The notes below the pieces were generated by a model. It did no database searches, had not been told where the DNA came from, and saw only the letters and a list, made by a program, of their open reading frames with translations. The position numbers and the translations under genes were made by a program. A stretch of 64,000 bases of DNA from Archangium lipolyticum (GTDB lineage Bacteria > Myxococcota > Myxococcia > Myxococcales > Myxococcaceae), in the NCBI RefSeq assembly GCF_024623785.1, contig NZ_JANKBZ010000005.1, positions 124,001-188,000 of the forward strand, given 5' to 3'. Every line of letters begins with the position of its first letter. Within the stretch, counting starts at the first letter, position 1. Shown here one piece after another: positions 1 through 64,000 of this stretch.

Positions 1-377
1 TGCTGCGGGACACGATGGACCCCGCGTACTTCACCCGCTTCATCCGGCCCCAGGACGTGGAGCGGTTGCTGTGCGACCCCGAGCCCGCCTTCGCCCTCGA
101 CCTGGAGACGCTGCGGGCCGGCGCGCTGCCGCAGCGCCTGCGCCTGTCCCGGCCGGTGGTGCGCGAGGGCCGCATGGACGGCCTGTGCCTCTTCTACCGG
201 TCCCGCTTCGACTCGGAGCTGTCCTTCGACACCTTCCCCGAGCGCCAGCGGGCTTGTACTCCAGTGCTACTGCTGCGGACGGATCCGCGGGACTTTGCCC
301 GCTACGAGACGGTTCACGTGGAACTGTCGTTGCCGGAGCTGCCGGACATCACCACATGGCGGTGGAGCTTCCAGTGA
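1..377 (+). CDS. C-terminal fragment of a methyltransferase-like protein (5' end outside window)
   Basis: The reading frame is open from the first bases of the window to the TGA at 375-377, so only the last ~124 residues are present; the internal ATG at 15 is unlikely to be the start. The fragment is mainly beta-type sequence: a stretch around RFDSELSFDTFP, then TPVLLLRTD and an ending WRWSFQ. This resembles the C-terminal beta-barrel half of class I SAM-dependent arginine-methyltransferase-like proteins, but no SAM-binding motif lies inside the window, so the call is tentative. The next gene begins about 10 bases after the stop and may be co-transcribed with it. Confidence 0.5.
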   Translation, partial: LRDTMDPAYFTRFIRPQDVERLLCDPEPAFALDLETLRAGALPQRLRLSRPVVREGRMDGLCLFYRSRFDSELSFDTFPERQRACTPVLLLRTDPRDFARYETVHVELSLPELPDITTWRWSFQ

Positions 378-387
378 GGGTAACCAC

Positions 388-1209
388 CTGCGTGTCTCCA
401 GCTTCGTTCCGCTCCTCCTGTTGCTGAGCCTGCCCGCCGGGGCGCAGTCCCCCGCGGGCCAACCGGCCGCCAGCAAGCCGCGCACCCTGGCCGGCCGCTG
501 CGGCTCGGCCAACTGGGTCTGCGTGTCCCGCTGCATCGACGTGACGTGCGTGGACCGCTGCCTGGCCAAGGGGTGCGAGGAGGCGCTGAAGTCGCTCGGG
601 GACTGCGCCGCGAAGTCCGGCTGCGGTGCGGATGATTCGGCCTGCGTGGCCCGTACCTGCGGGCCGCAGTGCGGACGCACCTTCGAGCCCGCGCCGCCCA
701 GCCCCGAGAAGGAGACCACGGACCCGTGCGCGGATGCCTCGATGGGCTCTGGAAAGGTGCCCGAGGAGGTGGTGGGCCGTTGGACCCTGGAGGCGGCGAG
801 CCTGCGGCCCAACGAAAGGGCCCGCGTCGTCGGTGGCGAGGGCACGGAGGACGCGAAGCCACGGCCGGATTACGAGCGCTGGCTGGAGGTGACGCCCCAG
901 GGCTGCTTCGTCCTGAGCACGAAGCTGGAGGACGCCACGCTGGGCAAGGGCAACGAGCTGCAGGTCCGCTCCTGGGGCGCCTTCCAGGTGGACGAGAAGA
1001 AGGACACGGTGGACCTGAAGACGAAGTCCGGACAGGCGGTGGGGACGGTGTGCGGCAAGCCGCGCGTCATCGGTCTGTCGAAAGAGCGCTTCGAGCCGGG
1101 CCGTCCCTACAAATACGATGTGGAGGGGGACACGCTCACGCTCACGGCGCAGACGCCCTCCAAGCAGACGTTCCAGTTCCGCCGGCAGAAGCCGGAAGAG
1201 ACGAAGTAG
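388..1209 (+). CDS. Cys-rich secreted hypothetical protein
   Basis: From a CTG at 388 the product is 273 residues. It opens with a signal peptide: basic residue 2, a Pro-Leu-Leu-Leu-Leu-Leu core, and an AGAQ cleavage site near residue 20. I chose CTG because no ATG, GTG or TTG lies in frame between the previous stop and the hydrophobic core, and a purine-rich GTGAGGG sits 8 bases upstream. The in-frame ATG at 295 would add an implausible Arg/Cys-rich extension inside the preceding gene. The mature N-terminal part (about 30-110) holds more than ten Cys in short spacings (CVSRC, CVDRC), suggesting disulfides. The C-terminal part (about 130-270) begins VVGRWTLE and looks like a small lipocalin-type beta domain. 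Function is unknown. Confidence 0.7.
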   Translation: MRVSSFVPLLLLLSLPAGAQSPAGQPAASKPRTLAGRCGSANWVCVSRCIDVTCVDRCLAKGCEEALKSLGDCAAKSGCGADDSACVARTCGPQCGRTFEPAPPSPEKETTDPCADASMGSGKVPEEVVGRWTLEAASLRPNERARVVGGEGTEDAKPRPDYERWLEVTPQGCFVLSTKLEDATLGKGNELQVRSWGAFQVDEKKDTVDLKTKSGQAVGTVCGKPRVIGLSKERFEPGRPYKYDVEGDTLTLTAQTPSKQTFQFRRQKPEETK

Positions 1210-1214
1210 GAAGA

Positions 1215-2612
1215 ATGTCCGAGCGGATGACGCACGTGGACGCGGCGTGGCTCCAGATGGAGGAGCCCACGAGCCTGATGGTCATCACGGCGGTGCTCTG
1301 GTTCGATGAGCCCGTGGACCCGGAGCGGCTGGCGGAGGTGGTGCGCGAGCGGCTGGTGGAGCGCTACCCGCGCTTCCGGCAGCGCGTGGTGACGGGCGGG
1401 GTGCTGGGGGCGCCCCGCTGGGAGGAGGACCCGGGCTTCCGGTTGGAGGCGCACCTGCGGCACACGGAGCTGCCAGCGCCCGGAGACCGCGCCGGGCTGG
1501 AAGCGCTGGTGGGCGCGTCCATGAGCACGCCCCTGGATTTCTCGCGACCGCTCTGGGAGCTGCACCTCATCCAGGGATACGAGGCGGGGGGCGCGCTGCT
1601 GATGCGCGTGCACCACTGCATCTCGGACGGCATCTCGCTGGCGAGGGTGCTGCTGTCGCTGACGGATGATGGCGCGGGGGGTGGCCGGGCGTCCGTGGGC
1701 ATCGAGGAGGAGGCGGAGACGCCAGGGGCGCTGGCGCGCCTGCTGCGGGGCGCGCGCACGGTGGTGGGCTCGACACGGTCGGCGTGGAAGCGGGGCTCGG
1801 AGCTGCTGGCCGAGCCCATCCAGCTCATGGACCTGGCGGTGGAGGGCGCGCGAGGGGCCTCGGCGCTGAGCAGACTGCTGACGCTGACACAGGACCCACC
1901 GTCTCCCCTCAAGGGCCAGCTCGGAACGGAGAAGCGGGTGGCCTGGTCGCGGCCGGTTCCGGTGGGGAGGATGAGGGAGATCGGCCACGGCACCGGGAGC
2001 ACGGTGAACGACGTGGTGATGGCGGTGGTGGCGGGCACGCTGCGCCGCTACGTGGAGTCGCGCGGGCAATCGCCGGAGGACCTGCGGGCGGTGGTGCCGG
2101 TGAACCTGCGGCCGTTGAACGAGCCCATTCCTCGTGAGCTGGGCAACCGGTTCGGCGTGGTGTTCCTGCCCCTGCCGCTCGGGGTGGAGGATCCGGTGGA
2201 GCGGCTCTGGGAGCTGAAGCGGCGGATGGACGGGCTGAAGCGCTCGCCGGAAGCGGCGGTGATGTTCGGGATGCTGACGGCGGCGGGGATGGCGCCGGCG
2301 CCGGTGGAGCGGGCGGCGGTGGAGGTGATGCGGAAGAAGGCCTCGCTGGTGATGACGAACGTGCCGGGGCCCAGGCGGCCGGTGTACCTGGCGGGGGCGA
2401 GGCTGGCGGGCGTGATGTTCTGGGTGCCCATGGCCGCGCGGCTGGGCGTGGGCCTGAGCATCTTCAGCTACGCGGGCCATGTGACGCTGGGCGTGGCGGC
2501 GGACGCGGGCCTGGTGCCCGAGCCGCGGGAGCTCATCGCGGACTTCGAGGAGGAGCTCGACTCCCTGGCCGAGGCGGTGAGAGCGGTGGGACATTCCCGT
2601 TCCCTTCATTGA
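1215..2612 (+). CDS. Wax ester synthase / diacylglycerol O-acyltransferase (WS/DGAT) family protein
   Basis: Predicted acyl-CoA-dependent acyltransferase that esterifies fatty alcohols or diacylglycerol, giving neutral storage lipid at the inner membrane. The 465-residue protein has the family catalytic motif HHxxxDG as HHCISDG at residues 133-139 and the usual opening (MEEPTSLMVITAVLWFD). Later blocks NDVVMAVVAGTLRRY, VPVNLRP, ELGNRFGVVFLPLP and MTNVPGP match the conserved C-terminal half. Length is typical (450-480). ATG 1215 is chosen because the N-terminal motif begins there. The gene starts 5 bases after the Cys-rich protein's stop, so the two are probably co-transcribed. Substrate preference cannot be read from the sequence. 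Confidence 0.88.
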   Translation: MSERMTHVDAAWLQMEEPTSLMVITAVLWFDEPVDPERLAEVVRERLVERYPRFRQRVVTGGVLGAPRWEEDPGFRLEAHLRHTELPAPGDRAGLEALVGASMSTPLDFSRPLWELHLIQGYEAGGALLMRVHHCISDGISLARVLLSLTDDGAGGGRASVGIEEEAETPGALARLLRGARTVVGSTRSAWKRGSELLAEPIQLMDLAVEGARGASALSRLLTLTQDPPSPLKGQLGTEKRVAWSRPVPVGRMREIGHGTGSTVNDVVMAVVAGTLRRYVESRGQSPEDLRAVVPVNLRPLNEPIPRELGNRFGVVFLPLPLGVEDPVERLWELKRRMDGLKRSPEAAVMFGMLTAAGMAPAPVERAAVEVMRKKASLVMTNVPGPRRPVYLAGARLAGVMFWVPMAARLGVGLSIFSYAGHVTLGVAADAGLVPEPRELIADFEEELDSLAEAVRAVGHSRSLH

Positions 2613-2633
2613 GCCCTCTTCTCCCGAGAGGGC
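2613..2633 (+). terminator. Possible hairpin after the WS/DGAT gene
   Basis: GCCCTCT and AGAGGGC form a 7-bp perfect stem with a 7-base loop immediately after the stop codon at 2612. No T-run follows, so termination by this structure is only a guess. Confidence 0.35.
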
Positions 2634-3068
2634 GAGCGGAGGAAACACCTCGCTCACAAACGCCGGTCTTCGCGTCTTTCCTTATGGAAGACCCTCCTGA
2701 TGAAGGCCGATGGTCATGCAATCCCAGCAAGACAGAGCTGATGCGGGTCGTCGCTACGGATGGATGTTCGACGACCTGTTCGGTGTCGTAGGCGGCGCGA
2801 GAGGGATGTTCCTCGCGCTCGCCTGCTCCGGCATCGCCCAGGCCCACCACCGTTGCCGTTGAGCTCACGGCCGGGTGGCTGGCAGCTCTCCCTCGTCTCC
2901 CATTCCCATTTCGGGGCAGTGCCCGGCTGATTTCAGCCCAGGGCTCACGTTCCTGATCTGCTCTCCCCTCGGGGTGGAGCATGGGCATCGGTACGTGTGC
3001 GTGGACCTGGGGCGGTGCGGAGACGCACCCACGACCTCCCCCCACTTCTTCTACGCACGGAGGGTGTC
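2634..3068. other. Intergenic stretch of about 435 bp with one weak small ORF
   Basis: No gene is convincing here. Base composition is lower in GC than the flanking genes and long reading frames lack typical codon bias. The only candidate is a 50-codon ORF at 2710-2862, listed separately. The last 10 bases hold the ribosome binding site (GGAGGG) of the small membrane protein that starts at 3069. Confidence 0.6.
2710..2862 (+). CDS. Possible small peptide of 50 residues (weak)
   Basis: ATG 2710 to the TGA at 2860-2862, with AAGG a few bases upstream. The first third is polar (MQSQQDRADAGRR). The rest is hydrophobic and Gly-rich with a single Cys (MFDDLFGVVGG, then MFLALACSG). The polar-then-hydrophobic layout could be a membrane-active or secreted peptide, but it could equally be chance. 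No neighbour suggests a role. Confidence 0.2.
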   Translation: MVMQSQQDRADAGRRYGWMFDDLFGVVGGARGMFLALACSGIAQAHHRCR

Positions 3069-3410
3069 ATGCCCTATGTCCATGCTCAGCTCATCAAGGC
3101 CCTCGCGTCCCGCTGGGTGAGAACCTCCGCGGTGGCACTGCTGGTCGCCGGCTCGCTCGTCGTCAACGCGGCGCCTCCCGAGCGCTTCCAGACGGCGGTC
3201 ATCGGTGGCTCGACCGGTTTCTCACTCCTGTTCGCCTGGCTGTTCTTCCACAGGGGGATTCCCCAGCTTCCGTGCAAGCAGCGGGGTCCGTTCATCCTCG
3301 TGGTGCTGGTGATGCTCTCCCTGCTGCTGGTCGTCCAGGCGCGGGCCGTCCTGTCCCTGGCGACCGAGGCGTTCCGGAGTCAGACGCTGTACGCCCGGAG
3401 CGAGCCATGA
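3069..3410 (+). CDS. Small hypothetical membrane protein
   Basis: 113 residues. Hydrophobic segments lie at about 20-37 (AVALLVAGSLVV), 52-66 (GFSLLFAWLFF) and 77-95 (FILVVLVMLSLLLVV), so two or three membrane passes are likely. The start at 3069 follows GGAGGG with a short spacer; an upstream in-frame ATG at 2997 would give an unlike N-terminus. I recognise no family. It stands alone, convergent with rsgA, and a strong hairpin lies between the two. Confidence 0.6.
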   Translation: MPYVHAQLIKALASRWVRTSAVALLVAGSLVVNAAPPERFQTAVIGGSTGFSLLFAWLFFHRGIPQLPCKQRGPFILVVLVMLSLLLVVQARAVLSLATEAFRSQTLYARSEP

Positions 3411-3422
3411 CAGGACACTGTC

Positions 3423-3463
3423 GGAAGGTGAGCGCCTCCATCACGAGGCGGCGTTCACCTTCC
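3423..3463. terminator. Bidirectional hairpin between convergent genes
   Basis: GGAAGGTGA pairs with TCACCTTCC, and inside them CGCCTC pairs with GAGGCG. The long stem sits between the ends of the small membrane protein and rsgA and overlaps the last codons of rsgA. It could stop transcription from both sides, although no long T-run follows. Confidence 0.5.
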
Positions 3464-4516
3464 ACGCTTCTTCTGGGCTTCAGTGGAAGAGCGCGGGGGG
3501 CGCTTCGTCTGCGCGTCACGCTGGCGCTCCTGGCGGCTCACCTCCTGGGAGAGCTTGTGGAAGCTCTCCAGGCGCTCCGGGGCGAGCCTTCCGTCACGCA
3601 CGGCCTCCCGGACGGCGCAGCCGGGCTCCTTCTCGTGGCGGCAGTCGCTGAAGCGGCACCCGGCCGCCAGCTCCTCGATGTCCACGAAGGTGGTGCGCAC
3701 GCCCTCCTCGCTCTCCATCAGCCCGAGCTCGCGCATGCCCGGCGTGTCGATGACGAGGCCTCCCTGGGGCAGCAGGAACAGCTCGCGGTGGGTGGTGGTG
3801 TGCCGGCCCTTGTCGTCCTCGCGCACCTCGGCCACCACCTGGCGTGTGGAGCCCAGCAGACGGTTGATGAGCGTGGACTTGCCCACGCCGGACGAGCCGA
3901 TGAGCGCCACCGTCCGGTTGCCGCCGATGTACCGCCAGAGCACGTCCAACCCCTCACCGGTGACGCTGCTGACGACGTGCAGGGGCACGTCCGGGGCCAG
4001 GGTGGCGATGTTCTCGCGCGCCGCGGCCACGTCCTCGCAGAGGTCCGCCTTGGTGAGGACCAGCACGGGCGCGGCCCCGCTGTCCCCGGCGAGCGCCAGG
4101 TAGCGCTCGAGCCGCCGCGGATTGAGGTCGCGCGTCAGCGCCGAGACGATGAAGACCACGTCCACGTTGGCCGCCACCACCTGCTCCTCGTCGGTCCGGC
4201 CAGCGGCCTTGCGAGCGAGCTGGGTGCGCCGGGGAAGCACGGCCTGGATGATGGAGGTGCCCTCCTGGAGGCGGGGCTCGAAGGCCACCCAGTCCCCGAC
4301 GACCGGGCGCACGGACTCCCCCTTGCGGATGGCCATGCGGAGCCGGCCGGGCACGGTGGCGCGCAGGTCCCCCCGCGCCGAGAACAGCACGTACTCCACC
4401 CCATAGTCGGCGCCGATGCGCGCCGGCTCCTCGCCCTCGATCGCCCGGGAGCGCCAGGCCTCCTGGTAGGAGGGTCCCCAGCCGAGCTTCTCCAAGACCT
4501 GCTCATCCATGCTCAT
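3455..4516 (-). CDS. rsgA: Small-subunit ribosome-assembly GTPase RsgA
   Basis: Circularly permuted GTPase that checks late 30S subunit maturation. The 353-residue protein shows an OB-fold region at about 50-115, then the G motifs in permuted order: G4 LTKAD at about 152-156, G1 GSSGVGKST with the P-loop Lys at 213, and G3 DTPGMRELG at about 250. The C-terminal zinc site follows as CRFSDCRHEKEPGC at about 285-298. All signature residues are present and the length is normal. MSMDEQ offers two starts (4516 or 4510). The last ~30 residues form a Lys/Arg-rich tail. It is a single-gene unit facing the small membrane protein. Confidence 0.96.
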   Translation of the reverse strand: MSMDEQVLEKLGWGPSYQEAWRSRAIEGEEPARIGADYGVEYVLFSARGDLRATVPGRLRMAIRKGESVRPVVGDWVAFEPRLQEGTSIIQAVLPRRTQLARKAAGRTDEEQVVAANVDVVFIVSALTRDLNPRRLERYLALAGDSGAAPVLVLTKADLCEDVAAARENIATLAPDVPLHVVSSVTGEGLDVLWRYIGGNRTVALIGSSGVGKSTLINRLLGSTRQVVAEVREDDKGRHTTTHRELFLLPQGGLVIDTPGMRELGLMESEEGVRTTFVDIEELAAGCRFSDCRHEKEPGCAVREAVRDGRLAPERLESFHKLSQEVSRQERQRDAQTKRPPRSSTEAQKKRGR

Positions 4517-4622
4517 TCGGTGCCCAGACTATGCCCATCCCGGTGGGGTTGGGGTAGGGCGCGCTCATGTCAGGTGCGATTGGACGCGGCGTCCGTCGCC
4601 CGGGCATCCTCCTTGACGACCC

Positions 4623-7600
4623 ATGAACCTCTCCGACCTCCGCAGTGAGCTCTCCGCCTCCCACCACGATGGCCGCGTGAAGCGCATGGTCGAGCTGGGC
4701 CGGCGCGCGCGGGATGACGCCCGCGTGCGCGCCCAGCTCGACGAGATGGCCCGAGGCGACACCTTCGAGCGGCGGCTGGCCCTGGTGGCCCAGTACTCCT
4801 GGCGGGAGGGAGGTCGGGTCCTGCACGCGACCTCCGACGAGTCCCGCCTCGTTCGCTCCCTGGCGTTCCGGCTGGTGGCCCTGGCCTGTGATGACGTGCA
4901 GGCCCTCGAAGCCCTGCGGATGGCCTACGCCATGCGCCGTGACGATGTGCTGCTGCGCTCCCTGGTCCAGGAGGGGCGCCACGCCGTCATCGACTCGTAC
5001 CTCGACTGGCTGGCCACCCGCCCCGGCGTCCACTCCTTCGCGGACGTGGTCCCCCTGGCCTCTCCGGAGGGACTCCGCCGCTACCTCGCCCGCGCGCTGG
5101 AGAAGCCGAGTGTGCGCTTCTGGTCGCGTCTGGCCCGCTACGCCCCCGATACGCTCGGGGCGGTGCTCGCCGAGCGCCTGCGCGCCGTGCCCGGCGAGGC
5201 GGACCCGGTGACGCGGCAACTGGTGGACTGGAGCCTCGATCGCATCGCGGAGTTCGTACCCGACCGGGCCCTGGAGCTCTTCGAACTGCTCCTGTCGCGG
5301 CGCATCCACCCCGACCCGGGCGCCTGGCGGTACCTGGTGAAGCAGCGGCCGTCGGAGGTGATGGCGCTGCTCCAGCGCCATGGCCTCGATGTTCCTCCGG
5401 AGCTGTTCTCCCGCGTCGCGCACCGGCTCGATGCGGAGTCGCTCGGGTGGCTCGTCCGGCGCAAGCCCCTCGCGTTGGGGGATGCCGGCAAGCTGCTCGA
5501 GAAGCTGTCCGAGTCCCAACGTCAGGCCGTCACCGAGGCCTGGTGCGCGGCCGTGGATGCCGGGCCCGCCTGGGGCACCGCGCTGCTCGAGCGCATCTCC
5601 GAGCCCGCCACGCGTGACCGCGTCTTCACCCGGTGGAGCATCGCCCAGCGCAACGCGAACGGCGTCATCGAGATTCACGTACTGGCGAAGCTGCCGGCGG
5701 AGCTCCAGGAGCGCGAGGCGCGGCGGCACCTGCACGAGGTGGTGGCGCTGGGCACCCGCCCGGCGGAGCGCATGCCCTACGCGCGCTTCCTGCCCTGGGA
5801 CGAGGCGCTCTCCGCGTTGCAGGGCTACATCGGCCACCCCGAGGGCGGGATGCGGGGCGCGGCGCTCGCCACGGTGCTGGCCATCCCGGGCTTCCGGCCC
5901 GCGGAGACGGCGCTGGTGGACAAGGCCCTCGCCCTGGTGCTCGCGCGCAAGAACGAGCAGGACCCCGTGCGCATGGCGATGTTGCAGGCGCTCACCCGGT
6001 GGCCCCGCCGCGTCTGGCGCCGCGAGCACACCGAGGCCATCGGCCGGATGCTGCGCGATGCGCTCGACGCCGCCGACCTGTCGTACGCCACCGCGGCTGC
6101 GGCCGAGACCCTGCTGCTGCGCACCTTCCGCCTCGACCCGGAGTGGGGGGCGAAGTGGCTCGGGACGCTGCTCAAGGAGCGCGGCTCCATCCAAAACGCC
6201 CGGCTTGGCGTCCACCTGTCGGATGACGACGTCCGCGCGGCGGCGCCCCACCTGCTCGCGGTGGCTCGCATCTGGGCGGAGCGCGAGCGCGGGCGGCCCC
6301 TGCTGGAGCTCGCGCAGAGCCTGGGCGAGCGGGCGAAGCTGGTGCCGGGGATGTGCGAGCTGTTCGCGGCCGTGCGTGACGAGACTCCGTGGTCGGGCTT
6401 GTCCCTGGCCCTCACCCAGTGGGCCTCCCTCAACGACCGGGAGCGGTTCGAGTCCTCGCTCGGCGGGGTGCTCCGGCGCTGGTACGACCGCGGGTGGTTC
6501 AACGAGATCCTCGCGCTGGTCGCCTCGGAGAAGGCGGACGTCCCTCTTCACCCGGAGCTCCTCGCCGCGTTGGAGCGGGTGGTGGTGCGGTGCCTGCAAC
6601 TCAACAACAACCTTCTGCGCTGGGCCCTGGAGCTGCTCCAGCACCGGTCCATCCGGGACTTCGACCGGCTGCTGCCCGAGCTGCTGGCTCGGGACGAGAG
6701 CATCGTGTGCCTGCCGGTGGTGCACCTCCACCTGCACCGGCGGCGGCAGGACCTGCTCGGGCCCTTCCTGGGAAACCGGGTCATCACCGGGCACTACGCG
6801 ACGGGCCGGACGCGCTGGCTGCTGCCCTTCCATGACGGCTTCTTCCGGTGGACGCCCGAGCAGAACACGACGTACTCGCGCTCGCTCGCGTCCCTGTGCG
6901 CGGACACCGACCGGGATACCCCCACCGTGCTCTGGGCGGTGGCCCTGCTCGCGGCGCTCGACTACGCGCCCATGGACTACCTGTGCTCGCTGGCGGAGGA
7001 CCCGCGTGCCGCCGTGCAGGAGAAGGCCCTGCGCGTGATGGCCCGCTGCGACCAGGGCCAGGGCGTCCCGACGTTGTTGGGCTGCCTGGGGGATGCCCGC
7101 GCGCGCATCGCCATCTACGGCCTGCGCCGCGCGTTCGCCGGCATGCCTCCGGCGCGGGTGGCCGCCCTGCTCGCGGAAGCGCCGATGACGAAGGTCACCG
7201 TGGCCAAGGAGATCGTCCGGCTGCTGGGAGAGCTGCGCTCGGACGCCGCCTACGAGCGGTTGATCGCCCTGGATGCCACGCCGCTGCACCGGGACGTGCG
7301 CATCGCCATGCTGCGCGCGCTGTGGGACCACCTGGACCGCGAGCCGACGTGGGGTGTCTTCGAGCGCGCCGTGAGTGGCACGGACCATGTCATGGCCTCG
7401 CGGGTGGGCGACATCCCCGCGGACCGGCTCACCGACGCGACGGACCGGAAGCTGTCGGCGCTGCTGGGCCGGGTGCTCCAGCGGCCGGAGCCCGAGGCCC
7501 GCATCGACCTGCTCAAGCGCGCGGCGTGGCTGTCCGTGCAGGATGTGGAGCGGACGTTCCTGTCGGCCTGTGGCGCGCGGCTGGGCTCCCGGTACGACGA

Positions 7601-8174
7601 CGAGGTGCGCGCGGCGATGGCGGCCCTGCTGCACCGCTCGGACGAGCACGACATGGATCGGCTGGAGGGGATGCTCGCGGCCGTGGTGGGGGACCGCCGC
7701 GCGCTGAGCGTGGCGCTGGAGGTGTTGCTGGCGCTGCCGGTGAAGCAGCGCGCGGTGTACGTCCAGGCGGCGTACGCGGCGGAGCGGGCGCTGGCCCAAG
7801 AGCCCCGGCTCGCCTCGCTGCGCGTGCGTTGCGCGGCCGCCGCCATGGCGCCCGCGGAGTTCGCGGAGTGGCTGGTGGCACTGGGCGAGGCGGGCCTGCT
7901 GAACGCGGACGCGCTGGAGACGTGCCGGAGCCTGGTGGAGGCATTGCCCGAGGAGGCGCTCGAACCCGTGGAGACCCGGCTGCGGGCGAGCCGGAGCGAG
8001 GAGGCGCGGCGCGTCGCCGTGTGGTGCCTGGTGCGCGACGCGAGAACGGGACGCGGGTGGACGCCGGAGCGGCTGACACGGCTCGCCATGTCCCAGGAGG
8101 ACGCTTCACCGCTGGTGTCGGGGGCCGCACAGCTCGTGTTCCCGCCCCGGGAGATGGTCGAGCAAGGCCGCTGA
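4623..8174 (+). CDS. Large HEAT-like alpha-solenoid protein of unknown function
   Basis: 1183 residues with no signal peptide and no membrane segment, so probably cytoplasmic. The sequence is almost wholly alpha-helical with recurring Leu/Ala pairs and conserved Pro or Asp turns (for example DDVQALEALRMAYAMR, DPRAAVQEKALRVMARC, LGDARARIAIYGLRRAF), which is the pattern of degenerate HEAT repeats along the whole chain. No catalytic motif is visible. It starts 106 bp after the divergent rsgA, so the two share an upstream region. Likely a scaffold or protein-binding solenoid; partner unknown. Confidence 0.75.
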   Translation: MNLSDLRSELSASHHDGRVKRMVELGRRARDDARVRAQLDEMARGDTFERRLALVAQYSWREGGRVLHATSDESRLVRSLAFRLVALACDDVQALEALRMAYAMRRDDVLLRSLVQEGRHAVIDSYLDWLATRPGVHSFADVVPLASPEGLRRYLARALEKPSVRFWSRLARYAPDTLGAVLAERLRAVPGEADPVTRQLVDWSLDRIAEFVPDRALELFELLLSRRIHPDPGAWRYLVKQRPSEVMALLQRHGLDVPPELFSRVAHRLDAESLGWLVRRKPLALGDAGKLLEKLSESQRQAVTEAWCAAVDAGPAWGTALLERISEPATRDRVFTRWSIAQRNANGVIEIHVLAKLPAELQEREARRHLHEVVALGTRPAERMPYARFLPWDEALSALQGYIGHPEGGMRGAALATVLAIPGFRPAETALVDKALALVLARKNEQDPVRMAMLQALTRWPRRVWRREHTEAIGRMLRDALDAADLSYATAAAAETLLLRTFRLDPEWGAKWLGTLLKERGSIQNARLGVHLSDDDVRAAAPHLLAVARIWAERERGRPLLELAQSLGERAKLVPGMCELFAAVRDETPWSGLSLALTQWASLNDRERFESSLGGVLRRWYDRGWFNEILALVASEKADVPLHPELLAALERVVVRCLQLNNNLLRWALELLQHRSIRDFDRLLPELLARDESIVCLPVVHLHLHRRRQDLLGPFLGNRVITGHYATGRTRWLLPFHDGFFRWTPEQNTTYSRSLASLCADTDRDTPTVLWAVALLAALDYAPMDYLCSLAEDPRAAVQEKALRVMARCDQGQGVPTLLGCLGDARARIAIYGLRRAFAGMPPARVAALLAEAPMTKVTVAKEIVRLLGELRSDAAYERLIALDATPLHRDVRIAMLRALWDHLDREPTWGVFERAVSGTDHVMASRVGDIPADRLTDATDRKLSALLGRVLQRPEPEARIDLLKRAAWLSVQDVERTFLSACGARLGSRYDDEVRAAMAALLHRSDEHDMDRLEGMLAAVVGDRRALSVALEVLLALPVKQRAVYVQAAYAAERALAQEPRLASLRVRCAAAAMAPAEFAEWLVALGEAGLLNADALETCRSLVEALPEEALEPVETRLRASRSEEARRVAVWCLVRDARTGRGWTPERLTRLAMSQEDASPLVSGAAQLVFPPREMVEQGR

Positions 8175-8215
8175 CGGTCCGGGTGTGTCCGTTTGACACC
8201 GGTCGCGGCCGCGCG

Positions 8216-8245
8216 CCAGCGTGGACGGTCAATCGTCAACGCTGG
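8216..8245. promoter_or_regulatory. Inverted repeat upstream of the SDR gene (candidate operator)
   Basis: CCAGCGT at 8216-8222 and ACGCTGG at 8239-8245 form a 7-bp perfect inverted repeat with a 16-base spacer. It ends just before the ribosome binding site (GGAGGGG) of the gene that starts at 8255. The spacing suits a dimeric repressor site, for instance of TetR type, but no regulator gene is adjacent. Confidence 0.35.
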
Positions 8246-8254
8246 AGGGGCATC

Positions 8255-9100
8255 ATGGGCAGGCTCGATGGCAAGGTCGCGATCATCACCGGGGCCACGA
8301 TGGACGAGGCAGGCGGGGTCGGCATCGGAGGGGCGACGGCCCAGTTGATGGCGCGCGAGGGGGCGCGTGTCGTCGTCGCGGACATCCAGGGTGAGGGGGC
8401 CCGGCGGCTGGCCGGGTCCATCACCCGGAGCGGAGGCCAGTCCCTGGGGGTGGAGGCCGACGTCTCGAAGGAGAGCGACATCCTGAGGATGGTGGCCGCG
8501 GCCGTCGACACGTACGGCGGCCTGGACATCCTCCACAACAACGCCGTGGCGTCGGGTCCGGACGCGCTGGGCAAGGATGGAGACCTGCTGTCGCTGGAGC
8601 TGTCCGCGTGGGAGCGCTCGCTCCAGGTGAACCTGACGGGCGTCATGCTGGGCTGCAAGCACGCCATTCCGCACATGCTGAAGCGCGGGCGCGGGGCCAT
8701 CGTGAACACGTCCTCCGCCGCGAGCCTGCACGGTGACGTGGTGCGCGCCGCCTATGGCACCACCAAGGCGGGCCTCAACTCGCTCACCCAGTACGTGGCG
8801 ACCATGTACGGGAAGCAGGGCATCCGCTGCAACGCCGTGGCGCTGGGGCTGGTGCTGACGGCGGCGGTGCGCGCGGCCATCACCCCTGAAATCCTGGAGT
8901 CGCTCAAGCGCCACCACCTCACGCCCTACGTGGGCGAGCCCGAGCACGCCGCCGAGGCCGTCGTCTTCCTCGCGTCGGACGCGGCGGCCTTCATCACCGG
9001 GGAGACCCTGGTCGTGGACGGTGGGTTCTCCTGCCATGTGCCCGCCTTCGCGGACTACATGGCCATGGCCAAGGCCCCCATCGTCGCGACGAAGGACTGA
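8255..9100 (+). CDS. Short-chain dehydrogenase/reductase (SDR) family protein
   Basis: NAD(P)-dependent oxidoreductase of 281 residues. A Rossmann fold begins at KVAIITGA. The glycine motif carries an unusually long loop: nine residues rather than three separate TG from GIG. Further SDR motifs are NNA (ILHNNAV), the catalytic Ser at about 154 in NTSSAAS, and Tyr167 and Lys171 in YGTTK. The C-terminal block SDAAAFITGETLVVDGG is classical. A GGAGGGG site lies 6 bases before ATG 8255. The acidic ADI after the second strand suggests NAD rather than NADP. Substrate is unknown. The gene is monocistronic and convergent with the regulator behind it. Confidence 0.9.
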   Translation: MGRLDGKVAIITGATMDEAGGVGIGGATAQLMAREGARVVVADIQGEGARRLAGSITRSGGQSLGVEADVSKESDILRMVAAAVDTYGGLDILHNNAVASGPDALGKDGDLLSLELSAWERSLQVNLTGVMLGCKHAIPHMLKRGRGAIVNTSSAASLHGDVVRAAYGTTKAGLNSLTQYVATMYGKQGIRCNAVALGLVLTAAVRAAITPEILESLKRHHLTPYVGEPEHAAEAVVFLASDAAAFITGETLVVDGGFSCHVPAFADYMAMAKAPIVATKD

Positions 9101-9103
9101 GGC

Positions 9104-10534
9104 TCACACCAGCCCGTGCTCCTCGAGCTTGTTGTAGAGGGTGCGCCGGCTGATGCCGAGCAGGCGCGCGGCGAGGGTGCGGTTGTCTCCCGCGCGCGCC
9201 AGGGCGTCCACCAGCGCCTGCCGCTCCATCTCCTTGCGCTGGGATTCCAGCGTACGCCCTTCGCTCCCAGCGGGGGCTCCCATCGGGGGGAACGCCGGAG
9301 CGGTGGGCGCGGGGCTCGCCGCCGTGGGGGCCAGGGCCACGGGGACGATGCCCGGCTGCCGGGTGACCTCGCGGTTCACGTCGTCGCCGGTGATGATGGG
9401 TCCGTCGGAGAGCACCACCAGCCGCTCGATGAAGTTCTGGAGCTGGCGCACGTTGCCGGGCCACGGCTGGGCCTGGAGGGCGGCGAGCCCCTCCGGCGTC
9501 AGGGTGAAGGGCGGCTTGCCGTTGGCCTTGGCGTGCACGTCGAGGAAGTGCAGCACGAGCGGCTGGATGTCCTCGGGCCGCGCGCGCAGCGGGGGCAACC
9601 ACACCGGCACCACGTTGAGCCGGTAGAAGAGGTCCTCGCGGAACTCGCCCTTGCGCACCATCTCCTCGAGGTTGCGGTGCGTGGCCGCCACGAAGCGCAC
9701 GTCCACCTTCAGCGTCTGCGTGCCGCCGAGCCGCTCGAACTCGCGCTCCTGCAGCAGCCGCAGCAGCTTCACCTGCACCTGGAGGGTGATGTCGCCAATC
9801 TCGTCGAGGAAGAGGGTGCCCCCGTGGGCCAGCTCCACCCGGCCCGGCTTGCGGGTGGCCGCGCCGGTGAAGGCGCCCTTCTCGTAGCCGAACAGCTCGC
9901 TCTCCAGCAGCGTGTCCGGCAGCGCGGCGCAGTGCAGCTTCACGAAGGGGCCACTCCGCCGGGGGCTGGCGTCGTGCACCGCCTTGGCGGCCAGCTCCTT
10001 TCCCGTGCCGGACTCGCCGCGCAGCAGCACCGTGGCCGTGCCCGTGGCCGCCCGCGACAGCAGGGCCTGCACCTCGGACATGGCGGAGCTGCGGCCCACG
10101 AAGGTGCTGGCCTCCTTCGCGATCGGACGCACCCCCTCCTGCTGCTGCGCACGCAGGAGCGCCTTGCGGATGCTGAAGAGGATCTCCTCCCGGTCGAAGG
10201 GCTTGAGGGCGAAGTCCGCGGCACCGGCCTTCATGGCCTCCACCGCCAGCGGCACGGTGCCGTGCGCGGTGAGGAGGATGACGGGCACGTCCGGCCAGGA
10301 GCGCCCCACCTCGGTGAGCAGCTCCATGCCACCCATGCCGGGCATGCGCACGTCGCTCACCACCACGTCGATGGGCTTGCGGCCCAGCAGGGCCAGTGCC
10401 TCCTGTCCATTGGAGGCCGCGTGCACGGTGAGTCCCGCCTGGCCCAGCAGCGCGCCGAGCACCTTGGCCACGGCGGGGTCGTCATCCACCAGCAACACGC
10501 TTCCCTTCAGCAGCTCGGCCACGGTGCTCCTCAT
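9104..10534 (-). CDS. Sigma-54-dependent response regulator, NtrC family
   Basis: Two-component regulator of 476 residues that activates sigma-54 promoters. The receiver domain (about 12-125) has the acidic triad at DDD17-19 and the phospho-acceptor Asp61 in SDVRMPG. The AAA+ domain (about 145-370) has Walker A GESGTGKE, the sigma-54 contact loop GAFTGA and Walker B LFLDEIGD. After a Pro/Ala-rich linker, the C-terminus carries a Fis-type helix-turn-helix (DNRTLAARLLGISRRTLYNKL). All key residues are intact. No kinase gene is adjacent, so it is an orphan; the kinase at 18.8-20.3 kb is a possible but unproven partner. Confidence 0.94.
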   Translation of the reverse strand: MRSTVAELLKGSVLLVDDDPAVAKVLGALLGQAGLTVHAASNGQEALALLGRKPIDVVVSDVRMPGMGGMELLTEVGRSWPDVPVILLTAHGTVPLAVEAMKAGAADFALKPFDREEILFSIRKALLRAQQQEGVRPIAKEASTFVGRSSAMSEVQALLSRAATGTATVLLRGESGTGKELAAKAVHDASPRRSGPFVKLHCAALPDTLLESELFGYEKGAFTGAATRKPGRVELAHGGTLFLDEIGDITLQVQVKLLRLLQEREFERLGGTQTLKVDVRFVAATHRNLEEMVRKGEFREDLFYRLNVVPVWLPPLRARPEDIQPLVLHFLDVHAKANGKPPFTLTPEGLAALQAQPWPGNVRQLQNFIERLVVLSDGPIITGDDVNREVTRQPGIVPVALAPTAASPAPTAPAFPPMGAPAGSEGRTLESQRKEMERQALVDALARAGDNRTLAARLLGISRRTLYNKLEEHGLV

Positions 10535-10609
10535 CCAGAAGTCATTCCCAGCCTACCCGTTGTCCCTTGCCCCGGCCACCTGGGGCTTCCCTCGGGACTC
10601 GCGGTGCGG

Positions 10610-11497
10610 CTAGCGCCCGCGCGCCTTGTGCACGATGGCGTCCGCCAGGCGCTCCACCGCGTGCGGTCCTCCCTGACGAAGGAAGAGGTTGGGCTCGGTT
10701 ACCTCCAGCTCCATCAGCAGCAGTCCGCCCCGCTCGTCCCTCGCCACGTCCACCCGGGCGTAGAGCAGCTCGAAGCCCGTGGCTGCGAGCACCTGACGGG
10801 CGAAGCCGCGCTCGTCCTCGGCCGAGGGCGCGGGCTCGGCGGCCGTGGCGTCATACGCAGGAGCTCCCGACAGGGCTGGTGGCCGCTTGATGGCGTGGGT
10901 GTGCTCGCCACCGAGGAAGAGGATGGAGCGCTCCCCATAGCTCTCCACCGAGGCCAGATACGGCTGCACCATCATGTCCTTGTGCGGCAGGACGCGCTCC
11001 ACCAGGGCCCGTGCGGCGGGGATGTCTCCGGGTCCTCGGACCCGCAGTGTGTCTCGTGCACCCGCGGACACCGCGGGCTTCACCACCGCGTCGGTCCAGC
11101 CGCGCTCCGCGAGCAGTGCGCCCACGTCCGGCTTCGTGCCGCGCTCCATCCAGGCGGTGGGCACGATGGTCACGCCGCGTGCCTCGAGCTCCCGCAGGTA
11201 GCCCTTGTGCGTGTTCCAGCGGAGCACCTCGGGTGGATTCCACAGCGGGCAGCGGGCACCGGCGCGGTCGGCCCAGGCCACGAACTCGTCACGGCGCGCG
11301 TCCGAGTCCCAGGCCGTACGGATGAGCGCGAGCCGGAAGCGGCTCCAGTCCACCGCCGGATCATCCCAGATGACCGGCCCGGCCTTTACTCCCCGTGCGG
11401 CGAGCGCGTCGGTGAGGAGCTTCTCGTCGGGAAGACAGTCGGGAAAGCCAGAAGATGTGACGAGGGCGATATCGAAGGAGTTCCAGTTCGCGGACAT
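10610..11497 (-). CDS. ATP-grasp family ligase (DcsG/RimK-like)
   Basis: 295 residues. The N-terminal segment has ALVTSSGFPD and DEKLLTDALAARG, followed by VIWDDPAVDW and WNPPEVLRWNTHKGYL. This is the layout of the ATP-grasp group that includes the cycloserine-forming ligase DcsG and RimK/glutathione-synthetase relatives. Later VVKPAVSAGA (nucleotide-binding loop), MVQPYL, ELLYARVDVA and LMELEVTEPNLF give the metal- and ATP-binding acidic residues. Such enzymes join a carboxylate to an amine or thiol through an acyl phosphate; the substrate is unknown. MSANW at 11497 is preferred over an ATG nine codons upstream because the first beta strand follows at once. Confidence 0.82.
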   Translation of the reverse strand: MSANWNSFDIALVTSSGFPDCLPDEKLLTDALAARGVKAGPVIWDDPAVDWSRFRLALIRTAWDSDARRDEFVAWADRAGARCPLWNPPEVLRWNTHKGYLRELEARGVTIVPTAWMERGTKPDVGALLAERGWTDAVVKPAVSAGARDTLRVRGPGDIPAARALVERVLPHKDMMVQPYLASVESYGERSILFLGGEHTHAIKRPPALSGAPAYDATAAEPAPSAEDERGFARQVLAATGFELLYARVDVARDERGGLLLMELEVTEPNLFLRQGGPHAVERLADAIVHKARGR

Positions 11498-11653
11498 GGC
11501 GGCCCTAGATAGCGGTTCGGGCACGGGGGTGCATCCGCGAACATGCCCGGGCCAGAGCGCGGGGCCCTGCCGGACTGGAACCGGTCGCCTCTCCTACCGT
11601 GGCCACCCGAGCGCTCCGGCACTATGTTGCCGCCGGACGGGGAGGGGTAGGGG

Positions 11654-13075
11654 ATGGGGACGATGTGGAAGTGGGGGATGGGGGCGGCCCTGCTCGGCGC
11701 GCTCGTGGGTTGTGGCACGACGCATTCCGAGCCACCCAGGGAGCAGACGGTCGAGGAACCAGACGAGCAGGCGGGACCCGGCGAGGTGGTCCCGCCAGAG
11801 CCGGTGGAAGACAAGGGGGCCACCCGTTCCCGGCTGTGTGGCCCGAGCACGTCTCCCTGCGCTGTGACGCTCCGGGAGAAGATACCGCTCGCTCCCTCGG
11901 AGCACGTCTCCTCCCTGTCCCTGCCGGCGCTCGTGCTCGACAAGGACGAGCGCCCGCATGTCTTCGCCGCGGGCCAGTTCGCCCCGGACTTTGGAGCCAT
12001 CCTCGCGGTGCGTTCCGGACCGGGACAGTGGGACCTCCAGAGGTTCCCCTCGGGCTGGGCCGGCGCGAGCTTCACGCTCTCCCCCGAGGGACGGCCGCTC
12101 GTCGTGGGTGCCGGGCCCTTCGAGCAGGGCGAGCCCACGTGGCTGTGGGAGCTGGAATCCGGAACCTGGCGGAAGAAGTCCGATATTGGATGGGGCCTGC
12201 GCTCGTGGGCCCATCTCCCCGTGCTCCTGGGAGACGCGAACGGGGGGCTCCACGCGTTCCTCTGGACGAACGATGGCACGCCCGACCTCGTCCATGCGTC
12301 GAACCGGGGGACCTGGAAGACCGAGATGCTGGGGAGCGGCGGGCGCTTCCTGCTCCAGCCCGGCTTCACCCTCTCCGCGCGGGGCCAGGCACAGTTCGCC
12401 TACTGGGAGACGCATGAGGGCCGGTGGACGCTCACGTGGCAGCAGGAATCCTCCGCTCCCGAGCGCATCTTCTCGCTGCCGTGCTGTGGCGACAGTGGGG
12501 GCTGGCCCGGTGGCTCCACGGCATACACGCCCCTCCTGGTGGCGATGACGGGGGGTGGGAGTGAGGGGAGTCCCGAGGTGCCTCACCTCTTCTTCTCGCG
12601 GACGGTGTCCGCGGACGAGCCCCTCTCGGAGCTCGCCTACGCCACACGGGGGCCTGGTGGGGGTTGGGAGGTACGTTCCCTCCTCCAGGATGAGCGGCTG
12701 TCGCCGCCTTCCTGTGGTGACATTCCGCCCACGCACCCTGGCGAGACGTGCGAGCTGGAGTCCATCACCCATACGCCGCTGTCCATCGTGGCCGACTCCC
12801 AGGAGGTGCGTGCCCTGGTGGGCCGGAACCACACGCGCATCCAGCTCGGGACCAATTGCCGGCGCAACGTCTGTCAGTGGGAGAGCAGCGGCTACGCGTC
12901 GGATTTCCGCGTGGAATTGGTGTGGCTGGAAGCGGGTGAGGTCCGGCGCTCGGAGATCTGGCGGGGCGAGGAGCCCCTCCGCGCGGTAACGGCACAGGCG
13001 GACTCGCGGGGGAAGATCCACCTCGTTGCCGCCACGGATATCGACTGGGTGTACCTGATCATCGCCAATCCCTGA
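11654..13075 (+). CDS. Predicted lipoprotein with beta-propeller-like body
   Basis: 473 residues with a lipoprotein signal: LLGALVGC, lipid-modified Cys at 20. A Glu/Pro-rich linker follows (about 25-55). The remainder is a series of beta strands with Trp/Gly-rich turns (GPGQWDLQRF, GGWEVRSL, GTWKTEM) recurring every 45-60 residues, as in propeller-like folds, and several Cys. No catalytic motif is recognisable. ATG 11663 (MWKWG) is an alternative start. The gene is divergent from the ATP-grasp gene over a region of about 155 bp. Probably anchored in the outer membrane; function unknown. Confidence 0.7.
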   Translation: MGTMWKWGMGAALLGALVGCGTTHSEPPREQTVEEPDEQAGPGEVVPPEPVEDKGATRSRLCGPSTSPCAVTLREKIPLAPSEHVSSLSLPALVLDKDERPHVFAAGQFAPDFGAILAVRSGPGQWDLQRFPSGWAGASFTLSPEGRPLVVGAGPFEQGEPTWLWELESGTWRKKSDIGWGLRSWAHLPVLLGDANGGLHAFLWTNDGTPDLVHASNRGTWKTEMLGSGGRFLLQPGFTLSARGQAQFAYWETHEGRWTLTWQQESSAPERIFSLPCCGDSGGWPGGSTAYTPLLVAMTGGGSEGSPEVPHLFFSRTVSADEPLSELAYATRGPGGGWEVRSLLQDERLSPPSCGDIPPTHPGETCELESITHTPLSIVADSQEVRALVGRNHTRIQLGTNCRRNVCQWESSGYASDFRVELVWLEAGEVRRSEIWRGEEPLRAVTAQADSRGKIHLVAATDIDWVYLIIANP

Positions 13076-13101
13076 CGCGCGACTTGTCGAGGGCCCCGCC
13101 G

Positions 13102-13686
13102 CTACGTCCGGTGATTCAAATGGATGGCGGCCACGACCGCCCCCGTGTCGCTCCGCAGGGCCAGCGCCTCGGGCGCGGCCATCCAGAGCGTCTCTTCCGT
13201 GGTCAGCGGTGTTCCCTCCACGGACGCCTGTCCTTCCAGGGCGTGGAGGAACACGGTGCTGGCGCTTGAAAGAGTCCGTGTCTCGCCCGGACCCAGGTGC
13301 ACCACCGCGAGCGTGGCCTCGGCCGAGGCCCGGTCGACCATGAGGTTGAAGTCCCTCACCGGACCTCCGAGCAACCGGCACTGGACCTCCGCCTCGCCCG
13401 GAAACGCGAGCGGTCTCCAGCGCCGGTCGAGCACCACCTCCGGCCCACTCCCGAAGGACAGCGCCACGCCCGCACCTTCCAGGATCATCAGGACGCGGTC
13501 GACACCCGGAAACACGGAGAAGGGTCCGGGTGCCGCGACCGAGGCGATCGACAGGCGCGCCAGGAAGCGGGCCGGGTCGGACGGATGCGGCAGCTTCAGC
13601 AACTCGCGGGTGACTCCGCCTCCGTTCTTCCAGGGCATGTCGCGGTAGTCGGCGGGTCCGAGTCGTCTCATCATCCGCCGCATCAT
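13102..13686 (-). CDS. HutD/Ves-like cupin protein
   Basis: 194 residues. The opening RLGPADYRDMPWKNGGGVTREL is the signature of the HutD/Ves family, with MPWKNGGG especially typical. Cupin-type strands follow (FSVFPGVDRVLMILEG, RPLAFPGEAEVQCRLLGGPVRDFNLMVDR). In proteobacteria HutD is often encoded with histidine-utilisation genes and is thought to act in regulation, but no hut gene is near here. Two ATG pairs (13686/13683 and 13674/13671) compete as start; the outer one has AGGA close by. It is convergent with the lipoprotein and divergent from the methyltransferase. Confidence 0.85.
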   Translation of the reverse strand: MMRRMMRRLGPADYRDMPWKNGGGVTRELLKLPHPSDPARFLARLSIASVAAPGPFSVFPGVDRVLMILEGAGVALSFGSGPEVVLDRRWRPLAFPGEAEVQCRLLGGPVRDFNLMVDRASAEATLAVVHLGPGETRTLSSASTVFLHALEGQASVEGTPLTTEETLWMAAPEALALRSDTGAVVAAIHLNHRT

Positions 13687-13776
13687 AAGTCCTGGCTCTC
13701 GGAGCGAGATGCCCGACTCTGGCGCCAGCGAGGAGTCTCGGAGCATCTCGGAGCAGGCACGGGCTATGTCACGGCC

Positions 13777-14379
13777 ATGTCGACCTGGTATCCCCCTGGC
13801 CTGAGTGGCCTGCTGCAAGAGCTCGAAACCTTCGGGGAGCACAACGACGCGACCGTCCAGGACCGGGCGTCGAAGATGCTCAACATCACGCCGGACACGG
13901 GCGTCTTCCTCTCCGTCCTCGTGCGCTCGATGGCCGCCCGGCGCGTGTTGGAGATCGGCACCTCGAATGGCTACTCCACGGTGTGGCTCGCGTCGGCGGC
14001 CGCGGCGGTGGGCGGTCGCGTCACGACTCTCGACGTGGAGGCCCGGAAGACGCAGCTCGCCGCGCACAACCTCGAGCGGGCCGGTCTGAGCGGCGTGGTG
14101 GAGCTGCGCACCGGGGATGCCGGTGCCCTGCTGGCTCAAGGGCCCGCCGAGCACTGGGATTTCATCTTCCTCGATGCCGACCGCAAGCCGTACGCGTCGT
14201 GGTGGCCCGACCTGTGGCGCGGGCTCCGGCCCAACGGCCTGCTCGTCGTGGACAACGCCCTCAGTCACGCGGCCGAGATGGAGCCCCTGGTCGAGCGGAT
14301 CCGCCAGGAGCCTCGCGCGACGCACGTGCTCGCCCCCGTGGGCAAGGGCGAGCTCATGGTCCTCAAGTCGAATCCCTGA
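13777..14379 (+). CDS. Class I O-methyltransferase (COMT-like)
   Basis: 200 residues. SAM-binding motif I is VLEIGTSNGYSTVWLA at about 52-67. TLDVEARK after the second strand carries the acidic ribose-binding residue. DFIFLDADRKPY holds the metal-binding Asp pair of caffeoyl-CoA/catechol O-methyltransferase-like enzymes, and LLVVDNAL is motif III. These place it among the small bacterial O-methyltransferases acting on catechols or similar small molecules. Length is a little under the family norm. The HutD-like gene is divergent, about 90 bp away. Confidence 0.88.
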   Translation: MSTWYPPGLSGLLQELETFGEHNDATVQDRASKMLNITPDTGVFLSVLVRSMAARRVLEIGTSNGYSTVWLASAAAAVGGRVTTLDVEARKTQLAAHNLERAGLSGVVELRTGDAGALLAQGPAEHWDFIFLDADRKPYASWWPDLWRGLRPNGLLVVDNALSHAAEMEPLVERIRQEPRATHVLAPVGKGELMVLKSNP

Positions 14380-14400
14380 GCCGGGCCACGCCGTGGGCGC

Positions 14401-15078
14401 TCACATCAGGTACGAGGACTCGGGGCTCAGGTCCTGCAACCGCCCGTTGCCCTTGCTCGACGCGCCCTTGCTGGCTCGCGTCTTGCGGGTGCGCTTGTTC
14501 GTGGCGGGGAGGGGCGACAGATCCTCGGCCTTGCGGCGTACGGCCCTCATCGCGTCCTTTCCCATGTCGAGCACCGAGGACACCGCGCCCGCCACCAGGT
14601 TGCCCGGCGGCGTGTCCGGCGCGCGCGGGTGCGGCCTCGTCGGCGAGGCCCTCTTCGCCAGCATCAGCGCCTCCGCCATGTCCTTGAGCTCGCTCGGGCT
14701 GAAGGCCTTGCGCACCTGCGGGAACAGATGTTTCTCCTCCTCGGAGACGTGCGTGCGGATGTTCTCCATCAGCACCTTCACCTTGGCGTCGAAGCGCTCG
14801 GCCTCCGGCGGCAGGTCCTCCAGCTCCTTCAGCAGCCACTTGGCCACGTGGTGTTCCTCGAGCGCCTCGAGCACCTCGTCCTCCAGCGCCTCGGCCTTGT
14901 TCCGCACCGCCGGGTAGAAGACCTGCTCCTCGATGACCGCGTGCACGGCGAGCTCGCGGACGATCTGGTCCACCAGCTTGCGCTTGAGCTTCCTCGCGTT
15001 GCGGCCGGCCTGCTCGAACTTGCGGAAGAGCGTCTCCACCGTCTTGTGGTCCGCCTTCAGGAGCGCGATGGCATCCAT
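14401..15078 (-). CDS. Hemerythrin-like HHE domain protein with basic tail
   Basis: 225 residues. The N-terminal four-helix domain (about 1-145) shows the diiron ligand pattern: H10 in LLKADHKTVE, HAVIEEQVFYPA, EEHHVAKWLL and THVSEEEKHLFP. Such domains bind oxygen, nitric oxide or iron and often protect iron-sulphur proteins. The C-terminal 70 residues are low-complexity and Lys/Arg/Ser-rich, perhaps binding nucleic acid. GGGAGA lies 5-6 bases before the ATG. It is the last gene of the long minus-strand run, 150 bp beyond the TPR gene. Confidence 0.88.
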   Translation of the reverse strand: MDAIALLKADHKTVETLFRKFEQAGRNARKLKRKLVDQIVRELAVHAVIEEQVFYPAVRNKAEALEDEVLEALEEHHVAKWLLKELEDLPPEAERFDAKVKVLMENIRTHVSEEEKHLFPQVRKAFSPSELKDMAEALMLAKRASPTRPHPRAPDTPPGNLVAGAVSSVLDMGKDAMRAVRRKAEDLSPLPATNKRTRKTRASKGASSKGNGRLQDLSPESSYLM

Positions 15079-15102
15079 TGAACGTCTCCCTTCCCCAAAG
15101 GG

Positions 15103-15120
15103 GGCCAGAATTCTCTGGCC
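15103..15120 (-). terminator. Hairpin in the leader of the hemerythrin gene
   Basis: GGCCAGA and TCTGGCC form a 7-bp perfect stem with a 4-base loop, between the end of the TPR gene and the ribosome binding site of the hemerythrin gene. No T-run follows on the minus strand, so it may be a weak terminator or a 5' leader structure. Confidence 0.35.
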
Positions 15121-15228
15121 TGTGTCGCTTGGAAGGGTGGCGACTGTGCTCGTCCCGTGCCGCGATGTGTCGAAGACAGGCTCTCGTCGGGCTGGAGGGC
15201 AGGCGAGCAGGACAGCCGTGCGGGGCGC

Positions 15229-17178
15229 TCACACCGCCCCGGCTTCGAGCGTCATCCCGTCCTCCTCTTCGGGGGCGAGGCGCCGGTACGTCCGCAGCGC
15301 TTCCGCCGCCGCCGCGGTGTGGCCCAGCAGGGTCAGGACGAGGGCTCGGTTGCGGTGGAGGTCCGCCACCTCGGGCGCCAGCGCGAGCGCCGCGTTCAGG
15401 TCGGCCAGGGCCGCATCGGGCCGGCCCTCCTCGTAGTGCAGGGTGGCCCGGTTGGCGAGCACCAGGGGTTGGGCCGGTTCGAGCTCCAGCGCCGCGGTGT
15501 AGTCCGCCAGGGCCTCGTCCGTTCGTCCGAGCTCCTCGGCCGTCTGTGCGCGGCCGATGCGTGCCAGCAGCCAATCCGGGTTCAGGTCGAGCGCCTTGCC
15601 GTACGCCTCGAAGGCCTCCTCCATGCGCCCCAGCAGGCGCAGGCTCTGCCCCAGGTTGATGCGCACCTCGGGGTAGGGCGGGCTCAGCTCCTCCGCGAGC
15701 TGGAAGTCCGCGAGCGCCTCCTCCAGCCGGCCCATCCGCATCAGCAATCTGCCGCGCTCGTTGTGGTACTCGGAGTAGTGGGGGTCCATCTCGATGGCGG
15801 CCGTGTACTGCGCGACCGCGCGCTCGGGCTCGCCGAGGGCGGCGTAGACCTGCGCCACGTTGTACTGGAGCACCGAGCGGTGCAGCCGGTGCTGGTCGGG
15901 CGCCAGGTGCGCTTCGAGCCGGGCGGCGCCTTGCAGGCACAGCTCGATGGCCTCCCAGGGCCGCCCTTGCCGGTGGCGGATGAGCGCCAGCCCGTTGCGG
16001 TTGAACACGTGGTGGAAGTGGTACTGCTCGGCGGGCAGGTGCGCCGCCTCCAGCTCGGTCAACGACTGCTCCAGGTAGGCCTCGGCCCTGCCCAGGTCCG
16101 TCTTCGGCAGGAAGCGCCCGTACAGCATGGCCAGGACGTAGTGGATGCGGAACAGCTTCGCGGGGTCGCGGAGGTGGGCCTCCATCTTCGACGCCAGCTC
16201 GAGCGCCTGGGACGGCTTCCCGGAGGCCAGATAGCAGTTCATGAGATTGCCCACGGCCATCCAGAAGGTCTCGGGGTCCTCCCGCTCGAGCACGTCGAGC
16301 TCGTCGAGCAGCTTCTGGCCGTAACGCAGGGCATCCGTGTACAGGCCGTAGTGGTTGGCCAGCCCGAAGGCGATCGCGCGGCACCGGCGCAGGCTGTCCT
16401 TCTGTCCCGCCTGTTCCCAGAGGCGGATCAGCGCCGGCAGGTGGAGCTCCTGCTCGATGAGATCGTCCCCCATCCGTTGTGCCAGCTCCTCGGCACGGCG
16501 GCGGGCCTCTTCTGGCTGCAACCGGGGTGGCTGCTCGTCCGGAAGCGGGAGGCGCACGATGTGAGGGGGCGTGCCTCCGGCCGCGAGCACATCCGCCAGC
16601 GCCTCGCTGGCTCCGGGCTCCACGGTGAGCAGCAGGGTGAGTTGGAGCTGTTGGCCTCGGCGGCGGATGAGCTCGAGGAAGAAGCGCTGCACCAGCGTGC
16701 TGGCCCGGTCGAAGGCCTCACAGGCGATGACCCAGGGGGCGGCACCCGAGCGCTCGTTCCAGTCCGCCAACATCTCCACGAGCCCGTGGATGACGTGGAA
16801 GGCGCGATCCATGGGGTAGTTGCGCACCCGCTCGTCTCCCATGGAGGAGTCCGTCAGGGAGGCATGCCGCACCTCCATCTCGCGCCGCAGGGCCGGGAGC
16901 ACGGTGAGCAACTCGTAGTCGTGCCGGGTGACGAGCTCGGGAGCGTCTCGCCGCAGCCTGGGGAGCAGCTCGCCGAGCAGCTGCCGCAGTCCCGCCCAGG
17001 GGCCGTCCTCGTCGAAGTCGCAGGCGAGGTGCCAGGTCCGGGCTCCCCGCCGCCGTGCCTGCTCCAGCCAGGTGTCCACGTGCTCGCGGCGGCCCTGGCC
17101 GGACTTCGCCTCGAGAACGAGGAGGGTAGGAGGGTGGGAAGCCTCGAAGGGGAGGGGGAGGACGGCCGGGTTCATCAT
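15229..17178 (-). CDS. TPR protein with a degenerate STAND/AAA-like N-terminal domain
   Basis: 649 residues. The N-terminal ~230 resemble a STAND-type ATPase of the AAA_16 kind: LLVLEAKSGQGRREHVDTWL sits where Walker A belongs, and PWVIACEAFDRAS where Walker B (hhhhDD) belongs. The P-loop Lys and the Walker B acidic pair are missing, so ATP hydrolysis is doubtful. The C-terminal ~400 residues are tetratricopeptide repeats (about 10), the clearest from residue 450 on (PERAVAQYTAAIEMDP, MEEAFEAYGKALDLNP, TDEALADYTAALELEP). Its start overlaps the stop of the PqqD/M50 gene (ATGATGA), so translation is probably coupled. Likely a scaffold for the peptide-maturation locus. Confidence 0.78.
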   Translation of the reverse strand: MMNPAVLPLPFEASHPPTLLVLEAKSGQGRREHVDTWLEQARRRGARTWHLACDFDEDGPWAGLRQLLGELLPRLRRDAPELVTRHDYELLTVLPALRREMEVRHASLTDSSMGDERVRNYPMDRAFHVIHGLVEMLADWNERSGAAPWVIACEAFDRASTLVQRFFLELIRRRGQQLQLTLLLTVEPGASEALADVLAAGGTPPHIVRLPLPDEQPPRLQPEEARRRAEELAQRMGDDLIEQELHLPALIRLWEQAGQKDSLRRCRAIAFGLANHYGLYTDALRYGQKLLDELDVLEREDPETFWMAVGNLMNCYLASGKPSQALELASKMEAHLRDPAKLFRIHYVLAMLYGRFLPKTDLGRAEAYLEQSLTELEAAHLPAEQYHFHHVFNRNGLALIRHRQGRPWEAIELCLQGAARLEAHLAPDQHRLHRSVLQYNVAQVYAALGEPERAVAQYTAAIEMDPHYSEYHNERGRLLMRMGRLEEALADFQLAEELSPPYPEVRINLGQSLRLLGRMEEAFEAYGKALDLNPDWLLARIGRAQTAEELGRTDEALADYTAALELEPAQPLVLANRATLHYEEGRPDAALADLNAALALAPEVADLHRNRALVLTLLGHTAAAAEALRTYRRLAPEEEDGMTLEAGAV

Positions 17179-18458
17179 GACTCCAGGTTGGGGGGGAGGG
17201 AGCCTCGTGCGGCCCGGTGGCGGAGGAAGCCTTGGAGGAGGCTCTTCAGCCAGAGACCCAGGCCGATCACGAGGCCGAGGATGGTGAGGCCACTGACGAG
17301 CAGTGCATCCGTCACCGAGTAGCGGGTGCTGTCGGCGGACGTCAGCGCCTGATGCAGGCCGGAGACGAAGCCGATGAGGAAGGGGAGCTGGAGGGTGAGC
17401 AGCACGGTGAGTGCCGCCAGCCGTCCCAGCAGCCAGACCATCGCGTACAGCCGGACGAAGCGCGCCTCGCGGGCGGGAAGGTCCGCCAACGGCGAAGGTT
17501 GCTCCCGGCGTCCGAGGAGCCGCCCCAGGCGATGGCGCAGCAGCGCCTCCGAATCCTGCATCAGGCTCTTGCAGCCGAGCAGGTTGGCGAGCGCGTAATA
17601 GAAGTCCGTGCGGACGAAGAGGTAGCACTGCCAGAGCAGGCGGAAGAGGTACATGAAGAACGCGCCCTGGCAGAGGTAGTGCATCCACGGAGAGAGCAGC
17701 ACCCAGCCCCGCGCCTCGGCGAACAGCACCAGCACCAGGCCGGCGGCGGACGTCAGGTCGACGAGGGGCCCCGCCAGCAGGGGCAGGTAGCGGGCCCGGC
17801 GCTCCACCAGCCAGAGGCCCGACAGGTCCGCCTCCGCGACGACCATCCACAGCCGGTGTCCGATTCCCAGCCGCGAGCCCACTCCCACGGCACGCGCCGC
17901 GACCAGGTGGGCCATCTCGTGGATGAAGGTGGTGAGCAGGCCGAGCCCCATCAGCACGAGCAGCGTCAGGGAGAAGTGCTGGGAGGGGGCCAGTTCCCGG
18001 GTCGTGCCCACGAGCGATGGGGTGGAGATCAGCGCGAGCACTCCCAGGGTGATGAGGAGCCCATGGAGCCAGAGCGCCACCCTGCCGAACAGCAGCCGCG
18101 CCAGGCGCTCGGGAAAACGCGCGAAGTGGTGGCGGACCGGGACGGCCGTGCTCCGCTCGGAAGCAACGGGGCCTGGCGCGGCGGCCTGTCCCTCGGCGGG
18201 GTGGACGAAGCCTCGCGCCTCGAGCGCCACGAGCAGCTCCTCCGTGGAGGGCTTCTCGCCGTGCTTCTCCTCGTACAGCACCTCCGCCTCCCGCACCCTC
18301 TTCCCCGAGGCGAGCAGATCCAACAGCTCCAGGGCCTCGGGAGGGAGCGCGATGAAGGCGCCCACCTCGGGGCGGCCGATGATGACCTCGTCACCCTCCG
18401 TGATTCGCTGGAAGCGCTCGACGTGGACCCGGCTCTCGGAGGAATAGCGGCTCATCAT
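17175..18458 (-). CDS. Membrane M50-type zinc metallopeptidase with N-terminal PqqD-like domain
   Basis: 427 residues. Residues about 20-95 match PqqD-like peptide-binding domains (IGRPEVGAFIALPPEALELL, then STEELLVALEARGFV), which grip leader peptides of ribosomally made natural products. After a short linker come several membrane helices with the zinc motif HEMAH (His180, Glu181, His184) in TTFIHEMAHLVAA. A downstream Asp is present in the segment LLAGPLVDLTSA, where M50 enzymes carry their third ligand. Comparable PqqD/M50 or YydH-type peptidases occur in RiPP clusters. The gene follows a 43-residue peptide gene and is coupled to the TPR gene. No good ribosome binding site precedes ATG 18458. 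Confidence 0.82.
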   Translation of the reverse strand: MMSRYSSESRVHVERFQRITEGDEVIIGRPEVGAFIALPPEALELLDLLASGKRVREAEVLYEEKHGEKPSTEELLVALEARGFVHPAEGQAAAPGPVASERSTAVPVRHHFARFPERLARLLFGRVALWLHGLLITLGVLALISTPSLVGTTRELAPSQHFSLTLLVLMGLGLLTTFIHEMAHLVAARAVGVGSRLGIGHRLWMVVAEADLSGLWLVERRARYLPLLAGPLVDLTSAAGLVLVLFAEARGWVLLSPWMHYLCQGAFFMYLFRLLWQCYLFVRTDFYYALANLLGCKSLMQDSEALLRHRLGRLLGRREQPSPLADLPAREARFVRLYAMVWLLGRLAALTVLLTLQLPFLIGFVSGLHQALTSADSTRYSVTDALLVSGLTILGLVIGLGLWLKSLLQGFLRHRAARGSLPPNLES

Positions 18459-18486
18459 GATGGGAGGGAGTTTGCTGAAGAAAGGA

Positions 18487-18519
18487 CCGGAACCTGTGGG
18501 CGGGAGACTCAGGTTCCGG
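18487..18519 (-). terminator. Perfect hairpin between the peptide gene and the peptidase gene
   Basis: CCGGAACCTG (18487-18496) and CAGGTTCCGG (18510-18519) form a 10-bp perfect stem with a 13-base loop. On the minus strand it is followed by TCCTTTCTTC, a pyrimidine-rich tract but not a clean T-run. It lies 30 bases after the peptide stop. This fits a leaky terminator or mRNA-stabilising hairpin that lets the precursor be made in excess over the peptidase and TPR proteins. Confidence 0.65.
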
Positions 18520-18548
18520 CCCCGAGCCTTCGCTCCTCGACCGAAGCG

Positions 18549-18680
18549 CTAGAACGGCAGGACCCTGCCGATGCACGCGAAGATCGGATAGAGGAGGATG
18601 GCGGTCGTCTTCACCGTCTCCACGTCGCGGATGGCGAACTTCTTCATCTGCTGTGGCTTCTCGTTCTTCTCCAGCTCCAT
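18549..18680 (-). CDS. 43-residue peptide, candidate RiPP precursor
   Basis: Short gene with a good ribosome binding site (AAGGAAG, 7-8 bases before the ATG). The product starts with a charged segment (MELEKNEKPQQMKKF), continues with RDVETVKTTA, which looks like a leader recognition stretch, and ends in a hydrophobic core with Tyr31, Pro32, Cys36 and Gly38 and a Leu-Pro-Phe terminus. Charged leader, hydrophobic core and a PqqD-like/M50 gene 90 bp downstream on the same strand together suggest a ribosomally made, processed peptide. The single Cys excludes a lanthionine pair unless another modification is used. Met12 is an alternative start. Confidence 0.68.
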   Translation of the reverse strand: MELEKNEKPQQMKKFAIRDVETVKTTAILLYPIFACIGRVLPF

Positions 18681-18801
18681 GGGGTTGCTTCCTTGGCCGG
18701 GCGCGCGGCCGTGCGGGATTGCCGGCAGTGCGCCTTCCGCTGGAAGGAGTTCCACGGTGCTTTTTGTGAGCAGAGGAGACTGGACCCGCCGCGAGTCTTC
18801 T

Positions 18802-20346
18802 TCAGCAACTCGGCCAGGGAGCGCCCTGTCCCGGCACGGCAGCACTGGCGGGTGCCTCGGAGGCCGGCAGGCGCAGCGTCACGGTGGTGCCTCGCCCCTC
18901 GTGGCTCGTCAGCGAGACCTGTCCCCCGTGGGCCTCCACCACCCGGCGTACGAAGGCGAGCCCCAGCCCGCTCCCCATGGCCTTGGTGGTGTAGAAGTCG
19001 TCGAAGGCCCGCTCGCGCGTGCGCACGTTCATGCCCTCGCCCGTGTCCTCCACGCTCAGCTCCAGGCCCGTGCCCACCACCTGCGTCCGCACCGTGAGGG
19101 TGCCTCCGCACGGCATGGCCTCGAAGGCGTTGCGCACCAGGTTCTCCAGTGCGTTGGCCAGCAGGTCCCAATCCCCCGAGCAGCGCGGAGGGTCCACCGC
19201 CAGCTCGCGCCGCAGTTGCACCTCCGGGCGTCCGGTGAAGGCCTGCAGCGACAGCACGCTCGCCACCAGCTCGTTCAGGTCCAGCGGCGCCCGCAGCGGC
19301 TCCACCCTCCCCAGGCGCTGGTAGGTGCTCACCACCCGGTCCAGCCGCTCCACCTGCTCCAGCAGCAGGTCCAGGAACTCGCCCTTGTCGTCCCAGGGAC
19401 GGCCCTGGGCGTGCTCCACCTTGAGGTACTGCGCGGCGCCCTTGAGCGCGGCGATGGGGTTCTTCAGGTCGTGCGCCATCTGCGCGGAGAAGCGGCCCAG
19501 GGTGGCCATCTGCTCCAGCCGCTCGCGCTGCGCCACGTAGGCGATGACGCCCCGGCGCATGGTGGCCAGCAGGACCAGGGTGATGGCGGCCGTCCCCACC
19601 ACCAGCGCGCCGTACTGCGCGGCGAACAGCTGGAAGACGGCCAGGTAGGACAGCACTCCCACCAGCGCCAGCAGCAGCGCGTACATGGCGTGGACGTTGG
19701 ACAGGTCCCTCCCGAAGAGGCGCAGGCGCAGCGCCACCACGGCGATCGCCGGCAGGCCCAGCAGTGTGCCCAGGTTGCCCAGGCGCGGCACGTCCTGGCC
19801 CATCACCGCCACCAGGTCCGTGCCCAGCAGCGTCACCAGCAGCGCCAGTCCGGTGAGGAGCAGCCCCGTCCGGGTGCGCTCGGTGGAGCGCACCTCGCGG
19901 CGCAGGTGCTGGGTGAGCAGGCCGAAGCCCCCGAGCAGCAGCGGCCCGCTGAACGCCAGCACCAGCAGCGCGAAGGCACGCGAGCCCACCAGCCCGGCCA
20001 TGCGCTCCGAGCCCAGCCCCGCCAGCGACGCGGCCGTCAGCGCCCCGAAGACGCCGTAGCTGGAGAACATCACCACCGCCAGCCGGCGCCGCTCTCCCAC
20101 GAAGGCGAGGATGAAGTGCAGCGCGGACGGCGCGCTCATCAGCGCCGCGGCCAGGGCCATGATGCGCCAGCCAGGCTCCCCCGAGTGCGCCAGCGCGAAG
20201 TCGGCGAAGTTCCACGTGGACAGCGTGATGCACAACACCGAGAGCGGCAGTGCCATCGGGCTGCGTCCCACGCGCACCAGCGCCAGGCCCGCCAGCGCCA
20301 GCAGCCCCGCGCAGGCCCCGAGGCTGATCCACGCCTGGCTCGTCAT
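18802..20346 (-). CDS. Membrane sensor histidine kinase (NtrB-type)
   Basis: 514 residues. About eight hydrophobic segments fill the first ~230 residues, resembling seven-helix (7TMR/MASE-like) sensor regions. The kinase core follows: H-box MAHDLKNPIAAL with His292, N-box NALENLVRNAFEAM, G1 DTGEGM, F-box RAFDDFYTTKAMGSGLGLAFV and the G2 glycines. The Lys-Asn-Pro after the His, and the closing GTTVTLRLP, fit kinases that partner NtrC-type regulators. It starts 21 bp after the MshEN-GAF-HEAT gene, so the two form an operon. No response regulator is adjacent. Confidence 0.93.
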   Translation of the reverse strand: MTSQAWISLGACAGLLALAGLALVRVGRSPMALPLSVLCITLSTWNFADFALAHSGEPGWRIMALAAALMSAPSALHFILAFVGERRRLAVVMFSSYGVFGALTAASLAGLGSERMAGLVGSRAFALLVLAFSGPLLLGGFGLLTQHLRREVRSTERTRTGLLLTGLALLVTLLGTDLVAVMGQDVPRLGNLGTLLGLPAIAVVALRLRLFGRDLSNVHAMYALLLALVGVLSYLAVFQLFAAQYGALVVGTAAITLVLLATMRRGVIAYVAQRERLEQMATLGRFSAQMAHDLKNPIAALKGAAQYLKVEHAQGRPWDDKGEFLDLLLEQVERLDRVVSTYQRLGRVEPLRAPLDLNELVASVLSLQAFTGRPEVQLRRELAVDPPRCSGDWDLLANALENLVRNAFEAMPCGGTLTVRTQVVGTGLELSVEDTGEGMNVRTRERAFDDFYTTKAMGSGLGLAFVRRVVEAHGGQVSLTSHEGRGTTVTLRLPASEAPASAAVPGQGAPWPSC

Positions 20347-20367
20347 GCCGCCCTCGTCCTCACCGCG

Positions 20368-23007
20368 TCAGAGCAGGGCCAGCCGGCGCGCCCGGGCGGG
20401 GTCCGCCACCGCGGCCTCCCACCGGCGCACGGCGGCCTCACGCTCGGGCTCGGGTGCGTCCGCGTAGTAGCCGAGCGTGTCGTTGATGCCGCGGCTGAGC
20501 TCCTCGATGGCGGCCAGGCGGATGTCCAGCTCCGGGTGGCGCAGCGCGGAGACCAGCCAGTCCGCGCGGCGGCGCTGCCGGTTCTCCGCCCACCACGCCG
20601 TCCACGCGCGCGCGTCCAGGCCGAACGTGGCGCGCGTCACCTCGCGCAGCGCCTCGGAGGCGGCCTGGGCGCACATCTCGTCGTCGCCGCGGGTGAGGTT
20701 GATGAGGCCCTCGATGGCCTCCCGGTCATGCAGCGTGCCCAGGGCCCGCGCGGCCAGCGAGCGGCGCAGCGCGTCCCGGCTGATGAGCTCCTGGCGCAGC
20801 TCCTTCTTCGCGGCGTCCAGGCGGGGCAGGTGCTTGAGGGCGGCGGCGGCCACGCGCGCGGCGCTGGAGATGTCCGGCTCGTAGTCGAAGAGGCCGCGCA
20901 GCACGCCGTCCACCAGCTCCGCGTACGGGAGGCTGCCGGCGGTGAGGAGCGCGAAGTAGCGCGTGTCCGCGTCACTCGAGTCCAGCAGGGGCGCCAGCGC
21001 CTGGGCCGCGGGCCGGCCGAGCCGCGACAGGGCTCCGGGGATGGGGCCCAGCTCGTCGGCCTCGGGCAGGTCCACCACCGGCAGGCGGCTCCACGCCGTG
21101 GGGCCGGGGAAGTGGGTGGCGAGCACCTTGGCGCTGGCCTCGGGCGAGCGCGCCAGCTCGGCCATGGCGCTCGAGCGCTGGTTGGCGTCCGGGCCGGTGA
21201 GGCGCTTGAGGATGGGGCCGAAGTCTGGGGGCGGCCGTTCCTCCTGGGACATGACCAGCGGCGCCATGGCGGCGGCGCGGCCCAGCGCGTTGGCGGAGCG
21301 CGTGACGAAGGGGCTCCACCCCAGGCCCGCGGCCATCGCGGGGGGCGGGGCGCTCGGGGCCATGCCGGTGCCGGCGGCGGGCTGCTCGTCCACGTCCACG
21401 TCGAAGTCCAGCGAGTTGCGCAGCTCCCCCAGCCGCTGCTTGCGGAAGAGGATGAGCTCCTGGAAGGCGGCGGGCAGGTCCTGGCAGAACAGGATGTAGT
21501 CGGAGAGGCGGCGCTGGCTGATGGGCTTCTGCCCGCAGTCGCCGTAGAGCACCGCCACGAGCCGGCCGCGCACCTCCACCGGGTAGAGGAAGAGGGTCCG
21601 CGGCGGCTGGCGGCCGAACAGCTCCAGGTAGTGCTTCGTCAGGCTGTCCGGCGGCATGGGGCCCGCGTAGCTGCCGCGGGTGATGGCCACGGTGCGGAAG
21701 ACGCTGGAGGCGTCGAGCGGGACGGAGACCAGCGACAGCTTGTCGCTCGCCAGGCCCTCGCCGCGCGAGTCCCAGCCCACGGCCGCGCCACGCAGCACGG
21801 CGAAGGCGGCCACGTAGTCGAAGGTGCGGCGCCCGAAGCGCAGGGCGGTGTCGATGAGCCGGTCGCGGTCCCTCGTGGACTCCTTGAGGGCGGCGCGGGC
21901 CTGCGCGAGCGTCCACTCGGGCACATCGTCCCGGGGGGACTGCGGCGCGGCGGCCTCCGGAGCACGCGGCTCGAGCAGCGGGCGCGGCTGGGCACCGCCT
22001 TGAGCGGCGACACGCTGCGGAGCGGGAGCGGCGGGCTGGGCCTGCGGCTGCACCGGCGGACGCGTGATGGCGGGAGCGGCGGGCTGGGCCTGCGGAGGCG
22101 GAGCCGCGGGGCGCATCACGGCGGTGGGCTGGGCCTGGGGATGCTGGGCCGGGGCCGCGGGACGCGCGGGCTCGGTCATGTTCAGGCGCAGCGGCTCACG
22201 GGTGGCGGCTGGAGGCGGCGCGGCGACCGGAGGCGCGGTGTGAGCGGCCGGACGCGCGGGCTGGGCGGGGGCGGCGTGAGGGGCCTGCGCCGGGGGCGCG
22301 ACCCGTTGCGGCTGCGGCTGCGCGGGCGGCGCGACGAGCCTCGGCTCCTCGAGCGCGATGGGCTCGGCGGCCACCGAGCGCGCCAGCCGCTCCACCATCT
22401 CCATGGTGAGCGCAGACTCGTCGGGAGCGGCGGGTTTCGGCGCTGGGGCCGGAGCGGCGGTGGCGGCGGGCTTCGGAGCCGGAGCCGCCGCGGGCTGGGC
22501 CTGGACCTGGGGCGGTGGCGCCGGGGGAGGGGCCGCCGAGGGGTCGAGCGAGGCGAGGAGCGTGGCGTAGCGCGGGGCGAGTGGCTGCCGGTAGATGACG
22601 GAGATCCACTCGCGGATGCGGACCTCGGTGGCCACCCAGAGCTCCAGGGCCTTGCCGAGGAGGAAGCCCACCTCGTCCAGCTCCTTCTGGGGCACCGGGT
22701 AGCCGCAGGCCACGTGCAGGGTGCTGCCGTCGAGCGACAGCGGCACCACGCACAGGCGCTCGGCGATCTTCGGGGGGATGAAGGAGGCGACGTCCGCGTT
22801 GGGCTCGAAGTCGGCGAGGTTGACGGGGCGCTGCCCCGAGGCATCTCCGAGCGCTTGCAGGACCTGGGCTTCCGGCAGCAGCCGGCGCTCCAGCAACGCG
22901 GTGTCGATGGTGCCACCCTGCGCCACCTGATGACGCAAGGCTTCTTCGGCCTTGTCCCTGGAGAGGAGGCCTTGCGCGATCAGGGTCTGGGCAAGATGAG
23001 AAGGCAT
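20368..23007 (-). CDS. MshEN-GAF-HEAT multidomain protein with Pro/Ala-rich linker
   Basis: 879 residues. The N-terminal ~155 match the GspE/MshE N-terminal domain (LAQTLIAQGLLSRDKAEEAL, LLERRLLPEAQVLQALGD, IPPKIAERLCVVPLSLDG), which in MshE binds cyclic di-GMP. No ATPase domain follows. A linker at about 165-370 is extremely rich in Pro, Ala and Gln. A GAF-like domain (about 370-545) includes RDRDRLIDTALRFGRRTFDYVAAFAVLRG. The C-terminal 300 residues are HEAT repeats (DADTRYFALLTAGSL, ALRRSLAARALGTL). It sits just upstream of the histidine kinase and probably works with it, for example as a second-messenger sensor or scaffold. Confidence 0.82.
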   Translation of the reverse strand: MPSHLAQTLIAQGLLSRDKAEEALRHQVAQGGTIDTALLERRLLPEAQVLQALGDASGQRPVNLADFEPNADVASFIPPKIAERLCVVPLSLDGSTLHVACGYPVPQKELDEVGFLLGKALELWVATEVRIREWISVIYRQPLAPRYATLLASLDPSAAPPPAPPPQVQAQPAAAPAPKPAATAAPAPAPKPAAPDESALTMEMVERLARSVAAEPIALEEPRLVAPPAQPQPQRVAPPAQAPHAAPAQPARPAAHTAPPVAAPPPAATREPLRLNMTEPARPAAPAQHPQAQPTAVMRPAAPPPQAQPAAPAITRPPVQPQAQPAAPAPQRVAAQGGAQPRPLLEPRAPEAAAPQSPRDDVPEWTLAQARAALKESTRDRDRLIDTALRFGRRTFDYVAAFAVLRGAAVGWDSRGEGLASDKLSLVSVPLDASSVFRTVAITRGSYAGPMPPDSLTKHYLELFGRQPPRTLFLYPVEVRGRLVAVLYGDCGQKPISQRRLSDYILFCQDLPAAFQELILFRKQRLGELRNSLDFDVDVDEQPAAGTGMAPSAPPPAMAAGLGWSPFVTRSANALGRAAAMAPLVMSQEERPPPDFGPILKRLTGPDANQRSSAMAELARSPEASAKVLATHFPGPTAWSRLPVVDLPEADELGPIPGALSRLGRPAAQALAPLLDSSDADTRYFALLTAGSLPYAELVDGVLRGLFDYEPDISSAARVAAAALKHLPRLDAAKKELRQELISRDALRRSLAARALGTLHDREAIEGLINLTRGDDEMCAQAASEALREVTRATFGLDARAWTAWWAENRQRRRADWLVSALRHPELDIRLAAIEELSRGINDTLGYYADAPEPEREAAVRRWEAAVADPARARRLALL

Positions 23008-23226
23008 GGGGGACGCGGCATCTTAGAGCCGCGGCCGGCAGGCACAACGAATCCTTCAAAAACCGGGAAGTCCCTGCCGTTTCTCCTCTGGAGAAGGGTT
23101 GGAAATGTCCGAAAGGGACTTCTATCCGACTCGACGAGGGGTGTGTAGGGCGAAGGGAGCCGCCTGCCTGCCCTCCAGACTCAGCGCACCGGGGACGATG
23201 GGTCCCCGCCTGGGCGCGGGAGGCGA

Positions 23227-24495
23227 CTAGCTCGGCTGGACCACGTACGTGGACGTGAGCTTGTCGTGCAGCGTCTGGCCCCGGCGGTCGAAGAGGGCCA
23301 TCCAGAAGCCGGCGAGGAAGAGTCCGAAGGACAGGCTGGCGAGCATGGCGCGAACGATGGCCCGTCCCGGCGCCGGAGCCAGCCCGTGGGTGTCCACGAG
23401 CCTCAATCCGAGCAGCCGGCGTCCCAGGGTGCGGCCATTCCAGAGGAAGGCGGACACCGCGCAGTAGACGAGCGACAGCACCAGCAGGAGGACGGCGCCG
23501 GGCACCAGCACGGACTGGAGCGCGCGGACCTGGATGACGAAGGCATCCAGCCCCGAGAGGCCCGTCTGAGGTGCCTGCACGCCGGCCACGCTGGAGGCGA
23601 GCATCAGATACAGCGCCGCCACTCCGCCGATGGCGCCGGTGTCGATGGTGAAGGCCAGCAGCCGGCGCCAGAGCGAGGCCGGGCGCGCGTGGACCTCGGT
23701 CACGCCGGTCTCCGAGATGACGGGCGCCTTGACGGCGGGAGCGGCGCGGACCGGGGCCGGGTTGTCGGGGGCACCCATGGGCAGGGTGACCGGCTCGCCA
23801 TCATCGATGGTCTCGTCGAGATCGACGGAGAAGGAGGCCTCCTCGTCGGCCGCGGACATCCGCTGCGGCGCGTGCGCCACCGCCTGCTGTGCCGGGGCGG
23901 CGGCCTGCGGGCGCGGCGGCATCACGGGCAGGCCCGGAGCGGACGCCTGTCGCGGAGCGGGGGCGGGGGCCGGAGCCGGCTCGCTCGCGACCACCGGCTG
24001 CGGGGCGGACGGGCGCGGAGCCGGAGCCGCGACGCCGGGCAGGTTGAAGGAGGGAGTCGCCTGGGGCGGCGCCGAAGGACGAGGCGCGGCGGCCTGCGCG
24101 GGAGCCGGGGCTCGCGGCGCGGCCGGAGCGGCGGCCTGGGGCTGGGGACGGGGCGCGGGAGCCGGGGCCATCTGGGCGGCCGGTGCCTGCTGCGGGCGCG
24201 GCGGCATCACGGGCAGACCCGGAGCGCGAGGCGCGGCCGGAGCCGGGGCCTGGGGACGCGGGCCCTGGGCATTCGCCGGATTCATCCCGGGAGGAACCGG
24301 AGCGCGGGCCACCATTCCCGGAGGCGCGGAGGGGGCGGGAGCCGGCGCGTCGCGATCCGGACGGCGGCGGTCGATCATGATCTCCTTGTCCAGGAGACTC
24401 GGGATGGCCCGGGCCGCGGGCTGGGTCGCGGCGGCGCAGGTGGGGCAATCCCCTACGGGCGGCAGCGGAGCTCCGCACTTCATGCACTTGGACAA
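23227..24495 (-). CDS. RDD-family membrane protein with zinc ribbon and long Pro/Ala linker
   Basis: 422 residues. The N-terminus is a small zinc ribbon with two CxxC pairs (CMKCGAPLP, then DCPTCAA). Residues about 28-235 are a low-complexity Pro/Ala/Gln linker with the phrase GLPVMPPRPQ repeated. The C-terminal 150 residues form an RDD domain: Arg and Asp in ASLWRRLLAFTIDTGAIG, then membrane helices with NGRTLGRRLLGLRLVD. RDD proteins are inner-membrane proteins, some linked to ion exchange, but the role here is unknown. Low-complexity sequence may inflate similarity to unrelated proteins. Confidence 0.82.
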   Translation of the reverse strand: MSKCMKCGAPLPPVGDCPTCAAATQPAARAIPSLLDKEIMIDRRRPDRDAPAPAPSAPPGMVARAPVPPGMNPANAQGPRPQAPAPAAPRAPGLPVMPPRPQQAPAAQMAPAPAPRPQPQAAAPAAPRAPAPAQAAAPRPSAPPQATPSFNLPGVAAPAPRPSAPQPVVASEPAPAPAPAPRQASAPGLPVMPPRPQAAAPAQQAVAHAPQRMSAADEEASFSVDLDETIDDGEPVTLPMGAPDNPAPVRAAPAVKAPVISETGVTEVHARPASLWRRLLAFTIDTGAIGGVAALYLMLASSVAGVQAPQTGLSGLDAFVIQVRALQSVLVPGAVLLLVLSLVYCAVSAFLWNGRTLGRRLLGLRLVDTHGLAPAPGRAIVRAMLASLSFGLFLAGFWMALFDRRGQTLHDKLTSTYVVQPS

Positions 24496-24608
24496 CGGTT
24501 CCTCCGGGCTGGAGAGGGCTGTAGCACCATGAAACGCCCTCTCCGCGCCGGGGGCAAGAAAACCACCGGAAACCCAGGGCTCCCCGCCTGGTCACCGTCG
24601 GGGAGGCA

Positions 24609-24878
24609 TCATCCGAAGCGCCGGCGGCGCGTGGCCAGGGTCACTCCGACCGTGATGAGTGTCGAGACGATGACGGCCAGTGTGATGCCCAGCGGGTGGA
24701 TGGTGGAGAGCGCCTGATTCGGGGCGAGCGCCGAACTGAAGAGCCCGCCGACGATGCCTCCCACCATGCCGAGCAGGACGCTCCCCAGGAAGCCCACCTG
24801 GGGCGCCGGAGGCAGGGCGATTCGCACGATGACGCCCACGATGAGTCCGATGATGATGTAGGCGATGATGGCGTTCAT
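24609..24878 (-). CDS. GlsB/YeaQ/YmgE family small membrane protein
   Basis: 89 residues with three hydrophobic segments (about 5-22, 30-48 and 62-80). GLIVGVIVR at the start, and the Gly-rich helix LGMVGGIVGGLFSSAL, are the hallmark of the GlsB/YeaQ/YmgE (transglycosylase-associated) family, usually linked to envelope or general stress. The length is typical. It lies between rsmE and the RDD gene on the same strand. Confidence 0.9.
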   Translation of the reverse strand: MNAIIAYIIIGLIVGVIVRIALPPAPQVGFLGSVLLGMVGGIVGGLFSSALAPNQALSTIHPLGITLAVIVSTLITVGVTLATRRRRFG

Positions 24879-25004
24879 GAATCCCTCTCTGCGGACCTCG
24901 GGAAGAAGTCACTGTCGCGGAGGAAACATAGGGATGGGGGGAGGGGCTGGGCAGACAGCGAGCGGCGGGGGCTCGTCCTCCCGGCTCCCGGGCATGCGCC
25001 CCGC

Positions 25005-25739
25005 CTAACCGAGCTCCCCATCCAGGTGCATCATCACCGCCAGGGCGGCGAGCGCGGCCGTCTCGGTGCGGAGGATGAGCCGGCCCAGGGTGACGGGGCG
25101 TCCACCGAGCGCGCGGAGTGCCTGGACCTCCTCGCGGGCCAGTCCGCCCTCGGGGCCCACCACGAGGGCGACGGGAGAGCCGGGGGCGCTGCCGCGGAAG
25201 GCCTCGCCCAGCGGGACGGCGGACTCCTCCTCGTCGAGCACCAGCAGGGTGGTGTCCGGGGCGAGCGCACGTACCGCCTCCACCAGGGGGCGGGGCGGGT
25301 GGACGACGGGCACGTCATCGCGCCGGCACTGGCGGGAGGCCTCCTCGACGATCTTCGCCCACCGGGCGGTGCGCTCCTCGGCGCGCTTGGGCTCGAGCTT
25401 CACCACGCTGCGCGCGGCGGCCACGGGGTGGAACGCGGTGGCGCCCAGCTCGGTGCCCTTCTGCAGCACCCACTCCAGCTTGTCGCCCTTGGGGAGCCCC
25501 TGGAGGATGTGCACCTGGCGCCGGGGAGGCGAGCGCCGGGCCTCACCGAGCTCCAGGCGCACCGCGTCCGCGTCCACCGAGGCCACGCGTGCCGTGCAGG
25601 AGCGGCCCGCGCCGTCGAAGACCTCGAGCGAGGCGCCCTCGCCGAGCCGCAGCACGTGGACGAGGTAGTGACGCCGCTCGCCGGTGAGGGTCACCTCGGA
25701 GGGGGTGGGCTCCGGGAGCGGGACGAAGAGTCGGACCAC
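25005..25739 (-). CDS. rsmE: 16S rRNA (uracil-1498-N3)-methyltransferase RsmE
   Basis: SPOUT-class enzyme that methylates U1498 of 16S rRNA. The 244-residue protein has the N-terminal PUA-like part (RRHYLVHVLRLGEGASLEVFDGAG), then QGLPKGDKLEWVLQKGTELGA, RSVVK, and the knot motifs VVGPEGGLAREE and LGRLILRTETAALAAL. I use the GTG at 25739 because AGGAGGAG lies 9 bases upstream and the protein then begins at the usual place (VVRLFVPLP). No in-frame ATG fits. Length is normal. Confidence 0.95.
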   Translation of the reverse strand: MVRLFVPLPEPTPSEVTLTGERRHYLVHVLRLGEGASLEVFDGAGRSCTARVASVDADAVRLELGEARRSPPRRQVHILQGLPKGDKLEWVLQKGTELGATAFHPVAAARSVVKLEPKRAEERTARWAKIVEEASRQCRRDDVPVVHPPRPLVEAVRALAPDTTLLVLDEEESAVPLGEAFRGSAPGSPVALVVGPEGGLAREEVQALRALGGRPVTLGRLILRTETAALAALAVMMHLDGELG

Positions 25740-25748
25740 GGCGGGATT

Positions 25749-25756
25749 CTCCTCCT
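25749..25756 (-). promoter_or_regulatory. Strong Shine-Dalgarno site fixing the GTG start of rsmE
   Basis: AGGAGGAG on the minus strand ends 9 bases before the GTG at 25739. It decides this start over any upstream candidate. Confidence 0.75.
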
Positions 25757-25807
25757 GAAGGGGAAGGGCGACTTCAGCAGGAAGCCGCCGTCCCCACCAG
25801 GGCGGAC

Positions 25808-27049
25808 TCAGTGGCGGGTGTCGCGCAACTGGAAGTCGGCGAAGGAGGGCAGGTGGTCGGACGCCTCGGTGGAGTGGTCCACCTCCAGCAGCAGGGGCTC
25901 GAGCTGGCGGGAGGCGAAGAAGGTGTCGAAGCGCTTGCCGGTGGCGGGGGGCACGCCAGTGCCGTCGGGCAGGGCATTGAGGGTGGACAGGTCCGCCACG
26001 TCCTGGAGCCGCAGCCACTGCGGGGAGCCCTTGGGCACCTTGCCGGCCACGAGCATCTCGCGGGCCTGCTCCGGGCTCATCAAGGTGCCGTCCGGCAGCC
26101 GCACGCGCCGCTCGCGGGCGCGGTGGAGCGGATCCGGCAGCTCGTGCTCGAGCGCGTGGAGGGCGCGGCGCACGCGCACGTCGGCGATGTTGCCCACGCC
26201 CCAGTCACCCACGCTCGGGTGCACGTCACCGTAGCGGGACTCGTAGTCCTTCACCGTCTCGGTGGGCTCGTGCTTGCGCAGGGGGTTGGGCAGCAGCGAG
26301 TAGTGGTGTTTGACGTTGATGTTGGCGTTGAAGTCGCCCAGGGCGATGGAGGGCACGCCGTCGCGGGAGTGGAGGACGGCCTGGAGCTGCCAGAGCTGGC
26401 CGGCGTTGATGCCGCTGTCGCCCAGGGTGTGGTGCACGCAGTAGAGGGCCACCGTCTGGCCGAACACCTGGAGCAGCGTGAAGAGGGCGCCGCGGTCCTC
26501 GTCCAGCTCGCCCACGAAGCCCTGGCGGGCGATGGCCGCCGCGCGCGCGTCCTCGGGGAAGGCATAGGTGTAGTGCGCGGCCTCGAGGATGGGGTGGCGG
26601 CTGAGGATGGCCTTGCCGTTCACCACGGGTCCGCCGATGTCGCGGCCGTGGTAGGCGAGGTGGAAGCCATAATCGCGCGCGAGCTCCACGGCGGTGGGCT
26701 GGCTGGCCTCCTGGAGCGCGATGACGTCCGGCATCCGGCCGCTCGACTCCAGCTCGACGAAGTAGCGCTCCAGCAACTGCCGGTGCGTTCCACCCAGGAG
26801 GATGTTGTACGTCATCACCCGGAGCATGTGGTCGCGGGTCGGGCGCGGCTGGGGGTGGTGCACCAGCAGCGTGTCGCCCGTTCCGAGCTGGCGCGGACCG
26901 TCCGCTGGCGGCAGCGAGTCGAACCCATGGAAGACATGGGTGCGCTCGAGGCGCGGCAGGTGCTGGGGTGGGGCGACGGGGACTCCGTCGATGACGTTCC
27001 TCCCGAAGGGGAGGCGCTCCAATAGTCGAGAGAGGGCCTGTCCTGGCAT
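25808..27049 (-). CDS. Endonuclease/exonuclease/phosphatase (EEP) family hydrolase
   Basis: 413 residues, no signal peptide. The EEP fold shows its motifs in order: VMTYNILLGG (Asn, about 80), IALQEAS (metal-binding Glu, about 115), GDFNAN (Asp and Asn) and STEASDHLPSFADF (Asp-His pair near the C-terminus). All catalytic residues are present. The fold covers DNases, sphingomyelinases and phosphoinositide phosphatases, so the substrate is open. An unusual ~70-residue N-terminal extension and a ~100-residue insert between the GDFN and SDH motifs distinguish it. Confidence 0.88.
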   Translation of the reverse strand: MPGQALSRLLERLPFGRNVIDGVPVAPPQHLPRLERTHVFHGFDSLPPADGPRQLGTGDTLLVHHPQPRPTRDHMLRVMTYNILLGGTHRQLLERYFVELESSGRMPDVIALQEASQPTAVELARDYGFHLAYHGRDIGGPVVNGKAILSRHPILEAAHYTYAFPEDARAAAIARQGFVGELDEDRGALFTLLQVFGQTVALYCVHHTLGDSGINAGQLWQLQAVLHSRDGVPSIALGDFNANINVKHHYSLLPNPLRKHEPTETVKDYESRYGDVHPSVGDWGVGNIADVRVRRALHALEHELPDPLHRARERRVRLPDGTLMSPEQAREMLVAGKVPKGSPQWLRLQDVADLSTLNALPDGTGVPPATGKRFDTFFASRQLEPLLLEVDHSTEASDHLPSFADFQLRDTRH

Positions 27050-27070
27050 GGGTCCTCTACTGTCTGCGCA

Positions 27071-27376
27071 TCAATCGCCCTGCACGCGACCGCTGGCCGC
27101 TTCGCCGCTCCCGCTACTGGCGCCCAGCGATTCGCCCGCTCCCTCGGCCGCCGGGCCGGGAGGGGTGTTGGTGGGATCGGCCCCGGACGCCGTCTTGTGG
27201 CCGGTCACGGTGTCGTCGTCCGCGTTGCCCGGGAAATGGCCCTCGCGCTGCTCGGAGAAGGTGCGCCGCTCGTCGGGCACACCGCGCCCGGCCTTCTCGG
27301 TGATGCCACGTGACTGGGTGACGGCTTCCGTGTAGCCCTGGGCGGGGGGCGTGGGACCGCTGAACTTGCCTGCCAT
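27071..27376 (-). CDS. Small disordered hypothetical protein
   Basis: 101 residues, rich in Gly, Ser, Pro, Thr and charged residues and without hydrophobic segments, so probably disordered. CAGGAG precedes the ATG by 7 bases. The start MAGKFSGPTPPAQGYTEAVT and the middle DERRTFSEQREGHFPGNADD do not match a family I know. It lies just upstream of the EEP hydrolase and may share its transcript. Such proteins can be stress-related, but nothing shows that here. Confidence 0.55.
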   Translation of the reverse strand: MAGKFSGPTPPAQGYTEAVTQSRGITEKAGRGVPDERRTFSEQREGHFPGNADDDTVTGHKTASGADPTNTPPGPAAEGAGESLGASSGSGEAASGRVQGD

Positions 27377-27608
27377 GGTGGACTCCTGCGCTGTGAAGGT
27401 CTGCTACCCGTCAATCTCTGGCGGCGGGGAGGTGCCGCCAACCCATCGAGCCTCTTGTGCGGGAGGGAGGGCGGGGGGACGAGCCATCGGGAGCGAGGCA
27501 AAGTGGCGGCACACCTGCTATGCGCAGCCCGACATGTCCTCTCGCCATCGAATCGACCCACGAGGGCCTCGTGGAGTCCCTGCACCCCGTGCCCGGGGTC
27601 CGTCCCGC

Positions 27609-28928
27609 ATGAGCCGGAAGAGGGACCGGATGGCGCGTTGGGCGGATGAGAGCACCGTCGCCCGCTTCGAGGTGGCCCAGGCCAACCAGGAGCAGGTGCT
27701 GGCGGAGAGCGCGCTGCGGGGTGAGCGCCTGGTGGCAGCGACGCGGCTCGTGCTGATGGCGCTGCTCTTCGTGAGTCAGTCCTTCATCGCCCGGATGGAG
27801 GGGGAGGTGCTGCCAGCGGATCCGCTGCTGCGGGGGGCGGTGTTCCTCTACATCCTCGGCGCCGTGGTGATGCTGGTGACGGTGTGGCGCGAGAAGGCGA
27901 ATCCGCGCCGGGCCATCTGGCGGCCGGTGCTGGCGACGCTCTTCGACTGTGGCTTCTTCGGCTTCATGGCGTGGCGGATCATCCAGGACAGTGGGCACCT
28001 CAACGCGCCGATGCTGGCGGCGAGCTGCGCGGTGGTGATTGCCTTCTCGGTGGCCCGCTACAGCTGGCTGCACGTGGTGCTGTCCACGGTGCTGGCCTCG
28101 GCGACGTACGTGCTGGCGAGCTGGATGGCGGGTGCGTTCTCCTTGTCCCTGGTGAGCTTCGTGCTCGGCTGCTACCTCTCGCTCGGGCTGCTCATCGGGC
28201 TGGTGAACGGGGAGGCGCGCCGCATGTTCCTGACGCTGCGGCGGCTCGACAACCTGTCGCGTTTCCTGCCCAGGCAGGTGGTGGATCGGGTGATGGGAAC
28301 GGGGGATGGAACGCTGGAGCCGATGCAGCGCGAGGTGACGATCCTCTTCAGCGACATCCGGGACTTCACCTCGCTGAGCGAGACGCTGCCCCCCAGGGCG
28401 GTGCTGGAGCTGCTGGACGACTACTTCGGGCACATGTCGCAGATCGTCATGGGGCACGGGGGCATCGTGAACAAGTTCCTGGGAGACGGGATGCTGGCGT
28501 GCTGGGGCGTGCCGGACGGGGACCCGCGGCACGCCGTGCACGCGATGCAGGCGGCGCTCGACATGAGGACGAAGCTGGTGGAGCTCAACGCGTGGCGGGA
28601 GCAGCGGGGCGAGGCACCGCTGCGCATCGGCATCGGGCTGCACACGGGGGTGGTGGCGGCGGGGATGCTGGGGGGCGCGGAGCAACACGAGTACACGGTC
28701 ATCGGCGACGCGGTGAACGTGGCCTCACGGGTGGAGGGGCTCACCAAGACACTGGGTGTGGACATCCTGGTGAGTGAGAGCACCTGGCGGGCGGGCGAGG
28801 GGCGCTTCCAGGGAGAGCGCATCTCCGAGGAGCGGGTGAAGGGGCGCCGGGAGGGCGTGGTGGTGTACTCGCTGAATGGCTTCGCCCGGAGGGAGGAGCG
28901 GGAGCTTTCGACAGCCCTGAGCGCGTAG
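27609..28928 (+). CDS. Membrane adenylate/guanylate cyclase (class III)
   Basis: 439 residues from ATG 27609; ATG 27630 (MARWADES), with GAGGG 5 bases upstream, is an equally good start. The N-terminal half has about six membrane helices (for instance LVLMALLFVSQSF, FLYILGAVVMLVTVW, LGCYLSLGLLIGLV). The C-terminal class III catalytic domain begins at REVTILFSDIRDFTSLSE with the first metal Asp. The second metal Asp is in FLGDGMLACWG. HTGVVAAGMLGG and YTVIGDAVNVASRVEGL follow. It should make cyclic AMP (or GMP) in response to a membrane or envelope signal. Myxobacteria encode many such enzymes. Confidence 0.93.
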   Translation: MSRKRDRMARWADESTVARFEVAQANQEQVLAESALRGERLVAATRLVLMALLFVSQSFIARMEGEVLPADPLLRGAVFLYILGAVVMLVTVWREKANPRRAIWRPVLATLFDCGFFGFMAWRIIQDSGHLNAPMLAASCAVVIAFSVARYSWLHVVLSTVLASATYVLASWMAGAFSLSLVSFVLGCYLSLGLLIGLVNGEARRMFLTLRRLDNLSRFLPRQVVDRVMGTGDGTLEPMQREVTILFSDIRDFTSLSETLPPRAVLELLDDYFGHMSQIVMGHGGIVNKFLGDGMLACWGVPDGDPRHAVHAMQAALDMRTKLVELNAWREQRGEAPLRIGIGLHTGVVAAGMLGGAEQHEYTVIGDAVNVASRVEGLTKTLGVDILVSESTWRAGEGRFQGERISEERVKGRREGVVVYSLNGFARREERELSTALSA

Positions 28929-28946
28929 CGGATACTGGCGGCGTCC

Positions 28947-29942
28947 ATGCGTCTTCTCGCTCGCGCCGGCACCTTCGGTCTCTTCGTCCTCTTCGCCCTC
29001 GGCCTCACGTGGCTCGTGTCCGCCGTCGTCCTCACCGGCGTGGGTCCTCAGGGGCCCGCCTGGTGGCGGTATGGGCTGGCCCTGCTCTTCGTCGTGGCGG
29101 TGGTCCTCGTCTGGCGCCGGGGCTCCAGGCGGAAGGCATTGGGCGTGCTCGCCGTGCTCTGCGTCTGCGTGTTCGCCTGGACCCAGACCGTGCGGCCCTC
29201 GCTCACCCGCGAATGGGCGCCGGATCTCGCCCGCTCCGCGCGAGCCGACATCCAGGGCTCCCGCGTCACCTTCCACGACCTGCGCGACTTCCGCTACCGC
29301 GGCACCACGGACTGGGACGAGGCCTGGTACTCCGCCACCTACGACACCCAGGAGCTCGTCCGCGCGTGGTTCATCGTCGAGCCCTTCTCCGGCTTCGAGG
29401 GCGCCGCCCACACCATGGTCAGCTTCGAGTTCTCCGGAGACCGCTTCCTCGTCTTCTCCGTGGAGATCCGCCGCGAGCGCGGTGAGACGTTCTCCGCGGT
29501 GGGTGGCCTGTTCCGCCAGTTCGAGCTCACCTACGTCGTCGGTGACGAGCGCGACCTCATCCAGCTGCGCAGCAACCACCGCCGAGACGACGTCTACCTG
29601 CATCCCATCCGCGCGTCGAAGGAGCGCACCACCGCCTTCTTCCTCGACATGGTGCGGCGGATGAACGCCCTCCAGCAGCGGCCCGAGTTCTACGACTCGC
29701 TCACCAACAACTGCACCACCAACCTGGTGCGCCACCTCGAGAAGGTCAGCGCCACCAACGTCCCCTACGACCACCGCACCCTTCTTCCCGCCTACTCGGA
29801 TGAGCTGGCCTTCGAGCTGGGCCTCATCGACACCGACGTGGATCTCGCCCGGACGCGCGCGCGCCACCACATCAACACGTTGGCCCTCGCCGCCCAGGGC
29901 CGCGATGACTTCTCGCTTCGCATCCGCGGGCGGGGCAAGTAA
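28947..29942 (+). CDS. DUF4105 (Lnb N-terminal-like) membrane protein
   Basis: 331 residues. Two or three N-terminal membrane helices (about 5-30, 40-55, 65-80) are followed by a periplasmic domain with the DUF4105 pattern: HDLRDFRY and DWDEAWYSATYD, HTMVSFEF, and the conserved NNCTTN with Cys256. The Cys and nearby His suggest a papain-like thiol hydrolase, which is an inference from the family. The gene follows the cyclase by 18 bp and is likely co-transcribed. A second, much larger DUF4105 gene lies at 55.4-58.1 kb. Confidence 0.82.
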   Translation: MRLLARAGTFGLFVLFALGLTWLVSAVVLTGVGPQGPAWWRYGLALLFVVAVVLVWRRGSRRKALGVLAVLCVCVFAWTQTVRPSLTREWAPDLARSARADIQGSRVTFHDLRDFRYRGTTDWDEAWYSATYDTQELVRAWFIVEPFSGFEGAAHTMVSFEFSGDRFLVFSVEIRRERGETFSAVGGLFRQFELTYVVGDERDLIQLRSNHRRDDVYLHPIRASKERTTAFFLDMVRRMNALQQRPEFYDSLTNNCTTNLVRHLEKVSATNVPYDHRTLLPAYSDELAFELGLIDTDVDLARTRARHHINTLALAAQGRDDFSLRIRGRGK

Positions 29943-29956
29943 CGGGCGAGTGCCCT

Positions 29957-30445
29957 CTACCTGGCTGACTGGGGCGCGGCTTGCGCCTGCGCCCCGAGCT
30001 TGTAGTCCCCGGTGAGCAGGGCGACGAAGAACAGGGGGCCGACGAGGGCGTGGACCAGGTTGGTGAAGAAGGAAGGCGACTTCTTCTCCCAGACGGCGTG
30101 GCCGGCGAGCTGGACGAGCCACCCGCCGATGGCGATGGCGACGACGAACCCGCCGGGCAGGGCGCGGCCGAGCGGGATGCAGAAGGCCATGGCGACGGAG
30201 ACGATGCCACCGAGCTTCGCATCCGCGCGCAGGTACCAGATGGAGGCGAGCACCCAGGCCACGTGGGCGAGGGTCAGCTCGCCACCGGGCATGAGGGGGA
30301 AGGACACCAACCGCACCCAGTCCAGCATGGCGACGATGTGCAGGACGATGAGGGGAATGGCGATTTTGTGCGTGAGGCGGTTGGTGGGGTGCTGATGGGA
30401 CGAGGTGTATTCGTCGAACAGCGCCTGGGTGTGGGGCTTCAGCAT
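29957..30445 (-). CDS. Mpo1-like (DUF962) membrane protein
   Basis: 162 residues with four hydrophobic segments. HPTNRLTHKIAIPLIV at the N-terminus, GGWLVQLAGHAVWEKKSPSFF in the middle, and LVHALVGPLFFVALL near the end are the conserved blocks of the Mpo1/YGL010W family. Its yeast member is a 2-hydroxy fatty acid dioxygenase with His ligands for iron. Here the conserved His residues are in place (HPTNRLTH and GH). Whether it acts on 2-hydroxy fatty acids in this organism is inferred only from the family. Confidence 0.85.
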   Translation of the reverse strand: MLKPHTQALFDEYTSSHQHPTNRLTHKIAIPLIVLHIVAMLDWVRLVSFPLMPGGELTLAHVAWVLASIWYLRADAKLGGIVSVAMAFCIPLGRALPGGFVVAIAIGGWLVQLAGHAVWEKKSPSFFTNLVHALVGPLFFVALLTGDYKLGAQAQAAPQSAR

Positions 30446-30479
30446 GGGGGCGACTCTAGGCCGCGCCCCGGGGACCGGG

Positions 30480-31352
30480 CTACTTCGCGCGGTGGAAGTC
30501 CAGGCGCACCCACTCGCCCTGCTGGGCTCCGGGCTCCGGCACCAGCCCGAGGTTCACGTACGCCGCCTCCACGTCCGCCTTCTGGTGCGCGAGCACGCCC
30601 GCCATCACCAGCCTGTCCTTCACCTTGGGGACGATGAGCGGGGCCAGCTCGATGAGCGTGTTGGCCAGGATGTTGGCCACCACCAGCTCGAAGGTGCCCT
30701 CCACCTCTGTCAGCTCCTTGCCGGACAGCTCCACGTCCGGCGTGCCGTTGTCCTGCGCGTTCTCCCGCGCCAGCTCCACCGACACCGGATCGTTGTCCGT
30801 GCCCACCACCCGGCCCGCTCCCAGCTTCTTCGCCGCGATGGCCAGCACACCCGTACCCGTCCCCACATCCAGCACACTCGCACCCGGATGGGTGGCCATG
30901 TAGTCGTCCACCGCACCCAGACACAGCGAGGTGGTGGGGTGGTCGCCGGTGCCGAACGCCATCTTCGGCTCGATGACGAGTCGCACCTTGTCGGATGGGG
31001 CGCTCTGCGCCTCCCAGGGGGGACCGACCCACAGCCGGCCCACCTGCACGGACTTGATGTGCGCCTTCCAGGCGTTGCTCCAGTCCTGTTGCTGCTCCTG
31101 GGACAGCTGCATCCGCGCCGAGGGGAAGGCCTCGGCCAGCTCCGCCCGGGCCGCCTCCGCCGTCTGGGTGTCCTCGAAGTAGGCGACCAGGATGGACTCG
31201 CCCGCCGCGGGCGCTCGCACTCCCGGCATGATGAGGCTCTCCCGATCCCTCACTTCCAGTCCCATCGCCCCCGCCTCGTGCAGCAGATCCTGCGCCGCCT
31301 CCGACTCCGTCTCCGGCAGATCCACCGTGAGTGTCTGGTACGTCCCCGTCAT
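30480..31352 (-). CDS. prmA: Ribosomal protein L11 methyltransferase PrmA
   Basis: 290 residues, normal for the family. The N-terminal substrate-recognition domain (about 1-90) is followed by the PrmA signature KMAFGTGDHPTTSLCLGAVDDY, SAM motif I VLDVGTGTGVLAIAAKKLGA, ATG-like acidic strand GTDNDP, and the catalytic-loop motif LVVANILANTLIEL (NxL type). It trimethylates ribosomal protein L11. ATG 31352 has AAGGA close upstream. It is convergent to nothing and divergent from the pilin operon across 257 bp. Confidence 0.94.
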   Translation of the reverse strand: MTGTYQTLTVDLPETESEAAQDLLHEAGAMGLEVRDRESLIMPGVRAPAAGESILVAYFEDTQTAEAARAELAEAFPSARMQLSQEQQQDWSNAWKAHIKSVQVGRLWVGPPWEAQSAPSDKVRLVIEPKMAFGTGDHPTTSLCLGAVDDYMATHPGASVLDVGTGTGVLAIAAKKLGAGRVVGTDNDPVSVELARENAQDNGTPDVELSGKELTEVEGTFELVVANILANTLIELAPLIVPKVKDRLVMAGVLAHQKADVEAAYVNLGLVPEPGAQQGEWVRLDFHRAK

Positions 31353-31609
31353 TGCGTCCTTCCCGCGTCTATCGTTGCTGGCCGGAAGATGCCGGGATGG
31401 CTCCAGCGGGGAAAGAAATTTCCGAAGGCGAGTGCTCGCTCCGTCGCCTCTCCCGCTGGGGTCCCCAGGATGCGATGATCCGCCGTCGGAATTTGCGGTA
31501 AGCTGCCCCGCAGCGGACCCGTAGAAGGTCAATTGGATTCAGACCCGTTTCTGGGCGCCCGGTCGAGGATGGTGATGGCTCACGGGGGGCGCCTGCTGAT
31601 GGACTCCCT

Positions 31610-32410
31610 ATGAAGCGTACCCGTCGCAATGCCGGTTTCTCCCTGGTGGAAATGGCGACCGCCCTGGGCATTGTGGGCATCCTCGCCGCTCTTTCCTATG
31701 CCGCGCTGGAGGTGCTGCCCCAGCGGACGCGACTGACGGGAGGCGCGCTGGAGTTCGCCGCGGTGCTCTCGAGCGCGCGCTCTCACGCCTATGGCCGCAA
31801 CCAGCGTGTGGCGGTGATCGTCAACGCGGACAAATACGGAGCGGGCAGCCCCATCCAGTACTGGGTGGTGGTGGACGCCTATTCGAATCTTCAGAAGACG
31901 CTGAGCGACACGCCCTGGAAGACCCTGGACGATCTGAAGCCCGGCTCGCCCCCCGCGCCCGCGGGCAAGGACTACTTCCCGCTGCTCGACTCGGGGCACT
32001 TCAACCCGTCGGTGCGGGTGCTGCAGAATGGCTTCAAGTCCGCCGTCGGCTCGGTGGCGCATGCGGGCTGCACCTCGCTGATGTCCGACAAGATCGGCCT
32101 CGCCAAGGGCCCCACCACGGGCTCCGACACCTTCCCTCCGCCCTTCTGCTTCGTCCCCAACGACACGGCGTGCACCTTCTGCACGGGGGACGGCGCCGCC
32201 GAGCCATTGCGCGGCGTCGTCTTCTTCGAGCCGGATGGCACCGTGGTGCTCGCCGATGCCGCGGGCAACCGGCAGCCGGCCGGCTCGGGCTCCATCACCT
32301 TCATGCCGACGGGCGGTGGCGGGGTCGAGAACGCCCAGGCCGTCGTCATCACCAATACCGGCCTCGTGCGAACCTTCTCGGCCAACGCGCACACGGCGAA
32401 GCCGCACTAG
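31610..32410 (+). CDS. Minor pilin / pseudopilin of the GspH/FimT (FimU) type
   Basis: 266 residues with a type III (prepilin) signal: basic MKRTRRNAG, cleavage before Phe in G-FSLVEMATALGIVGILAALSY, Glu at mature position 5. The globular part has a GspH-like body with four or more Cys (CTS, FCFV, CTFCTG). It is larger than classic FimU/GspH proteins. First gene of a five-gene unit (FimU, PilV, PilW, PilX and PilY1 types) that primes type IV pilus assembly and sits at the pilus tip, as described for Myxococcus xanthus minor pilin clusters. Confidence 0.87.
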   Translation: MKRTRRNAGFSLVEMATALGIVGILAALSYAALEVLPQRTRLTGGALEFAAVLSSARSHAYGRNQRVAVIVNADKYGAGSPIQYWVVVDAYSNLQKTLSDTPWKTLDDLKPGSPPAPAGKDYFPLLDSGHFNPSVRVLQNGFKSAVGSVAHAGCTSLMSDKIGLAKGPTTGSDTFPPPFCFVPNDTACTFCTGDGAAEPLRGVVFFEPDGTVVLADAAGNRQPAGSGSITFMPTGGGGVENAQAVVITNTGLVRTFSANAHTAKPH

Positions 32411-32421
32411 AGGTGACTCCC

Positions 32422-32979
32422 ATGCTGCGACGCGTTCCTTCTCACGCACGTAACGGTTTCACGACGATCGAGGCACTGATCGCCGCGGTGGTGTTCCTCG
32501 TGGGCCTGGTCGGTCTGCTCGGCGCGCTCGTCCAGGCGCGCAGTGCCACCGGTCAGGCACGCCGGCTCATGCAGGCCACCGACATCGCCAATGACCTGGC
32601 CGAGCAGATCCAACTCTGGCCCTTCAACGACCCGCGGCTCAGCGCGTCCGATCCGCTGTGCGCGGAGGATCCGCTGGACAAGGACCACAAGCTGCTCGAC
32701 CCCTCGTCCGGAGACCACGCCTCCTATCTGGAGTGCATGCATGGCGAGGAGAGCATCATGATGCTGGGCCCCGACAAGTTCGCCGGCCTGGCCACGGCCA
32801 GCTTCACCGACGAGAGTGGTGTGACGACCGAGTTCAAGCGCTACTACATCGTCCGCCTGCAGGACGTGAGCGACAAAGTGCGGCGCATGCAGATCTGGGT
32901 GAAGGTCATGTACACGGACGCGGGCGTGCCGCGTGTCGTCACCACGCAGGCGATGCGCATCCAGATGGGAGGCGTGTGA
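32422..32979 (+). CDS. pilV: Minor pilin PilV-type
   Basis: 185 residues. Prepilin signal NG-FTTIEALIAAVVFLVGLVGLL with Glu at mature position 5. GAGGTGA lies 5-6 bases before ATG 32422, 11 bases after the FimU-type stop. The pattern of the helix followed by ATDIANDLAEQIQLWPFND is common in PilV-type proteins (the conserved AxxxAxxLAE stretch). Its stop overlaps the start of pilW by one base (TGATG). Confidence 0.86.
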   Translation: MLRRVPSHARNGFTTIEALIAAVVFLVGLVGLLGALVQARSATGQARRLMQATDIANDLAEQIQLWPFNDPRLSASDPLCAEDPLDKDHKLLDPSSGDHASYLECMHGEESIMMLGPDKFAGLATASFTDESGVTTEFKRYYIVRLQDVSDKVRRMQIWVKVMYTDAGVPRVVTTQAMRIQMGGV

Positions 32980-34100
32980 TGCGGCGGCAACGCGGTTTCA
33001 CGATCATCGAGTTGCTGGTGGGCACCGCCGTGACGTTCGTCACGGTGCTCGCGGTCTCCGCCGCCTTCCTCGGCTACACCCAGTCCTTCTACACGCAGGC
33101 GGGCATCCGCGGAGGCCAGGCCTCGTTGCGGCAGACCCACCAGATGGTGGTGCGCAACCTGCGCATGGCCGGCTACGGCATCGAGCCGTACCTGGCCTTC
33201 GACTTCCCGGCCGACTGGTACGACAACGCGGCCACCAACCGCTCGGACCGGCTCGTCTTCCGTATGCGCGACCCGGCTTTCAACGCGGTTGCCTCCAACA
33301 TCATCAAGGGCACGACCACCATCAACCTGGCCAAGGGGCTGCCCGCGTCGCTGCGCAGGGGGCAGATCATCCAGTTGGTATGCCCGGGCGCGCTAGAATG
33401 GACGTATGCGCGGCTCAGCGCTCCCGCGGCCAAGGGAGACCTGATGTTGCAGATCGGGTCGGGGACCGACATCTTCCCCAACGTCAAGGACTTCACCAAC
33501 GTCAATAACTTCGAACCGAGCTGCTTCAACACGGCTTCGGGTGGGCTGTCCATCCACGTCTTCAAGATCGACGTCTACGACTACTCCATCCAGCTCATCG
33601 ATGATGATGGCATTCCGGGCACGCCGGGCCGGCCCTACCTGTTCCGCCGGCATGGGCTGGAGGAGAAGGACGCGAACGCGTTCGGTGAGCCGGTGGCCGA
33701 GGACATCGAGGCGATGCGCGTCACCTTCGTGCGCGCCGACGGCACGACCTTGACGCCGATCCCCACCCTCCCGGCGCCCGATCCCCCCTACAGCATTCCG
33801 CTGGACGCGAACAACCCGGCCAACATCCGCGCCGTGCGTGTGGCCCTGGTGGCGCGCACCAGCACCCGCGACTCGGGCATCAGCCCTGGTTTCATGAACA
33901 GGATTCCCGCCTTCGCGGGCCGGCCCGAGATTCTGAACGCGCCCTATGGTTTCCGGCGCATCCTCTCCGAGATGACGGTCCAGGTGCGGAACATGCGCTC
34001 CTCGGAGATGCCCATCCCCGTTTATTCCTTGGACTCGACCACGGTGAACGCCTGTAAGGGCGTTCTTCCCAGCGATGATTTCAATTGTGCTGGAGGCTAG
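32979..34100 (+). CDS. pilW: Minor pilin PilW-type
   Basis: 373 residues. Prepilin signal RG-FTIIELLVGTAVTFVTVLAVSAAFLG with Glu at mature position 5, then the PilW-like helix RQTHQMVVRNLRMAGYGI. The body is long and beta-rich with few Cys and ends shortly after MTVQVRNMRS. The 1-base overlap with pilV indicates coupled translation. PilW links the tip minor pilins and PilY1 in known systems. Confidence 0.88.
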   Translation: MRRQRGFTIIELLVGTAVTFVTVLAVSAAFLGYTQSFYTQAGIRGGQASLRQTHQMVVRNLRMAGYGIEPYLAFDFPADWYDNAATNRSDRLVFRMRDPAFNAVASNIIKGTTTINLAKGLPASLRRGQIIQLVCPGALEWTYARLSAPAAKGDLMLQIGSGTDIFPNVKDFTNVNNFEPSCFNTASGGLSIHVFKIDVYDYSIQLIDDDGIPGTPGRPYLFRRHGLEEKDANAFGEPVAEDIEAMRVTFVRADGTTLTPIPTLPAPDPPYSIPLDANNPANIRAVRVALVARTSTRDSGISPGFMNRIPAFAGRPEILNAPYGFRRILSEMTVQVRNMRSSEMPIPVYSLDSTTVNACKGVLPSDDFNCAGG

Positions 34101-34110
34101 GAGATTTGCC

Positions 34111-34623
34111 ATGAAGAGACGCCTCGACAGACGCGGCTCCGTTCTGCTGCTGGTGGTGGTGCTGTTGGCGGTCATCAGCCTGCTGGCGGCCGCGGCGGTG
34201 ACGTTCTCCCACAGCGAGCTGGGCGCGGCCCGCAACGAGCGCACCGGCGACGAGCTGCTCGCGTGCGCGGACGCGGGCCGCCAGTACATGCTCTCCCGCT
34301 TCGATATGTTCACCGGCAAGCCCGCGGAGCTCACGGCGGTCAACGTGGACATCAACGCGGCGGGAGCCGCTGACTGCCCCCCCGGTCAGATCAAGGAAGG
34401 CACACGTTGTGCGCGCAGTGGCCACATCGGACAACAGGTGTCAGTGAGCGGTATCACCGTCGTCGAGTCGAAGGCGGGTGGTGACCGGCGCGCGCTGAGG
34501 GATTTGACGAATAGCGTCGGGAAAACCACGTTTGACGGTGTTCCGCATAAAATTACCGTACACTGCTTGGACGAAAACGGTCGTGGGACCGAAGTGGAGT
34601 TCGTGGTGCGGTTCGGTCTCTAG
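34111..34623 (+). CDS. pilX: Minor pilin PilX-type
   Basis: 170 residues from ATG 34111, chosen because AGGAGA lies 8 bases upstream. The signal is DRRG-SVLLLVVVLLAVISLLAAAAVTFSHSE: a type III signal with Gly before the cleavage site but Ser at mature position 1 and no Glu at 5, as is common for PilX-type proteins, whose Glu is replaced. Mature body short, with one Cys pair (DCPPGQ, TRCARS). In known systems PilX bridges PilW and PilY1. Confidence 0.8.
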   Translation: MKRRLDRRGSVLLLVVVLLAVISLLAAAAVTFSHSELGAARNERTGDELLACADAGRQYMLSRFDMFTGKPAELTAVNVDINAAGAADCPPGQIKEGTRCARSGHIGQQVSVSGITVVESKAGGDRRALRDLTNSVGKTTFDGVPHKITVHCLDENGRGTEVEFVVRFGL

Positions 34624-34632
34624 GAGCCATTC

Positions 34633-37600
34633 ATGATGCGCATCGACTTCGACACCATACGACGCACCCTGCAGCGGCCGTGGAGCCGCAGGCTGGGACT
34701 TGCCGCAGGAGTGGTGGTGGCGGGGGGCGTGGGATTCCTGGCCCTGGAGAGCCGCTCGGGCACCGTGGCCATGCCGGAGCTGGCCGCCTGCTGCACGGGC
34801 GGCGTCACCATGGGCGATTCCATGATGAGCCCCGCGGTGGGGGCCGACAAGGACTTCTTCGAGATCCCCTCCAGCCCGCCCAGCGCCATCTTCCTGCTCG
34901 GCAACAACGACTCGATGCAGGACTTCCCGGACTTCCTGCCCGAGGTGAACGGAAACGCGGGTGCCGTCCCGACCCCTCCCGGCGTGGACAGGTCCGATGA
35001 GATCGGCGCCGATGGTCACGCGGGTCTCAACGTCGGCCTGGGCTGCACGGATCCGGCGCTGGTCACGGCGATGAGCTGGTTCAACAAGGACAGCTCCGAT
35101 CCGAAGCTCAATGGCTCCGTCCCCTACGACGCGGATGCCGACTTCAGCACCACCTCGCCCCAGTTCTTCAACCCGAACCTGTTCTACCAGTCCCGTGGCC
35201 GCCGCGTGTCGATGGTGGTGAACGAGGCCCCCGCCTCGCTCTCCTTCGACAACCGCACGACCAGCGGCTCCACGGACGCGGCGTCGGCCTGCTGGAACGC
35301 GCTGAACTGGAAGGACATCTATTACCTCAAGCCCGCCATCATGAACGAGTGCATCTCGTGTCTGACGACGAAGGGCTGGTGGCGTGGTCCGATCGTCACG
35401 CACCCGTTGGATCCCTACACCTACGGCATGAACGGCCCCGAGCGCGCGTTCGACGAGCCGCCGCTTCCGGTCGAGGCGTACCGCAAGTGGGTCCTCAGTG
35501 GCCGCGTGCTCAACGTGCGTCCGCCCAAGTTCGTGGTGGCGCGCAAGGTGCTGAAGCAGGTCATCGCCGGCGCGCCCAACGTGCGCATGGGCGTGGCCAC
35601 CTTCGGTCCGAACAATGGTTGGTACGACCCGCCCCAGATGCTCGAGCCGCTGCGGCCCAGCTGCGATCAGTCCTTCCCCGTCATCAACGAGGACCAGCTC
35701 GACCGGCCCAAGCTGATGAAGGCCGTCAACCAGACGATCTTCCGCAACAACGAGCGCTCCATCGGCGAGGCCCTCTTCGGCCTGGGCGCCTACTTCTCCT
35801 CGCAGCGCCAGGACGACAAGTGGCTCAACTGGTTCAAGCAGCCGCTCAACCCGGGCTGGGGCTGGCCGGGCTGCTGCAACGGCGGCACGTACGATGACAC
35901 CGTCTACACGGGTATGACGGAGGGTAAGTTCTGGGCCACCCAGAGCGACGAGTGGGTCAAGGGCGTGCAGACGTGGGAGACGCCGTGGGACGGCCGCAAG
36001 TCCGTGTGCTTCAGCTGCCAGGTCAACTCCGTCATCGTCCTGGCGGACGGCGCCCCGCTCTACGACAACTCGGTGCCCATCACCAAGATGATGGAGCTGC
36101 TGATCGCCAAGGGCGCCAAGCATCCGGATGGCACCCCCCTCACGTTCAATCCGGTCGACCCGGAGAACAACGGGAACGTGGGCGGAGTGAACTACTGCGA
36201 CCAGTTCTTCCACGCGGATGGCACCAAGGCCACGAAGCCGGACTGCGACTACAACGCGTACAACTGGCCGACGGGTCTGGGGGTGGGCAACAAGAACTTC
36301 ATGGATGACGTCGCCTTCTTCATGGCCAACATGGACCTGCGCGACGACCTGCCGGGCACGCAGTCGATGCGCACGTACACCATCGGCTACGGCGACTCGA
36401 GCCCCATGCTCCAGAGCATCGCGCTGGCCGGCAAGGGCAAGTTCTACACCGCCAAGAATCCCGATGATCTGCGCACGCACATCACTGACGCGCTCGGTGA
36501 CCTGAAGCAGCTGTCCACCGCGTTCGCCTCGGCCAACATCTCCGGCGTGCAGACGGGCGGCATGCAGTCGTCCGTGTACGTGCCCCGCTTCATCCCGCGC
36601 CGCGGTCAGCCGTACGAGGGCCACCTCTACCGCTTCTTCTACTTCAGCGAGTTCGCCCAGGGTTGCAGTGACGTCAATGCCAAGAGCACGGCGGGCGATC
36701 CGTTCGACCTCAACAACGACAAGGACTGCGACGACACCTTCTTCCTGGACAAGCCGGCGGGCTTCTCCGGTGGCGCCCCGACCATCTCCAGCTTCACGGT
36801 CGACAACATCGTCCAGGAGAACGTGGAGGGCACCTGGGTCAAGGTCAACACGGCCATGGTGAACTCGGACGGCAAGCTGGAGGGTGGCACCCCGGCGCAG
36901 CCCTTCTGGGACTTCGGTGAGACGGTCGGCAACCGCAGCGCGAACGAGGATTGCAACCGCGACGATCCGCTCAATCCGACGAGTGGTCGCTGCATCTTCA
37001 CGCTCATCGACAAGAACAACGACGGCAAGTACACCGACGCGGACAACCCGCCCGTCGAGTTCGCGGTCAAGAACGTCGACCAGCTCAAGAAGACCCTGCT
37101 GTCGGGCGGTGACTCCTTCTGCGTCACGCTCTACGCCAAGCAGAACAAGGGCGAGTGGAAGGGGACCGAGGCGGACCAGAAGTACTGCGCCACCCAGCTC
37201 ATCCGCTACGTGCGCGGTATGAACGTCTTCGATCTGAAGGCCGGCAATGATCTCCCGAAGATCACCCTCATGGAGACGTGCCTGGATGGTTCCGGCGAGA
37301 ACTGCCCGGTCGCCAGGACGGAGCGCCCGTGCGCGGACAACCCGAACAAGTCCTGCAAGCTGGCGGACATCTTCCACTCCACGCCCGTGACGGTGGAGCC
37401 GCCCGCCGAGCCCTTCCTGTGCACCCTGGGCTTGAGCGGCCAGTGCGTGTCCACGCTCTACGAGGACTTCTCCACCTCCATCAGCAACGAGCCGCGGTGC
37501 GCGACGGGCAGTCCCAAGCCCTGCTACATGCCCACGCCCATGTCTCCGGATCGCAGCTCGACGCTGAAGTACGGCGCGTATGACGAGTACCGGAAGAACA

Positions 37601-39762
37601 ACGAGAAGCGCGACCGCATCGCGCTGGTGGGCTCCAACGGCGGCATGCTCCACGCCATCCACGTGGGCACGGTCCTCCCCAACAAGGAAAAGAACGGCGC
37701 CCTGGACGACATCTACGACATCGGCACCGGCCAGGAGATGTGGGCCTTCATCCCGCCGGACCTGATGCCCAAGCTGGGCCTGCTGGTGAACGGCCACGAC
37801 TACTTCGTGGACGGCACGCCCATGGTGCGTGACATCTGGGCGGACGGCCTGGTGGGTGCCAAGGACGGCATCAAGCAGACGGCGGAGTTCCGCACCCTCG
37901 CCGTCATCACCGAGCGCGGTGGTGGTCAGCGCTACGTGGGCCTGGACGTGACGGATCCGCGCGAGATGCTGAAGGTGGACGGCAAGCCCTTCCGCTGGAT
38001 GTTCCCCAACGCGTGCGACCCCGTGTCGTCCTCCATGGGTCAGTCCTGGTCCAACTTCGCGCCCAAGCCGCCGCCCATCGGGCCGGTGCGCCTCGAGGCC
38101 CTCACCGGTCCCACGCCCAACACCACCCGTGGCTGGGAGGAGCGGTGGATCACCGTGCTCAACGGTGGCTACAGCCCGGACCTCTCGCGCGGCCGCGGCG
38201 TGTACATGGTGGACGCCTGGACGGGTGAGACGCTGTGGTCCGCCGAGGCCCACCCCACCAACAACGGCTCCACCACGCCCTACCAGGCCGTGCTCAACCA
38301 CATGCAGCCCGTGGTGGCCTCGGCGTCCCTGGTGGACATCGGCAAGGCGGAGAACGTGCAGTACGACCTGGACGGCTTCTTCGACACGATGGTCGTCGGC
38401 GACATGGGCGGCCAGGTGTGGACGTTCCGCTTCTGGGAGCCGGGCAAGCTGGACGGCACCGGCCGGGTGACGAACTGGTTCGGCTCGCGCTCGCTGGAGA
38501 TGGCGCGTGACGACGGCTCGTCCAACGGACCGCGCAACGCCTTCCAGAAGGCGCCCATCTTCCACGTGGCCTCCAACATCCTGCAGCCGGAGACGGGCTG
38601 GCTGCGCAGCTTCGTGGGTACGGGCGACCGCCAGCACATGCGCACCACGCCGGGCGCGGACTGCGGTCCGGACGACCTGCTGGCCTGCATCCGGCTCAAG
38701 TGCGACGTGAGGGCCGAGTTCTCCGGCGACGTCAACGGCAGGCGGCGCACCAACATCCTGCAGTACTCCGGTGGCCAGCTGGTGACCAACGATGAGAAGT
38801 GGAACGGCGCCGTGGAGGCGACGTGCGGCTCCTCGAAGATGGAGCTGACGAACCTCGACATCAGCTGCCCCGCCTCGTCGATCGGCAGCAGCACGTACGC
38901 GGCGACGACGAAGACCGAGTCCTCGTGCACCAAGTCCAGTGGCATGTGGACGTGCACCAAGGCCAACCTCAACACCAGCACGCACGGTGACCTGAAGCTG
39001 ACCGATAGCGACAAGGCCCTGGTGGTGGGCAACCGCTACTTCGGCTTCCACTCGTACGGCGGCGCGGTGCGCAAGTTCAACAGCGAGGCCACCGCGGTCG
39101 CGTTCGACGGCCTGCGCGTGACGGACACGCCTGGCTTCGACTGCGGCACGGGCAAGGTCTGCTCCCTGATGGACGTCACCATTCCGGACAGCGCCTACCA
39201 GGAGTTCACTGACTCCTCGGGCAACATCCTGCGCTACCTGCCCGTGGGCGAGCTGCTCAAGTCCACGACGAAGCGCGGTCTGACGGAGGGACCGGGCTGG
39301 TTCGTCAGGTACAACGGTCTGCAGGAGCGCACGGCGGCCGGTTCCACCGTGCTCGCGGGCGTCGTCTTCTGGCCCAGCTTCGCGCCGTCCGCGGGTGTCG
39401 GTGCCGCGGCCTGCTCGCTGTCTGGCATCGGTGACATGTCCTACTCGTGGCAGGCGGACGTCATCACCGGTCTGCCGGATCAGTCCGAGGGCTTCCGGGT
39501 GATGGATGACACGGGCAAGCTGCTCGGGTACCTGCCCAACAAGGCGCGTCCGACGTCGGCGCCCCCGACCGAGGCTCCGCCCATCATCTCGCTGTCGAAG
39601 ACGGGCGGCATCCGCTACGAGGTGGCGGTGACGAACCCGGGTGATGCGCCCAGGACCGAGAAGCTGCGCGACAAGAGCAACGTGACGCCGGACGTGTACT
39701 GGCTCGAGGTGCCGCGCAACCTGCACGAGTGCCGTCACGAGAACGCCGAGAACTGCGACTGA
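34633..39762 (+). CDS. pilY1: PilY1-type pilus tip adhesin (PilC beta-propeller)
   Basis: 1709 residues. An N-terminal basic stretch and a hydrophobic segment (about 22-42) act as the signal. The von Willebrand A-like region starts at AIFLLGNNDSMQDF, where the metal-site motif DxSxS is altered (Asn-Asn-Asp93-Ser-Met). Many Cys pairs follow. A seven-bladed PilC propeller occupies about 980-1450 (RIALVGSNGGMLHAIH, MWAFIPPDLMP, DGFFDTMVVGDMGGQVW). A calcium-loop-like motif DKNNDGKYTDAD begins at Asp793. Last gene of the operon, 9 bases after pilX. PilY1 is exposed at the pilus tip and supports pilus extension and adhesion. Confidence 0.93.
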   Translation: MMRIDFDTIRRTLQRPWSRRLGLAAGVVVAGGVGFLALESRSGTVAMPELAACCTGGVTMGDSMMSPAVGADKDFFEIPSSPPSAIFLLGNNDSMQDFPDFLPEVNGNAGAVPTPPGVDRSDEIGADGHAGLNVGLGCTDPALVTAMSWFNKDSSDPKLNGSVPYDADADFSTTSPQFFNPNLFYQSRGRRVSMVVNEAPASLSFDNRTTSGSTDAASACWNALNWKDIYYLKPAIMNECISCLTTKGWWRGPIVTHPLDPYTYGMNGPERAFDEPPLPVEAYRKWVLSGRVLNVRPPKFVVARKVLKQVIAGAPNVRMGVATFGPNNGWYDPPQMLEPLRPSCDQSFPVINEDQLDRPKLMKAVNQTIFRNNERSIGEALFGLGAYFSSQRQDDKWLNWFKQPLNPGWGWPGCCNGGTYDDTVYTGMTEGKFWATQSDEWVKGVQTWETPWDGRKSVCFSCQVNSVIVLADGAPLYDNSVPITKMMELLIAKGAKHPDGTPLTFNPVDPENNGNVGGVNYCDQFFHADGTKATKPDCDYNAYNWPTGLGVGNKNFMDDVAFFMANMDLRDDLPGTQSMRTYTIGYGDSSPMLQSIALAGKGKFYTAKNPDDLRTHITDALGDLKQLSTAFASANISGVQTGGMQSSVYVPRFIPRRGQPYEGHLYRFFYFSEFAQGCSDVNAKSTAGDPFDLNNDKDCDDTFFLDKPAGFSGGAPTISSFTVDNIVQENVEGTWVKVNTAMVNSDGKLEGGTPAQPFWDFGETVGNRSANEDCNRDDPLNPTSGRCIFTLIDKNNDGKYTDADNPPVEFAVKNVDQLKKTLLSGGDSFCVTLYAKQNKGEWKGTEADQKYCATQLIRYVRGMNVFDLKAGNDLPKITLMETCLDGSGENCPVARTERPCADNPNKSCKLADIFHSTPVTVEPPAEPFLCTLGLSGQCVSTLYEDFSTSISNEPRCATGSPKPCYMPTPMSPDRSSTLKYGAYDEYRKNNEKRDRIALVGSNGGMLHAIHVGTVLPNKEKNGALDDIYDIGTGQEMWAFIPPDLMPKLGLLVNGHDYFVDGTPMVRDIWADGLVGAKDGIKQTAEFRTLAVITERGGGQRYVGLDVTDPREMLKVDGKPFRWMFPNACDPVSSSMGQSWSNFAPKPPPIGPVRLEALTGPTPNTTRGWEERWITVLNGGYSPDLSRGRGVYMVDAWTGETLWSAEAHPTNNGSTTPYQAVLNHMQPVVASASLVDIGKAENVQYDLDGFFDTMVVGDMGGQVWTFRFWEPGKLDGTGRVTNWFGSRSLEMARDDGSSNGPRNAFQKAPIFHVASNILQPETGWLRSFVGTGDRQHMRTTPGADCGPDDLLACIRLKCDVRAEFSGDVNGRRRTNILQYSGGQLVTNDEKWNGAVEATCGSSKMELTNLDISCPASSIGSSTYAATTKTESSCTKSSGMWTCTKANLNTSTHGDLKLTDSDKALVVGNRYFGFHSYGGAVRKFNSEATAVAFDGLRVTDTPGFDCGTGKVCSLMDVTIPDSAYQEFTDSSGNILRYLPVGELLKSTTKRGLTEGPGWFVRYNGLQERTAAGSTVLAGVVFWPSFAPSAGVGAAACSLSGIGDMSYSWQADVITGLPDQSEGFRVMDDTGKLLGYLPNKARPTSAPPTEAPPIISLSKTGGIRYEVAVTNPGDAPRTEKLRDKSNVTPDVYWLEVPRNLHECRHENAENCD

Positions 39763-39780
39763 GTCCGGCGTGGTGGTGAG

Positions 39781-39848
39781 CCGGGCCTCCGACGAGGCCC
39801 GGTGAGCCCATCCCCTCTCCCCCCTGTGTGGGAGAGGGGATTTTCTTT
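39781..39848 (+). terminator. Rho-independent terminator of the pilin/PilY1 operon
   Basis: Two hairpins. The first is CCGGGCCTC/GAGGCCCGG at 39781-39802, a 9-bp perfect stem with a 4-base loop. The second is TCCCCTCTCCC (39811-39821) with GGGAGAGGGGA (39830-39840), an 11-bp perfect stem, followed directly by TTTTCTTTT. The second is a clear rho-independent terminator on the plus strand. Its stem resembles the dispersed repeat found at 46966 and 59721. Confidence 0.85.
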
Positions 39849-39884
39849 TGCGGGAAGGGGGGAGGCCCCGAGGGCCTCCGGGGC

Positions 39885-42488
39885 TCAGGGTCCGACGATG
39901 GCGAGCGCGCCGCGCTCGAAGTCGATGAGCTGGCGGGCCACCGTGCGCACGTCCTCGGCCGTCACCGCCGCCACGCGGTCCGCGTAGTGGAGGAAGTTCT
40001 CCAGGCCCAGGTCGTAGCACGCGTCCAGCGCGAGCATCGCCGCGCGCGCGCCGTTGCGCTGCAGGCCGATCTCATGGGTGCCGATGAGGTGCTGTTTGGC
40101 GCGGGCGAGCTCTGCCTCGGGGATGGGCTCGTCGCGCACGCGGGCCAGCTCCTCGCGGATGCCGGCGAGCGCGGCCTCCACCTTCTCGGGGCTGGTGCCC
40201 ATGTAGACGGCGAAGTAGCCGGGGTCCACGCCCTCCATGGAGAAGCTGCTGACGCTGTAGGCCATGGAGCGCTTGTCGCGCAGCTCCACGAAGAGGCGCC
40301 CGCCCTGGCCGCTCAACAGCGTGGAGAGCACCTCCAGCGCGTGCCGCCGGCCGTCGCCCACCCGCAGGCCCTGGAAGCCCAGTACGAGGTGCGTCTGCGC
40401 GCGCGCCAGCACCCGCTTGTCCGAGCGCGAGGACTCGGGGGGCGGCTCGAGCTGGATTCGTGGCGGAGGCACCGCACGGCCGCGGGACGTGCCAAAGGCC
40501 TCGTGCGCGAGGGCGAGCACCTCGTCCACCCTCACGTCGCCCACCACGCTCAGGATGAGCTGCGAGGGATCCATGTGCGCTGCGTGGTAGGCGCGCAGCG
40601 CGTCCGGCCCCAGCCTCTCCACCGAGGACTGCTCGCCGAGCGGAGACAGCCGGTACGGGTGCGAGCGGAAGAGGGTCCGGCCGAAGAGGTCGAACACCAG
40701 GCCACTGGGTTTGTCCTCGCGGGTGAGGATGTCCTGCAGCAGCAGGGCACGCTCACGCGTCACCTCGGCCTCGGGGAAGCTGGGGTTCAGGAGGCAGTCC
40801 GCGAAGAGACGGAAGGCCGCCTGGAAGTGGCGGGAGAGGAACTCGCCGCGCAGGCCCACCGAGTTGCGTCCGCCCTGGCCCGAGAGCGAGCCGGCGAAGC
40901 TGTCGATGAGGTGGGAGATCTCCTCCGCGTCGTGCGAGGGCGTGCCCCGGGTGATGCTGCGGCCGAGCAGCGTGGTGAGGCCGTTGGTCTCCGGCGTCTC
41001 GTAGCGCAGGCCGCCAGGGAAGGCGGCGCGCATGGCGAAGAGGGGGACGGCCCGCTCCTCGCGCACGAGGATGCGCGCTCCCGAGGGCAGCCGCTCCTGC
41101 ACCACCTTGCCCGGAGAGGCCGGCGAGGTGCGGCCCATGCGCGGCGCGGGCTCGGTGGCGGAGGCCCTGGGGGCCCGGCGCTCGGGCGGGGCGGCGGGCG
41201 TCTCGCGCGACACCCGGTCCAATATCTCCTCGGCCTGCTCCGCGCCGAAGGAAGCGCCCTGGGGCATCAGTCCGGTGACGATGGTCTGGTCGAAGCGCAG
41301 GTAGCGCTCGGCCACCTCGCGGATGCGCTCGGGGGTGAGCCGGGCGATGGCCTCGTAGTAGCGCGCCTCCGCCTCCAGGTCCCCCATGGAGGACTGGTAG
41401 TGGCCCATCTTGCGCGCCAGGCCCTGCACCGTCTCGCGCTGGTAGACGGACTCGGCCTCGATGAGGGCCTTCACGGTGGCCAGCTCGTCCGCGGGCACCA
41501 GGCCCGTGCGCATGGCGGCCAGCACCCGCACCGTCTCCTCGAGCGCCTGCGGCAGCTTCGCGGGTGGCAGCGTGAGGCTGGTGGCGAAGAGGCCCGGATC
41601 CCTCGGCGTGTAGGCGTACGCGTGGACGTCGTTGACGAGGCTGCGCTTGCGCTTCACCTCCAGCACCAGCCGCGAGGCGTCCCCCTGGCCGGCGAGCATG
41701 GCCAGTGCGTCCAGCGCGGGCACGTCCGGGTGGTCCGCCTGGGGAATGAGGAAGGCGAGGTTGAGGTAGGCCTCCTTCACCTCGTCCGGACGCAGCATCA
41801 CGCGGCGGCGGGCCACCTCGGGCTCGCGCGCACGGACCACGCCGCCCTCGTAGGGCCGGCCCCAGTCTCCGCCGAAGATGTCCTCCACCCACCGGCGCAG
41901 CTCCGCCTCGGTGAAGTCACCCGCGGCGGACAGCACCAGGTTCCGCGGGGTGTAGTGCCGCCGGTAGAACTCGAGCACCTTGTTCCGGTCGAAGCTGCGC
42001 ACGCTCTCCGCGGTGCCGATGACGGGGAGGCGGTAGGGGTGCATCTGGTAGGCGGTGGAGAAGAGATCCCTCGAGGCGCGCCGGGCCGGGGTGTCCTGGC
42101 TGCGTTTGATCTCCTCGCACACCACCTCGATTTCGCGCGCCAGCTCGTCGGCGTCGAAGGCGGAGGAGCGGATGGCGTCGCCGAGGATGTCCAGCCCCAT
42201 GCGGGCGAACTGGCTGGCGATGACGATGTGGTAGACCGTCTGGTCGAAGGACGTCCAGGCGTTGATCTCCCCGCCGTGGGCCTCCACGTCGCGGGCGATC
42301 TCCCCGGGGCCCCGGCGGGCGGTGCCCTTGAAGAGCATGTGCTCGTGCAGGTGCGCGAGCCCGGCCTGGTCGGGGCGCTCGTCGGCGCTGCCGGCCTTGA
42401 CCCACACCTGGAAGGCGGCCACCCGGGCCGCGTGCTGCTCCTCGAAGACGACGGTGAGTCCGTTGGGAAGTGTGTAGCGCTGAGCCAT
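39885..42488 (-). CDS. M16-family zinc metallopeptidase, two-domain (insulinase/pitrilysin type)
   Basis: 867 residues. The N-terminal half has the inverted zinc motif HxxEH at His46-Glu49-His50 (HLHEHMLFKG) and the downstream Glu in EIEVVCEEIKR about 77 residues later. VIGTAESVRSFDR and PRNLVLSAAGDF are typical. The C-terminal half is a second M16-fold domain without a complete HxxEH, as usual for a fused inactive subunit. No signal peptide is seen, so the enzyme is probably cytoplasmic unless exported by other means. ATG 42488 (MAQRYTLPNG) is used because the first strand begins there. Confidence 0.9.
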   Translation of the reverse strand: MAQRYTLPNGLTVVFEEQHAARVAAFQVWVKAGSADERPDQAGLAHLHEHMLFKGTARRGPGEIARDVEAHGGEINAWTSFDQTVYHIVIASQFARMGLDILGDAIRSSAFDADELAREIEVVCEEIKRSQDTPARRASRDLFSTAYQMHPYRLPVIGTAESVRSFDRNKVLEFYRRHYTPRNLVLSAAGDFTEAELRRWVEDIFGGDWGRPYEGGVVRAREPEVARRRVMLRPDEVKEAYLNLAFLIPQADHPDVPALDALAMLAGQGDASRLVLEVKRKRSLVNDVHAYAYTPRDPGLFATSLTLPPAKLPQALEETVRVLAAMRTGLVPADELATVKALIEAESVYQRETVQGLARKMGHYQSSMGDLEAEARYYEAIARLTPERIREVAERYLRFDQTIVTGLMPQGASFGAEQAEEILDRVSRETPAAPPERRAPRASATEPAPRMGRTSPASPGKVVQERLPSGARILVREERAVPLFAMRAAFPGGLRYETPETNGLTTLLGRSITRGTPSHDAEEISHLIDSFAGSLSGQGGRNSVGLRGEFLSRHFQAAFRLFADCLLNPSFPEAEVTRERALLLQDILTREDKPSGLVFDLFGRTLFRSHPYRLSPLGEQSSVERLGPDALRAYHAAHMDPSQLILSVVGDVRVDEVLALAHEAFGTSRGRAVPPPRIQLEPPPESSRSDKRVLARAQTHLVLGFQGLRVGDGRRHALEVLSTLLSGQGGRLFVELRDKRSMAYSVSSFSMEGVDPGYFAVYMGTSPEKVEAALAGIREELARVRDEPIPEAELARAKQHLIGTHEIGLQRNGARAAMLALDACYDLGLENFLHYADRVAAVTAEDVRTVARQLIDFERGALAIVGP

Positions 42489-42679
42489 GGAACGTCTGAA
42501 CCTGTCACCGGCAGTGGGGGTAGGCAAGACGAGCCGGAGCCCTTTCCGACCAGTCCCTAACGCCCGGGGTGTTTCACCGCGACCCTGTTGTGAGCCTGGA
42601 AACCAGCCGGGAGGGCGGGATGCGCGGGAGCCGCGGAGGCCGCTGGAGAAGAGGGCTCGCGGACGTTAACCTCGGCGGG

Positions 42680-44326
42680 ATGGGGTCGTCAGAGGAGATG
42701 GATCCGCTCGCGGAGCTGCGTGAAAGCCTGGTGGAGGAGGTGGCCGGGTCCTCGGACTCCACGGCCGCGCGTCCTCAGGCCCCGTCCGTGCCTCCTCCAT
42801 TGCCGCCGCGCAAGGCCTCGCCCGCCACCCCGGCCGCCTTCAGACCCGCCATGTCCCTGCCGTCCGTGCAGGGGACCTCTCGGAGCGCCGAGCCCCCGGC
42901 CGCCACGGCGCGTCCGGTGGGGACGGCGGACCCCTTCTCCGAGCCGCCCGAGCCGCGCATGCCCCTGGGCAGCGCGCCGGAGGAGAAGCTCGAGCACTTC
43001 CGCGCGGTGGTGAAGCAGAAGACGGAGACGCTGACCCGCGCCCGGGCCCTGTACGAGGAGCGCGAGGCCGAGCTCCAGGCCCTGCGCGTCTCCGAGGCCA
43101 CGCTGCGCAGGCAGCTGATGGAGGCGCGGGAGCAGCTCGCGGGGGTGAAGGAGCTGCCCGCGAAGCTGGAGCAGGCCTCGGCGGCGCTGGCTCGCGAGTC
43201 GGCGCGCACGGCGGCGGCCGAGGCGAAGGTGGCGGAGCTCGAGGGCGAGCTGCAGTTGGTGGAGGAGGACCGCAAGGACCTGTCGCGCTCGCTGGCCGAG
43301 GTGGAGGCGGAGCTGTCGCGCGTCACCAGCGAGCTGCAACACGAGCGGAGCTCGCGCGGCTCCATCGCCGAGGAGCTGGTGGGGGCGAAGGAGGCCCTGT
43401 CGCTGGCGCAGGACCGGGTGGCGGAGCTGGCCGCCGAGCGCGCCGAGATGCAGGGGGCGCTGGAGGCCGTCCGCGAGCAGTACCAGGCGAACCTGGCCGA
43501 GCTGGAGCGCACCGGCGAGGAGCTGCGGGAGCGGGAGCTCGCCGACGAGGAGCGGGCGGGCGGGGCGGAGCGGGTGGCCGAGCTGGAGGCGGAGGTCGCG
43601 TCGCTGAGGGAGGCCCTGGCGGCGAGCGAGGCCGAGGTGGTGCAGCTGCGCGACCGGATGGAGGCGGACGCGTCCGCGCTGGGCGAGGCGGCGGAGCAGG
43701 CCGAGACACAGGTGGCGGCGCTGCGGGCCGAGTTCGAGGCGGCGGAGGCGGATCGCAAGGATCTCTCCCGGTCGCTGGCGGACGTGGAGGCGGAGCTGGC
43801 GCGCGTGCAGGCCCAGGCGAAGGAGGAGGCGGAGTACACGGCGGCGGCCCAGTCCCGGGTGGTCGAGCTGGAGGCCGAGCTGAAGACGCTGGAATCGGAC
43901 CGGCAGGATCTCTCCCGGGCGCTGGCGGACGTGGAGGCGGAGCTGGGCCGGGCGCGGGAGCAGGCGGAGCAGCGGGACGCGAGCGAGGCGGAGGAGGAGC
44001 TGGAGGTGGAGGAGCTGGACGCCGAGCGCCGGGCCCAGGAGGCCGAGGAGCAGGTGCTGCGGTTGCGGCAGCGGGTGACGATGCTGGAGGGCGCGCTGGA
44101 GGCCTCGCGAGGCAAGAACCCGGCGCCGGAGGCGGAGGCCCTGGTACGCGAGTCGTCCGAGGCGACCGCCGGGCTGGTGGCCGAGCGCGATCAGCTCAAG
44201 GAGGACGTGGCGGCGATGAAGCGCAAGCTGATGGCGGCGGAGACGGCCCTGGAGACGGCGGCCAGCTACAAGATGAAGCTGGCGCGGTTGGAGGCGCAGC
44301 TCGCGCAACTGCGCGGGGCGAAGTAG
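42680..44326 (+). CDS. Long coiled-coil protein with internal repeats
   Basis: 548 residues. The first ~115 are Ser/Pro/Ala-rich and probably disordered. The rest (about 115-545) is a nearly continuous coiled coil: Glu/Ala/Leu/Arg heptads with almost no Pro or Gly. A DRKDLSRSLAEVEAELxR unit recurs three times (near 195, 355 and 415) with small changes (DLSRALADVEAEL), so the rod grew by repeat duplication. Start MGSSEEMD chosen over upstream ATGs, which give a basic tail lacking conserved features. It lies 6 bases before hemW and is probably co-transcribed. Function unknown. Confidence 0.75.
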   Translation: MGSSEEMDPLAELRESLVEEVAGSSDSTAARPQAPSVPPPLPPRKASPATPAAFRPAMSLPSVQGTSRSAEPPAATARPVGTADPFSEPPEPRMPLGSAPEEKLEHFRAVVKQKTETLTRARALYEEREAELQALRVSEATLRRQLMEAREQLAGVKELPAKLEQASAALARESARTAAAEAKVAELEGELQLVEEDRKDLSRSLAEVEAELSRVTSELQHERSSRGSIAEELVGAKEALSLAQDRVAELAAERAEMQGALEAVREQYQANLAELERTGEELRERELADEERAGGAERVAELEAEVASLREALAASEAEVVQLRDRMEADASALGEAAEQAETQVAALRAEFEAAEADRKDLSRSLADVEAELARVQAQAKEEAEYTAAAQSRVVELEAELKTLESDRQDLSRALADVEAELGRAREQAEQRDASEAEEELEVEELDAERRAQEAEEQVLRLRQRVTMLEGALEASRGKNPAPEAEALVRESSEATAGLVAERDQLKEDVAAMKRKLMAAETALETAASYKMKLARLEAQLAQLRGAK

Positions 44327-44332
44327 CGCGGA

Positions 44333-45556
44333 ATGGACTTCGCGGGCCCCATCGATCCTCTCACCGGGACACCGGCGGCGCGCTTCGGGCTGTACGTGCA
44401 CTTCCCGTACTGTCTGGCGAAGTGCCCGTACTGCGACTTCGCGGTGGCGGTGGTGCGGCAGGTCCCGGAGGAGCGCTACGCGCGCGCGGTGCTGGCGGAG
44501 CTGGACGCGCGGCTGGAGGCGGAGCCCTCGCTGCGCGGACGGACGTTGGAGTCCATCTTCCTCGGAGGCGGCACGCCATCCATCTGGCACCCTCGCTGGG
44601 TGGCGCACGTGCTGGAGGGCGTGGCGGCGCGGCTGACGGTGGCGCCGGGCGCGGAGATCTCCCTGGAGGCCAACCCGAGTGTCGCGGACGCCGAGCGCTT
44701 CGCGGGCTACCGGTCGGCCGGAGTCAACCGGCTCTCGCTGGGCGTGCAGTCCTTCCAGGACGAGACGCTGAAGGCGCTGGGGCGCGAGCACACCGGCACG
44801 CAGGCGGTGGCGGCATACGAGACGGCACGGCGGGCGGGCTTCGACGTGGTGTCCATGGACTTCATCTATGGCGTGCATGGACAGACGCGGGCGCAGGCGC
44901 AGGCGGACGCGCGTCAGGCCGCGGCACTGGAGCCCGAGCACCTGTCCACCTACGCGCTGACGGTGGAGCGCGAGTCGCTGGCGGTGGCCACGCCCCTGTC
45001 GAGGCAGCTCGACAAGGGGGAGCTGGCGCTGCCTCCGGACGAGGAGGTGGTGGAGATGACGAAGGCCATCCACGACGCCTACGCCGCGCACGGGCTGCGT
45101 CGCTATGAGATCTCCAACCACGCGCGTCCGGGGTTCCACTCACGGCACAACGCGCTCTACTGGACGGGGGGCGAGTACCTCGCGCTGGGCGTGGGAGCCA
45201 CGGGGATGCTGCTCACGTCCAGGCCGGGTGAGCGGCCCGCGGGTTACCGCTACGTGGACCTGCGTGGCTCGGATGCGTACATGCGGGCGGCGGAGGAGGG
45301 GAAGCTTCCGGAGTCCAGTCGCGAGGAGCTGAGCCCCCAGGAGCTCTTCGAGGAGCGGCTGGCCATGGGGCTGCGGCTGCGCTCCGGGGTGGACTGGGAG
45401 GCGGTGTGCGCGCTCTACGGTCAGGACCCGGCGCCGCGCCGGGCGGAGGTGGCGCGGCTGGTCCAGCACGGGCTGGCGAGGCTCGAGGGCCGGCGCCTCG
45501 TGCTCACCGACGCGGGCGCGGACGTGCACAGCGCCATCAGCGCGCGGCTCTTGTAA
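44333..45556 (+). CDS. hemW: Radical SAM heme chaperone HemW
   Basis: 407 residues. The radical SAM motif CxxxCxxC is present as Cys27, Cys31 and Cys34 in YVHFPYCLAKCPYCDF. SIFLGGGTPS, VNRLSLGVQSF, MDFIYGVHGQT and the HNALYWTGGEYLALGVGA block match HemW, which delivers heme and lacks coproporphyrinogen oxidase activity. A C-terminal winged-helix-like part holds the LFEERLAMGLRL stretch. It starts 6 bases after the coiled-coil gene. Confidence 0.9.
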   Translation: MDFAGPIDPLTGTPAARFGLYVHFPYCLAKCPYCDFAVAVVRQVPEERYARAVLAELDARLEAEPSLRGRTLESIFLGGGTPSIWHPRWVAHVLEGVAARLTVAPGAEISLEANPSVADAERFAGYRSAGVNRLSLGVQSFQDETLKALGREHTGTQAVAAYETARRAGFDVVSMDFIYGVHGQTRAQAQADARQAAALEPEHLSTYALTVERESLAVATPLSRQLDKGELALPPDEEVVEMTKAIHDAYAAHGLRRYEISNHARPGFHSRHNALYWTGGEYLALGVGATGMLLTSRPGERPAGYRYVDLRGSDAYMRAAEEGKLPESSREELSPQELFEERLAMGLRLRSGVDWEAVCALYGQDPAPRRAEVARLVQHGLARLEGRRLVLTDAGADVHSAISARLL

Positions 45557-45584
45557 CTGGCGCTTGCCCATAGGAGCAACCGAC

Positions 45585-45917
45585 ATGGACAACCTGTTCG
45601 CGCTTCCGAATCCGTTGCCAGAGGAGGAGACGTTCGAGCCGCTCCTGCCGGACAGGGGCGTCCTCATCGAGCGCATCGTCTCCACGGGACAGGCTTCACC
45701 TCCCGGCCACTGGTACGACCAGGCGCGGGACGAGTGGGTCGTCCTCCTTCAGGGGCGCGCGAAGCTCGCCTGGGAGGACGGCCGGACCCGCGAGCTCGGT
45801 CCGGGCGATTACGCCTTCCTCCCCGCCCATGAACGGCACCGCGTGGAGTGGACCTCCCGCGAGCCTCCGTGCATCTGGCTCGCCGTGCACGGAGACTTGC
45901 GCGGCGTCAGGGGCTGA
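45585..45917 (+). CDS. Small cupin-fold protein
   Basis: 110 residues from ATG 45585, selected because AGGAG lies 8 bases upstream. The two cupin motifs appear as GHWYDQARDEWVVLLQGRAKL and LGPGDYAFLPAHERHRVEWT, with metal-binding His, Glu and His. Such single-domain cupins cover isomerases, dioxygenases and regulators, so no reaction is assigned. The gene follows hemW by 28 bp and overlaps the 3' end of the convergent metallophosphatase by 11 bp. Confidence 0.8.
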   Translation: MDNLFALPNPLPEEETFEPLLPDRGVLIERIVSTGQASPPGHWYDQARDEWVVLLQGRAKLAWEDGRTRELGPGDYAFLPAHERHRVEWTSREPPCIWLAVHGDLRGVRG

Positions 45918-46944
45918 CCTGCCCGCGTGGGGGAGGGGCGGTCTGCTTGGGAGCGCGCGGGAGTGGGGGCGGAACGGGCGTCACCAGCTCCACGCGTCCC
46001 TCACGGTAGAGGGCGGTGACCTTGCCTCCGCGAATCTCCAGCGCGGAGACGTGGCGGCCGTAGCCGGTGCTCAGGCCGGTGTCGATGAACACCGCCTTGC
46101 CTCCGAAGCGGGTACGGACCTTCCCATCGCGGTCGGTGGTGTGCCCCATCACCATCCGCTTCGCGCCGAACCGCTTCAGCACCTCGTCGAGCGCGAGCCC
46201 CGCGCCCTGCTCCTCGCCCAGCGCGTAGCCGCGGAACCACAGCGGCCCCTGCGGATTCGCCGCGCCGCCAGGCGGATTGCCGGGGAACAGATCTTGCCGC
46301 ACCCAGCGGTTGAGCTCGGCCAGGGTCTTCGCGGGGACCTGCGGCGAGACTCCACCGTGCACGAAGAGCGTGTCGTCGATGCGCACCACCGCCGGGTGCC
46401 GGCGCAGCCACTGGCCGTAGCGTCCGGTCGGCCCGTACGCCGCGCGATGCCCGTCGAACCCGCGCGGCGAGCCGGACGTCTCCGGCCCGGTGGCCTGGTC
46501 CGCGAACGAGGCCAGCTCGCCCGGGGAGACGTAGCGCAGGTCCCCGAGCATGTTCATCACCTCGTGGTTGCCCAGCAGCGCGTGCACCCGGCCGCCCGCC
46601 GCGAGCGCCTCGCCCTCCAGCCGCATCAGCAGCTCGAAGGCCTCGCGGGTCTTCTCCCCGCGATCCGGGATGTCCCCCGTCTGCACCAGGTGCGTCTTGC
46701 CGCCACTCCAGCGCCCCTTGTCATCGAGCAGGCCCGCCAGCCGCAGCGCTTCCTTCAGCGCGTCCACGTCGCCGTGCACGTCCCCCACCGCCACCACACG
46801 CTCCACGCCGGAGAAGGTGTCGGGGACCGCGTCCTCCAGATGGGGTGGAGCCGGAGTGGCCGGCGCGGAGGGCGCCGCCGCCAGCAGCAGCGGGACGAGC
46901 AAGGGAACCAGGAGTCGACGGGGAGCGGGAGGGGGACAGGACAC
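45907..46944 (-). CDS. Secreted calcineurin-like metallophosphoesterase
   Basis: 345 residues with a signal peptide (basic RRLLVPLLVPLLLAAAPSAPA). The catalytic motifs are complete: GDVHGD, GDIPDRG, GNHEVM, then His in VHGG and GHT further on. This places it in the Ser/Thr-phosphatase-like branch of the calcineurin superfamily with two bound metal ions. It is related to Shewanella-like bacterial phosphatases exported to the envelope. Pro-rich N- and C-termini flank the domain. The G-run at 47015-47050 lies about 70 bp upstream of its start. Confidence 0.88.
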   Translation of the reverse strand: MSCPPPAPRRLLVPLLVPLLLAAAPSAPATPAPPHLEDAVPDTFSGVERVVAVGDVHGDVDALKEALRLAGLLDDKGRWSGGKTHLVQTGDIPDRGEKTREAFELLMRLEGEALAAGGRVHALLGNHEVMNMLGDLRYVSPGELASFADQATGPETSGSPRGFDGHRAAYGPTGRYGQWLRRHPAVVRIDDTLFVHGGVSPQVPAKTLAELNRWVRQDLFPGNPPGGAANPQGPLWFRGYALGEEQGAGLALDEVLKRFGAKRMVMGHTTDRDGKVRTRFGGKAVFIDTGLSTGYGRHVSALEIRGGKVTALYREGRVELVTPVPPPLPRAPKQTAPPPRGQVSP

Positions 46945-46965
46945 GATGCTTGCCTCGGGTGGAGA

Positions 46966-47000
46966 CCCTCACCCTAACCCTCTCCCAGAGGGAGAGGGGA
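46966..47000. repeat. Dispersed 35-bp palindromic repeat, copy 1
   Basis: CTCTCCC...GGGAGAG hairpin with a CCCTCACCCTAA arm. Its reverse complement differs by only one base from the element at 59721-59755, and the terminator stem at 39811-39840 shares its core. It lies in the upstream region of the metallophosphatase gene. Related elements are common in high-GC proteobacterial genomes. Confidence 0.7.
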
Positions 47001-47013
47001 TTTGAAACGGAAG

Positions 47014-47066
<53 letters not shown>

Positions 47067-47105
47067 TTCTACCCGGCCGTGTGCCGGGGACCGTAGGAGA
47101 CGGGG

Positions 47106-50100
47106 TTACCTGGCCTGCCCGCCCTCGTCGCCGGTCACCTTCAGGATGTTGAACTCCACGCGGCGGTTGTTCTCACGGCCGGCCGACGTCTTGTTGGTGT
47201 CCACGGGCTTCGTCTCCCCGAAGCCCACCGCCTCGAGGCGCTCCGCGGCGATGCCCTCACGGATGAGGAAGGCGCGCACGTTGTTCGCGCGGCGCTGTGA
47301 CAGCTTCAGGTTGCTGGCGTCGTTGCCCTGGTCGTCCGTGTGGCCTTCCACGCGCAGCTTCTCGATCTGCGGGTTGGCGCGCAGCACCGTCCCCACCTGC
47401 TTCAGCAGGTCGAAGGACTTGGGAAGGATGACGTCCTTGGCCGTGGCGAAGTAGACCTTCTCCAGGATGACGATGCGGTTGGCCTCCAGGCGCACCTTGG
47501 ACTTGCCCTCGTCGGGGCAGCCGTCGTCGTCCTTCACGCCGTTGATGACCTCGGGCTGGTTGGGGCACTGGTCCTCCCAGTCCGGCACGCCGTCCTTGTC
47601 GTTGTCCGGATCCGGGCAGCCGTCGGTGTCCTGGAAGCCGTCCACGTCCTCGGCGGCGCTCGGGCACTTGTCCTTGTCGTCCGTGAGGCCGTCCTTGTCC
47701 GAGTCCGCGGGCGGAACCTCGTCCGGGCAGCCGTCGTCGTCCTGGACACCGTTCTTCGTCTCGGGCTGCAGGGGGCACTTGTCCTGCGTGTCGACGATGC
47801 CATCCGCGTCGTTGTCGGGGTCGGGGCAGCCGTCCTCATCCTCGAAGCCGTCCACGTCCTCGGCGCCAGCCGGGCACTTGTCCTGGTCGTCCGTGAGCGC
47901 ATCCCCATCCGTGTTGGCGGGAGGGGGCGGGGCGTGCTCACCGGGCTGCGTCCAGTCGATGCCGGCGAAGACGCGGAAGCCCGGCGTGCCGTAGCCGCGG
48001 GTGATGCCCGGGCCACCGCCCACGTGGGCCGCCAGACCCGGGTTGATGCGGTACTGCACCGCCGCGAGGAACTCCAGCGGACGCTCCTCCATGTCCTGGT
48101 CCGTCAGCCCGAACGCGCCGGCGAGGTTGGCCCGGAGCGCGAGCTTCTCGGAGAGGGGCACCTGGGCGCCCACCGCGTACATCAGCTCGTTGCCCGTGCG
48201 CAGGTTGCGCACCTGCTCCGCGCGCTGGAGGTTGGCGCCCACGTTGGCCACCAGCCGCAGGCCGTTGTCGTTGCCCCACTCGGCGATGAGCTGGGGCCGG
48301 ACGCCCACGCTCGAGCCGCCGCGAAAGGCCTTGCCGCCCGCGCTGGGAAACAGCACGGGGACGACGACACCCAGGTCGAACCGGCCCGCGGACAGCAGGT
48401 GCGCCTTGGGCACCAGCCGCACGTCACCCAGGCCCGCGCCGGTCACCCCCTGCTGGAGGGCCGGCGAGGGGGAGGGGCCGCTCTGCGAGGCCTGGTACGT
48501 GATGGGCAGCGCGACGCCCAGCTCGAACCGGTCCCACAGGGAGAGGGAGCCCATCAGGTCCAGCGTCATCTGGTGGGCGACGATCTGGTAGATGAAGTCG
48601 TCCTGACGGGGGTCGAGGAAGCCCAGCGGGTCGCTCGCGTAGTTGAGCGAGGCCCCCAGGTGCCAGCCGAGGTGGCCGTCCACCTTGGCGCCGGAGACAC
48701 CGAGGATGTCGGTGGCGCCAGGGCCGGGCTTGTAGCGCTGCACGTCGACGGACTGGGACAGCGGGGAGGAGGCCGGAGCCTGGGCGTCCGCCGCCGGAGC
48801 GGACAGCACGCCCAGGAGGCCCATCAGCCCGCCGGCCACCGCGGTGCCACGGCGCGAGGAGCGCCGCGAGCCCATCAGCGGCACGGCGAGCAGCAGCGCC
48901 GCCAGCCACACCAGGGGCGAGCCACCCGAGGTGCTGCAACCACGGCCGGCCACGATGAGGTCGTCCATGTCGTCCAGCGGGTTGGTGTTGCTCTTCACCT
49001 CGTCACCGTCCTTGACGCCACCGTGGTCGGTGTCGGGGTCCCTCGGGTCGGTCTCTCCGGACTCGAAGAGGCCGTTCTGGTTGCTGTCCTCGTCGCCGTC
49101 CTGGAGGCCGTCCTTGTCGGTGTCCACGTCGTTCGGGTCGGTCTCGTCGGACTCGAAGCGGCCATTGTGGCTGCGGTCCTCGTCGCCGTCCTTGATGCCG
49201 TCGTTGTCGGTGTCGGGGTTCTTCGGATTGGTGGTGGTGGACGGATCCTCGTCCGGCACGAAGTCCGGCGAGTTGAGGTCGGTGCCCGCGGGAGCGGTGT
49301 CGCGTGTCACGCCCAACTCGGTGCCGTCCTTGATGCCGTCGTTGTCGCTGTCCGGGTCACGCGCGTCGATGAGGCCGTCCCCGTCCGTGTCCGTGAGACC
49401 ATCCTTGCCATCGGGCACGCCATCGTTGTCGGTGTCCGAGTCGTTCGGGTCGAGACCCCGATCGACTTCGATGACGTCGGGTACGCCGTCACCATCGGTG
49501 TCCTTGTCATCCCTGGCATCGTTCGGGTTGGTCTCACCCTGGTCGATGCGGCCGTTGTGGTTCTTGTCCTCGTCGCCGTCCTTGACGCCACCGTGGTCGG
49601 TGTCGGAGTCGAGCGGGTTCGTCGTGGTGCTCGGGTCCGCGTCGGGGATGAAGATGCCTGTGTCGGTACCGTTGCCCTGGGGCGAGGTGAGGCCCGACTC
49701 GGTGCCGTCCTGGATGCCGTCGCCATCCGTGTCGCGGTTGCGCGGGTCGGTCTCGCCGGCGTCCACCTTACCGTTGTGGTTCTTGTCCTCGTTGCCATCG
49801 GTGATGCCGTCGTCGTCGGAGTCGGCGTCGAGCGGGTTCGTCGTGGTGCTCGGGTCCGCGTCGGGGACGAAGACATTCGTGTTGGTACCGGAGCCCTGGG
49901 GCGAGGTGAGGCCCGACTCGGTGCCGTCCTGGATGCCGTCGCCGTCCGTGTCAGGGTTGCGCGGATCGGTCTCGCCGGGGTCCACCTTGCCGTCGTGGTT
50001 CTTGTCCTCGTTGCCGTCGGTGATGCCGTCGTCGTCGGAGTCGGCGTCGTTCGGGTTGGTGCCGTTGGCCGTCTCGATGGTGTCGGGGATTCCGTCACCG

Positions 50101-52511
50101 TCGGAGTCATTGCTGGAGCGGTTGACCGTCCAAGTATAGCTCTCGGGAGTGGGATCGACGAGACCGGTGCTCGGGTCCTTGGCGCGTACCCTGAAGGTGT
50201 GGGAGCCATTGCTCAGGTCCGTGAACTTCCACGGGCTGGTGCACGCCGCCCAGGCGCCGTTATCGAGGCTGCACTCGAACGTGGCGCCGCTCGTGGGCGA
50301 GGTGAACGTGAAGGTGTCCGAGGTGCCCGTGCTGACGGACGGCGGAGTTCCGGTGAGCTGGGTTTCCGGTGGGGTAGGGGTCGTATTCCCGACGGTGAAG
50401 GTGCGGGGCTGCGTGACGAGGATGTTGCCCATCGTGTCGGTCGCCACGGCTTCGATCGTGTGCGAGCCATCCGCCAGCGGGGTGGTGGGCGTGCAGCTCC
50501 AGTTGCCGTTGGCATCCGCGACGGTGGAGCACAGGGGCTTGCCGCCTTCGTAGACGGTGACGCTGCTGCCCGGGTCGGCCGTACCCGAGATGGGCGGCGT
50601 GTGGTTGCTCGTGGTCGAGCCCTGGGTGGGGGTGAGGATCGCGGGCGGGGCCCTGCCGATCGGTGTGGTGGTGGACCCGCTGGGGAACCCGGCGGCGGGC
50701 GCGGAGGTCCCTCGGATCTTGTACGGCGCGCCTGCTTCACCGGCGGCACCGATCAGGGCCTGGTTCTTGACGGTACTACCCGCGCTGCTGGTGATGGTCA
50801 CCCGGAAGATGATGGTGGCGCTGTCGCCCACCTTCATCTTTCCTCCCGTGCTACCGGTGGCTCCCTGTCCCAGACGCACGGTGATGGTGCCGCCGGAGTA
50901 CTCACCCACGTCATCACCCACGTTGTCCGTCAGGTCCACCGTGCTGTTGCCCACCTTGAGCTTCAGCGACTTGTCCACGTACGCCAGCTCGGGCGGCAGC
51001 TTGTCGGTGAGCACCGTGTCCTTGGAGGTATCGGTGCCCGTGTTGGTGGTGGTGATGGCGTATTCGAGGATGTCGCCGACACGCACCTCGCCGTTCGCGC
51101 CGGTGGTGATGGGGGTCACCCTCTTGATGGTGTTGCTGAAGTCCGGCGCCAGCGTATCGACGGAGGTGATGAGTCCCGCCAGCCAGAAGATGTCGTCCTT
51201 CGTGGCGACGGAGACCCGGATGGTCTTGTTGTCCACGCCGATGCGCGAGGACATGTCCGCCACGTCGATGTCGATTCCCGGGCTGGTGCCGGCATGACCG
51301 GACGTGCGGGGGAGATCGCCGTCGCGACTGACCGGAACGCCCATGTAGGTCCGCGAGCTGTTGAAGAAGTCGGTGGCGGGGTTGACCTTCACCTGGTTCA
51401 ACACCGCGCCGTTGTTCAGCGTCAGTCCGCCAGCGACGGTGACCGTGCCACCATCATCGCCGAGCAGGTAGCCGGTGGCGGTCTCGTCACACGTCACGGG
51501 CATGGTGCCGCCATCGCTGGCATCCGAGACGCAGATGACGTCGTTGGTGTCCGAGGTCCCGTTCTGCTGGTCTCCCTCGAAGGCGACGACGCCGAGCTTC
51601 GCGTTGTAGCTGTCGGGGGGCAGGACGAAGCCCGAGACGAGCACCTCCTGCGTCTCGTTGTGGATGCCCCGCATGCCGTCGAACAACCGCAGGCTGCGCA
51701 TGGTCTGCGTCTCGTCCCGGTAGATGACGACCATCCACCAGGCGGAGTACATCGTGTCGCTGTAGACCCCCGCCACCTTGGGGATCGAGTCCACGCCGGA
51801 GACGCGGTAGATGCCCGCGCCGTGAGCGCGGACGAGCTGCGTCACGTCCACCGAGGACTGGTAGTCATACTGTTCCTGGGGCGTCCACTTCTGGCTCCAC
51901 CAGATGGGCGAGGGGTCTTCCAGGGAATTGACGTTCAGCGTCTGCGTGAACCCGTTCGTACCGGGACGAGACAGGACGACCTGCGTGTCGGGCTGCGGAT
52001 TCGCCAGCGTGTTCGCGAGGTTCTTGATGGTGGCGGACCAGTACAGGCGCGCGAACGTCACCTGGGCGCCGGGCGGCAGCTCGAGCATGGCCTGGCTCGA
52101 GGACTGCGTGTTGGCCACATCCTTGTTTCCCACGAGCGTGTCGCCCTGGAAGGTCCAGTACATGTCCAGGGCCGAGTCATCGGCGACGTACTCCTGGGAG
52201 CAGGAGCTCTCTCCGCCCGGCAGGGTCGGGCCACCGACGGGAGCCAGCGGCTTCGGCATGACGCCGCGGCAGTCGTAACCCATCACGTTGCCGATGAGGG
52301 CGAAGTCTCCCCGTTGATCCGCGTCGGCACGAGCGCGGAAGCACCCTCCCGGGATGACGTTGCCATTCACCACGCACCACTGGGGCTCTCCGACCGCATG
52401 CGCCGTTGCCCCCAGCAGGAGCAGTAGGGCGGGAACGACGGTGAGCCATCTGCTGACCCGTATGAGGTCGCGAGTTACATCTTCAGGGGCTCGGGACACG
52501 AAATGCTCCAT
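47106..52511 (-). CDS. Giant surface adhesin fused to an OmpA-type outer membrane protein
   Basis: 1801 residues. Signal peptide (about 20-40), then a large beta-rich region with a DUF11-type repeat domain (about 440-610), two Ig-like domains (about 625-790), and calcium-binding thrombospondin type 3 repeats (about 800-1180) with a 73-residue period. At 1192-1220 come Cys1192, a hydrophobic helix and a basic RRSSRR stretch, resembling a MYXO-CTERM signal. A second signal-peptide-like stretch follows (about 1213-1245). An eight-stranded-type barrel (about 1250-1500), more TSP3 repeats (about 1510-1660), and an OmpA peptidoglycan-binding domain (LRVEGHTDDQG, LSQRRANNVRAFL, about 1690-1790) complete it. 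Confidence 0.87.
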   Translation of the reverse strand: MEHFVSRAPEDVTRDLIRVSRWLTVVPALLLLLGATAHAVGEPQWCVVNGNVIPGGCFRARADADQRGDFALIGNVMGYDCRGVMPKPLAPVGGPTLPGGESSCSQEYVADDSALDMYWTFQGDTLVGNKDVANTQSSSQAMLELPPGAQVTFARLYWSATIKNLANTLANPQPDTQVVLSRPGTNGFTQTLNVNSLEDPSPIWWSQKWTPQEQYDYQSSVDVTQLVRAHGAGIYRVSGVDSIPKVAGVYSDTMYSAWWMVVIYRDETQTMRSLRLFDGMRGIHNETQEVLVSGFVLPPDSYNAKLGVVAFEGDQQNGTSDTNDVICVSDASDGGTMPVTCDETATGYLLGDDGGTVTVAGGLTLNNGAVLNQVKVNPATDFFNSSRTYMGVPVSRDGDLPRTSGHAGTSPGIDIDVADMSSRIGVDNKTIRVSVATKDDIFWLAGLITSVDTLAPDFSNTIKRVTPITTGANGEVRVGDILEYAITTTNTGTDTSKDTVLTDKLPPELAYVDKSLKLKVGNSTVDLTDNVGDDVGEYSGGTITVRLGQGATGSTGGKMKVGDSATIIFRVTITSSAGSTVKNQALIGAAGEAGAPYKIRGTSAPAAGFPSGSTTTPIGRAPPAILTPTQGSTTSNHTPPISGTADPGSSVTVYEGGKPLCSTVADANGNWSCTPTTPLADGSHTIEAVATDTMGNILVTQPRTFTVGNTTPTPPETQLTGTPPSVSTGTSDTFTFTSPTSGATFECSLDNGAWAACTSPWKFTDLSNGSHTFRVRAKDPSTGLVDPTPESYTWTVNRSSNDSDGDGIPDTIETANGTNPNDADSDDDGITDGNEDKNHDGKVDPGETDPRNPDTDGDGIQDGTESGLTSPQGSGTNTNVFVPDADPSTTTNPLDADSDDDGITDGNEDKNHNGKVDAGETDPRNRDTDGDGIQDGTESGLTSPQGNGTDTGIFIPDADPSTTTNPLDSDTDHGGVKDGDEDKNHNGRIDQGETNPNDARDDKDTDGDGVPDVIEVDRGLDPNDSDTDNDGVPDGKDGLTDTDGDGLIDARDPDSDNDGIKDGTELGVTRDTAPAGTDLNSPDFVPDEDPSTTTNPKNPDTDNDGIKDGDEDRSHNGRFESDETDPNDVDTDKDGLQDGDEDSNQNGLFESGETDPRDPDTDHGGVKDGDEVKSNTNPLDDMDDLIVAGRGCSTSGGSPLVWLAALLLAVPLMGSRRSSRRGTAVAGGLMGLLGVLSAPAADAQAPASSPLSQSVDVQRYKPGPGATDILGVSGAKVDGHLGWHLGASLNYASDPLGFLDPRQDDFIYQIVAHQMTLDLMGSLSLWDRFELGVALPITYQASQSGPSPSPALQQGVTGAGLGDVRLVPKAHLLSAGRFDLGVVVPVLFPSAGGKAFRGGSSVGVRPQLIAEWGNDNGLRLVANVGANLQRAEQVRNLRTGNELMYAVGAQVPLSEKLALRANLAGAFGLTDQDMEERPLEFLAAVQYRINPGLAAHVGGGPGITRGYGTPGFRVFAGIDWTQPGEHAPPPPANTDGDALTDDQDKCPAGAEDVDGFEDEDGCPDPDNDADGIVDTQDKCPLQPETKNGVQDDDGCPDEVPPADSDKDGLTDDKDKCPSAAEDVDGFQDTDGCPDPDNDKDGVPDWEDQCPNQPEVINGVKDDDGCPDEGKSKVRLEANRIVILEKVYFATAKDVILPKSFDLLKQVGTVLRANPQIEKLRVEGHTDDQGNDASNLKLSQRRANNVRAFLIREGIAAERLEAVGFGETKPVDTNKTSAGRENNRRVEFNILKVTGDEGGQAR
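49560..50060 (-). repeat. 219-bp direct repeats encoding thrombospondin type 3 units
   Basis: Within the adhesin gene a 219-bp (73-codon) unit recurs about 2.3 times with high identity; for example the phrases around 49801 and 50020 are spaced 219 bp apart. It encodes DSDDDGITDGNEDKN-type calcium-binding turns. Copy number may vary between strains. Confidence 0.75.
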
Positions 52512-52898
52512 TTGGAATGAGGTGCTCGGAGGCCGAGTTCACCGGGTACAAAGGACTGTTTGCGCCAGGTGACTGCCGGTCGTTGGACTCAGGGATGTTC
52601 CTGATGGGCGTGCGCGAGACCGGAGTCACCCTGTGCGATAGTGCACAGTGTATGCCAGCTCGTGAGCCGTTCGCGAATTCCGGCCCGTGCAGGTGCAAGT
52701 GACTTGCGAGACGGGAATTGAGCCCACTTGGAGAGCGGCCAGGGGACTGTGGCGGAACGCCACTGTGGCGATTCGACACACCACACTCCCTTCCCGACAC
52801 GTCAGACGCCCTTCCCAACACGTCAGACGTCCTTCCGACACACCTCACTCCCCGTGTAGGGAGTACGGCGCCATTTTCTGCTGATATACGCGAGGCCC
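52512..52898. other. Intergenic region with imperfect 21-bp tandem repeats, no gene seen
   Basis: Divergent region between the adhesin (minus) and the TPR protein (plus), about 390 bp. It has 2.9 copies of a 21-bp repeat at 52788-52848 and a shorter inverted motif CGGAACGCCACTG near 52752. No reading frame of convincing length or codon use. Probably holds the promoters of both genes. Confidence 0.6.
52788..52848. repeat. Tandem 21-bp repeats (2.9 copies)
   Basis: Unit 1 (52788-52808) and unit 2 (52809-52829) differ at one base (CCGACAC against CCAACAC). Unit 3 (52830-52848) is partial and more diverged. Each carries CACGTCAGACG or a variant, which could be a DNA-binding site iteron. They lie 50-110 bp before the TPR gene start. 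Confidence 0.7.
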
Positions 52899-53702
52899 AT
52901 GAGTTCGTGGTTCCTGTGGATGTTGCTCTCCGCGCTGACGGGCAGCCCGCTGCTCGCGGCGGTGCTGGTGCTGGCTTTTGTGTGGGTGGCGGATCGCTAC
53001 ACCGTGGGGATTCTGCCGAGCCCCCTGCGGGCGCTGGGTCGCTGGCAGCGCGCGTCGAAGCTGGAGCGGGTGCTACAGACCAACCCACATGACCGGCAGG
53101 CGCGCGTGGAACTGGCGGATTTGAGGTTGAGGCGGGGCAGGTACGCGGCGGCGGTGGAGGTGCTCAAGCCCAACCTGGAGGCGGGGGACGACGACGTACG
53201 GACGCTGTTCCTGCTCGGCGTGGCGTACCTGGGAGCGGGGGACGCGGCCCGGGGCGAGCTGCTGCTGAAGGAGGCGGCGAAGCTGGACCCGGGCTACCAG
53301 ATGGGGTCCATCGACCTGGAGCTCGGGCGCTTCCGGCTGGCGCGCGGGGACGCGAAGGGCGCCATCGAGGCGCTGGAGCGCTTGCACGCGGCGAGGCCCG
53401 GGACGGTGGAGGGGCGGGTGTTGCTGGCGCGGGCGCTCGATGCGAGCGGCAAGGATGGGGAAGGGGCGCTGGTGCGCGAGGAGGCGTGGAAGGAGTACGT
53501 GGCCGCCCCCGGTTTCCAGCGCCGACGCGAGCGGCTGTGGGCCTGGCGCGCACGTCCCAGCCGTCCCATCGCCTACGGGGTGGCGCTGGTGATGGTCCTG
53601 GCGCTCGGCTTCACCGTCCTCAGCCGCATCCAAGCCCCCGAGCCCTCGCCGGACGGGTACGGCTTCTACGACGACCCGGGGATGGCGGCCGACAGCGAGT
53701 GA
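52899..53702 (+). CDS. Membrane-anchored TPR protein
   Basis: 267 residues. An N-terminal hydrophobic segment (about 5-30, MLLSALTGSPLLAAVLVLAFVWV) and a second one near the C-terminus (about 228-246) flank a TPR region (about 60-190) with repeats DRQARVELADLRLRRGRYAAA, DDVRTLFLLGVAYLGAGDA and MGSIDLELGRFRLARGDAK. Basic residues between TPR and second helix. Likely an inner-membrane scaffold for protein assembly. Its partner is unknown; the DUF4388 gene follows 86 bp downstream. Confidence 0.82.
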   Translation: MSSWFLWMLLSALTGSPLLAAVLVLAFVWVADRYTVGILPSPLRALGRWQRASKLERVLQTNPHDRQARVELADLRLRRGRYAAAVEVLKPNLEAGDDDVRTLFLLGVAYLGAGDAARGELLLKEAAKLDPGYQMGSIDLELGRFRLARGDAKGAIEALERLHAARPGTVEGRVLLARALDASGKDGEGALVREEAWKEYVAAPGFQRRRERLWAWRARPSRPIAYGVALVMVLALGFTVLSRIQAPEPSPDGYGFYDDPGMAADSE

Positions 53703-53788
53703 GGCCGCTCGGTCGCTGACCAGGGCTTCCGCCGGAAAAGTACGAGGTCTTGGTAGTCGCGGGGGCGGGCCTCTAAGCTGCGGGCTCC

Positions 53789-55369
53789 ATGTTTCCCACC
53801 CCCGCCCACGTCCTGAGGCAGCGCGAGGGGGCGCTCGCCGAGACGCCATTCCCCTTGTTGCTGCACGCGCTGTCCGTCGAGGAGCGCACGTGCACGCTGG
53901 AGCTGAAGGTGCGCCAGCGCGAGAAGCGCATCACCTTCGAGGACGGCGCGCCGGTGTCGTTCTCCAGCAACCTGCTGCACGAGACGCTGGGCAAGTTCCT
54001 GGTGGAGAAGGGGAAGCTGTCGGAGGTGGACTACCAGAAGGCGCTCGCGGAGAGCGTGCAGACGGACGTCGCCATCGGCGGGCTGTTGGTGCAGAAGGGG
54101 CTCATCAGCCCGTTCGACCTGTACAAGCAGATGCAGGCGAACATGGCCATGAGCCTGCTGGACTGCTTCCGCTGGACGGATGCGCGCTACCGGCTCATCG
54201 CCGACATCGAGCCGCCGGACACCAGCGTACGGATGAACCCGGCGCAGCTCATCCTCACGGGCGTCGCGAGCATGATGCCCTTCGACGAGGTGGCCACGCA
54301 CTTCACCTTCACGGATGACCGGCGCTTCGCGCAGGTGCCGGGGGTGGAGGGGCCGAAGCTGTCCTCGAAGGACGCGCGGCTCTTCCAGGCGCTGCGCTTC
54401 CGGCCCACCTTCCCGGAGCTGATGCAGCGCTCGGGGCTGGACACCGACTCCACGCTGCGCCGCCTGTATGCCTTCTGCATCCTGGGCCTGGCGGACTTCG
54501 CGGAGGAGGTGGACAAGCGGCCGCAGCCCGCGCCCTCGGCGATGGCCACGGCTCCGGCGCCGATGCCGGGTCCGGCCCTCACGCCGCTGCCGGGGAGCCT
54601 CGAGATCGTGGACGCGGCGGCCCTCGCGTCGGCGGGGCCCTCGGGCGTGCCGTTCTCGGACGAGGACGAGGCGGTGAAGAACGCGCTGCTGAGCGCCTTC
54701 CTGTCGCACCGGAGCCAGGATCCGTTCGATCTGCTGGGCGTGCCGGAGAACCCGCAGCCGGTGGCGCTGCGCAAGGCATTCCTGGGGCTGGCGGACAAGT
54801 TCTCGCCGCTGCGCTTCCAGACGCCGGACCTGAAGGAGAAGGCGGAGGCGCTGCTGGTGGCGTACGCGCGGGCGTACGGGGCGCTGTCGGAGGTGGAGCA
54901 GGCGGCGCTGTGGCGCAAGCGGAGGCAGGCGGCGCGCGAGAAGAAGGCGGGGACGGGGCGGCCGTCGACGGCGGAGCAGTTCCGCATCCGCACGGACCTG
55001 CTGGACGCGACCACGCAGTTCGACGAGGCGATGAAGCGGCTGAAGGCGGAGAACTACCCGGGCGCGTTCGAGTACTTCGAGTACGCGTGCGACATCGAGC
55101 CGAAGCCGCTCTACCGGGCGTACAGGGCGTGGGCGCGCTATCTGATGAAGCCGGAGGCGTATGGCAAGCTGGCGCTGCAGGAGCTGGCGGAGGTGGTGAA
55201 GCAGGAGCCGGGCTGCGAGGAGGCGTGGTTCTTCACGGGCGAGGCGGCGCGAGGCGAGGCCCAGTGGGCGCTGGCCGAGGACGCGTACCGGAAGGCCTTC
55301 AAGCTCAACCCGAAGAACCGCCGGTACGTGGACCTCATCCAGGACACGATGAAGCGCGTGAAGCGCTGA
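53789..55369 (+). CDS. DUF4388 protein with J-like and TPR regions
   Basis: 526 residues. The N-terminal ~150 are a DUF4388 (PATAN-like) domain: FPLLLHALSVEERTCTLELK and RQREKRITFEDGAPVSFSSN, followed by GDF-style helices LGKFLVEKGKLSEVDYQKAL. In the middle is a Pro/Ala linker (about 245-285), then a J-domain-like helical bundle (about 305-375, QDPFDLLGVPENPQP and LRKAFLGLADKFSPLRF) without the catalytic HPD triad. The C-terminus has TPR repeats (about 410-520). Myxobacterial DUF4388 proteins often link to signalling and gliding. No clear ribosome binding site precedes ATG 53789. Confidence 0.82.
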   Translation: MFPTPAHVLRQREGALAETPFPLLLHALSVEERTCTLELKVRQREKRITFEDGAPVSFSSNLLHETLGKFLVEKGKLSEVDYQKALAESVQTDVAIGGLLVQKGLISPFDLYKQMQANMAMSLLDCFRWTDARYRLIADIEPPDTSVRMNPAQLILTGVASMMPFDEVATHFTFTDDRRFAQVPGVEGPKLSSKDARLFQALRFRPTFPELMQRSGLDTDSTLRRLYAFCILGLADFAEEVDKRPQPAPSAMATAPAPMPGPALTPLPGSLEIVDAAALASAGPSGVPFSDEDEAVKNALLSAFLSHRSQDPFDLLGVPENPQPVALRKAFLGLADKFSPLRFQTPDLKEKAEALLVAYARAYGALSEVEQAALWRKRRQAAREKKAGTGRPSTAEQFRIRTDLLDATTQFDEAMKRLKAENYPGAFEYFEYACDIEPKPLYRAYRAWARYLMKPEAYGKLALQELAEVVKQEPGCEEAWFFTGEAARGEAQWALAEDAYRKAFKLNPKNRRYVDLIQDTMKRVKR

Positions 55370-55370
55370 G

Positions 55371-58130
55371 TCACATCAGCTCGACGGCCAGGTCCAGTCG
55401 GGGCTCGGCCCGGCCCGAGGGCCAGCCGTCGATCGTACCCTCCCAACGCACCTGGGCCCGGGGCGAGAGCCGGACACTCCGGCGTGCCCAGTGTCCGACG
55501 AGCAGATCCACCCGGAGCGAGGCCTCCGCCTCGTGCCGCAACCCCCGGGACAGGATGAACAGGGGGGACCAGGCGGCCTCCAGGCGCACCGCGTTGGCCA
55601 GCGAGCCGGGCAGGCCCACGCGCTGCGAGAAGGTGAGCCGGGGCCCCACGATGGGAACGAGCGCGTCCAGCCCCCAGCGCATCCCGGTCCGGGCGCCCAC
55701 GCCCAGCGTGGTGTAGCGGTGGAAGCGGGTGCCCTCGTCCACGACCAGCAGTGCCTCACCCTGGGCGGTGGCCCGATACCGCAGGTCCGTTCCCGCCTCC
55801 CGGGTCTCCATCAGCGCCTCCATGCCCCAGCCCAGCTCGTCGAGTAGCGTGCGCCGGTGCCAGGGCGGCTCCCGCAGCAGGGTGCGGTAGCCCAGCAGGG
55901 TGAGCCGGGAGTCCAGCACACGAGGCATCCCGCGCCTCGGCTCCACGCGTATCTCGCCATCGAGCACGCGCAGGTCATTTCCGGGCCGGATGCCGTGCAG
56001 GTACGTCTCGCCCATGGCCTCGCTCAGCCCGGACGTCCACAGGGTCACCACCGGCCGCGCGTGTCCCGAGGGGAGCTGGTCCATTCCCAGCGCCACCGAC
56101 ATCCGGCCCGCCCCCGAGCGCGGCAGGGCGCGCGAGGCCAGCTCACTCTCCTCCCGCACCTTCCGCGCATGGTCGCGCTCGAGGAAGTCCACCGGGTCCA
56201 CCTCGGAGAGCGGCCCGGAGTGGAGCGCACCCTGCACCTCGGTGGCGGTGACGAAGGTGGCCTCCACGGCCTCGGCTCGCGCGAGCGTGCGCGCCTCCTT
56301 CCGGGTGGGCTCGCGCCGCTGCGCGGTGGCCAGCGCCTGCTGGAAATAGGCGATGCGGTCGAGCACCGCGAGCCGCCGCTGCAATTCGTCCTCACGCTCG
56401 AAGAGCTGCTGGCGCTCGCGCAGGCCGTCCTGGGGCGTGGGCACGGGTCCTCGAATCTTCACGAGCCGGTCGCGCTCCACCTTCATCCGCTCGTCCTCGG
56501 CCCGGTCCATCTCCGAGCGCTCCACCCGGACGGACCAGGCGACATAGGCGTGGAGCAGCGTGCGCACGGAGTCCCGCTCCACTTCTGGCACGGACGCGAG
56601 CGCGGCCTCCACCAGCGCGGGCACCCGGGACCACGCCTCCCGGCGCTTCTCCGGCTCGGGGGATTGGAGGCGCCGGTCCAGCAGGCGCAGCCGGGTGAGC
56701 ACCCCGGCGCTCACCCGCGTGGCCAGTGCATCGAGTGCTTCCTGTCGTGACTCGTGCGCCCGCCAGGCACGCTCCCCGGTGGATTCGAGCGCGTCCGGTA
56801 CGTACTCCAGGAGCGGTTGCCGCTTTCCGTCCGGACCTGTCACCTCCATCCGGGCGAACGCATCCAGGGTGGCACTCGGCAGCACCCAGAGCACTCCGGG
56901 CGCGCGCACCGCGCGGCCTCCCTCCAGCGCGCCATTGACGAGGAAGAGGAGCGCGCTCGCGCAGTTGTCCGTCAGGAAGTAGTAGGGCAGGTAGCCGCGC
57001 CGCTCCATCTCCCAGACGCGCTCCAGCAGCCGCACCTGCTCGCTCGGGGTGAGCCGCAGGCGGTAGCGGCGGATGGTGCGCTGCTCCAGCTCCAGCGTCT
57101 CATGCGACAGGTCTCCCCGCGTCGCGGTGAGGAAGCCCAGCGAGAAGCCTCCGGACAGCCCCTTCACGATGTAGCTTGGACCGCCCGTCTCCATCCCCGT
57201 CAGGGCCACGGGCTGCACCACCGCCTCGAAGCTCGGCCCCCGCGGCGTGTCGCCCTCACGCCACACCGGCCTCATCAACAGGTGGCCGAAGAGCGACTCG
57301 GGCTGCCGGCCCGTGGAGACGGCGAGCAGCAGCTCGAAGTGCGACAGCTTCCCGGCCTCCGCCCACGTGTCGAAGGCGGGGCAGTGTCCTCGCGGCGGTG
57401 GTGTCCAGAGCCCATCGGCCGCCAGCAACTCACCGAGCGCACGTGCCTTGGACAGCTCCTGGCAGCGCACCCGGTCGTCCACGGAGAGCGCCTCCTCGCG
57501 GAGGGACTCCACGGGGACGAAGAGCTCCTCGGCGAAGGTGACCAGGTCCAACGAAGCGCTCTTCTGTCCGCGTGCCCGGCTGAAGGCGCCCTCGTAGGAG
57601 AGACGTGCCTCCTCGACGAAGGTGAGGGGCCGCTCGAAAGGGGCGAGCCAGCCGGACAGCCGGCGCCAGCGCGCGGTGCGGCTCCATCCGCGCACATCGT
57701 CCCAGCGCTGCATCACCGCGTGCACCACCGCGCGCCGCCGCCACAGCCGCTCCAGCTCCGTGTCGGTGAGGCGGGCCGTGCGCAGCGTGGCGCGCCGCTC
57801 CTGGGTGGGGACGAAGGCATAGAGGTGGAAGCGCTCCCGGCCCTCGCTCCATTCCGGTCGCCGCGGGGACTCATTGCCCATGCCGAGCGGTGCCGGAGCC
57901 GGGTGAAGCACCAGCTCCAGCGGCCCGCCGGGCACACGGCGCAGGGCGGGGGGAAGCGCGGCGAGTCCGGCCTCCACCTCCGCCACGAGCGCGGCGTCCT
58001 CGGAGGCGGGAGCGCGCAGGACCAGGCCGTGCTCCGCCTCCAACCAGTGGACGCGCTCCGCGAGTGTCTCCCCGGCGCTGGCGGGCAGCGCCATCAGGAG
58101 CCCTGCCACCAGCGCCAGGAGGTCTCTCAT
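55371..58130 (-). CDS. Large secreted DUF4105 (Lnb-like) protein
   Basis: 919 residues with a signal peptide (MRDLLALVAGLLMALPASAG). The DUF4105 region is at about 270-400: SLFGHLLMRPVW, GLSGGFSLGFLT, and the conserved TDNCASALLFLVNGAL with Cys390. The C-terminal ~250 residues look like an outer-membrane-type beta region (alternating hydrophobic strands). Long helical stretches lie between. It begins inside the stop of the upstream lipoprotein gene (ATGA), so their translation is coupled. The DUF4105 domain of Lnb-type proteins suggests a Cys/His hydrolase; the substrate is not shown. Confidence 0.82.
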   Translation of the reverse strand: MRDLLALVAGLLMALPASAGETLAERVHWLEAEHGLVLRAPASEDAALVAEVEAGLAALPPALRRVPGGPLELVLHPAPAPLGMGNESPRRPEWSEGRERFHLYAFVPTQERRATLRTARLTDTELERLWRRRAVVHAVMQRWDDVRGWSRTARWRRLSGWLAPFERPLTFVEEARLSYEGAFSRARGQKSASLDLVTFAEELFVPVESLREEALSVDDRVRCQELSKARALGELLAADGLWTPPPRGHCPAFDTWAEAGKLSHFELLLAVSTGRQPESLFGHLLMRPVWREGDTPRGPSFEAVVQPVALTGMETGGPSYIVKGLSGGFSLGFLTATRGDLSHETLELEQRTIRRYRLRLTPSEQVRLLERVWEMERRGYLPYYFLTDNCASALLFLVNGALEGGRAVRAPGVLWVLPSATLDAFARMEVTGPDGKRQPLLEYVPDALESTGERAWRAHESRQEALDALATRVSAGVLTRLRLLDRRLQSPEPEKRREAWSRVPALVEAALASVPEVERDSVRTLLHAYVAWSVRVERSEMDRAEDERMKVERDRLVKIRGPVPTPQDGLRERQQLFEREDELQRRLAVLDRIAYFQQALATAQRREPTRKEARTLARAEAVEATFVTATEVQGALHSGPLSEVDPVDFLERDHARKVREESELASRALPRSGAGRMSVALGMDQLPSGHARPVVTLWTSGLSEAMGETYLHGIRPGNDLRVLDGEIRVEPRRGMPRVLDSRLTLLGYRTLLREPPWHRRTLLDELGWGMEALMETREAGTDLRYRATAQGEALLVVDEGTRFHRYTTLGVGARTGMRWGLDALVPIVGPRLTFSQRVGLPGSLANAVRLEAAWSPLFILSRGLRHEAEASLRVDLLVGHWARRSVRLSPRAQVRWEGTIDGWPSGRAEPRLDLAVELM

Positions 58131-58951
58131 TCCACGACCCCGTGGGAGGCGAGGAACGCGCGCCGGTCCGCGTCCAGCCGGGGCTCGGTGCGCGCGAGCT
58201 GGCCCACGCGCTCGAGCCAGGCGATGGCGCGCTCGGGCGTGAGCGCCGAGGAGTCGGCGAGGGTGAGCAGCTCCGTGCGGTGCTCGCGCAGCAGCCGGCC
58301 GAAGACGCGGAGGTTCTCGCGGCGGATGCGCGCCATGGCGGCGAGATCCTCGATGGTGGGACCGGCACCGAGGGCCAGGTCCTCCCGGAGTTGATGGGTG
58401 CGCGCGCGCAGGTACACCTGGGCGGCCTGGCCCACCGCCGCCGGCGCGGGCGCGGCGGGAACGACCTTCAGCGCCTGCCAGATGATGAGTCCCAACCCGC
58501 CCACGGTGGCGCCGATGGTGGTGACGGAGACGACCGAGCCGGAGTTGGACTGGCTGCTCTTGGAGCTCTCCGAGCTCGTCTTCGAGCTCTCGGCGGAGTT
58601 CTGGGAGGTGGCCTCTGAGGACTTCGAGGAGCCGCCGCTCGTCTGGCCCGAGGTCTTGCTGCTCTCGGACTGGCTCGAGTTGGACTGACTCGAGTCGGCC
58701 TGGGTGGACTCACCTGAATTGGACTGACTGGAGTTGCCAGAGTCGCCAGAGCCGGAGTCACCCGAGTTCGAGTTGCCAGAGGAGTCACCCGAGTTCGAGT
58801 TGCCAGAGGAGTCACCCGAGTTCGAGTTGGACGCGCTCATGCCCCCCGAGCCCATGGCTCCAGGTGTCTGACAACCCGCGACCAGCAACCAGACGAGTGC
58901 TCCGACGACCCGGGTCCGCTGTCCCATCTTCTTTCCCCCTGAGGTGTTCAT
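58127..58951 (-). CDS. Ser/Asn-rich lipoprotein coupled to the DUF4105 gene
   Basis: 274 residues from ATG 58951. Lipoprotein signal with basic MGQRTRVVG and lipobox LLVAGC. The mature start is a ~100-residue low-complexity tract of Ser, Asn, Gly, Asp and Gln (SNSGDSSGN repeated three times), then a hydrophobic helix (SVVSVTTIGATVGGLGLIIW, about 150-168). The C-terminal ~95 residues are helical with DLALGAGPTIEDLA, RRENLRVFGRLLREH and LERVGQLART, resembling DUF3015, which is often seen with DUF4105 genes. Its TGA overlaps the DUF4105 ATG by 4 bases. The pair probably works together in the envelope. Confidence 0.75.
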   Translation of the reverse strand: MNTSGGKKMGQRTRVVGALVWLLVAGCQTPGAMGSGGMSASNSNSGDSSGNSNSGDSSGNSNSGDSGSGDSGNSSQSNSGESTQADSSQSNSSQSESSKTSGQTSGGSSKSSEATSQNSAESSKTSSESSKSSQSNSGSVVSVTTIGATVGGLGLIIWQALKVVPAAPAPAAVGQAAQVYLRARTHQLREDLALGAGPTIEDLAAMARIRRENLRVFGRLLREHRTELLTLADSSALTPERAIAWLERVGQLARTEPRLDADRRAFLASHGVVE

Positions 58952-59106
58952 GCTCCGACAGCCTAGCCAGTGTCGTGCCGGATGTTGGGGCCCGGACTTT
59001 CGTGGGGTTGCGGGGGCGCACCCCAGGTGCATGCGAAGCGGACTTGGCGGCTATGTGCAGGGGGATGCACGAGCGCCGCGTAGCCAGGGTGCGATGACGC
59101 GCCGGG

Positions 59107-59538
59107 TCAATGGACGACGGTGACGGGGCGGCCGGCGTGCTGGACGACGCGGTCGCTGACGGAGCCGAGCAACCACTTGCCACCGGGGTTGAGACCGCGA
59201 GCGCCCACCACGATGTGGTCCGCGCCCAGCTTGTCGGCCATGGAGACGATGGTGTCGGCGGGGCGGCCGATCTCCACCACCTTGTCCACCTGGGCCTTGG
59301 GCAGGTCGGCGGAGAGCTCGTCGAGCATGCGCCGCACGGCGTCCAGCTCCTCCGGGGTGCGCTGGGGGCCGGAGATGAGCTCGGAGTCCAGGAACCCGAA
59401 GGGGACGACCCGAGGGGGCTCGAGGACGAAGAGGAGGGTGATGCGCGAGTTCGTCTGCTGCGCCAGGTCGTGGGCGAAGCGCGCCGCCTTGCGCGACGTT
59501 TCCGAGCCATCGATGGCGACGAGGATGTGTTTGAGCAC
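59107..59538 (-). CDS. Universal stress protein (UspA family)
   Basis: 143 residues. It starts KHILVAIDGSETSRKAARFA with the Asp that contacts nucleotide, and ends with GADHIVVGARGLNPGGKWLLGSVSDRVV, which matches the ATP-binding G2xG9xG(S/T) motif. The length is typical. I prefer the GTG at 59538, 6 bases after AGAGGA, over an ATG 14 codons upstream whose extra residues (PPVHFQRG) do not fit the family. A short, likely stand-alone gene. Confidence 0.9.
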   Translation of the reverse strand: MLKHILVAIDGSETSRKAARFAHDLAQQTNSRITLLFVLEPPRVVPFGFLDSELISGPQRTPEELDAVRRMLDELSADLPKAQVDKVVEIGRPADTIVSMADKLGADHIVVGARGLNPGGKWLLGSVSDRVVQHAGRPVTVVH

Positions 59539-59720
59539 GTCCGTTCCTCTCTGGAAATGAACCGGAGGCGAGGCCCCCACACAGTCAGGGTGGGGCGAGA
59601 CGCATCAGGAGCAAGCCAGGACTGTGCCGAACGGAGGGAGACCCGGCAAGCGTTCGAACCGCTGGTGGGTGACCAGGGAGGCAACAAACCGGCTGCGTTC
59701 CCGGCGGGCCACCGTGTATG

Positions 59721-59755
59721 TCCCCTCTCCCTCTGGGAGAGGGTCAGGGTGAGGG
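59721..59755. repeat. Dispersed 35-bp palindromic repeat, copy 2
   Basis: Core CTCTCCCTCTGGGAGAG with a TCAGGGTGAGGG arm. Compared with the reverse complement of the copy at 46966-47000 it differs at one position only. It lies 50 bp before the adenosylhomocysteinase-like gene and could be a remnant of a small mobile or REP-type element. Confidence 0.75.
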
Positions 59756-59804
59756 TCGTCCCCATACCCGCTCGCCCGCTGAAGCATTGTCGGAGGAACC
59801 ACGC

Positions 59805-60923
59805 ATGGACGCGTTCGCACGAGACCTGGGGTGGGCGAAGCTACAGATGTCGCTGACGCGGAGGTGGTGCGAGGCATTGCCGAGGCTGGACGGGGTGCGG
59901 CTCGCGTGCTCGATGCACCTGGACCTCAAGATGGTGGTGGCGGTCGAGACGCTGCTGGAGAAGGGGGCGGCGGTGTTCCTGGCGACGTGCAACCCGACCA
60001 CGGTGCGGGACGAGGTGGTCGCGTACCTGCGGGAGCGAGGGGCCGAGGCGCACGCCTGGAAGGACATGCCCGGGGAAGAGTACGCCTCGGCGATCGACAA
60101 GGCGGTGGCGTGGGGGCCCACGCACCTGTGCGAGATGGGAGCGGACCTCTCGGCGGCCATCCACGAGCGGGGGCTGGAGACGCGGGTGAAGGCGGGGCTG
60201 GAGGCCACGGGCTCGGGGATCGCGCGGCTGCGGTCGCTGACGCCGCGCTACCCGATCTTCAACTGGGACGACCTGCCCATCAAGGAGGGCCTGCACAACC
60301 GCTGGCTGGTGGGGCTCTCCACGTGGCAGTCGTTCTGCGAGCGGACCCATCTCACCCTGCATGGCAGGCGGGTGCTGGTGGTGGGCTACGGGCTGGTGGG
60401 GCAGGGCATCGCGGACGTGGCGAGGGCCCTCGGAGGGACGGTGACGGTGGCGGAGAGGGATCCGGCGCGGCTGCTGGAGGCGCGCTATGCGGGGTGGGAG
60501 GCGGGGCCGATGTCGCCAGAGCTGCTCGCGCGGGCCGACGTCATCGTCACGGCCACGGGGGTGGCGGGAGTCATTGGCGCCGAGGAGGTGAAGCACCTGA
60601 AGTCCGGGTGCTTCCTGCTCAACGTGGGGCACGTGGCGAACGAGATTGAAGTGGGGGCGCTCGGGACCCGGCGCGAGGTCGTCCCGCACGTCGAGGAGAC
60701 GCGGCCCCACGGGCGGACCGTCTACCTGTTCGCGGGAGGCTCGATGGCGAACCTCACGGCGGGGTGGGGAGACAGCCTGAACGCCTTCGACGTCACCCTG
60801 GCCACGATGGTGGCGGGGCTCGGCTACATCTTCTCCGAGGAGGGCGCGGGGGCGAGGCCGGGACTGCACCCGCTCCCGCGCCGGGTCTGGTCGGAGGTCG
60901 CCGCGGCGGCCGCTGGCGTCTGA
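59805..60923 (+). CDS. Adenosylhomocysteinase-family protein with altered active site
   Basis: 372 residues, about 60 shorter than usual. GGAGG lies 8 bases before ATG 59805. The NAD domain is intact: VLVVGYGLVGQGIADVARALGG (GxGxxG), acidic residue after strand two (VAERDP), and LNVGHVANEIEV matching the NVGHFDNEID block. The substrate side keeps His38 (MHL) and the Lys in DDLPIKEGLHNRW, but positions matching human Asp131, Glu156 and Asp190 look to be Met, Ala and His. The C-terminal tail that completes the partner's cofactor site (ending KPxHYRY) is missing. So it may act on another substrate or have lost hydrolase activity. Confidence 0.8.
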   Translation: MDAFARDLGWAKLQMSLTRRWCEALPRLDGVRLACSMHLDLKMVVAVETLLEKGAAVFLATCNPTTVRDEVVAYLRERGAEAHAWKDMPGEEYASAIDKAVAWGPTHLCEMGADLSAAIHERGLETRVKAGLEATGSGIARLRSLTPRYPIFNWDDLPIKEGLHNRWLVGLSTWQSFCERTHLTLHGRRVLVVGYGLVGQGIADVARALGGTVTVAERDPARLLEARYAGWEAGPMSPELLARADVIVTATGVAGVIGAEEVKHLKSGCFLLNVGHVANEIEVGALGTRREVVPHVEETRPHGRTVYLFAGGSMANLTAGWGDSLNAFDVTLATMVAGLGYIFSEEGAGARPGLHPLPRRVWSEVAAAAAGV

Positions 60924-60935
60924 GACGAGGGCCGC

Positions 60936-62138
60936 CTACGGCTCGACGGTGGTGACGAACTTCGTCTTTCCGCCCTCGACCTTGAGGATGACGGCCTGCT
61001 TCACCGGATCGCGGTTCTCGTCGAGGTTGATGGTGCCGGCCACGCCCGGGAAGCTCTTGGCGGTGGCGATGGCATCGCGGATGGAGGCGCCCGACAGGTC
61101 CGGCGCGCGCTTCATGGCGTCGATGGCGAGCATCGCGGCGTCATAGGCCAGGGCGGCCACGCTGTCGGGCACGGCGCCGTAGGCGGCCTTGTACTTGGAG
61201 ATGAAGCCCTGCACGCGCGGGTCCGGGTTGTCCACCGAGTAGTGGTTGGCGTAGTAGCTGCCCTCGATGGCCTCGCCGCCCAGCTCGAAGAGCTTGTCGG
61301 ACTCCCAGCCGTCGCCGCCGAGCATCGGCACCGTCAGCCCCAGCTCGCGTGCCTGACGCGCGATGATGCCCACGTCGGTGTAGTAGCCGGGGACGAAGAG
61401 CGCCTGAGGCTTGGTCTTCTTGAGGGCGGTGAGCTGCGCGCGGAAGTCCGTGTCACCCTTGGAGTAGCTCTCGGTTCCGGCGATGGTCCCGCCCATCTCG
61501 GAGAACTTCCGGCTGAACACGTCCGTCAGCCCCACCGAGTACGCGCTCTTGTTGTCCTGCAGCACCGCCACCCGGGTCAACTTCAGGTTCTCGCGGGCGA
61601 ACTTCGCCATCACGAAGCCCTGGAACGGGTCGATGAAGCAGACGCGGAAGATGTAGTCGCCCTTCTGGGTGACGGCGGGGTTGGTGGACGAGGGGGTGAT
61701 CATCGGCACCCCGGCCGCCTGGGCCTTCTCCGCCATGGCCATCGAGTTGGACGAAGCGGCCTCGCCCAGGATGACCGCCACCTTGTCCTGGGTGATGAGG
61801 CGCGTGGCGGCCTGGGCGGCCTCCTCGGGCTTGCCCTGGCTGTCGTAGACGCGCACCGCCAGCTTCTTGCCCTTCACCCCCCCGGCGGCGTTGGTCTCCT
61901 GGAGGGCCAGGTCGATGCCGTTGCGCGCGGAGATGCCGAAGGTGGCCTCGCTGCCGGTGAGGCTGCCCACCTGGCCCAGGAGGATGGTGTCCGCGTCCGC
62001 CGGAGTCCCACCGGAGGGGGCCGCGGCCTGCGAGGGGGCGGGCGGGGGAGTGGTGGGCGCGGGCTGCGTCTTCTTCTCACAGGCGGCCACCAGCACGGTG
62101 AGCGCGGCGAGCAACAACGGGACGGCGTGACGGCGCAT
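60936..62138 (-). CDS. Branched-chain amino acid ABC transporter substrate-binding lipoprotein (Liv-type)
   Basis: 400 residues. GGAGGAA lies 7 bases before ATG 62138. The lipoprotein signal is RRHAVPLLLAALTVLVAAC with Cys20, then a Pro/Ala-rich linker (about 25-50). The type 1 periplasmic-binding fold follows: ILLGQVGSLTGSEATFGISARNGIDLALQE, AVILGEAASSNSMAMAEKAQ, MITPSSTNP and LMGGDGWESD-like LGGDGWESDKLF. These match LivJ/LivK and related proteins for Leu, Ile, Val or amides. No permease or ATPase gene is adjacent, so it is an orphan binding protein in this window. Confidence 0.92.
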   Translation of the reverse strand: MRRHAVPLLLAALTVLVAACEKKTQPAPTTPPPAPSQAAAPSGGTPADADTILLGQVGSLTGSEATFGISARNGIDLALQETNAAGGVKGKKLAVRVYDSQGKPEEAAQAATRLITQDKVAVILGEAASSNSMAMAEKAQAAGVPMITPSSTNPAVTQKGDYIFRVCFIDPFQGFVMAKFARENLKLTRVAVLQDNKSAYSVGLTDVFSRKFSEMGGTIAGTESYSKGDTDFRAQLTALKKTKPQALFVPGYYTDVGIIARQARELGLTVPMLGGDGWESDKLFELGGEAIEGSYYANHYSVDNPDPRVQGFISKYKAAYGAVPDSVAALAYDAAMLAIDAMKRAPDLSGASIRDAIATAKSFPGVAGTINLDENRDPVKQAVILKVEGGKTKFVTTVEP

Positions 62139-62294
62139 GCGGATTTCCTCCAGGGACGGCAAGGGGGGCGCCCGCCTTCTAGCGCACTCCGGAGGCTCTG
62201 GCGCTCCGCGTCTCACGGCGTGGTGAAGGGTTTCTCACCTCACGTGAAAAGACCAGGGCGTCCGCATCCGGGTGCATCTGCCGCTCCTGCCTGC

Positions 62295-62474
62295 TTCATG
62301 TGCCGTGACGGCAATCGCTGTCCGTGGTCACGGTTGGTTTTCACGTCTCGTGACGGCAATTGCTGTCAGCCGTCACGGCTGGTTTTCACGTCTCGTGACA
62401 GCAATTGCTGTCTGCCGTCACGAGTGTTTTTCATGCGTCGTGACGGTCGACGGCAATGACTGTCACGGCTGGGA
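62295..62474. repeat. Four tandem 45-bp units of nested palindromes
   Basis: Units start at 62295, 62340, 62385 and 62430. Each opens with TTCA(C/T)G and carries CGTGAC...GTCACG as inverted arms. Unit 2 has CGTGACGGC and GCCGTCACG, a 9-bp perfect stem around AATTGCTGTCA; unit 3 has a perfect 16-base palindrome, GACAGCAATTGCTGTC. The units end in GGTTTT or GTTTT. Arms are kept while loops vary, suggesting selected structure or a protein-binding array. Confidence 0.85.
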
Positions 62475-62580
62475 GGGTCGATTTTCGCTAAGTCTGCTCA
62501 AAAATGGAGGATTCTCTTAAAGTGAAAAGATTGGTTTTGAGTTGCGCGTCCACCACTGATTGTGCGATTAGTGCGTGCCT

Positions 62581-62597
62581 GAGAGCGACGCGCTCTC
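62581..62597. promoter_or_regulatory. Short perfect hairpin in the leader of the Hint lipoprotein gene
   Basis: GAGAGC (62581-62586) pairs with GCTCTC (62592-62597) around a GACGC loop. It lies 180 bp before the start of the gene and may sit in its mRNA leader. Confidence 0.4.
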
Positions 62598-62775
62598 TTC
62601 GAGGGGGAAGTCCAAAGACAAGAGCATCGAGGTTGGATATCGGGATGCGTGCTGGCGCCTGACCGGGTGGCTCGCGCGGCTCCCGAGCGGTGTTCTCTTG
62701 TCCGCCGGATGTATGTGCTGGGCCGGCCAATTCCCGCTCGACATCAAAAACGCAAGTCGTTGAGGGAGCACTATT

Positions 62776-63714
62776 ATGACGCGTAGTGGCTTTGTGGCTG
62801 CTATTTGGTTGGGAGTCTCTCTATCCGCCGTGGGTTGTGGGGGGACGGAGGTCTCCAGCGAGACGGAGGCGCTCGCGAGCGCCGAGCAGGCGATGGATTG
62901 CCGCGATTGCGGCGGCCCTGGGAATGAGCCCGAGGATCCCGTGGATCCGCCGCCCCCGCCCCCTCCTTGCCCGAGCGTCCTCCCGGAGCCGGCCGACCGG
63001 TGGTCCATCGAGTGCAAGTACAAGGGGGGCTCGCTGCCGCGTTGTGCCTATGCCATTCCGGCGGAGGTCTGCACTTCCTGGCAGAACAACGCCAGGTTTC
63101 ACAACCTGGTGACCGACGATGGGCTCGCGTACCTCCGCGAGGCCCACCTCTGCCCGTCCGTGATGGACTACGGGCGTTGGGCCAATGACTGGCACATCGC
63201 CTCCGTCTGCCCGGAGGGGTGCTTCGAGGCCAGCACGCGCATCATGAGCATCGGCTCCGAGGGCCAGCTGCTCTGGATGGCCGCCGAGGCGCTCTCCGTC
63301 GAGAGCGTGCTCGCCAGCCTCAGCTCGGAGGCGTCCCTGGATGCTCCCCTCTTCAACCCCCGGTCGATCGAGAACATGACCAAGGGGCCCGAGGAGCAGT
63401 CGCTCTACGTCTTCGTCCTCGACCAGGGACAGACGCTCAAAGTCACCCAGAACCACGGCATGCTCCTGGCCGACGGCCGCATGGTCAAGGCGAGCGACGT
63501 CACGAAGAAGGACTCCTTCGTGGGGGTCGACGGCTCCCATCTGAAGGTGAAGGACATCCTGCGCGAGACGACCAGCAAGGACGTCTACAACTTCCGCGTG
63601 GATTCCTCCGAGGTGAGTGAGCACATCATCGCCGCGGAAGGTGTCCTGGTGGGCGACCTCGCCTGGCAGGGCGAGCTCTCGCACGAGCTCGGTTCCATCA
63701 ACCTGCGCAAGTAA
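62776..63714 (+). CDS. Lipoprotein with C-terminal Hint (hedgehog/intein-type) domain
   Basis: 312 residues. GAGGGAG lies 8 bases before ATG 62776. The lipoprotein signal ends SAVGC with Cys21. A Pro-rich linker (about 50-65) and a Cys-rich domain follow (about 65-148). Residues 149-312 are Hint-like: first residue Cys149 in GCFEASTRIMSI, the T-x-x-H motif as VTQNHGML with His227, DGRMVKASDVTKKDSFV, VYNFRVDSSE, and an ending HIIAAEGVLVGD with His283. Hint domains self-cleave at the first Cys. There is no following extein with the usual Ser/Thr/Cys, so release of the N-terminal part (hedgehog style) is more likely than splicing. Confidence 0.82.
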   Translation: MTRSGFVAAIWLGVSLSAVGCGGTEVSSETEALASAEQAMDCRDCGGPGNEPEDPVDPPPPPPPCPSVLPEPADRWSIECKYKGGSLPRCAYAIPAEVCTSWQNNARFHNLVTDDGLAYLREAHLCPSVMDYGRWANDWHIASVCPEGCFEASTRIMSIGSEGQLLWMAAEALSVESVLASLSSEASLDAPLFNPRSIENMTKGPEEQSLYVFVLDQGQTLKVTQNHGMLLADGRMVKASDVTKKDSFVGVDGSHLKVKDILRETTSKDVYNFRVDSSEVSEHIIAAEGVLVGDLAWQGELSHELGSINLRK

Positions 63715-63830
63715 TGTCTGTCGTCTAGCGGAGCAGTGGGGGAGGGCGCCGTCCTCGAGGGATGGCATCTCCCCCGCCTCCCGTTCCCTGACGCGCTCCG
63801 CGAGCCCTCGCGGCTTCCCTGGAGCGTGTC

Positions 63831-64000
63831 ATGAGGTCAATGATGAGGAATCCACGCACAGTCGCGGGCGCGGCGGTTCTCGCGCTCCTGGTCGCTGTCT
63901 CACTCGTGCTGCTCGGGCGTGAAGGCGCGCACGAGGAGGCCCCGGCGGTTGCCGGGCCGGCACCATCCGTTCCGGCTCCCAGGGCCGTATCCGCGGTTGC
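63831..64000 (+). CDS. Start of an exported or membrane-anchored protein (3' end outside window)
   Basis: Open from ATG 63831 to the window edge (56 codons). GGAGCG precedes the ATG by 5-6 bases. The product starts MRSMMRNPRTVAGAAV and has one hydrophobic segment (VLALLVAVSLVLL), then a Pro/Ala-rich stretch, so it is an exported or anchored protein. It follows the Hint lipoprotein by about 115 bp on the same strand, and may be co-transcribed. The family cannot be told from the fragment. Confidence 0.6.
   Translation, partial: MRSMMRNPRTVAGAAVLALLVAVSLVLLGREGAHEEAPAVAGPAPSVPAPRAVSAV

Follow-up and report, generated by a model that had tools for sequence, protein, structure and literature searches.

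Three genes lie side by side on the reverse strand of the window, the whole 64,000-nucleotide stretch of Archangium lipolyticum DNA analysed here, and they form a real cassette: a short peptide, an M50 membrane metalloprotease and a TPR protein, encoded in this order from 5' to 3'. The features, in window coordinates, are the following.

18549..18680, - strand: precursor peptide, 43 aa MELEKNEKPQQMKKFAIRDVETVKTTAILLYPIFACIGRVLPF, with a conserved leader MKKFAIRDVETVKTT and, after a putative cleavage site, a predicted core AILLYPIFACIGRVLPF
18469..18548, - strand: intergenic hairpin downstream of the peptide gene and ahead of the protease gene, GGCCGGAACCTG...CAGGTTCCGGTCC, followed by a weak T-rich tail
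17175..18458, - strand: RRE-fused site-2-protease-like (M50) membrane metalloprotease, 427 aa, with a predicted RRE-like domain at about residues 11-88 and HEMAH at 180-184
15229..17178, - strand: TPR protein, 648-649 aa, with a putative degenerate AAA_16 (STAND-like pseudo-NTPase) domain at about residues 1-230, then a TPR superhelix

The TPR gene starts at the ATG at 17178 or at 17175 and ends at 15229. The first of these codons overlaps the stop codon of the M50 gene (ATGA), which makes the translational coupling proposed in the earlier note plausible. An internal ATG in the peptide gene would give an alternative product of 32 aa. The hairpin (z -2.81 in the window, z <= -2.5 in 8 of 14 loci) is a possible partial terminator or attenuator; a simple terminator scan, with loops of 3-8, did not pick it up. 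Rfam had no match between 15000 and 19200. Between 15100 and 18900 a sigma-70 consensus scan found no promoter and a terminator scan one unrelated terminator-like site, against 0.8 expected. As the earlier note had stated, no modifying enzyme is recognised nearby: no known RiPP-modifying family appears among 18 window ORFs around the cassette (Pfam, E<=1e-5), some of which overlap and are probably spurious frames. The Pfam scan places one O-methyltransferase about 0.9 kb past the 3' end of the TPR gene.

The peptide is evidently not a chance reading frame. Searched singly, it has matches at E<=10 in 10 of 98 genomes, its own included, and the best two in other genomes (G047, 3.5e-4; G048, 0.0045) both lie directly upstream of an M50 homologue. 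The charged leader recognised by the earlier note is conserved beside the protease in relatives, as MKKFxIRxVETVKTT, while the remainder of the peptide varies. Conservation acts at the protein level, a pattern on which that note had made its proposal depend: in the 504 codon pairs that eight loci give for the 18 codons starting at KK, 225 show no change, 151 a synonymous and 128 a non-synonymous one, and the differences number 115 at the first codon position, 33 at the second and 222 at the third. The motif is a handle for finding precursors of 22-45 residues. Past it, the cores are hydrophobic and variable among loci, with cysteine in 12 of 14 peptides, three cysteines (CxxC...C) in 7 of 14 and a conserved aromatic residue 4-5 positions past K(T/S)(T/S/A). 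The shortest peptides, MKKLTIRDTETVKTSTLLWVMP and MKKLTIRSTETEKTSPVAWAFVF, have only short hydrophobic tails after the leader; RRNPP pheromones are likewise short and hydrophobic. By eye, the precursor shows no evident signal peptide. The cleavage site is putative and takes its place from an alignment of VETVKTT to ELExMEAP, the motif at -8..-1 of daptides in the relevant part of their description (PMC10036551). Several cores end in Asn, and a microcin C-like reading was considered on this account; it was dropped, since a ThiF was not found here and the ends of other cores differ.

In the M50 protein the HEMAH site (H180/E181/H184) is invariant in all eight homologues. The earlier note had seen a PqqD-like domain fused to the peptidase, and such an RRE domain at the N-terminus is supported by predicted fold. 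The high-probability Foldseek matches of the model are RRE-bearing RiPP proteins (TbiB1 at 1.00; McbB, TigE and MibB lower), with low-probability unrelated membrane proteins interspersed and no E-value below 0.001, and Pfam PqqD gave no match at E<=1. The AlphaFold model (mean pLDDT 53, from an alignment of 2) has fair confidence only for residues ~11-88 and is poor beyond this RRE part, to which its interpretation is confined. Among known families, NF041824 (daptide_HExxH) matches four of the eight M50 proteins, the window's protein scoring 42.6 bits where the cut-off is 300, and NF058609, taken for the comparison with YydH/LiaK (EpeP), matches only two of the eight (best E 0.007).

The TPR protein, as read in its 15 versions, is 636-674 aa long. 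Pfam TPR families and the TPR superhelix fold are recognised in it, and the best 50 Foldseek matches of its model consist of TPR proteins or others with similar helical repeats. To judge from the alignments, its N-terminus is a degenerate AAA_16 (STAND-like) domain: AAA_16 is recognised by Pfam in 4 of 11 N-termini (best E 1.3e-5), whereas the Walker A motif GxxxxGK[ST] carried by functional STAND NTPases is absent, GK[ST] being found at the aligned position in 0 of 15 proteins and the P-loop being degenerate in all 15. Searches recognised no DNA-binding, output or catalytic domain. A pseudo-NTPase profile run against PDB sequences returned one match (E 0.61), treated as chance, the N-terminus had no match in plasmids, and the whole protein had one weak match in phages, over residues 443-584 of the TPRs only.

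The TPR protein and the leader, used as queries, brought together 15 TPR loci (in 12 of 193 Myxococcota genomes and in 3 of 398 genomes of the order of G136). The complete unit of peptide, M50 and TPR occurs in eight genomes, 5 of 195 Myxococcota and 3 of 398 from the Lysobacteraceae-centred order. Counts and absences are lower bounds, the best candidates of each genome having been scored (for G003, the best 38 of 110 in the 193-genome leader search, and 24 of 24 in a 92-genome one). The earlier note had asked whether leader peptides always sit beside the peptidase. In one direction they do, all eight close M50 homologues, the window's included, having a peptide homologue beside them, so that the refuting outcome named by that note (peptidases in relatives lacking such a neighbour) did not occur; in the other they do not, 6 of 14 leader peptides standing beside a TPR protein without peptidase. 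It is the TPR protein, an accessory in the earlier note's view, that is constant, and the peptidase loses its place as defining partner. A peptide lies upstream in 14 of the 15 TPR loci and a protease is present in only 8; the peptide gene directly adjoins the TPR gene in 6 of the 14, the protease gene standing between them in the other 8. Where the protease is missing, an ABC exporter lies beside the TPR gene in two loci, and neither protease nor exporter is found in four. A tree of the TPR proteins requires four changes of the protease label, all four forced by well supported branches. Because of these linkages, of the exporter and bare loci, of the tree and of G003 (below), we regard peptide and TPR protein as the probable core, with protease or exporter as an interchangeable accessory. 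No paper describing the peptide-TPR pair was found in the open-licence PMC literature.

Little else travels with the cassette. Among the matches listed for ORFs of at least 80 aa, antisense shadows excluded, only M50 and TPR are common to the eight protease loci, with no further gene or modifying enzyme shared by all; two neighbours in the window, the kinase and a response regulator, each find a single generic match, in a single other locus, and the window's O-methyltransferase has no counterpart in the other seven. A leader profile run on 193 Myxococcota genomes retrieved 11 TPR-and-peptide genomes at E <= 1.1e-7; these 11 are part of the profile, and the search therefore tests for extra, unlinked copies. 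The next values were 0.0033 (G088, discounted as antisense within a gene) and 0.06 twice (both G586, left out of the counts). An earlier search of 92 genomes gave 17 at E<=1, eight of them at E<=4.9e-5, the weak matches not being counted. The weak leader match of G033 (0.156) is real and lies beside a TPR gene; that of G017 (0.0027) has an internal stop, and this genome is not among the 12 with a TPR match. Weak M50 relatives were excluded from the cassette count (6 of the 9 matching genomes of one search, 1e-9 to 1e-11), as were those of a second search, in G027 and G581 and as an additional copy in G130; of the loci L043-L051, L043 and L049 were examined. The M50 alignment made 98 pattern matches in viral contigs, with no relative among them; a contig scan with a single protease gave 97 stretches and one relative, and reaches close kin only because it uses exact short patterns.

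A natural loss is found within the genus. G003 has lost both peptide and protease by deletion, apart from ~48 nt at the 3' end of the protease gene, and has an intact TPR reading frame, with a dN/dS of ~0.31 against 0.23 for the neighbouring kinase, a value that includes the time before the deletion. Two peptide profiles detected no precursor in this genome. Past the kinase, G004 continues with sequence that matches window positions 9153-10528, and in G001, G002 and G005 the 1500 bases past the kinase have no match of more than 80 bases to the window; these genomes thus yielded no clean empty site.

Our tentative preference, held at somewhat less than an even chance, is that the leader-bearing peptide is processed and that the TPR protein is its receptor, in a system working as RRNPP systems do without belonging to them. 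The RRE domain of the protease would bind the leader around IRDVETVKTT and the intramembrane HExxH site would cut near KTT|A, releasing a hydrophobic product, mostly with Cys or aromatic residues, of perhaps 7-30 residues (17 in the window). The hairpin past the peptide gene may keep the precursor above the level of the protease. The TPR protein would be a cytoplasmic receptor for the peptide, or for its precursor, and its degenerate NTPase domain might, without hydrolysing ATP, serve as a switch or a docking module. Eep, the protease of the RRNPP comparison, is itself a member of the M50 family. In the portions of two reports that concern RRNPP systems, short propeptides are encoded beside TPR receptors, with Eep for maturation and PptAB for export (PMC10075063, PMC7564271). 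Some observations speak against this reading: the TPR protein has no recognised DNA-binding or output domain and is longer than RRNPP receptors, the precursor shows no evident signal peptide, and strong conservation of the TPR region next to variable cores would suit a protein that binds the leader, or some partner common to all, more than a receptor specific for the core. In the four systems with neither protease nor exporter nearby, processing would need unlinked enzymes. A wider reading is possible, if doubtful: a Gram-negative pheromone module, spread over Myxococcota and Lysobacteraceae-type bacteria, in which a pseudo-STAND/TPR receptor is combined, as with swappable cartridges, with an RRE-site-2 protease, an ABC exporter or nothing, receptor-only strains such as G003 being signal-blind cheaters or eavesdroppers. 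Two-gene circuits of peptide pheromone and TPR receptor are described for Gram-positive Firmicutes in the relevant passages of PMC10075063. Were the reading true, a compact Gram-negative counterpart would exist in natural versions with protease, exporter or neither, including one that has lost the peptide, and the way such circuits evolve could be put to a direct test.

The intact TPR gene of G003 can be understood otherwise. Orphan immunity genes often persist alone. The protease might free a membrane-active Cys peptide directed against competitors, the TPR protein conferring immunity or keeping the precursor inactive in the cell. The hydrophobic, variable cores would suit a bacteriocin, and an M50 protease, EpeP, matures an antimicrobial epipeptide according to the pertinent text of PMC10885120. 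Nevertheless, immunity to membrane-active peptides is usually membrane-bound, a soluble 650-aa TPR protein would be unusual as an immunity factor, tails like TLLWVMP are very short for a bacteriocin, and PADLOC finds in the three cassette proteins a sole match, PrimPol (E 0.057), over part of the TPRs; we hold a toxin-immunity pair to be unlikely.

The combination of RRE-protease and leader, typical of RiPPs, together with the core cysteines and the conserved aromatic, invites the view that the TPR/pseudo-NTPase protein is a maturase or scaffold, or that the conserved Tyr/Trp and the Cys are modified, before leader removal, by the products of genes elsewhere; a TPR-containing putative arginase is mentioned for one RiPP cluster in the part of PMC12257519 concerned. 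This is quite unlikely, given a TPR protein with no recognised catalytic domain and a P-loop degenerate in 15 of 15, the lack of a modifying enzyme common to the eight protease loci, and a TPR gene that persists in G003 with no precursor detectable by two profiles. That the cassette is a daptide remnant, a precursor and RRE-protease left after the daptide enzymes were lost, is very improbable, and this lead was dropped. The NF041824 match and the resemblance of VETVKTT to ELExMEAP speak for it; against it, none of 14 precursors ends in Thr, the three genes recur in Myxococcota and Lysobacteraceae-type genomes with a leader conserved at the protein level, and the TPR partner is absent from the daptide description in the passages that bear on it (PMC10036551). 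If the peptide were a RiPP or a toxin rather than the signal that we favour, the locus would nonetheless represent an RRE-protease pathway that lacks a recognised modifying enzyme and keeps a constant TPR partner.

Among known systems, the daptide leader protease MpaP/DapP (NF041824) has the same order as is predicted for the cassette protease, an N-terminal RRE followed by an intramembrane site-2 HExxH protease. In ELExMEAP, as in DVETVKTT, the window's version, and EVETVKTT, that of relatives, Glu lies between hydrophobic residues at i and i+3. Unlike in daptides, no peptide has a C-terminal Thr, the genes include one for a TPR partner and the protease stays far below the family cut-off. Neither are DapB/C/D/M-type genes recognised near the cassette: no oxidative decarboxylase, aminotransferase or methyltransferase of the daptide kind is common to the eight protease loci, and the 18 window ORFs (Pfam, E<=1e-5) include no aminotransferase or alcohol dehydrogenase, PrmA being found. 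The epipeptide loci with YydH/LiaK (EpeP) likewise place an M50-type protease beside a small precursor; unlike them, the cassette has no radical SAM enzyme among its scanned neighbours. Proteins with an AAA_16-like domain followed by TPRs, as here, are known as MalT-like STAND proteins and in TIGR04510 (putative peptide modification system cyclase), which we take to be associated with putative modified peptides. Unlike these, our TPR protein has no recognised cyclase or HTH domain and has lost Walker A, and TIGR04510 matches only its TPR part (22.3 bits against 400). In Streptomyces plasmid loci a related RRE-M50-like protease (~30% identity over ~70%) accompanies a tiny leader-like peptide, MEIKVRKVEDVKATGLQV, and a ThiF-family adenylyltransferase stands where the cassette has the TPR protein. 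RRNPP systems (Rgg-SHP, Eep, PptAB) differ in their receptors of 250-500 aa, the size given in the section of PMC10075063 concerned, against 636-674 aa with a pseudo-AAA_16 domain here; the cassette has presumably Gram-negative hosts, an RRE-type leader and a protease or exporter encoded beside the peptide-TPR pair. Both nevertheless have a short propeptide near a TPR protein, and a processing or export step assigned to a membrane metalloprotease or an ABC exporter.

Three consecutive genes make up the cassette in the window, within a host assembly of 12.6 Mb in 75 contigs, and the start of the third overlaps the stop of the second (ATGA). In transcription order they are:

18549-18680, minus strand, 43-residue peptide
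17175-18458, minus strand, membrane metalloprotease (M50)
15229-17178, minus strand, TPR protein

About 0.9 kb downstream (13102-14379) lie genes for HutD and an O-methyltransferase (PF01596); none of the other seven cassette loci has a match to them.

This linkage recurs. A search of 98 genomes with the single peptide returned 10 at E<=10, the window's own among them, and the strongest two non-self matches, in G047 and G048, are each followed immediately by a protease homologue. The protease was found in five of 96 genomes of the family, again counting the window's own, and, by a pattern scan of genome contigs, in one Lysobacteraceae metagenome assembly. Close homologues (E below 1e-150, six-sequence alignment) occur in 5 of 195 genomes of the window's phylum and 3 of 398 of that assembly's order, a count that leaves out weak-only relatives (E 1e-9 to 1e-11; two genomes in the phylum, six in the order) and a second, weak copy in G130. 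All eight have the peptide upstream, as the earlier note had expected of relatives, and the TPR gene downstream. An all-against-all comparison of ORFs of at least 80 aa in these loci (7.5 to 64 kb each), reporting window ORFs with any match and ORFs with matches in at least three of the other loci, left the M50 and TPR genes as the only recurring ones once antisense and shadow frames were set aside; the window's kinase and response regulator had one generic match each, in L018 and L020.

The leader, MKKFxIRxVETVKTT in the eight protease loci, is conserved at the protein level: the 504 codon pairs compared (the first 18 codons, starting at KK) comprise 225 identical, 151 synonymous and 128 non-synonymous ones, and codon positions 1, 2 and 3 differ 115, 33 and 222 times. 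The 14 peptides known in all span 22-45 residues and carry a Tyr or Trp at the fourth or fifth position after K(T/S)(T/S/A); the core contains Cys in 12, three of them (CxxC...C) in seven, and the two shortest peptides end in TLLWVMP and PVAWAFVF. As RNA, the 80 nt after the peptide stop codon fold with z <= -2.5 in 8 of the 14 loci, including six of the eight that have the protease (window, -2.81); the remaining six score between -1.44 and 0.15. Hairpin sequences vary among loci, so where a hairpin occurs it is the arrangement, not the sequence, that is kept; the window's went unreported in a simple terminator scan. Upstream of the precursor, an inverted repeat CTGTTT...AAACAG, a possible operator, was seen by eye in all three Lysobacteraceae-type loci (L041, L042, and L001 at about 2488-2515).

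The constant partner of the peptide is the TPR protein. An eight-peptide profile, run against 92 family genomes, recovered the five known ones, three more (E below 5e-5) without such a protease, and weaker hits, up to E 1, in nine further genomes. Downstream of the peptide, G100 and G021 have a TPR homologue and an ABC exporter, whose reported domains are ABC_membrane and ABC_tran, with no peptidase domain; G129 has the TPR protein alone. A TPR profile gave 12 matches in 193 genomes of the phylum, the same three genomes as the protease search among 398 of the Lysobacteraceae order, and, in 298 draws from the class, nothing beyond the known G136. Because each search scores just the top candidates from an initial pass, the counts are lower bounds. 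At least 15 TPR genes result: eight with protease, two with exporter, four with the peptide and neither (G129, G113, G108, G033), and one without peptide or protease (G003). The peptides of G113 and G108, missed by the first profile, came to light on inspection of the sequence upstream of the TPR gene. A 14-peptide profile found the 11 known carriers in 193 genomes at E <= 1.1e-7 (next match, 0.0033), which speaks only against extra, unlinked copies, since these carriers were in the profile. With six of 14 peptides beside a TPR gene and no protease, the peptidase loses the place of defining partner that the earlier note had given it.

Modules have been swapped around this protein. On the midpoint-rooted tree of 15 TPR proteins the protease label needs four changes, all forced by well supported branches, and the label 'neither' two; the two exporter systems are sister to protease system G106 (support 100/100). 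The three Lysobacteraceae-type sequences share one side of a branch (100/99) with G047, of the window's family, a grouping compatible with transfer between phyla. There is also one natural deletion: in G003, of the window's genus, with flanks 92-95% identical, the sequence breaks off about 14 nt short of the peptide start codon and resumes only within the protease gene, with roughly its last 48 nt. This remnant favours a deletion over a site that had not yet received the insertion. The TPR gene there keeps an intact frame, with dN/dS about 0.31 versus 0.23 for the adjacent kinase.

In the TPR protein, residues 1-230 are recognised as AAA_16 in four of the 11 members, with a best E of 1.3e-5, but not in the window's protein. 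GK[ST] is missing from the aligned Walker A position in all 15, Arg standing in place of Lys, and the acidic residue of Walker B varies; by sequence, this domain is a pseudo-NTPase of STAND type. The remainder is a TPR superhelix (model pLDDT 77.6), with conservation peaks around residues 461-520, 561-580 and 601-620.

The window protease scores 19.9 bits against Pfam Peptidase_M50, below the threshold of 27.2, and 42.6 bits over residues 16-320 against NF041824 (NCBIfam, daptide protease), far under its cut-off of 300; four of eight members match the latter at E<=0.01. Its AlphaFold model, built on an alignment of two, has low confidence as a whole (pLDDT 53) but is better at residues 11-88. 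The top Foldseek match is TbiB1 (5v1v, whose title names a leader complex; probability 1.00, TM to target 0.68), followed by McbBCD subunits (0.97-0.99), TigE (0.96), MibB (0.84) and, more weakly, MccB (0.66) and a sactipeptide enzyme (0.44), all of which are RiPP proteins with RRE domains. No match falls below E 0.001, and unrelated membrane proteins (about 0.1) are interspersed; the alignment spans 80-92 columns and so probably covers the N-terminus. The model thus favours the PqqD-like leader-binding domain assigned earlier.

More distant M50 relatives keep other company. On Streptomyces plasmids (L023 7835-10345, L052-L056) a ThiF-family adenylyltransferase and a related M50-type protein precede an 18-residue leader look-alike, MEIKVRKVEDVKATGLQV. 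Of 21 matching Streptomyces records six loci were read, and the peptide is identical in all six, which is weak evidence because these loci are closely related. A motif scan found no such peptide in L022 (Nonomuraea). Actinacidiphila plasmid L021 (7450-10179) has ThiF and M50-like genes with an upstream 38-residue ORF ending RIGFRRLERVETTNSPCANAS. L043 (4733-6408), possibly another RiPP-type cluster, encodes a weak M50 relative and an acyltransferase-like protein, with a Cys/Gly-rich peptide ending VEFSCCGGGGGGDGDPSTGCPEFTYCDPQ upstream of the former; L049 (1-10369, G027) is a cluster with a radical SAM/SPASM-like protein, an M50-like protease, an acyltransferase-like protein and arginase-like proteins (protein names in both by inspection of the sequence).

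Most likely, the RRE protease releases a short peptide for which, or for whose precursor, the TPR protein is the receptor. The RRE domain would bind the leader, the membrane protease would free a short hydrophobic peptide, the latter would be exported, and the TPR protein would act as dedicated receptor of peptide or precursor. Against a core-specific receptor, the TPRs are conserved while facing variable cores; against the working as a whole, four systems have neither protease nor exporter nearby. A toxin-immunity system would be a less likely account of the same genes, and a RiPP with the TPR protein as maturase or scaffold a slightly less likely one still.

In the RRNPP circuit (sources include PMC10075063) the propeptide adjoins the TPR receptor gene; the membrane zinc metalloprotease Eep processes it and the ABC transporter PptAB exports it. 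The cassette mirrors these parts (small peptide, TPR protein, membrane protease or ABC exporter); however, no output domain was recognised in its TPR protein. By the published criteria it is not an RRNPP system: the TPR protein exceeds the length of RRNPP receptors, and peptide and TPR genes adjoin in only 6 of 14 loci. The daptide protease has its RRE at the N-terminus of an intramembrane site-2 protease (PMC10036551), the domain order of the window protease, and the daptide leader motif is ELExMEAP; aligning VETVKTT with it predicts cleavage after KTT. A daptide system proper was rejected, with C-terminal Thr in 0 of 14 peptides and daptide enzymes not found nearby. The cassette, whose peptide is a possible RiPP, would work like parts of daptide, RRNPP and RiPP systems.
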